Virus record (IMG/VR): IMGVR_UViG_3300030390_001176
Coordinates: 1-25,660 of that record
Origin: a virus
Strand: one strand, 5' to 3'
Length of the DNA: 25,660 nucleotides
A program made the position numbers and the translations under genes. Positions within the stretch are counted from its first letter, which is position 1, and every line of letters begins with the position of its first letter. Of this stretch, positions 1 to 25,660 are shown in pieces. The notes beneath the pieces were generated by a model. It made no database searches. It worked only from the letters and a program-made list of their open reading frames with translations, and was not told where the DNA came from.

Positions 1-12
1 AAGTTTATTTAA

Positions 13-50
13 TTAACTCAGGGACTATTTAGTCTCTACATTATATAAGG
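13..50 (+). promoter_or_regulatory. Repeated promoter/operator element, copy 1
   Basis: First of three copies of a conserved element. It holds a -35-like TTAACT (13-18), a palindrome GGGACTA-TT-TAGTCTC (21-36, one G-T mismatch), and a -10-like TACATT (37-42), so the spacer is 18 nt. An AT-rich tail ending in AAGG serves as ribosome binding site for the gene at 60. The copies at 2519 and 5069 align with it without gaps. The repetition and spacing are seen directly; the promoter/operator role is inferred. Confidence 0.6.
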
Positions 51-59
51 AAATATATT

Positions 60-1130
60 ATGAACATGAACCAAGTAACGATTGAAGAACTAAGAACTCT
101 AATACCAACAATAGCTGAAACTCTTACACCTGTAATTCAGAGTGAGGCAGGTTGTGGTAAAACTTCATTGCTCAAAATGATAGAGCAAGACTTAGGCGAC
201 AAGTACGATTATGTATATGTTGATTGTCCAGTAAAAGATATGTCAGACATAGCTATGACTATTCCAAATCATGGAACAAAGACTTTGGAAAACTACAATG
301 GCTCTATCTTCAAATTGGAATCACCGAAACCAAAAATCATATTACTTGATGAGTTTATGAAAGCACCAAAGTTGTTACAAGTAATATTTACTAGGCTAAT
401 GCTTGAGCGTTCAGTTGGTGATACACCATTACCAAAAGGCTCAATGGTATTTGCTACTTCCAACAATCAGTCTGACGGATTGGGGGACGGAATGTTGGCT
501 CATGCAGGGAATAGAGTATGTATCATGAGAATGAAAAAACCCGACCACAAGTCTTGGTTACAATGGGCAAACAACAATGCAGTTAGTCCATTGATTAGAG
601 CATGGGTACACTTAACACCTAAGTGTTTGCATAGCTATCTTGATACAGGCTCGGAAGATAATCCATACATTTTCAATCCTAAGAAAACTCAGTTGTCATT
701 TGTATCTCCACGCTCACTAGAAAAAGCAAGTGTGATTGTGGACAATAGAAGTATTCTAACTGACAATTCAGTAAGGACTGCTCTCTCAGGAACGATAGGC
801 GAATCTGCCTGTGCTGATATGTTTGCTTTCTTATCATTAGAGAAAGAGTTACCAAAGTTTGAAGACATATTATCTAGTCCTATGGAAACTATCATACCTG
901 AGCAATTGACTGCAAAACTCATACTGATGTTTCAAGCAGTTGATAAGTTAGAGACTCAAGATGAGTTGTCTGCTTTCATGCAGTATCTTGGTAGGATTAG
1001 TAACAAAGAAATGAAAGCCGTGTTTTACACAATGCTGATGTCTACTGATAAAGGTATTCTACTTGGTAAGAACAACAAAGAGATACGAGACTTTGGCTTA
1101 GAAAATACTCACTTACTTGGAGAGGGATAA
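60..1130 (+). CDS. MoxR-type AAA+ ATPase
   Basis: A 356-residue AAA+ ATPase of the MoxR/CobS style. The Walker A (SEAGCGKTS) is at residues 28-36, the Walker B (IILLDEF) at 93-99 and a sensor 1-like ATSN at 132-135. The family couples ATP hydrolysis to remodelling or metal insertion and usually works with a VWA-domain partner, which is present two genes downstream (1285-2526). AAGG lies 9 nt before the chosen ATG; a second in-frame ATG at 66 is possible. The stop overlaps the next start (TAATG). The gene follows copy 1 of the repeated promoter-like element. The target is unknown. AAA+ membership is secure; the MoxR assignment rests on the VWA neighbour and overall look. Confidence 0.88.
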   Translation: MNMNQVTIEELRTLIPTIAETLTPVIQSEAGCGKTSLLKMIEQDLGDKYDYVYVDCPVKDMSDIAMTIPNHGTKTLENYNGSIFKLESPKPKIILLDEFMKAPKLLQVIFTRLMLERSVGDTPLPKGSMVFATSNNQSDGLGDGMLAHAGNRVCIMRMKKPDHKSWLQWANNNAVSPLIRAWVHLTPKCLHSYLDTGSEDNPYIFNPKKTQLSFVSPRSLEKASVIVDNRSILTDNSVRTALSGTIGESACADMFAFLSLEKELPKFEDILSSPMETIIPEQLTAKLILMFQAVDKLETQDELSAFMQYLGRISNKEMKAVFYTMLMSTDKGILLGKNNKEIRDFGLENTHLLGEG

Positions 1131-1285
1131 TGAATCAAGACTGGAAAAGAGAACTTGAGGACTACATAGCAGATAATCGCAACACTAACAAAAATCTTTG
1201 GAGAATACCTGAGAGTAAAAGAATCACTACTAAAGAAGTATGCAAGGTAATGATTGAAGAACTTACAATAAAGGAGGATAAGTAA
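1130..1285 (+). CDS. Small protein between MoxR ATPase and VWA protein
   Basis: A 51-residue ORF (starts MNQDWKRELEDYIADNR, ends TIKEDK) that fills the gap between the ATPase and VWA genes exactly. Its ATG overlaps the ATPase stop (TAATG at 1128-1132) and its own stop overlaps the VWA start (1283-1287). GAGAGGG just upstream is a good ribosome binding site. It is charged, with no signal peptide or membrane segment. Translational coupling on both sides suggests it is made with the pair and could be an adaptor, but I recognise no family. Confidence 0.75.
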   Translation: MNQDWKRELEDYIADNRNTNKNLWRIPESKRITTKEVCKVMIEELTIKEDK

Positions 1286-2526
1286 TGAGAGGGCGACATA
1301 TAGAAAAACTCAATGCAAGTGAGAGACTTGAGAAAGCTCATGTCTCTCTCATGAGGGACAAACGAACTGCTCTATTCTCAGGGGTTATGCTCATGGGTGA
1401 TAGTAAGATTGTAGAAGATTGTCCAACGGCTAAGACAGACGGACTCAACAAATTCTATGGCAAAGAGTTTGTTGATAGTTTGACAGACTCAGAACTAAGG
1501 GCATTGATATGGCATGAGAATGGACATGTAGCGTTAGGACATATGCCACGATTTAGGTCGTTGATGAAACAGGGCAAACATCAGTTGGTAAACATAGCCT
1601 GTGATTATGTAGTAAATGACATGATTGTAAGTGCTGACAAAGAGGGTTCATTTGTAAAACTTCCAAAGGGTGGACTCTATGATGTTAAGTATCACGATTG
1701 GTCTGTCAATGACATACTCAAAGACTTAGAAAAAGAACAGGAAGAAAACCCTGAGCAGTTTGCACAGAAACATAGCGAAGGAACTCTTGATGAGCATGAC
1801 GCTGAAAGTTTACAAGTATCGGGTGACACAACAGCACTACCGAGTGATGAGTATACAGTTGCTCAGCAAAAAGTTGATGAGTCGTTAGCCAAAGAAGTTG
1901 AGGAGGCTATGCGACAAGGAAGTATTTTGGCAGGGAAACTAGGTGGCAACATACCTAGAAGTATTACAGATATGCTTACGCCTGTTATAGATTGGAGAGA
2001 TATATTGAGAGACTTCATTACTTCATCTATGCGAGGGAGTGATGAGTATACATGGCGACGATTCAACAAGAGACACATGGCAAACGATTTATATTTGCCC
2101 TCAGTTGAAGATGAGTCGGTAGGCGAATTGATAGTTGCCATTGATACATCAGGCTCAGTTGGACAAGTAGCGTTTGATAAGTTTGTTAGTGAGATTGAGA
2201 GTATAGCTATCAATACTGAACCTGAGAAACTCAGAGTGATATGGTGGGACGCTAATGTTTCTAGTGAGCAAGTGTTTACATCAAAGGACTATCACAACAT
2301 GGTAAGTTTACTCAAGCCGTCAGGGGGTGGGGGTACTGAACCTGATTGTGTGGCAAAGTATATTACTGAGAAGAAGATAAATGCTGAGGCTATCATTATG
2401 TTTACTGACGGACATTTCAGTAAGCCTGTATGGAATGTTTCAACACCAAGTCTTTGGGTAGTTACTGAATCAGATAGAACTGTACCAAGTAGTTGTAAAG
2501 TTGTTAAGCAGTTGTTAGATAACTAG
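1285..2526 (+). CDS. Zincin-like metallopeptidase fused to VWA domain (DUF2201-like)
   Basis: A 413-residue two-part protein. The N-terminal half has an HExxH zinc-peptidase motif (HENGH, residues 77-81) followed by GHMPRF. The C-terminal half is a VWA-like domain with the MIDAS motif DTSGS (287-291), a glycine loop GGGGTEPD (347-354) and FTDGH (373-377). This order matches the putative metallopeptidase plus VWA-like architecture annotated as DUF2201. Such proteins pair with MoxR ATPases, and one lies at 60-1130. The middle (about 145-215) is acidic and probably a linker. An excellent ribosome binding site (AAAGGAGG) precedes the ATG. Whether the peptidase is active, and on what, cannot be read from sequence. 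Confidence 0.88.
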   Translation: MRGRHIEKLNASERLEKAHVSLMRDKRTALFSGVMLMGDSKIVEDCPTAKTDGLNKFYGKEFVDSLTDSELRALIWHENGHVALGHMPRFRSLMKQGKHQLVNIACDYVVNDMIVSADKEGSFVKLPKGGLYDVKYHDWSVNDILKDLEKEQEENPEQFAQKHSEGTLDEHDAESLQVSGDTTALPSDEYTVAQQKVDESLAKEVEEAMRQGSILAGKLGGNIPRSITDMLTPVIDWRDILRDFITSSMRGSDEYTWRRFNKRHMANDLYLPSVEDESVGELIVAIDTSGSVGQVAFDKFVSEIESIAINTEPEKLRVIWWDANVSSEQVFTSKDYHNMVSLLKPSGGGGTEPDCVAKYITEKKINAEAIIMFTDGHFSKPVWNVSTPSLWVVTESDRTVPSSCKVVKQLLDN

Positions 2527-2556
2527 GGGACTAAATAGTCCCTACATTAAATAAAG
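2519..2556 (+). promoter_or_regulatory. Repeated promoter/operator element, copy 2
   Basis: Second copy of the element. It has ATAACT (2519-2524) at the -35 position, a perfect 7-bp inverted repeat GGGACTA-AA-TAGTCCC (2527-2542), then TACATT (2543-2548) at the -10 position, again with an 18-nt spacer. The -35-like part overlaps the TAG stop of the VWA gene. The tail runs into AAAGGAGA, the ribosome binding site of the gene at 2566. Promoter/operator role is inferred from repetition. Confidence 0.6.
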
Positions 2557-2565
2557 GAGATACAC

Positions 2566-3621
2566 ATGAACCAAGAATTATTATCACAAGAGCATATGCT
2601 CTCGCAACAAGAGGTTTCTGAATTAGAAACTGGTATCTGTCATACCTTAGTAGAAGAAATGCACGGCACTTATGGACTGCAAGTTATTCGTAAAGCCTAC
2701 CAAAATAGGTCTGCATGGGGTAATGATATTGAGTTAGAGTCTGATAGAAAAAAAGCAGTACCTACATACATCATGGGTAAAAGTAATATTCCCTTGTGTG
2801 TTGTTGGAGTGTTTAAAGACGGAGACAGAAATGTACATACATTCAAGTCTATTAAAAACTTCAAAGAGAGAGGGGACACTTGTTTTACACAATCATTCAG
2901 AATGTCTGCTCTCATGAAGAATATTTCTAAACGAAATGCAGTAGAGAGTCTGGTAAATGTTATGCCTAAGGTAGATGAATTGGCACAGAAAGTGAATGAT
3001 GTTACCAATAGTGAGATAGACAATTTGACGAATGAGTACGATAATATAAATATTTCAGGGGGAAATTATCATGAGTTGTTAAAGTATGCGAGTGATAGTG
3101 TAGACAAGCCTATGAACATTGCTCAAGAGGTTATGTCTCAGCTTGAAAAACTCAATGAGTTAGACAATGATATTCAGGCTCGTAAGATAAATAAAGCGAC
3201 TGTGTTTAATAACCCTGTTTATATTATAGGGTATAACTCTCTCTCTGAATCTTATTACGAAACTGTAATAGAAAGAAATCCAACAGGAGATAGGGATAAT
3301 CGATTAGCTTTCAGACTTAGTAATCTACATTCGCCAAATGTTGGAGACTATCCTGTAAACATTAGTGACCTACCAAACTATGACAAGTATGGAAGTATTC
3401 TACCTATGTGGGCGACTAGGCTACCTGAGATAATGGCAAAAAAAGGTATTAATGATTCTCGTACTCCCATTATACAAAAATACTTTTACAAAAATCATTA
3501 TAACAATGAAATAATGTATGACGCTAAACTTTCTGTAATTCAATGGACACCTAATAACGCTTATCACTGGGGACAGTATGACCATTTATTAGCAGTCTTT
3601 AACATAGGGGAGGTAAAGTAA
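2566..3621 (+). CDS. Hypothetical protein, 351 residues
   Basis: A 351-residue soluble protein I do not recognise. It has no signal peptide or membrane helix. The N-terminal 130 residues are mixed alpha/beta with an FKSIKNFKERGDTCF stretch. Residues about 130-225 are helical and acidic, rich in N and D, and likely coiled coil. The C-terminal third is aromatic-rich (YHWGQYDH near the end). AAAGGAGA before the ATG is a strong ribosome binding site. It is the first gene after copy 2 of the repeated promoter-like element and heads a run of very small genes. Its stop overlaps the next start (TAATG). It is too divergent to assign. Confidence 0.85.
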   Translation: MNQELLSQEHMLSQQEVSELETGICHTLVEEMHGTYGLQVIRKAYQNRSAWGNDIELESDRKKAVPTYIMGKSNIPLCVVGVFKDGDRNVHTFKSIKNFKERGDTCFTQSFRMSALMKNISKRNAVESLVNVMPKVDELAQKVNDVTNSEIDNLTNEYDNINISGGNYHELLKYASDSVDKPMNIAQEVMSQLEKLNELDNDIQARKINKATVFNNPVYIIGYNSLSESYYETVIERNPTGDRDNRLAFRLSNLHSPNVGDYPVNISDLPNYDKYGSILPMWATRLPEIMAKKGINDSRTPIIQKYFYKNHYNNEIMYDAKLSVIQWTPNNAYHWGQYDHLLAVFNIGEVK

Positions 3622-3881
3622 TGAGAGTCGCAGATTTTAAAACCAAAGTAGGATTTTATAGTCGTAAAAGATTTTCAGGATACCAAAAGGTAAATTATAC
3701 ATATCGCCTTATTGCTGATTATTGTATTCGTGATTATAAAAACCAAAAATTATTTTTCATTGAGTATATAGATGATGAAGATGTATACAAATGGAAATTT
3801 TTAGGAAAGAAGTTTACTAAACTTCAAGATGTAGAAAAAGCTAAGAAGTATCTTATTAATAAATATTATAAGGAGAACTAA
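3621..3881 (+). CDS. Hypothetical small basic protein
   Basis: An 86-residue basic, aromatic-rich protein (many K and Y), coupled to the previous gene by a TAATG overlap and preceded by GGGGAGG. No family is recognised. It ends one base before the start of the next small gene. The Lys- and Tyr-rich C-terminus (KKYLINKYYKEN) may bind nucleic acid, but this is a guess from composition only. Confidence 0.72.
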   Translation: MRVADFKTKVGFYSRKRFSGYQKVNYTYRLIADYCIRDYKNQKLFFIEYIDDEDVYKWKFLGKKFTKLQDVEKAKKYLINKYYKEN

Positions 3882-3882
3882 A

Positions 3883-4005
3883 ATGAGTAGATATATATCA
3901 GCGTATGAGTTTGAAAAACTCAAGGCAAGAAACAACAGAGTGGCGGGATTTGTGATTGGTGTGATACTTACATCAGTAATCTTTTATTTTATAGGAGGGT
4001 GTTAA
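3883..4005 (+). CDS. Small single-pass membrane protein, 40 residues
   Basis: A 40-residue ORF preceded by AAGGAG. About 19 N-terminal polar residues (MSRYISAYEFEKLKARNNR) are followed by one hydrophobic helix, roughly residues 20-37, with a C-terminal GGC. It is a predicted single-pass inner membrane protein. The gene sits between two coupled small genes on the same strand. Its position in an early-looking block suggests host takeover or membrane interference, which is inference. Confidence 0.68.
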   Translation: MSRYISAYEFEKLKARNNRVAGFVIGVILTSVIFYFIGGC

Positions 4006-4007
4006 TA

Positions 4008-4154
4008 ATGGCTAAAGGAACTAATGAATATGTTGATGAGGAAGACGGCAGACCTTATCAACCACCTGAGCGTTGCCCTGATAGGGACGGCGACGATATG
4101 AGGTTAAGACAACTTGAAGAAGAAGAACAACAAAAAAAGGAGAAAGAAAAATGA
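4008..4154 (+). CDS. Hypothetical small charged protein, 48 residues
   Basis: A 48-residue ORF starting MAKGTNEYVDEEDGRP. The first part is acidic and proline-containing, and it ends in a Glu/Gln/Lys helix (LRQLEEEEQQKKEKEK). Its TGA overlaps the next ATG (ATGA at 4151-4154), and AGGAGGG upstream is a strong ribosome binding site. It resembles no family I know. Confidence 0.62.
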   Translation: MAKGTNEYVDEEDGRPYQPPERCPDRDGDDMRLRQLEEEEQQKKEKEK

Positions 4155-4390
4155 AGTTTAAATTTAAGCCTGAGAAAGTAGCGTTTGTGTATATAGAAGA
4201 CATAACATTTGGCGTTGTCATGAAAGACGATAAGGGTAATGATGTTCTAATAACTGATGAGGGTATTGAGTTAGATAGCCAAACAAAAGCTGAACTATCC
4301 GACCAAGTATTAGAACATATCCGAGAGGGTAAAGCAGTAGAAGAAACTGATGAAGATGTAATAACTTTTATAGGGGAAGATAATGAATAA
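4151..4390 (+). CDS. Hypothetical acidic protein, 79 residues
   Basis: A 79-residue acidic soluble protein. Residues 1-40 look like a small beta-sheet unit (KFKFKPEKVAFVYIEDITFG), followed by a helix and an acidic tail (ETDEDVITFIGEDNE). AAAGGAG lies upstream, and the gene is coupled by ATGA to the previous one and overlaps the next by 8 nt. The negative charge would fit a DNA-mimic or inhibitor role, but nothing proves it. Confidence 0.72.
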   Translation: MKFKFKPEKVAFVYIEDITFGVVMKDDKGNDVLITDEGIELDSQTKAELSDQVLEHIREGKAVEETDEDVITFIGEDNE

Positions 4391-4607
4391 ATGTAATGAC
4401 GGATTTTGGTTAGGAACAGGATTATTAATTGGTAGTCTTGTAGGTATGGGATTGTTACATATCTATGAAACTTACCAAGAGAATACTACACCTAGCGAAG
4501 TGGTATGCAGTAAAGGTAGGGCATTTGAACAATCAAGTTATGGTGCAAGTGTCTATTTAAAAACCGAAACCGAGTGTCTTGATACAGATATTATTATAGG
4601 AGAGTAA
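4383..4607 (+). CDS. Small membrane-anchored protein, 74 residues
   Basis: A 74-residue protein with a hydrophobic N-terminal segment (about 8-28, LGTGLLIGSLVGMGLLHIYE) and a polar C-terminal part with two cysteines, at about 42 and 65. It reads as a signal anchor with an exported domain that could form a disulfide. GGGGA precedes the ATG. The start overlaps the previous gene by 8 nt. The genes around it are also tiny and unassigned, so no role is given. Confidence 0.72.
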   Translation: MNKCNDGFWLGTGLLIGSLVGMGLLHIYETYQENTTPSEVVCSKGRAFEQSSYGASVYLKTETECLDTDIIIGE

Positions 4608-4610
4608 ATT

Positions 4611-4790
4611 ATGACTTGCGAAAAAATTGTATCATGGAAGTTAGTATTGACCACCGAATCAGGTAAAGATATTGACATTGTTGATATCCCAAATGATGTG
4701 GCACAAGTAGTAGATGAGTTTATTACTGATGATATAGAAAGTAATAATGATTTTACACCGAGTGATATTGGGGGGGTAAGTAATGAGTAA
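4611..4790 (+). CDS. Hypothetical acidic protein, 59 residues
   Basis: A 59-residue acidic ORF, starting MTCEKIVSWKLVLTTESG and ending SDIGGVSNE. Upstream TAGGAGAG gives a good ribosome binding site. The last codons contain a run of seven G (4770-4776) that also serves as ribosome binding site for the next gene at 4783, and the two genes overlap by 8 nt. No family is recognised. Confidence 0.68.
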   Translation: MTCEKIVSWKLVLTTESGKDIDIVDIPNDVAQVVDEFITDDIESNNDFTPSDIGGVSNE

Positions 4791-5001
4791 CTCATTTGAA
4801 CTAACTAAGAAACAAGAGAAAGCATTGACAGACAATAGTTGGAAACCTTACAACTCAGGTGGTATGTTTGTTATCAAAAAAGCTGATTTTAAAAACGATT
4901 GGAATGAAGTATGTTCTAATTTTAATTTAGATGAGGATTGTGAACGAGCAACATTATTTGTTGTAGGTGTTGCACAAGAGAAAGAAGATGATGTAGAATA
5001 G
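4783..5001 (+). CDS. Hypothetical acidic protein, 72 residues
   Basis: A 72-residue acidic protein (FNLDEDCERATLFVVGVAQEKEDDVE at the C-terminus, here quoted only to show charge; residues about 47-72). It is the last gene before the terminator at 5037-5066. The ribosome binding site is an unusual G7 tract 6 nt before the ATG. No family is recognised. Confidence 0.72.
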   Translation: MSNSFELTKKQEKALTDNSWKPYNSGGMFVIKKADFKNDWNEVCSNFNLDEDCERATLFVVGVAQEKEDDVE

Positions 5002-5036
5002 TTACATCTATTAGAAATCCAACTCAGATGGTAATT

Positions 5037-5066
5037 AAAGGGGACTCTTAGTAGTCCCCTTTTTTT
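5037..5066 (+). terminator. Strong intrinsic terminator
   Basis: A perfect 10-bp stem AAAGGGGACT/AGTCCCCTTT (5037-5046 with 5053-5062) with a 6-nt loop, running into an unbroken T tract to 5066. It ends the block of small genes. The stem contains the same GGGACT/AGTCCC half-sites as the repeated promoter-like elements, but with a 6-nt gap instead of 4. Confidence 0.9.
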
Positions 5067-5068
5067 AT

Positions 5069-5106
5069 TTAACACAAGGACTAAATTGTCCCTAGCTTAA
5101 TTAAGA
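5069..5106 (+). promoter_or_regulatory. Repeated promoter/operator element, copy 3
   Basis: Third copy, directly after the terminator. It has TTAACA (5069-5074) at -35, the palindrome AGGACTA-AA-TTGTCCC (5077-5092; inner GGAC/GTCC intact) in an 18-nt spacer, and TAGCTT (5093-5098) at -10. It leads the replication block that starts at 5111. It is the least conserved copy. Its placement right after a terminator and before a new operon is the best argument that the family contains promoters. Confidence 0.62.
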
Positions 5107-5110
5107 CTAC

Positions 5111-5395
5111 ATGACACCCGAAAAGAAAGTAAAGACTAAAGTAAAAAGTATATTAGATAAGCTAGGTGCTTATCATTGTATGCCTGCAACAGGAGGCTAT
5201 GGTGCTAATGGAGTACCTGATATCATTGCTTGTTATAAAGGATTATTCGTTGGTATAGAGTGCAAAGCCAATGGAGGTAGACCTACTGCACTTCAAAGAA
5301 AACATCTCAAAGACATTCAAACTGCAAAAGGATTCTCAATAATAATTGACGAGCATAATATAGATATGCTAGAGTCGTTGTTAAACCAATTATAA
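5111..5395 (+). CDS. VRR-NUC family nuclease
   Basis: A 94-residue stand-alone VRR-NUC domain, the PD-(D/E)XK type found in phages. Residues GVPD (34-37), the ECK triad (50-52) and a following PTALQ (58-62) match the family core. A glycine-rich loop, TGGYGANG, lies just before. Stand-alone phage VRR-NUC proteins are thought to cut branched DNA or act in replication and recombination. It is the first gene after copy 3 of the repeated promoter-like element. The ribosome binding site is weak (TTAAGACTAC before the ATG). Confidence 0.88.
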   Translation: MTPEKKVKTKVKSILDKLGAYHCMPATGGYGANGVPDIIACYKGLFVGIECKANGGRPTALQRKHLKDIQTAKGFSIIIDEHNIDMLESLLNQL

Positions 5396-5407
5396 GAGAT
5401 TCTTTAA

Positions 5408-5734
5408 ATGAATGACAAAGATATAATAACCAATCCCCCCCACTATACTCAAGGCATTGAGACAATTAAGATTATTCGTGCTAAACTAACAGACGAGGAA
5501 TATGTAGGTTATCTTAAAGGCACAATAATGAAATACAACACTCGCATAGGATTGAAAGGTTCAGAACAAGACGCCTCTGATGATGCTGGTAAATTATCAT
5601 GGTATGCAATAAAACTTAATGAGTTTTTAAATGAGGTGAATCATAAACCAGCCGAGATTGAAAAGGCTAACGAAGATATTGCTGATGAAATACTAAATGG
5701 TAAATACTGTGTTGGTGGTAATTGTGAAGACTAA
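5408..5734 (+). CDS. DUF3310 family protein
   Basis: A 108-residue protein matching the phage DUF3310 family, sometimes labelled nucleotide kinase-like without strong proof. Signature parts are NPPHY (9-13), a helix with YLKGTIMKYNTRIGLKG (36-52) and DDAGKLSWY (58-66). The biochemical role is not established. It commonly sits among phage replication genes, as here. GAGA upstream is a modest ribosome binding site. Confidence 0.85.
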   Translation: MNDKDIITNPPHYTQGIETIKIIRAKLTDEEYVGYLKGTIMKYNTRIGLKGSEQDASDDAGKLSWYAIKLNEFLNEVNHKPAEIEKANEDIADEILNGKYCVGGNCED

Positions 5735-5796
5735 TCAAGAGAATGGAGAAACTGGTATCCTACCGAGAGCGCCTAAATAATTTTAAAAGGAAAAAT

Positions 5797-6354
5797 ATGC
5801 CATACGCAAATATAGAAGAGCAACGCAAGGCTCAGAGAGAATATTACTATCGTAACAAAGAAGCTGTTAATAAAAGAACAAAAGAATGGAAAGAAGCTAA
5901 CCCTAAGCGTAACGCAGAATTTAAAGTTACATGGAGAAAAAATAATTCTGAAAAAGCTAAAGAACAAAATAGAACAAGTGCAGAACGATTTAGAAAAAAT
6001 AATTTAGAAAGTTGTAGAGAATATAATAGGCAGTATAAAATAGACAACCCTGATGTTATTCAATCAGCAAAAGCTATTAGACGAGCAAAGAAATGGGGAA
6101 CATATAAACTTTTATCAAAGGAGGAAAAAGCATTGTGTAGAAGTTTTTATACTGAGGCAAAAGAAAGAAACCAGGAGGAAAAAACAAAGTATGTAGTAGA
6201 CCATATTATTCCTATTTCAAAAGGTGGAGGACATACTCCAAACAATTTACAAGTAGTTCCTGAACAATGGAATATGCACAAAGGAAATAAGCTATGGGGT
6301 AAATATAAACATAAAGGAAATAAGGATGCCAAAAGTGGTTTACACAGTAGATGA
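5797..6354 (+). CDS. HNH endonuclease, probably free-standing homing type
   Basis: I choose the ATG at 5797 (185 residues), because AAAAGG lies 6 nt before it. An in-frame ATG at 5743 would add 18 residues but has a poorer context. The N-terminal 100 residues are a Lys/Glu/Asn-rich helical region with repeated REYYYRN-like and EWKEANP-like segments, common in phage HNH proteins. The HNH core follows: DH (135-136), GGGH (143-146), NN (149-150), then N159 and K162. It probably makes DNA breaks and may spread as a selfish gene into the replication block. The 3' end overlaps the next gene by 29 nt. Confidence 0.86.
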   Translation: MPYANIEEQRKAQREYYYRNKEAVNKRTKEWKEANPKRNAEFKVTWRKNNSEKAKEQNRTSAERFRKNNLESCREYNRQYKIDNPDVIQSAKAIRRAKKWGTYKLLSKEEKALCRSFYTEAKERNQEEKTKYVVDHIIPISKGGGHTPNNLQVVPEQWNMHKGNKLWGKYKHKGNKDAKSGLHSR

Positions 6355-6565
6355 AAAACAAGCGTTGATTGATAGAGCTAATGAGTTTATGAAAAGAAAG
6401 CCTGAAGCGAGTAGAGCGAGAGTCGCTACATATACAGGGTGTGCTATAACTATCTTACAAAAATGGGAGAAACTTGGTTTATTGAAACTCCCTCCTATAA
6501 TGACTAAGAAACAAGTACGCAAGCAACATAATTGGGCAAACCAACTTGGCAAATTAAATGGCTGA
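6326..6565 (+). CDS. Small helix-turn-helix DNA-binding protein
   Basis: A 79-residue basic protein. Residues about 29-57 read as a helix-turn-helix (SRARVATYTGC, then ITILQKWEKLGLLKLPP), of the kind that recognises a site and then continues into a wing or linker. AAAGGAAATAAGG before the ATG is a clear ribosome binding site inside the HNH gene. It overlaps the HNH gene by 29 nt and the next gene by 8 nt. It may be a transcription factor or a terminase small-subunit-like binder; with no other clue I favour a generic DNA-binding protein. Confidence 0.72.
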   Translation: MPKVVYTVDEKQALIDRANEFMKRKPEASRARVATYTGCAITILQKWEKLGLLKLPPIMTKKQVRKQHNWANQLGKLNG

Positions 6566-6752
6566 TGAAGTAGACATAGCTACTGATGAAATGCAGAAAA
6601 GGTTAGATGAAACTTTAAAATCTGTGAATACTTCAATAGAAAATAATGAGACAGGCAAATGTATTTGGTGTGAAACTAAAATAAAAGATAAACGGCGATG
6701 GTGTTCTGCATTGTGTAGAGACGAACATACTTTATATGCCAACAAAATATAA
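6558..6752 (+). CDS. Small C4 zinc-finger protein
   Basis: A 64-residue protein with an acidic helical N-terminal half and a zinc-binding-like module, C35-x2-C38-x10-C49-x3-C53. It is reminiscent of short phage zinc ribbons (TraR/DksA-like or DUF2116-like) but lacks a second CxxC. It overlaps the flanking genes by 8 and 17 nt and has no clear ribosome binding site, so it is likely coupled. Confidence 0.72.
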   Translation: MADEVDIATDEMQKRLDETLKSVNTSIENNETGKCIWCETKIKDKRRWCSALCRDEHTLYANKI

Positions 6753-6894
6753 CAAAACTAAAAGAGTATGCAAAGAATGTGGTAAGCCAGCTACATACTT
6801 TTATGAGCAATGGTGGTGTGGACACACAAGAGATTTAAAAGGTGTATGTGTTAATAAAAAAGAGAGGAAAAATGAAACAAATAATAACACTTGA
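6736..6894 (+). CDS. Small Cys-rich zinc-finger-like protein, 52 residues
   Basis: A 52-residue ORF with CKECG (C12, C15), WWCGH (C28, H30) and C38, fitting a small zinc-binding protein. Its 5' end overlaps the previous C4 protein by 17 nt and its 3' end overlaps the polymerase start by 23 nt. The basic N-terminus MPTKYNKTKR fits a nucleic-acid binder. It is the second of several small Cys-rich proteins clustered around the polymerase. It has no strong ribosome binding site. Confidence 0.62.
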   Translation: MPTKYNKTKRVCKECGKPATYFYEQWWCGHTRDLKGVCVNKKERKNETNNNT

Positions 6895-8743
6895 TTTTGA
6901 AACATTCTATGACACGGGGTATGGATTAAAAGCCCTAACTGTTGAAGAATATATTAAGAGTCCTCAGTTTCAAGTCATTGGCTTTGCTATTAAAGTAAAT
7001 GATGGCTCTACTAAATGGTATTCAGGTACTCACGAAGAGTTACAAGAAATAATAAATTCTTTTGAGTGGGAAGAATCAGGACTGTTGTGTCATAACATTC
7101 ATTTTGACGGAGCAATTCTCTCGTGGATATTTGGAGCAGTCCCTAAACTTTATCTTGATACACTATCTATGGCTCGTGCAGTGCATGGCACAAATGCAGG
7201 GGGTTCATTAAAAGCTTTAGCTGAGCGTTACAATCTGGGAGTAAAAGGAACAGAGGTTCTGGACGCTAAAGGAAAACGATTGGAGGACTTTCAACCTCAT
7301 GAACTTCATAGATATGGCGAATACTGTAAGAATGATGTTAACTTGACAGCAAAACTCTTCGCAGCATTGAATGTTTCATTTCCTTTAGAAGAACTCAAGC
7401 TGATAGATATAACAACCCGCATGTACACCGTACCTACATTATCAGTAGATGATGCTTTATTAATTACTCGTCTAGAAGAAGTAGAGAAAGAGAAAAAAGA
7501 ACTGTTAGAGGGATTGATGAAGAAGCTTAAATGTGAAACTCCTGAAGATGTACGCAAGAAGTTAGCAAGTAACAAACAATTTGCTGAATTATTAGAAGAG
7601 CTAGGGGTAGATGTACCTTTAAAAATATCTCCTACAACTGAGAAAGAAACTTATGCGTTAGCTAAAAATGATTTAGGATTTATAGAGTTATGTGAACATG
7701 AGGATAGCTTTATTCAAGAGCTATGTTCTGTAAGGCTTGGCACTAAGTCGACAATGGAAGAATCACGAATTAGAAGATTTCTAGACATTGGTGCACGGAA
7801 CAGAGGCCTTCTTCCCGTACCATTAAGATACTACGGAGCTCACACAGGTAGGTGGTCAGGACAGGACAAAATAAACTTTCAGAACTTACCTAGCAGGGAC
7901 GTTAAGAAAAAAGCTTTAAAGAATGGAATTCTTCCACCTGATGACCATGTAATATTAAATGTAGATTCCTCACAAATCGAGGCTCGTATACTAGTGTGGC
8001 TTGCAGGTCAAGAAGATGTGGTAGAACAATTTAGAAAAGGGGAAGATGTATATTCTAATTTTGCGTCTAAGGTATATAACAAGAAGATAGATAAAAGAAA
8101 CAAGGTAGAAAGGTTTGTTGGAAAGACTTGTATACTTGGATTAGGGTATGGTACAGGGTGGAAGAAACTACAACACACATTAGAAACTCAACCACCTAGT
8201 GCTAAGTTATCGGATATGGAATGTCAAAACTTAGTTAAAGTTTATAGAGATTTAAACCACGAAGTAATTGACTTATGGCAGGATTGTGACCAAGCATTAG
8301 GAGATATAGCATCATGGGAAAATGGTAAAGCTCCTTATTATATAGGCAAACACGAGGTTCTTAAGGTTACTAAAGAGGGTATACAACTACCTAATGGAAT
8401 GTATATATACTATCCTGAACTAGAATGGGATACTTCTGAGGCTAAAGGAAGATTTGTTTATAAGTCAAGACGAGGTAAAGTAGGTATATGGGGAGGTTCA
8501 GTAGTAGAAAATGTAGTACAGGCATTAGCTAGAATAGTTATAGGTGAACAAATGATTCAAATTAATAGAAAATATAAACCCATACTTACAGTACACGATG
8601 CTATAGTATGTGTTGCACCTAAAAAAGAAAGACAGGAAGCTTTAGATTTTATGATGAAAGAAATGTCTATACCACCTCAATGGGGTAAAGATTTACCTAT
8701 TACTTGCGAGGGAGGTTTTGCAGATAATTACGGAGATTGTTAA
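6872..8743 (+). CDS. polA: Family A DNA polymerase with 3'-5' exonuclease
   Basis: A replicative family A polymerase. I choose the ATG at 6872 (623 residues), since GAGAGGA lies 5 nt upstream; an in-frame ATG at 6842 lacks this. The 3'-5' exonuclease has DFE (8-10), HNIHFD (74-79) and D155 in YCKND. Polymerase motifs: RWS and FQNLPSRD (327-343), motif A DSSQIEAR (365-372), motif B R414-x3-K418-x3-L422-x3-Y426-G, and motif C VHD (574-576). No 5'-3' exonuclease domain. The residue matching E. coli Phe762 is Leu, a variant common in marine phage polymerases and reported to lower rate or raise fidelity. It copies the phage genome together with the primase-helicase at 14254. Confidence 0.95.
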   Translation: MKQIITLDFETFYDTGYGLKALTVEEYIKSPQFQVIGFAIKVNDGSTKWYSGTHEELQEIINSFEWEESGLLCHNIHFDGAILSWIFGAVPKLYLDTLSMARAVHGTNAGGSLKALAERYNLGVKGTEVLDAKGKRLEDFQPHELHRYGEYCKNDVNLTAKLFAALNVSFPLEELKLIDITTRMYTVPTLSVDDALLITRLEEVEKEKKELLEGLMKKLKCETPEDVRKKLASNKQFAELLEELGVDVPLKISPTTEKETYALAKNDLGFIELCEHEDSFIQELCSVRLGTKSTMEESRIRRFLDIGARNRGLLPVPLRYYGAHTGRWSGQDKINFQNLPSRDVKKKALKNGILPPDDHVILNVDSSQIEARILVWLAGQEDVVEQFRKGEDVYSNFASKVYNKKIDKRNKVERFVGKTCILGLGYGTGWKKLQHTLETQPPSAKLSDMECQNLVKVYRDLNHEVIDLWQDCDQALGDIASWENGKAPYYIGKHEVLKVTKEGIQLPNGMYIYYPELEWDTSEAKGRFVYKSRRGKVGIWGGSVVENVVQALARIVIGEQMIQINRKYKPILTVHDAIVCVAPKKERQEALDFMMKEMSIPPQWGKDLPITCEGGFADNYGDC

Positions 8744-8744
8744 A

Positions 8745-8939
8745 ATGGCTAATATGATAGAGCATAGTAACTTTATATCGGTACATGAACTAAAACAACA
8801 ATGGGAAGATGACATTGTAGCAGAAGACGAAGAAAAAATTAAGATGGGATTAACTAAAAGATGTATGAATTGTCACAAAGCAGTAGTAAAATGTGATTGT
8901 GTAGGTCATACACTTGATTCTACTTACTGGGGCTACTAA
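8745..8939 (+). CDS. Small Cys-rich protein, 64 residues
   Basis: The ATG at 8745 follows the polymerase stop by one base, with GGAG upstream; a longer reading from 8718 would overlap the polymerase and is less likely. The C-terminal half has C40-x2-C43-x6-C50-x1-C52, a zinc-ribbon-like pattern. The N-terminal half is acidic and helical. It is tightly linked to the polymerase and may be an accessory factor, by position only. Confidence 0.7.
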   Translation: MANMIEHSNFISVHELKQQWEDDIVAEDEEKIKMGLTKRCMNCHKAVVKCDCVGHTLDSTYWGY

Positions 8940-8940
8940 A

Positions 8941-9219
8941 ATGTTAGCTGAAGGTATTTTTATACTGACAGTAAGCCTATCAGGAAACTACGATGACTTA
9001 GAATTTGTGGGCTACTTCAACGACTGCTCTGTGGCTATTCAGTACTTTAAAGAACACTGTTCAGAACATAAGGCGGCGAGTTGTTTGTTAAAAGAATATA
9101 GTAATATACCACCTGACCATGTACCTCCTACTCCATTTGATTTTGACACTATTCGAGAATCACAATCGTGCGGATTTGTGGGGGTTGAGACCCGAAATAA
9201 ATTTATAAAGGATAATTAA
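8941..9219 (+). CDS. Hypothetical protein, 92 residues
   Basis: I choose the ATG at 8941 (92 residues), one base after the previous stop; an alternative at 8914 would overlap the previous gene and has no advantage. It is a small alpha/beta protein with four Cys (29, 40, 48, 77) and a proline-rich NIPPDHVPPTPFDFD segment (55-69). No family is recognised. The stop overlaps the next start (TAATG). Confidence 0.7.
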   Translation: MLAEGIFILTVSLSGNYDDLEFVGYFNDCSVAIQYFKEHCSEHKAASCLLKEYSNIPPDHVPPTPFDFDTIRESQSCGFVGVETRNKFIKDN

Positions 9220-9362
9220 TGGCTAGGAAAGTTAAACAAACAGAACAAGTATATGAACCAACACACAAACGAACGAGTCAAGGTGGACGAATACCAAAGA
9301 CATCTTCCATGAACAAAAGCTTTAGAGCTGGATACAAAAAATACAGAGGACAAGGAAGATAA
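9219..9362 (+). CDS. Small basic protein ending in KKYRGQGR
   Basis: A 47-residue, very basic ORF (starts MARKVKQTEQ, ends AGYKKYRGQGR) that spans exactly from the previous stop to the next start, with TAATG overlaps at both ends and ATAAAGGAT as ribosome binding site. The C-terminal KKYRGQGR is, from memory, typical of short conserved proteins in marine phages. It is likely unstructured and nucleic-acid binding. Function unknown. Confidence 0.72.
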   Translation: MARKVKQTEQVYEPTHKRTSQGGRIPKTSSMNKSFRAGYKKYRGQGR

Positions 9363-10024
9363 TGGCAGACTTTACATGGAGTTACTCAGCACTAAAGCAA
9401 TATCAAAATTGCCCCAGACAGTATCATGAAATAAAAGTATTAAAAAATTACATAGTTAAAGAGAACGAAGCTATGCGATATGGTACTGAAGTGCATGAGG
9501 CGTTAGAACTCTATGTGAAAGAAGGCAAAGAGTTAGCTAAAAATTATCAACGATTTAAACAATTTGTAGACCCTCTTATTAAAATTAAAGGGGATAAATA
9601 CCCTGAACATAAAATGGCTTTGACTTATAATAAAGAGCCATGTGATTTTGATAGTGATACTCGGTGGGTAAGAGGCATTGCTGACTTACTTATTGTAGAT
9701 GGGACACATGCATTTGTAGTTGATTATAAAACAGGGAGTAAAAAATATCCTGACCCTAAACAGTTAAGGTTAATGTCTTTAATGGTGTTTAGTATATTCC
9801 CTGATGTTCAAAAAGTAAAAGGGGCTTTGTTTTTTATAATGCATAACAGTATTGTAGAAGAAACATATTTTAGAAAAGATATGGACAAATCATGGGGAAG
9901 ATTTGAACAACCTTTAAAAAGATTAGAAATGTCATATGATAATGATGTATGGCAAGCTAACCCTACTCCTTTATGTGGGTGGTGCTCAGTAGATAGTTGT
10001 GAGTTTTGGAAGCCAAGAAGATAA
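9362..10024 (+). CDS. PD-(D/E)XK nuclease, RecB/Cas4-like with Fe-S type cysteines
   Basis: A 220-residue nuclease of the RecB/Cas4-like PD-(D/E)XK superfamily. Catalytic-site residues read as H45 (GTEVHEA), D107 (GIADLL), D121-Y-K123 and Q134. The cysteines C17 near the N-terminus and C205-x2-C208-x4-C213 near the C-terminus fit the 4Fe-4S arrangement of Cas4 and AddB. Such phage proteins act as exonucleases in recombination, end processing or host DNA breakdown. AAGGAAG precedes the ATG, which overlaps the previous stop. No recombinase gene is seen in the window. Confidence 0.88.
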   Translation: MADFTWSYSALKQYQNCPRQYHEIKVLKNYIVKENEAMRYGTEVHEALELYVKEGKELAKNYQRFKQFVDPLIKIKGDKYPEHKMALTYNKEPCDFDSDTRWVRGIADLLIVDGTHAFVVDYKTGSKKYPDPKQLRLMSLMVFSIFPDVQKVKGALFFIMHNSIVEETYFRKDMDKSWGRFEQPLKRLEMSYDNDVWQANPTPLCGWCSVDSCEFWKPRR

Positions 10025-10042
10025 ATGTGGTAAAATACATAA

Positions 10043-10372
10043 ATGGCATATACAAAGAAAAAAAGACCTTATAAAAAAGAATACCAGCAACAAAAAGCTC
10101 GTAAGTCAGAGCATGAACGTCGCATGGAACGTCAACGTGCACGCCGTAAGATAGATAAGACAGGAAAAGATGCAAACAAAAACGGTGTAGCAGACAAACG
10201 TGAGGGTAAAGATGTGTCACATAGAAAAGCTCTATCTAAGGGTGGTTCTAACAAGGCCGGGGTTACGATTCAATCTAAATCTAAAAACCGTTCATTCAAA
10301 AGAAATTCTTCTAAAAAGCTTGTATCTGAGACTAGTACAAGGGAAAGAAAAAAAAGAACTAAAAAAACTTGA
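10043..10372 (+). CDS. Basic HNH-like phage protein
   Basis: A 109-residue, extremely basic protein. The core DVSHRKALSKGGSN (57-70) followed by KNRSFKRN (81-88) resembles a conserved phage family with an HNH-like pattern (DH, GG, N), often annotated as HNH endonuclease. Most of the rest is Lys/Arg-rich and probably disordered. It has no good ribosome binding site. The TGA stop overlaps the -35 of the promoter at 10369. Nuclease activity is not certain, because a full third HNH motif is not obvious. Confidence 0.78.
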   Translation: MAYTKKKRPYKKEYQQQKARKSEHERRMERQRARRKIDKTGKDANKNGVADKREGKDVSHRKALSKGGSNKAGVTIQSKSKNRSFKRNSSKKLVSETSTRERKKRTKKT

Positions 10373-10398
10373 CATATAAATATGTTAAGTAGTATACT
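10369..10398 (+). promoter_or_regulatory. Sigma70-type promoter before the helicase operon
   Basis: TTGACA (10369-10374), an 18-nt spacer and TATACT (10393-10398) make the best sigma70 match I found in the window. The -35 overlaps the stop of the preceding gene. Transcription would cover the SNF2-like helicase and the genes after it. Confidence 0.78.
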
Positions 10399-10401
10399 TA
10401 A
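10385..10401. promoter_or_regulatory. Inverted repeat over the -10, possible operator
   Basis: A perfect 7-bp inverted repeat, TTAAGTA-GTA-TACTTAA, overlaps the -10 of the promoter at 10369-10398. The placement is right for a repressor that blocks polymerase. A second, shorter hairpin (GGTTA-TAG-TAACC, 10413-10425) lies in the leader. Operator function is inferred. Confidence 0.5.
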
Positions 10402-10447
10402 TTTCGCAGTGGGGTTATAGTAACCTTACGATTTTAAGAGAGGGAAC

Positions 10448-12019
10448 ATGAAATTAATTGATAACAAAGCAGTTCAAATAACTGTTTCAGAACAAATAGG
10501 CAATAGTATTGTGGCTCAACTAAATAAGTCAGCTATTATAAAAAACCACGGCAAACTTGTAGATGTTTTAGTTAATTGGGGTGTTCAAGAAATGACCTAC
10601 CTCAATAGAGCCATTAGATTTAAAACTGCTTTACCCTCCCCTATAGTAAAAGAATATAATTGGCCTGGTCTGTATAAACCTTTTGACCATCAACGAGTTA
10701 CCTCTGAATTTTTAAGTATTAATCCTAAAGCATTTTGTTTTAATGAAGCAGGTACAGGGAAAACTTCTTCTGTGTTATGGTCAGCAGATTATCTAATGAA
10801 CCTCGGTCTTGTTAAACGAGTATTAGTTATCTGTCCATTATCTATTATGTATTCAGCTTGGCAAAACGATATATTTAATACTTGTATGCATCGGACATCT
10901 GCTGTATGTCATGGCTCCGCAGACAAAAGAAAAACTATTATAGAAAGCTCATATGAGTTTGTGATTATTAATTATGATGGTGTTAATATCGTAAAAGAAG
11001 CTATTAAAAAGGGAGGGTTTGATTTAATAGTAATTGATGAAGCTAATGCTTACAAGTCTACAAGCACTTCAAGATGGAAAACTATATCTAAAATTCTTAC
11101 TCTTGATACAAGATTATGGATGCTTACAGGTACACCAGCTTCTCAATCTCCTATGGATGCATATGGTATAGCAAAGTTAGTAGCTCCTGAGCGAGTTCCT
11201 AAATTTACCAATGCATGGAGAGATAAAGTTATGCATCAAATATCTAGATTTAAATGGTTACCAAGACCTGATTCTAAACATAAAGTATTTGAAGCTTTAC
11301 AACCAGCAATTAGATTTGCTAAGGCCCAGTGTTTAGATTTGCCTGATGTTATGTATCAAACAAGAGAAATACCTTTAACTACTCAAGCACTTTCGTATTA
11401 TAAAGAATTAAAAAATCAAATGCTTATTGAAACAGGGGGAGAATCAGTAACCGCTGTTAATGCAGCGGCTGGGCTTAATAAGTTATTACAGATATCAGGA
11501 GGAGCAGTTTATACAGATACAAAAGAAGTAATTGAGTTTGATATTAAGCCACGATTAAATGCATTAATGGAAGCAGTAGAAGAAACAGAACATAAAGTAT
11601 TAGTGTTTGTGCCATATAGACATACTATTACTTTAGTAGCTGACCATTTAACAAAGAATAATATAAGTAATGAGCTTATTCATGGAGATGTTAAAGCCAC
11701 TGAAAGAGCCGCAGTTATTAATAGATTCCAAACAGAGGACAACCCTAGGGTTTTAGTTGTTCAACCTCAGTCTGCATCACATGGAGTAACTCTAACTAGA
11801 GCCAATGTAGTTTTATTTTGGTCTCCTGTTATGAGTGTGGAGGTATATTTACAATGTATTGCTCGTATGGATAGAGTAGGACAGGTTAATAAAATGACAG
11901 TTGTTCATTTACAAGGGTCAGATGTAGAAAAAAGAATGTATAGAATGCTTCAGGGTAAGGTGGATTCCCACATAAAATTAGTTGATTTATATAGAGAGGA
12001 GTTAGAAAATGTCAGTTAA
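10448..12019 (+). CDS. SNF2-like DEAD/DEAH superfamily 2 helicase
   Basis: A 523-residue SF2 protein of the SNF2 type. Lobe 1 has Walker A (EAGTGKTS, 100-107), a DEAN Walker B (197-200) and TGTP (227-230). Lobe 2 has FVPYRHT near 387-393, QPQSASHGVTLT (439-450) and motif VI QCIARMDRVGQ (469-479). Phage SNF2-like proteins use ATP to move on duplex DNA and are usually assigned to replication, recombination or displacing bound proteins. GAGAGGG lies 4 nt before the ATG, and it is the first gene after the 10369 promoter. It overlaps the next gene by 11 nt. There is no extra domain. Confidence 0.92.
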   Translation: MKLIDNKAVQITVSEQIGNSIVAQLNKSAIIKNHGKLVDVLVNWGVQEMTYLNRAIRFKTALPSPIVKEYNWPGLYKPFDHQRVTSEFLSINPKAFCFNEAGTGKTSSVLWSADYLMNLGLVKRVLVICPLSIMYSAWQNDIFNTCMHRTSAVCHGSADKRKTIIESSYEFVIINYDGVNIVKEAIKKGGFDLIVIDEANAYKSTSTSRWKTISKILTLDTRLWMLTGTPASQSPMDAYGIAKLVAPERVPKFTNAWRDKVMHQISRFKWLPRPDSKHKVFEALQPAIRFAKAQCLDLPDVMYQTREIPLTTQALSYYKELKNQMLIETGGESVTAVNAAAGLNKLLQISGGAVYTDTKEVIEFDIKPRLNALMEAVEETEHKVLVFVPYRHTITLVADHLTKNNISNELIHGDVKATERAAVINRFQTEDNPRVLVVQPQSASHGVTLTRANVVLFWSPVMSVEVYLQCIARMDRVGQVNKMTVVHLQGSDVEKRMYRMLQGKVDSHIKLVDLYREELENVS

Positions 12020-12407
12020 ATTAGAAGAATTAGTCAAAGCGTATATTGCAATTCGTAATAAACGTGACGCTAATGCAAGAGAGTTCGATGCCAAAGATAA
12101 AGATTTAAAAGGCGAACTTGCACAGTTAGAACAAGTTATGCTGAACTCGTGTAACGAAATAGACGCAGATAGTATTCGTACTGGAAGCGGAACAATCATA
12201 AAAACCATGAAAGAGAATTTTGTATGTGGTGATTGGGATAATTTTAAGGACTACGTTATGAACAATGACGCAATTGAATTATTACAACAACGCATACATC
12301 AGACTAATTTCAAGGAATTTTTAAGCAACCGAACCGATGAGGGATTACCTCCTGGTATTAGTACTATGAGAGAGTTTCAAATTGTAGTTCGCAAACCAAG
12401 TAAATAA
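12009..12407 (+). CDS. Hypothetical coiled-coil protein next to SSB
   Basis: A 132-residue protein. Residues 1-50 are helical and likely coiled coil, followed by an aromatic-rich part (ENFVCGDWDNFKDYVMNND near 69-87) and a C-terminus GLPPGISTMREFQIVVRKP (113-131). I know similar proteins beside phage SSB genes, with no established function. GAGGAG precedes the ATG, which lies inside the helicase end. A DNA-replication accessory role is inferred from position. Confidence 0.8.
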   Translation: MSVKLEELVKAYIAIRNKRDANAREFDAKDKDLKGELAQLEQVMLNSCNEIDADSIRTGSGTIIKTMKENFVCGDWDNFKDYVMNNDAIELLQQRIHQTNFKEFLSNRTDEGLPPGISTMREFQIVVRKPSK

Positions 12408-12424
12408 CTTAAGGAGATACAAAC

Positions 12425-13099
12425 ATGGCAACAACAGATAACACAATCACTACACCAAAAGGTATTGCACAATACCCTTGGTTATCTAAACCCGACACTA
12501 AATTTTCAGAAGAGGGTGAGTACAAAGTAAATGTAATACTTACTAAAGAAGAAGCATCACCACTAGTTGAAAAAATTAATGGTATATTTGCTGAAAACGT
12601 TAAAGAAGAAACTAAGAAAAATAAAGGTAAAGAAGTTAAAACTTCTAACCCCCCTTACATGGACGAGTTAGATGATGATGGAAAGCCTACAGGTAATGTT
12701 ATTCTTAAGTTTAAATCTAAAGCGGCTTATCCTCCAGCTATCTTTGATTCAAAAGGCACAGTAATGAAAGACAGTAATATATGGGGAGGCTCTGAAGTTA
12801 AAGTTAATGGTTATGTCGCACCTTATTTTACAAGTATGGTAGGTGCAGGTGTAGCTCTTAGACTTAGAGCTGTTCAAGTAATTCAGTATGTAGAAGGTTC
12901 TCAAGGTGCGGGACGATTTGGTTTTGAGGAAGAAGACGGAGGATTTATTCAAGAAGTTCCTGAAAAATTTGATGAGTTTGACGCTCCAAAAGAAGCACCT
13001 AAAGTAGAAGAACCTGTAGTAAGAAAAGACCCTACTGAGAGTATGGATAAGTCTGACGATATATCAGGAATTATTGATAAATGGTCTACTAAAGATTAA
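12425..13099 (+). CDS. Single-stranded DNA-binding protein, T7 gp2.5-like (DUF2815)
   Basis: A 224-residue OB-fold ssDNA-binding protein of the gp2.5/DUF2815 kind, close to the usual length of about 230. The core runs from TPKGIAQYPWLSKPD (10-24) through VILKFKSKAAYPP (92-104) to GVALRLRAVQVIQYV (142-156). After about 165 it is acidic, as in SSB tails that bind the polymerase and helicase. The tail ends DISGIIDKWSTKD, a motif echoed at the end of the next protein. AAGGAG precedes the ATG. It would coat ssDNA during replication. Confidence 0.87.
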   Translation: MATTDNTITTPKGIAQYPWLSKPDTKFSEEGEYKVNVILTKEEASPLVEKINGIFAENVKEETKKNKGKEVKTSNPPYMDELDDDGKPTGNVILKFKSKAAYPPAIFDSKGTVMKDSNIWGGSEVKVNGYVAPYFTSMVGAGVALRLRAVQVIQYVEGSQGAGRFGFEEEDGGFIQEVPEKFDEFDAPKEAPKVEEPVVRKDPTESMDKSDDISGIIDKWSTKD

Positions 13100-13107
13100 G
13101 GGTAGAC

Positions 13108-13950
13108 ATGACTGATGAACTTAAGGATATAATTGAAGACAGTCACTCGCCTTTAGATTCAGATACTTTAGCGGTATCAGGGGAGTTAAATAAACCTCTT
13201 CATCGCATCTCTTTGAATGGAAACAAATTTAGAAAGATGTTAGGAAGTGAAGAGGTAGCCGTAGCTCCTGACCAACATTTAAATGTTGTAATAATAAAGA
13301 TGGCTCACACGCCGTCTAGAACTTATTATGATAAAGTATATCAGGAGGGTAAAATTTCAAGTCCTGTGTGCTGGTCTAATGATTCTCAAGTAGCAGACAA
13401 GGATGTGCCTATTGCTCAAGCAAAATCTTGTAACCAATGTAAAAATAGTGTACGAGGTTCAGGTGCTAATGGCATGGGCACGGCTTGTAAACTTTCATGG
13501 CGTATAGCAGTAGTTTTAGCTAAGGATATGAAAGGAGACATTATTCAATTAGTTCTGCCAGCGATGTCTTGTTTTGGTAAAGAGAAGCATGGTAAATGGC
13601 CTTTTAGACCTTATATTCAGATGCTTGCAAATAATAGTGTTAGTGCAGGAAGAGTTATAACAAAATTACAGTTTGATGAAGAAGTTAATATACCCAAACT
13701 TTTGTTCTCTCCAGTAGCCGCTATTAAAGAATGTGATATGGAAGATTTACAACTCAAATCAAAAGACCGTACCGCAGCTAAGGCTATTACATTAAATGTA
13801 AAAACTCAGAATGAAGTAGACCCTAACCGGCCCACGGTGCAATTTGATGTATTTCTTGAAACACCAGCAGAACCTACTTCACAACAAATAGAAAGAGATG
13901 AAGAAGTTTCAGACATTATTAAACGATGGACAAATAAAAACGGGAGTTAA
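13108..13950 (+). CDS. C4 zinc-binding protein with SSB-type tail, function unknown
   Basis: A 280-residue protein conserved in look with a phage family of unknown function. Cysteines C88, C108, C111 and C127 form a probable zinc site (PVCWSND ... CNQCKNS ... ACKLSWR). Around it are strands such as IIQLVLPAMSCFG (145-157). The C-terminal 15 residues, EVSDIIKRWTNKNGS, match the tail of the adjacent SSB (pattern [DE]-[IV]-S-x-I-I-x-[KR]-W-[ST]-x-K). It could be a second ssDNA-binding or replication accessory protein, since T4 gp32 also holds zinc. The assignment as an SSB is inference. Confidence 0.82.
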   Translation: MTDELKDIIEDSHSPLDSDTLAVSGELNKPLHRISLNGNKFRKMLGSEEVAVAPDQHLNVVIIKMAHTPSRTYYDKVYQEGKISSPVCWSNDSQVADKDVPIAQAKSCNQCKNSVRGSGANGMGTACKLSWRIAVVLAKDMKGDIIQLVLPAMSCFGKEKHGKWPFRPYIQMLANNSVSAGRVITKLQFDEEVNIPKLLFSPVAAIKECDMEDLQLKSKDRTAAKAITLNVKTQNEVDPNRPTVQFDVFLETPAEPTSQQIERDEEVSDIIKRWTNKNGS

Positions 13951-13951
13951 A

Positions 13952-14257
13952 ATGGCACGACCTTATAGCGACAAATTTTTATTGGGCTTACAGTACGCCG
14001 ACCAAAATAAGTTAGGCATACAACTAGCTCAACTATGTGTCAAGTCTAATCTACCTACGATGTATCTAAGTGATATGTTTAAAGTAAGTAGACAGAGTGT
14101 ACATAACTGGTTTCGAGGGAAACCTATCAGGAAAGCACATCAAAAACTAATTTTAGAATTTATGGTTTTGGTTGAACTTGATTTAAAAAACAATGTGTTA
14201 CCAGCACGCAACTTAGCTAACGCTCGGCAATACGCTAGTGATTGGTCTTCAAGATGA
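13952..14257 (+). CDS. Helix-turn-helix protein, 101 residues
   Basis: I choose the ATG at 13952 (101 residues), since GGGAG lies 5 nt upstream; an in-frame ATG at 13898 would overlap the previous gene by 53 nt. Residues about 34-57 form a helix-turn-helix (LPTMYLSDMFKVSRQSVHNW), XRE/Cro-like in look, followed by a helical C-terminal half. It is a candidate for the regulator that binds the palindromic operators, although no proof is present. It overlaps the primase-helicase start by ATGA. Confidence 0.75.
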   Translation: MARPYSDKFLLGLQYADQNKLGIQLAQLCVKSNLPTMYLSDMFKVSRQSVHNWFRGKPIRKAHQKLILEFMVLVELDLKNNVLPARNLANARQYASDWSSR

Positions 14258-17064
14258 TAAATGAATTCTATAAAAAAGTTTTACCTACAGAGGGTGTCTA
14301 TTGTATAGCTACAATTAAAGACAGGGTTAAACATTATTTTGTTGAATCCGTTGAAGAAATTGAACCAAAAATTGAAGAGCTTAAAAGTAAAGAAGACTCA
14401 AATATTTATATAGCTCTTGGTAGTTTTGATGGCTATAGTAGAAAGGCAGATAATGCTTTATATTTTAGGTCTTTATTTATTGATTTAGATGTAGGTGATG
14501 AAAAGGACTACTCTACTAAAGAAGAAGCTGAACAAGCTTTAGATAAATTTATAGAAGAGAATCACTTCCCTGGCGCACTAAAATTAGACTCAGGTAGAGG
14601 TATTCATGCTTACTGGATAATGAACGATAATATTTCTATATCTCAGTATGTAGCATACTCTGAAAAACTTAGAGACTATTGTTTAGAAAAAGGGTTGCGT
14701 ATTGATAGAGCAGTCATGGCTGACCCAGCAAGAATTATGAGGTGTCCTAATACTTTAAACATGAAAGACACTCCTCCTACTCTTACTAAACTTATAAGCC
14801 GGGAGATACCTACGTATGATATAGAAAACTTCAAAACATACTTAGGCGAAGTTAAAACAACTCTAGATGATATATTACTAGAGGCTAAAGGTCCTTTAAC
14901 TGAGGACCAAAAAAATATTCTAAAGCTAGATAATTTTCAGTCTAACTTTAAAACTATAGCTATTAAAAGTCTAAAAGATAAAGGGTGTGGGCATATAAAA
15001 CGTATGATAACTACACCTAACGATATACCTGAGCCTTTATGGTATGCAGGATTATCAATAGCTCAACATTGTGACGATAGAAATACAGCTATACATAATT
15101 TATCTGAGGGGCATAAACACTATAATAAAGAGGTTACTGAGCGTAAAGCTAATCAGACTCAAGATAAACCTCAGTCATGTAAAGTATTTAATGAATTAGA
15201 AGCTGGGATTTGTGATAAGTGTGAACATCAAGGAAAAATAAAGAACCCATTAGCTTTAGGAAAAAGTTTTAAACCTGCACCTACTAGTCAAGAAGTTCAA
15301 GTGTTACCTAAAACTGGGTTAGTAAGTTTACCTAAAGATTTAGGTCCATTTAGATATGGTAAAAATGGGGGTATATATTTTCAACCGCCCGTAGTATTTG
15401 ACGAAGATGGAAATGCTCAGGCTAAAGACCCAATCTTAGTTTCAACCTATGATTTGTATCCTATCAAAAGAATCTACAGTGTGCATGATGGTGAATGTTT
15501 ATTAATGAAGGTTCATTTACCTAATGACCCTGAACGAGAATTTATGTTGCCAATGAAATACTTATATGCTTTAGACAAGTTTAGAGAGATAATAACTAGT
15601 GTGGGTATCATTTATAACCCTTCTAACCATCAAGGAAAATTTTTAATGCAATACATATATGAATGGGGACAATACCTTATTGCAAGAGATAAAGCAGAAA
15701 TTATGCGTATGCAAATGGGTTGGACGGCTGATAAAGAAGCTTTTGTAATTGGTAATAAAGAAATAACTAAGAAAGGCGAGATTTTAAGTAGTCCTACCTC
15801 TCCTTTATGTAGGGGTATAGCTACCCATTTATCTCCTGAGGGCTCTTATGAAGCTTGGCAAGAAGCCGCTAATACACTTAATTCACCTAGTTTAGAGCTT
15901 CATGCCTTTACAATGTTATCTGGGTTTGGTTCTACTCTTATGAATTTAACTTCTACAAGTGGAGTAGCTATATCTTTAACAGGCACATCTGGTGCAGGTA
16001 AAACTGGAGCTTTGTTCTCTGCTCTAAGTATATGGGGTAACCCTAAAGACTTATCTGTGTTAGAAGGTAACTCTACAGAAAACGCTTTAACAGGAAGGTA
16101 TTTAGCTTTACACAATCTACCTCTAGGACTTGATGAAGTAGGTAATATACACGGTAGAGATTTGTCAAGGCTTATACATAAAATATCTCAAGGTAAAGCT
16201 AAGATGCGTATGCAAGCTTCAGTTAATGCAGAACGAGAACATGAGCTATCTGCATCTTTAATAGCTATCTTTACCTCCAATCATTCTCTTTATGACAAAC
16301 TAAGCACTATAAAAAAAGACCCTAACGGAGAGGTTGCTCGTTTAATAGAATTTAATATGCATAAGCCTGCGTTGTTTGAGGAAGTGCCTGGAATATCAGC
16401 TAAAATATTTGATACATTTAGATTAAATTATGGTCATGCTGGTAGTAAATTTATACAACATTTATATACTAAATCTCATTCAGAAGTAAATGACTTGATA
16501 GCTAAATGGATAGCTAAATTTAAAGAAGATTTTGGAGATGATAGTGTATATAGATTCTATGAAAATATTATAGCCTCTACTTTTACAGCCGCTGAGATTG
16601 CTATAGAAGCTAAAATAGTTACTTTAGATATAGATAGAATTTATAAATATGCAGTGAGAGAGATGATAAATATTAGAGATAATGTTATTAGAATTAATAG
16701 TGTAGATTATGAAAGTGTATTGGGTGAGTATATTAATGAACATCAGACAGGCATACTTGCTATGGACAATCATAAGGTAACTATGGAGCCTAGAAGTAAT
16801 TTAGTAATTAGAGCCGATATAGATATGTCAAAAATTTATATAGAGAAGAAGCACTTCAGGGTTTATCTTACAGAAAATGGAGTTAGTCTTCGTGAATTTA
16901 CATTCAATATGAAAGAAAAGGGATACACAATAGCTGATAAGAAGTTAAGAATGGGTACAGGGTGGAAGCCAGCCACAGGATTTAGTCCTATCACTGCTAT
17001 TGAAATAGATACCACTAAGTTTTTAGATGACTTATTAAAGGAGCAGAAGTCTGAATCTGCATGA
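14254..17064 (+). CDS. Primase-helicase: AEP-type primase fused to DUF927-type helicase
   Basis: I choose ATG 14254 (936 residues), coupled by ATGA to the previous gene. The N-terminal archaeo-eukaryotic primase-like domain has FIDLDVG (D77, D79), SGRGIH (113-118) and a third Asp in LRIDRAVMADPARIMRCPN (148-166). A PriCT-like stretch (SIAQHCDDR, EGHKHY) leads to C309, C320 and C323, a possible metal site. The C-terminal helicase has Walker A GTSGAGKT (577-584), Walker B LGLDEV (624-629) and a TSN sensor near 692, as in DUF927. It would open the duplex and make primers for the family A polymerase, taking the role of T7 gp4 with a different primase family. Confidence 0.88.
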   Translation: MINEFYKKVLPTEGVYCIATIKDRVKHYFVESVEEIEPKIEELKSKEDSNIYIALGSFDGYSRKADNALYFRSLFIDLDVGDEKDYSTKEEAEQALDKFIEENHFPGALKLDSGRGIHAYWIMNDNISISQYVAYSEKLRDYCLEKGLRIDRAVMADPARIMRCPNTLNMKDTPPTLTKLISREIPTYDIENFKTYLGEVKTTLDDILLEAKGPLTEDQKNILKLDNFQSNFKTIAIKSLKDKGCGHIKRMITTPNDIPEPLWYAGLSIAQHCDDRNTAIHNLSEGHKHYNKEVTERKANQTQDKPQSCKVFNELEAGICDKCEHQGKIKNPLALGKSFKPAPTSQEVQVLPKTGLVSLPKDLGPFRYGKNGGIYFQPPVVFDEDGNAQAKDPILVSTYDLYPIKRIYSVHDGECLLMKVHLPNDPEREFMLPMKYLYALDKFREIITSVGIIYNPSNHQGKFLMQYIYEWGQYLIARDKAEIMRMQMGWTADKEAFVIGNKEITKKGEILSSPTSPLCRGIATHLSPEGSYEAWQEAANTLNSPSLELHAFTMLSGFGSTLMNLTSTSGVAISLTGTSGAGKTGALFSALSIWGNPKDLSVLEGNSTENALTGRYLALHNLPLGLDEVGNIHGRDLSRLIHKISQGKAKMRMQASVNAEREHELSASLIAIFTSNHSLYDKLSTIKKDPNGEVARLIEFNMHKPALFEEVPGISAKIFDTFRLNYGHAGSKFIQHLYTKSHSEVNDLIAKWIAKFKEDFGDDSVYRFYENIIASTFTAAEIAIEAKIVTLDIDRIYKYAVREMINIRDNVIRINSVDYESVLGEYINEHQTGILAMDNHKVTMEPRSNLVIRADIDMSKIYIEKKHFRVYLTENGVSLREFTFNMKEKGYTIADKKLRMGTGWKPATGFSPITAIEIDTTKFLDDLLKEQKSESA

Positions 17065-17251
17065 TGAGTTAGAGTGGGTATTTCCTTTTGAGAATATGGG
17101 TAGGGGTGAGAGCTTTTTTATTCCTACTACTAAACCTTCTCCTATCCTACATGCAATAGAATCAGGGGCTAAGCGTGCTAACATTAAGGTAAAAGTTTTT
17201 ATTACAGTTAAAGATAAATGCTTAGGTGTAAGAGCTTGGCGACTTAGTTAA
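17051..17251 (+). CDS. Small conserved-type protein with probable CTG start
   Basis: A 66-residue ORF (M/L-NLHDELEWVFPFENM..., ending CLGVRAWRLS) lying between the primase-helicase and the leftward arm. A textbook ribosome binding site AAAGGAG (17037-17043) sits 7 nt before a CTG at 17051. The only in-frame ATG (17096) has no such site and would cut off the conserved-looking FPFENM part. The pattern 'FPF, GESFFIPTTKP, AKRA, LGVRAWR' resembles short phage proteins I have seen, so I believe it is real. It overlaps the primase by 14 nt and ends 4 nt from the stop of the convergent gene. Confidence 0.68.
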   Translation: MNLHDELEWVFPFENMGRGESFFIPTTKPSPILHAIESGAKRANIKVKVFITVKDKCLGVRAWRLS

Positions 17252-17255
17252 AAAT

Positions 17256-20200
17256 TTAATCTGGATTATAATCAGTTCTCTTACGGTTTTTTTGAGAGTC
17301 TAGTGATTGAGGTTTTACAAGTTGAGGTACGACTTCTTCAATATCTAATAAAATTTCTCTTTTTTCTTTTAATAACTCTGCTTTTAGTTCTTTAATATTT
17401 TTATTTCTTTCTTTTAAAGGTATTGTAGTATTAACTCTCATTTCTGACAGTTCTTGTTGTAATTTAGAATAATTTCCACCTTTAGTTAATTTATTCCATT
17501 TTCTTTTAGCATCTTCAAGACCTATATTTTCTGGCTTAGCTAAAAATTCATAGATACCCGGTTTATAATTATTTTCATCTAATATAAATGCATCCAATTG
17601 TTTAAATTTAGTTTCTAATTTATTTTTAGTTTTTTGAAAATCCTCGGCAACTATTTTAGTTTGTGTTGAAATAAAACTATCAAATGCCATAGTAGATTTA
17701 CTTACATTATCTAAGTTTGGATTTTTTTTACCCTTAACTAAAAGGTCTCCTTCATATAAATTATGTAAAATTCTTCCTGGACCATCAAAATAATTATTTG
17801 ATAAAAAATAAAGTATATCTGGGCTTATTTGTACTTCTTTACCTGTGGAATCACTTAACCACATAGCCGCATCTTTATACATCTCAGGTGTATTATCCCC
17901 TGCTGCATAAGCTTGGCCATATCTATTATTTTGTCTATATACTTGATAGCCAAAACCACTTGTATTTTGTTGTAATTCTAACCAAGGTCTAACAAAACTT
18001 GGGGCTAAAGTATCCATCACAAAAAAACTTGCATTACTAAGATTATCAGTATAATCAATTCTAGATATAGGTATAGGTAAAAAAGAATCTAATAAAATTT
18101 CAGAAATATTTCTAGCTATTTTTCCTTTTTCATTATAAGTAGAGCCTCCTAAATCTTCTAAAGCAGCTAGTTGAGCTCCAACAGCGGCTAATCCCCCTAG
18201 TCCAAAACCCCAAGGAATTTGTATCATATATTCCCCAATTTGAAATCTAGAAAATCTAGTCCATCTAGACATATTATCAGCGTCTGTTATATTTCTTCCT
18301 TCTTCATCATCGCCACTTAAATATTTAGACATATTATACATTAACGCTCCAAAACCTAGGGCTGCTATACTAACTATCATCCCATTTCTCATTTGACGGG
18401 TATAATTATTTCTCCACGTTTCAAGTTTAGCAGGGTCATTTTTTATACTATCAGGAAGTCTATCTTCTTGTACTTGTCTGCCTCCACTTCCTACGGGCAC
18501 TGTTAAAGTTCTTAAAGCTGGACTTATAGCATCTAAAGCTCTAACTGCGCCTGTTGCACTAGGTCTAAAAAACATATATAACGCTCCTAGTTGTTTACCC
18601 CATTCGCCCGTTTGTTCAAAGTTAGCTAAGTCTTTAGAATATATAGCCGCATATTCTATAGCCTGTTTTTCATTTAAACCTAAGCTTTTTCGTTGATGTT
18701 TTATAGCTCTAAAAGCAGCTAATCTTACAGAAAGTTCAAAAGTTCCTACTAATTTATCAAAAAAACCATTAAAATTTTCTCTTCCTTGTAGTATATATTG
18801 ATTTTTTCCAAATTTTGAACTCGCATTTAAAACATCTTGGAGTTGATTATTAGTAGCTAATGATTGTATATAAGATACATTACCTCCTGATTGAAAAAAA
18901 TCTAACATATCAGCTTGAATACTTCCAGGTCCTGCTTTTTTAGCCGCTTTTTCTAATGATTTAATATCTCCCCTAACATAAGCTGCTACTGCTCTATTAG
19001 TAGATACCATAGGTAATACTAACATTTGTTTAGCTATTTCCATTGTATATAACGGAAGGGCTGAAGGATTTTCTACAGCAATTATAAAAAAGTTAGTTAT
19101 TGCATCTCTTATAAAATTTAATAAGGGGAATGCAGGATTATATCTAGTATGCATTTGTCCAAATTTACTTGTAATAGCATTTAAAGCATTCCAAGCTTTA
19201 TCAACATTTGGAGTGTCATTGTTAATAGGTTTTCTAATAGCTCTTACTATTCGACTATTTCTTGGAGAATTATCTAAAGTAATTACTTGAATAGAACCAT
19301 CTTCATTTTCGTGAATAAAATCATTCTCTCCTAATTTAGAAGTATCTATTTCTCCTTTACCTCTTTTTAAATACCTATCTATTAAAGAAATTGGGTTACC
19401 AACTTTTCCTTTTATGTGTCCTTGATTTATATTATTTATAATAGCTTTTGTTAAACCTTTTCTACCCACTCTTGCAGTTGCATGAATAGCTTCTACTATA
19501 GATTGCACAACACTATTTTTTGCTGAAGTATCCCTACCTTCTAATCCCACTGCTATATCCCTAGCTGTCCCTCCTAATTTTGTTCCAGTATAATCAAAAT
19601 CTGAATCATAAATTGGGTCAGTTCCTTCTTTAAATTGAGGCCTTCCTTTTAAAGGAACATAATTGTTAAAGTTATAAAAATTAATAAAGTTTTGAGATAA
19701 AGAAGTATTAAATCCAGCTTCAGAATTTACTTTTAAAGTAGCGTCTTGTAGTTGTTTCATTGCTATGGAAATATTTTTTTGTATTTCTTTTAGCTTAGGG
19801 TTATTATTTATTGAGTCTCTTCTTTTTTGTTCGGTTTCATGATTATTTTCAGTAACATTATATAATACAGAAGTTTCATCTAAAGCATCGGGATTTCCTT
19901 TTGTATCAAAGGCGCTTGTACCTCCATTTATATCGGCATAGTTTTGAACTAAAGTTTCTAAATCTTTTCTTAATCCTAAAGCATCATTTTTTGAAAGGTT
20001 AAGATTTCCTCCAAGCTCTTCTATAATATTTAATCTATATTGATTTGCAGATACTTTAGACCCGTCTACCCATGTTAAATTTATAGCCTCAGTTAAAGGA
20101 ACATTTTTTAAGTATTTTACATGTCTTCTTTCAGATTCGTGAATAGCTTGTAATATTAAATGAAGTTGTTCTACTGCATCTTCTGGTTTTCCATCATACT

Positions 20201-23200
20201 CATCTACCCATTTTGCTATCGTTCGTTTATATCTGCTCATTATTTCTTGTATTTCTCTTTTATAAACAAAGTCAGCTTTACCAAAAATTGAATCCATTAT
20301 TGTAGCTATATTATTAGCATTGTCTCCTCCTGTTTCTAGTTCCCCAGCAGTTTCTTTTGCTTGGTCTAATTCTACTATAGCAGCTCTATCATTTTGTAAC
20401 ATTTGTCTAGTAGTTTGAGTATTAATATTACTTACAACTTGTCTTACTATACTTCTTTGGTCTGGAGCGTTTTTTATAGCTTTGTCTATATCTTCTTGCA
20501 TACTTTGTTCGGCTGATTTTTCATCCTTAATAAGTCTTTCTGATACTCTTTTTGAAACTTTTTTATTAACACCTGATTTTCCTGATTTCTTTGTACTAAA
20601 TTTTGCTATTTCTTCTTTAGTTTTACCTATTTTCCATTTTCTATTTACAGGGGTTCCATCAGCGTCTACTCCTACAGATTTACGTCCTTCTTTAAACCTA
20701 GTTTCTTTACCTCTTAATCCAAAGTCTTCTGCTGCTTCAGCAACAGCAGGTTCATATCCTTGTGATAATATAATATCAACTTGCGTAGCAATTGCAGCTA
20801 AACTAGAACTTTTATTACTTCCTTCTGTAAACCCTAAAACTTTAACAAATGAATCTACTAATTTACTTATTAATTCTAAAAAGTTCTCTCGTTTTTTATT
20901 AAAGTTTTTTCTTTTTTCAACGGAAATTTTTCCATCTTTTCTATCAGTTGCAAGTAATTGGTCTTGACTAATGTTTTCTAATTCTTGTTGAAGATTAGAA
21001 GAACTTCCTTGATAATTTTTTCCTTCAAAAGAATAAGCTATAAGTTCATTAAGGTCGTCTTGTTCTCTAAGACCAACAGGTATAGTTTTTCCTGATTGTG
21101 TATAAAATTTTTGTAATTGTTTACGTATATTTTTAAGTTCTTTAACAGAATTTCTTTGAGTTGCAGTAAGATTTTGATTAATAACTTTTAATTCTGCTTT
21201 TTCTGCAGTAGTTATTTTTGTGCCTTTCTTTTTTAAATAATCATATCTAGCAGTCGAATCAATTATATGGTCAAGTGAAGAATGCATACTTTCATGAAGT
21301 ATAACGTTTACTACATTTAACTTATTAATATTAAGATTACCATCAAGGTTTTTTAAATTAATTGTAATAGTATTAGTTTTAGGGTCATATTGACCGGCTT
21401 TGTTTCCTTTAACATTACCTGCTTGAATTTTAGTATTACTTTTTACTCTTAATAATCTTTGAGCTATTCGCGCATTAACTCCATATAAGTTTCCTATTTC
21501 ATTTAATATAATTTTTATATTTATAGGAGGATTAGGGTTTCCCTCGCCATCTAATAACTCACCTGCAATAATTAAAGCTACTTTAGCCTGTCTTTCTAGT
21601 ACAGGGTCACCATCACCACGTTCTTTAGGAGGTAATGATGGTGTATTTCTTAAACTATTTAAAAATTTGTCGGTATTAACTTCAGTAGAATCAGTTTCTT
21701 TATCAACCTGCTCGTTAAAACTATTTTGTATTTCTTTTATATTTTTATTTTTATCTTTATCTTTTTCTTGTTTTCTATATTGTCTAAACTCTTCTTTATA
21801 TTGTTGATGAGGAAGTTCTATTGTTGGAGCTTTAGGTGTATCTATTCTATTTCTCTTATTAATTAATCTTGTAATTAATCTATTTCTAATTTTATTTTTA
21901 TTTTCTTCTATTTCTTTATTAGATAGTAGTTTAGATGTGCTACTTAAACTATTAATATATTCTTGAGCTCTATTAATATCTTCTTGTAATTCTATGTCTA
22001 ATTCTTTTAAGTCTAATTTTCCTTCGTGTTTTTCATATATTTTTCTTACTTTATTTTCATATTCTTTAGTTTGCAAAGCTTGAGGAAAAGTAGTGCCTCC
22101 TTCCTGCTCTTTAGGTTTTAAATCAGGGAATTTTTTATTAAATTTTGTTTTTAATGTTCTTTCTGCCAAAGATTTATTTTCTTTTAATTTTTTAAATGCA
22201 GTAAATTTTTTCTTATATTCTTGTCTTTTTTTATTGTAGGTTGTTGTTTGTAATTTATTTATTTCTTCATTAATAGCTGTGGTATCTGCAGATTCAACAT
22301 CTTTAAGTGCAATTACATAATTTGCATCTATAAGTGCTTTTTTTCTAATTTGTTCAATATTAGGTTTAGAGTTAAATATTATTTTAGAGTCTTTAGTTTT
22401 TTGATTTGTTTTTATACTTTGTAAAGGACTACTACCTGCATACTTACTACCTGATATTTCAAAAGGATGTAAATTTAATTTGTTAGCTTTAACATATTCT
22501 TGGCCTTTAGACTTTCTTAATTCAAACTGTTCTTTTGATTGTTTATTATATTCTTGCTCAAACGCTTCATTTTTTTCTTCTTGAGTAAGTTCTTCTTCTT
22601 TTAATGCAGACTGCTGCTCGCCCTCTGTTGCGACAGGTCCTCCAGCAATACCTGTACTCTCAGCCAGTCCTCCTCCGTCAGTTGCGACAGGCGTGGGGGC
22701 ACCGGCTGCATCAAGTCCTCCTGGCTCAGAAACATTAGAGCTTCCTCCAACTCCTGGAGCGTTAGTGGGTGTAATGGGGAAAAATTTAGATTCTTGAGTA
22801 AGAGGGGTTCCTCCTCCTTCTTGTGCCGTAATTTGGATTTCTTCATTTACATTTTCTCCTTGATTTTCAGCTTCTATTTTTTCTTGGTTCCTTCGTATAT
22901 AAAACTGTTGTTCTGTTTCATCTGGCAATTTATTTTGTTCGTAGTCATCAAATTGTTCTATAGCTTTAGGTTTAGGTTTAGCTTTAGCTTTAGGTTTAGT
23001 TATTGGGGATACTACTGGTGAAGTACCAAGATTACCAAATTTAGATTCTTCTTGAGGGGGTTCATTTTCGTCTACAGGGTCTTCAGCTAAACCCTCTTTA
23101 TCATCTTTTATGGTACTACGTTTTCCTCTAGTTAATAAAGCAGCGCCACCGCCCATACCTATTCCAGCTAATAAACCTGTAGCCGCTGATTCTGCTACTC

Positions 23201-24104
23201 CTTCCATAGGGTCTTTATTTAAAGCAACATTTTGAAGTATTTGTTCTTGTATAGATTGAGGAAGTTCTTCAAAAGCACCTTCAGTTATTGCTGCATAAGC
23301 TATATCAGTTAGTAATCCACGTTTTGTACCTTCTTGAACTCCCTCAGCAAATAATACATCAGCGTCTACTATTCCAACTTTGTTAGCTATCTTAGCTCCA
23401 ACAGTTCCAAGTACAGCTGTAAATATACCTGTTAAAGCAGAAAGTCCAGCTTGTTTACCACTTAAAGTTTGGTCATCAGTTTGCCTTCTTATATCAGTAG
23501 CTTGTTGCCCAGCACCTACTACTCCTTCACCAATCCCTGCTGCTACTCCATAGCTACCTGGTGTTTCTCCTACTAATTTTTGAGCTTTTCGATATTTGTT
23601 TAATTTAAGAAGACCTTGAGCAATTTTACCCCCACCAAACATAGCTGGTAATGACTCTGCTACAGTACCTATTATAGTAGAAGGGTTTTGAACCATAGCA
23701 CTTAAAGTGCCTCCAAATCCTTCTGCTTCAGCTACTTCTCTTTCAGCTCTTAAACCTTGCCTTGAAGTGCCTTTATCTAAAAATGCTTTAGCATCTTCTG
23801 TAGTTCCTCCAAATAACTCTTCACTTAATTCGTCAGTAAATTTACCTACCGCGCCTCCTGTAGGAATATCCGCTAACCCAGTAACGGCATCTACAACACC
23901 AATCACACCTTTACCTACATCTATGCCTATATCACTTACACGACGTAATGCAGAATCATCGCCTGCTAAAGGGTCTTTTTCTTGTTGGTTTAATTGATAT
24001 ACAAGGGCTTCTTGTATTTGTCTGTCACTAGCACCTACAGGTCCTTCAAGAGTGTGTATTACTCCATCAGGTCCTCGAAGTTTATATTGTTGTGTATCAG
24101 CCAT
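17256..24104 (-). CDS. Giant polyvalent virion-type protein with metallopeptidase motif
   Basis: A 2282-residue protein on the minus strand. N-terminus: a PDG domain (KLRGPDGVIHTLEGPVGASD, 8-27) seen in large phage proteins. About 60-330: Gly/Ala-rich, partly hydrophobic. About 340-510: Pro/Gly linker (KPKAKAKPKPKA near 370). About 510-900: Lys/Glu-rich coiled coil. A zincin motif HESMH (937-941) with a possible third ligand Glu near 1020 (LNELIAY). C-terminal: FIRDAITNFF (about 1660), MFFRPSATGAVRAL (about 1841) and hydrophobic stretches near 1905-1925 and 1955-1985. Probably packaged and ejected into the cell, like large internal virion proteins. It may have other enzymatic domains I cannot identify. 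The ATG is 5 nt after the previous stop, with no clear ribosome binding site. Confidence 0.85.
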   Translation of the reverse strand: MADTQQYKLRGPDGVIHTLEGPVGASDRQIQEALVYQLNQQEKDPLAGDDSALRRVSDIGIDVGKGVIGVVDAVTGLADIPTGGAVGKFTDELSEELFGGTTEDAKAFLDKGTSRQGLRAEREVAEAEGFGGTLSAMVQNPSTIIGTVAESLPAMFGGGKIAQGLLKLNKYRKAQKLVGETPGSYGVAAGIGEGVVGAGQQATDIRRQTDDQTLSGKQAGLSALTGIFTAVLGTVGAKIANKVGIVDADVLFAEGVQEGTKRGLLTDIAYAAITEGAFEELPQSIQEQILQNVALNKDPMEGVAESAATGLLAGIGMGGGAALLTRGKRSTIKDDKEGLAEDPVDENEPPQEESKFGNLGTSPVVSPITKPKAKAKPKPKAIEQFDDYEQNKLPDETEQQFYIRRNQEKIEAENQGENVNEEIQITAQEGGGTPLTQESKFFPITPTNAPGVGGSSNVSEPGGLDAAGAPTPVATDGGGLAESTGIAGGPVATEGEQQSALKEEELTQEEKNEAFEQEYNKQSKEQFELRKSKGQEYVKANKLNLHPFEISGSKYAGSSPLQSIKTNQKTKDSKIIFNSKPNIEQIRKKALIDANYVIALKDVESADTTAINEEINKLQTTTYNKKRQEYKKKFTAFKKLKENKSLAERTLKTKFNKKFPDLKPKEQEGGTTFPQALQTKEYENKVRKIYEKHEGKLDLKELDIELQEDINRAQEYINSLSSTSKLLSNKEIEENKNKIRNRLITRLINKRNRIDTPKAPTIELPHQQYKEEFRQYRKQEKDKDKNKNIKEIQNSFNEQVDKETDSTEVNTDKFLNSLRNTPSLPPKERGDGDPVLERQAKVALIIAGELLDGEGNPNPPINIKIILNEIGNLYGVNARIAQRLLRVKSNTKIQAGNVKGNKAGQYDPKTNTITINLKNLDGNLNINKLNVVNVILHESMHSSLDHIIDSTARYDYLKKKGTKITTAEKAELKVINQNLTATQRNSVKELKNIRKQLQKFYTQSGKTIPVGLREQDDLNELIAYSFEGKNYQGSSSNLQQELENISQDQLLATDRKDGKISVEKRKNFNKKRENFLELISKLVDSFVKVLGFTEGSNKSSSLAAIATQVDIILSQGYEPAVAEAAEDFGLRGKETRFKEGRKSVGVDADGTPVNRKWKIGKTKEEIAKFSTKKSGKSGVNKKVSKRVSERLIKDEKSAEQSMQEDIDKAIKNAPDQRSIVRQVVSNINTQTTRQMLQNDRAAIVELDQAKETAGELETGGDNANNIATIMDSIFGKADFVYKREIQEIMSRYKRTIAKWVDEYDGKPEDAVEQLHLILQAIHESERRHVKYLKNVPLTEAINLTWVDGSKVSANQYRLNIIEELGGNLNLSKNDALGLRKDLETLVQNYADINGGTSAFDTKGNPDALDETSVLYNVTENNHETEQKRRDSINNNPKLKEIQKNISIAMKQLQDATLKVNSEAGFNTSLSQNFINFYNFNNYVPLKGRPQFKEGTDPIYDSDFDYTGTKLGGTARDIAVGLEGRDTSAKNSVVQSIVEAIHATARVGRKGLTKAIINNINQGHIKGKVGNPISLIDRYLKRGKGEIDTSKLGENDFIHENEDGSIQVITLDNSPRNSRIVRAIRKPINNDTPNVDKAWNALNAITSKFGQMHTRYNPAFPLLNFIRDAITNFFIIAVENPSALPLYTMEIAKQMLVLPMVSTNRAVAAYVRGDIKSLEKAAKKAGPGSIQADMLDFFQSGGNVSYIQSLATNNQLQDVLNASSKFGKNQYILQGRENFNGFFDKLVGTFELSVRLAAFRAIKHQRKSLGLNEKQAIEYAAIYSKDLANFEQTGEWGKQLGALYMFFRPSATGAVRALDAISPALRTLTVPVGSGGRQVQEDRLPDSIKNDPAKLETWRNNYTRQMRNGMIVSIAALGFGALMYNMSKYLSGDDEEGRNITDADNMSRWTRFSRFQIGEYMIQIPWGFGLGGLAAVGAQLAALEDLGGSTYNEKGKIARNISEILLDSFLPIPISRIDYTDNLSNASFFVMDTLAPSFVRPWLELQQNTSGFGYQVYRQNNRYGQAYAAGDNTPEMYKDAAMWLSDSTGKEVQISPDILYFLSNNYFDGPGRILHNLYEGDLLVKGKKNPNLDNVSKSTMAFDSFISTQTKIVAEDFQKTKNKLETKFKQLDAFILDENNYKPGIYEFLAKPENIGLEDAKRKWNKLTKGGNYSKLQQELSEMRVNTTIPLKERNKNIKELKAELLKEKREILLDIEEVVPQLVKPQSLDSQKNRKRTDYNPD
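22627..22691 (-). repeat. In-frame repeat in a GC-rich linker of the giant protein
   Basis: An 11-bp sequence GTTGCGACAGG (as read on the + strand) occurs at 22627-22637 and 22681-22691, exactly 54 nt (18 codons) apart. It encodes PVATDGGGLAES... and then PVATEGE. The surrounding stretch, about 22605-22765, is visibly richer in G and C than the rest of this AT-rich gene. Confidence 0.7.
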
Positions 24105-24109
24105 TATAA

Positions 24110-25660
24110 CTATTGTGATTTTATAACTGTAAAAGCGGAGGGGTCGGCTGCACTACCTGCTTTCGGAGTTGCTCCTCTTATAACTTTTTGGTCTGGAGAT
24201 AGATAGTTTGAAGTTGAACCAACTGGACTATTGTCAGAGGTTAAGTTAAGCATTCTATTAATTTCTGGTTTAACTCTATCATATGCATCACGTGAGCTTC
24301 TCCAATAATCATATCGAGATTTTAGACCATTAGTCTCTATAAAAAGTTTTTTAGCTGCGTCATCAAGTGACATTTTATTATTTGTTGCATAAGATTCCAC
24401 TCTATTATTTAAACCTGTAAATCTAATTCTATTATCCTTACCACCAAGCGCCTTGTCTAATAATTCATCCGCAGCTTTTCTCGCCCCTGTTAATCCAGCA
24501 TTAGGAATTTTATCTAAATAATTAGCTTCAGCAATATTTTTCTTAGTTTGAGAAGCCCAATAAGGTTTTTTAGTATTTATTTCTTCTAATTTTAATTTAT
24601 CAATATTTTTTTGCATCATTCTTTTTTCATTATACAATCGTTGTCCTTTTTCAGCATCAGCTCCTATTTTAGCTCCAGCCATATCTTCACCCCTGTCTAT
24701 TGCAGCTATTTTAAATCTTAAATCTTTTTGTTCTTTTTTAAGAGCTGTAATTTTATTCATATCTGTGTCTATATCTTTACCCATTTTTTTAGCAGCTCCT
24801 CTTAATTGACCGCTTTCAGCCCAACCAGTACCAAAGTTAAACATAACTCTTCCTAAAGCAAATTTTTCAGCTTTACTAATATCTTTAGCTGCTTCTCCAG
24901 CAGCCTCTTCAGCTATTTTTGTAAATGGACTATCACCTAATCGTCGTTGAAAAGCTGCTTCACTTTCATCTCCTACTTTTTGAGCATTAGTAGGTTCATA
25001 TACAGTTTCATCTAATACACCCATTTCGTATACTGCCCCTTCCCATTCTTGTTCTTTAGGGTTTAAATTATTTATGGTTTGTTTTAAATTTTCTGAATCT
25101 GAATATAAATTATTTCCACCATCACCTTGTTGTTCTGGTGTATTACTATATTCTTTTTCAGCTAAAAAACTTTCTTCCAACTCACCTTTTCTCTTAAATA
25201 CTTCATCTATATCAACACTTTTAGTATCTATTTCAGTATTTCCTATAATATCACCATAAGATTTTTTTTCTCCAAACAAAGAAGGAATTTCAGAAATTGA
25301 TGGACCTGTAATTGAAGAAATATAAGGATTATCAATTGCTTGGTTTTTTGTTTTTTTATCTAACTCAACGTCTTTTAATTTTTGAGGGTTTATACTTTGA
25401 ATTTTATTTTGAAAATCTAATCGTGCTAAATATTCTTTTTGAAATTCTAATGGTTTAGATAACAATTCTTCTTTTGATAAAGGTATTAAATCGCTTCCAC
25501 CCTGAGTAAAAGGTCGAGCATCTGCGTCAAACTTATTACCTTTTACAAAACTTCCATTTGCCCCATCAAATCCAATAATACCACCGTCAGCGAAGTTAGG
25601 TACATACCCACCTGCTGCTGCCATCATAGGGATACCATTATTACGTTGAGGTGGAACTCT
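24110..25660 (-). CDS. Virion-type protein, C-terminal part, cut by window edge
   Basis: The frame stays open to the end of the window, so the N-terminus is missing. An ATG at 25627 (505 residues) is only an internal candidate, since the 11 codons before it (RVPPQRNNGIP) are also open. The visible start has GGYVPNFADGGIIGFDG, a Gly/Asp/Phe pattern I associate with tail or internal proteins of marine phages. Residues about 280-350 (from the 25627 Met) are charged and probably coiled coil. A structural, possibly internal or tail role is inferred from this pattern and from the giant protein 5 nt downstream. No enzyme motif is seen. Confidence 0.72.
   Translation of the reverse strand, partial: RVPPQRNNGIPMMAAAGGYVPNFADGGIIGFDGANGSFVKGNKFDADARPFTQGGSDLIPLSKEELLSKPLEFQKEYLARLDFQNKIQSINPQKLKDVELDKKTKNQAIDNPYISSITGPSISEIPSLFGEKKSYGDIIGNTEIDTKSVDIDEVFKRKGELEESFLAEKEYSNTPEQQGDGGNNLYSDSENLKQTINNLNPKEQEWEGAVYEMGVLDETVYEPTNAQKVGDESEAAFQRRLGDSPFTKIAEEAAGEAAKDISKAEKFALGRVMFNFGTGWAESGQLRGAAKKMGKDIDTDMNKITALKKEQKDLRFKIAAIDRGEDMAGAKIGADAEKGQRLYNEKRMMQKNIDKLKLEEINTKKPYWASQTKKNIAEANYLDKIPNAGLTGARKAADELLDKALGGKDNRIRFTGLNNRVESYATNNKMSLDDAAKKLFIETNGLKSRYDYWRSSRDAYDRVKPEINRMLNLTSDNSPVGSTSNYLSPDQKVIRGATPKAGSAADPSAFTVIKSQ

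Follow-up and report, generated by a model that had tools for sequence, protein, structure and literature searches.

The DNA analyzed here (the window), a virus record of 25.7 kb (25,660 nucleotides), comes from a phage family that is known mainly through environmental DNA. On its plus strand, genes for a family A DNA polymerase (PolA; 6866..8743; Pfam DNA_pol_A, 6e-31) and a PD-(D/E)XK exonuclease (9362..10024; PDDEXK_1, 5e-16) are followed by those for a SNF2-type helicase (10448..12019; SNF2-rel_dom, 6.5e-20) and a 132-aa protein (12009..12407; phrog_13900), the latter at a conserved position that forms the upstream edge of what we term the SSB slot. In the window, this slot holds two plus-strand genes, encoding a gp2.5-like (T7-type) SSB of 224 aa (12425..13099) and a four-cysteine neighbor of 280 aa (13108..13950), and it is bordered directly on its 3' side by the gene for an HTH protein (13952..14257, plus strand), after which comes a DUF927 primase-helicase (14254..17064, plus strand; Pfam DUF927, 3.5e-24). 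We found the same operon, that is, PolA, PD-(D/E)XK exonuclease, a basic protein, SNF2, the ~132-aa protein, the slot, HTH and DUF927, in almost all loci that carry the tryptophan (W) tail described below. Both the phrog_13900 match of the 132-aa protein and the annotation of its Xp15 relative read 'minor head protein'; as the protein adjoins the SSB slot in a replication operon at nearly all loci, this head label is probably wrong. On the minus strand, a 2,282-aa ORF (17256-24104) takes up a large share of the window's right part.

The SSB core belongs to the T7 gp2.5 group, with matches to Pfam SBB_T7 (3e-13) and Enc34_ssDNA-bd (5e-6) and to phrog_112 (5e-35), and it passes the curated models PF21265 (50.1 bits; cut-off 27) and PF10991 (26.8 bits; cut-off 26). 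Its C-terminal part is of another kind. The linker contains an EP box, EPVVRK (13010..13027, plus strand; pattern EPx[VLIK]), the first half of a two-part tail, and the protein ends with the helix DISGIIDKWSTKD (residues 212-224; 13058..13096, plus strand), which is not the acidic, aromatic-ended tail of the T7 type. The neighbor ends with a comparable helix, EVSDIIKRWTNKNGS (residues 266-280; 13903..13947, plus strand), lying within a helix that spans residues 258-278 of its structural model. Both window proteins thus terminate in a helix of the form D-[IV]-S-x-I-I-x-[KR]-W, and the common C-terminal motif proposed in an earlier, sequence-only reading of this DNA is confirmed. That reading also held the two proteins to be unrelated elsewhere, and this stands: upon comparing the SSB and neighbor families with hhalign, the last 16 residues alone aligned (E=0.0044), and for the same reason descent of the two cores from one ancestor was rejected at the sequence level.

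Taken by itself, the window pair is weak (E=0.13 for the window neighbor against the SSB-tail profile) and the motif is short, which would allow convergence on a generic amphipathic helix with no common function. We gathered relatives of both proteins from IMG/VR, built a profile from 34 SSB W tails, and ran it against 4,405 other ORF C-termini from the same loci, 81 neighbors, 62 SSBs and shuffled tails. This profile matched 38 neighbor tails at E<=1e-3 (best 1.3e-13); among the 4,405 other C-termini there was no match even at E<=1, and shuffled tails never reached 1e-3. In the opposite direction, a profile made from neighbor tails retrieved 29 SSBs but none of the other ORFs at E<=1e-3. When the SSB tails were anchored on the aromatic residue, D(-8) and I(-4) were present in 34 of 34, with W in 30 and F in the remaining 4, and the same anchoring of neighbor tails gave I/V(-4) in 60 of 63, next to a W in 63 of 63 that holds by construction, as these tails were picked for it. 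An exception is the neighbor of locus L004, which has an eroded tail with a Tyr. The shared tail is hence real, conserved and above chance, the similarity being kept in orthologues in the manner that the sequence-only reading had named as its test. Against these counts, and with the EP box also matching in many neighbors, convergence is very improbable.

The tail is confined to the SSB and neighbor families. No third carrier was present among the 951 ORFs of the window and five further contigs, four of them covered end to end and one without its last kilobase, and the proposed use of the tail as a tag for further replisome members accordingly yielded none. Two kinds of candidate were rejected: the DUF927 protein, in which EVNDLIAKW (residue 748) is internal and was not found in the L034 counterpart, and small-ORF matches such as that at window 6326-6565, which is an unrelated conserved protein.

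The neighbor is a member of phrog_27714 (6e-22), a family without described function, and gave no Pfam family above cut-off and no match to PF21265, PF10991 or phrog_112; a search for solved structures by its sequence produced nothing convincing. Four cysteines, C88, C108, C111 and C127 (13369..13488, plus strand; codons at 13369, 13429, 13438 and 13486), are invariant in 53 sequences as well as in the Xp15, KPP25, Effie and Rollin homologues, and they possibly form a zinc site. Many neighbors start with a short predicted helix, DxLxxIL (window 13108-13140), followed by a conserved LDxDTLAV, and at L005:7683-7769 the neighbor frame runs upstream of the first ATG, and no clear start codon lies close to the conserved N-terminus. 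We modeled the window neighbor and that of locus L159, which are ~25% identical, with AlphaFold2 (pLDDT 83 and 78, respectively), and both models ranked the phiC31 RDF, RB69 gp32 and BRCA2 OB domains first, with RPA and SSBs lower. The matches are middling (Foldseek E ~1e-3), and Z <8 may, by the aligner's own warning, mean only a common arrangement, a caution to be kept with the scores of the window model (phiC31 RDF, Z 9.1; BRCA2 OB folds, 7.0; RB69 gp32, 6.7) and of the L159 model (phiC31 RDF, Z 7.3; RB69 gp32, Z 6.8). From these models, an OB fold is the likely architecture of the neighbor.

The slot is used alternately by the two proteins. It holds the SSB alone in loci L009-L018, L131-L137 and L155, the neighbor alone in most of L041-L112, and both in the window and ~24 others, with reversed order in L143 and L151. 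For the neighbor-only state we examined 32 contigs of 31-71 kb, most of them environmental and possibly incomplete. The SSB family profile matched 16 of these, always in its last quarter and always inside neighbor-sized open frames, which means that it sees only the neighbor's tail there; neither PHROG 112 nor the bacterial SSB family was found in any of the 32, whereas positive controls were detected. One contig, G015, has the neighbor at both ends, ~63.9 kb apart, the pattern that a complete, permuted genome would give. The neighbor family also occurs in the complete isolates Xp15, KPP25 and Effie, in Xp15 within the same slot, and neither a gp2.5-type nor a bacterial-type SSB is present in their genomes; the same holds for Rollin, recorded as a partial genome. 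Conversely, the neighbor profile matched none of 23 contigs with a gp2.5-type SSB only (18 with a W or F helix tail, 5 of T7 type). A tree of the SNF2 proteins requires 8 changes of slot state, without showing their direction or telling gain from loss. Elsewhere in their genomes, the neighbor-only phages may encode an SSB from a family not yet described. From the fold, the slot and the mutual replacement, we infer that the neighbor would itself bind ssDNA.

How the two halves of the tail are distributed depends on which proteins share the slot. W-tail SSBs carry the EPx[VLIK] box. Where both proteins are present, the SSB combines this box with the W helix and the neighbor has the helix only; where the neighbor is alone, it mostly carries both parts. 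An apparent EP box in 10 of 24 neighbors from two-protein loci was dismissed: EPVKF, at which the core domain ends, had raised the count, and on inspection by eye none of these tails has the box. As the tail is kept on SSB-only and on neighbor-only contigs alike, it is unlikely that either protein serves as the receptor of the other. These patterns also bear on the idea that the neighbor is a loader or mediator, similar to T4 gp59 or UvsY, or an RDF, whose SSB-like tail competes for the SSB docking site. Such a role would suit the phiC31 RDF as best structural match, and the many phages, including that of the window, which have both proteins and in which the neighbor tail is reduced, lacking the EP box. 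Yet the neighbor-only contigs contain no recognizable SSB of the gp2.5 or the bacterial type, leaving nothing to mediate unless an unrecognized or a host SSB takes part, and it is in these contigs that the neighbor has the full tail. We therefore deem a loader, mediator or RDF role unlikely.

A different form of C-terminus is found in ~17 more distant loci (L029, L156-L171), where the SSB tail is helix-like without a Trp (DDLAAEIAQLV, the L helix) and the neighbor has no W tail; in L156-type phages this is so although DUF927 is present, a point against the explanation proposed below. The neighbors of these loci end in FGFxEExGF (16 of 17, versus 15 of 4,738 other ORFs), which resembles the segment after the SSB core, so the neighbor there also has a C-terminal peptide in common with the SSB, but a different one. 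Examples of neighbors with this ending and no W tail are L156:5325-6017 and L159:5322-6008. The HTH family of W-tail loci was not found in L029 and L156-L171. More broadly, the W-tail HTH protein (window 13952-14257) was not found in L-helix or T7-type loci, and in L156 and L029 a different small HTH-like ORF stands in its place.

Tail type associates with replisome type. Every W-tail locus with the replicative helicase in view has DUF927, and loci whose SSB has an acidic, aromatic-ended tail have a T7-type gp4 in 14 of 14 cases with the helicase in view. The SSB of L019 has an acidic tail and a core that is still ~65% identical to the window SSB, indicating that tail and core are separable. 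In a tree of SSB cores, most W-tail SSBs cluster together, with weak support and with some acidic-tail SSBs among them, a topology compatible with an independent capture of the tail by the gp2.5 SSB as well as with its absence. These observations also weigh on the proposal that the tail binds either the OB groove of the protein that carries it or a sister SSB, in autoinhibition or self-assembly as has been proposed for acidic SSB tails, the two proteins sharing a DNA-mimicking role without any third partner. SSB tails do regulate DNA binding (PMC5686142, PMC9917605). However, the W helix ends Lys-rich and has no acidic run, and self-binding does not predict a tail that changes along with the helicase type on cores that stay related, which makes this proposal improbable, though less so than convergence.

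As to the docking partner, the SNF2-type helicase and the DUF927 primase-helicase are the candidates from the window, and precedents exist for both a helicase and a polymerase: the helix 248-270 in the C-terminal region of T4 gp32 docks on the Dda helicase (PMC11551737), and the tail of T7 gp2.5 docks on the gp5 polymerase (PMC5686142). Across genomes, the similarity between SSB tail and neighbor tail tracked SNF2 and DUF927 divergence weakly to moderately, at r -0.2 to -0.4, and the W helix part did so at r -0.34 to -0.42 (rows permuted, phylogeny uncorrected). In a weak, phylogeny-uncorrected test, tail similarity did not track the divergence of PolA (r -0.02 to -0.09) or of the HTH protein. 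Docking on the family A polymerase, in the way of gp2.5 on gp5, has that T7 precedent and the presence of PolA in all cassettes whose upstream part is in view in its favor; with tail divergence untracked by PolA divergence, weak as this test is, we hold it to be possible but doubtful. Covariation weakly favors a helicase partner over the polymerase, and one common partner for both tails would be the best reading of the sequence comparisons.

That SSBs dock through C-terminal tails is well known, and a report of one tail on two mutually replacing SSB families was not found in the literature searched. We propose that the neighbor is an alternative SSB, a point not raised by the sequence-only reading, and that the shared tail is a docking helix for one DUF927-type replisome surface, most likely on a helicase, which we consider a probable explanation. 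In this mechanism, the neighbor, with its predicted OB fold and four cysteines that would probably hold zinc, stands in the slot of the gp2.5-like SSB, and the shared C-terminal helix would recruit whichever SSB is present to the common DUF927-type surface, with the contact most likely being made on a helicase. In two-protein phages, the SSB and the neighbor may load on different DNA, or they may compete for one site. We also lean, somewhat less firmly, towards a history in which the SSB gene was swapped several times with the tail staying with the slot, the tail being a portable element of two parts and phrog_27714 an undescribed group of phage SSBs. If true, DNA coating and replisome recruitment by an SSB would be exchangeable modules, phrog_27714, now listed as function-unknown, would gain a function, and these phages would offer natural pairs for asking which part of an SSB fits it to its replisome.

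Among known systems, the T7 gp2.5 group (SBB_T7, Enc34_ssDNA-bd, phrog_112) is closest to the window SSB, with which it has the core in common. The C-terminal tail of T7 gp2.5 recruits replisome proteins, but it is an acidic run ending in Phe, whereas that of the window SSB is a Trp helix with a Lys/Asp end and occurs also on a second protein that is unrelated in sequence. The neighbor resembles T4/RB69 gp32 in several respects, as its models match the core of RB69 gp32 over ~153 residues (Z 6.7 and 6.8) and as gp32 and, by prediction, the neighbor each join an OB fold to a metal-type module with cysteines and to a recruitment helix at the C-terminus; the four cysteines are, however, spaced otherwise in the neighbor and the tail sequence is different. 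T4 gp32 was rejected as a sequence relative of the neighbor (hhalign (A3), E 0.22 over 15 columns). The end of T4 gp32 (L192:1952-2854), DLDDLLNDL, resembles the SSB tail DLSDIINQW. The phiC31 gp3 RDF, the top fold match of both neighbor models (Z 9.1 and 7.3), is encoded by a gene 3 (L194:3099-3833) that too sits among replication genes; it belongs to phrog_9220 and, showing no profile match, was rejected as a sequence relative, and phiC31-type RDFs might derive from SSB-like proteins. The neighbor's own family comprises the phrog_27714 members KPP25 ORF069, Xp15 gp40 and Effie gp400, of which Effie gp400 ends NFDDIANKW and the KPP25 member is without a W tail. Finally, the E. coli SSB-Ct is likewise one short C-terminal peptide that serves as a docking hub, in that case for genome-maintenance proteins, while the phages described here have one tail on two different SSB folds, that of the neighbor being predicted.
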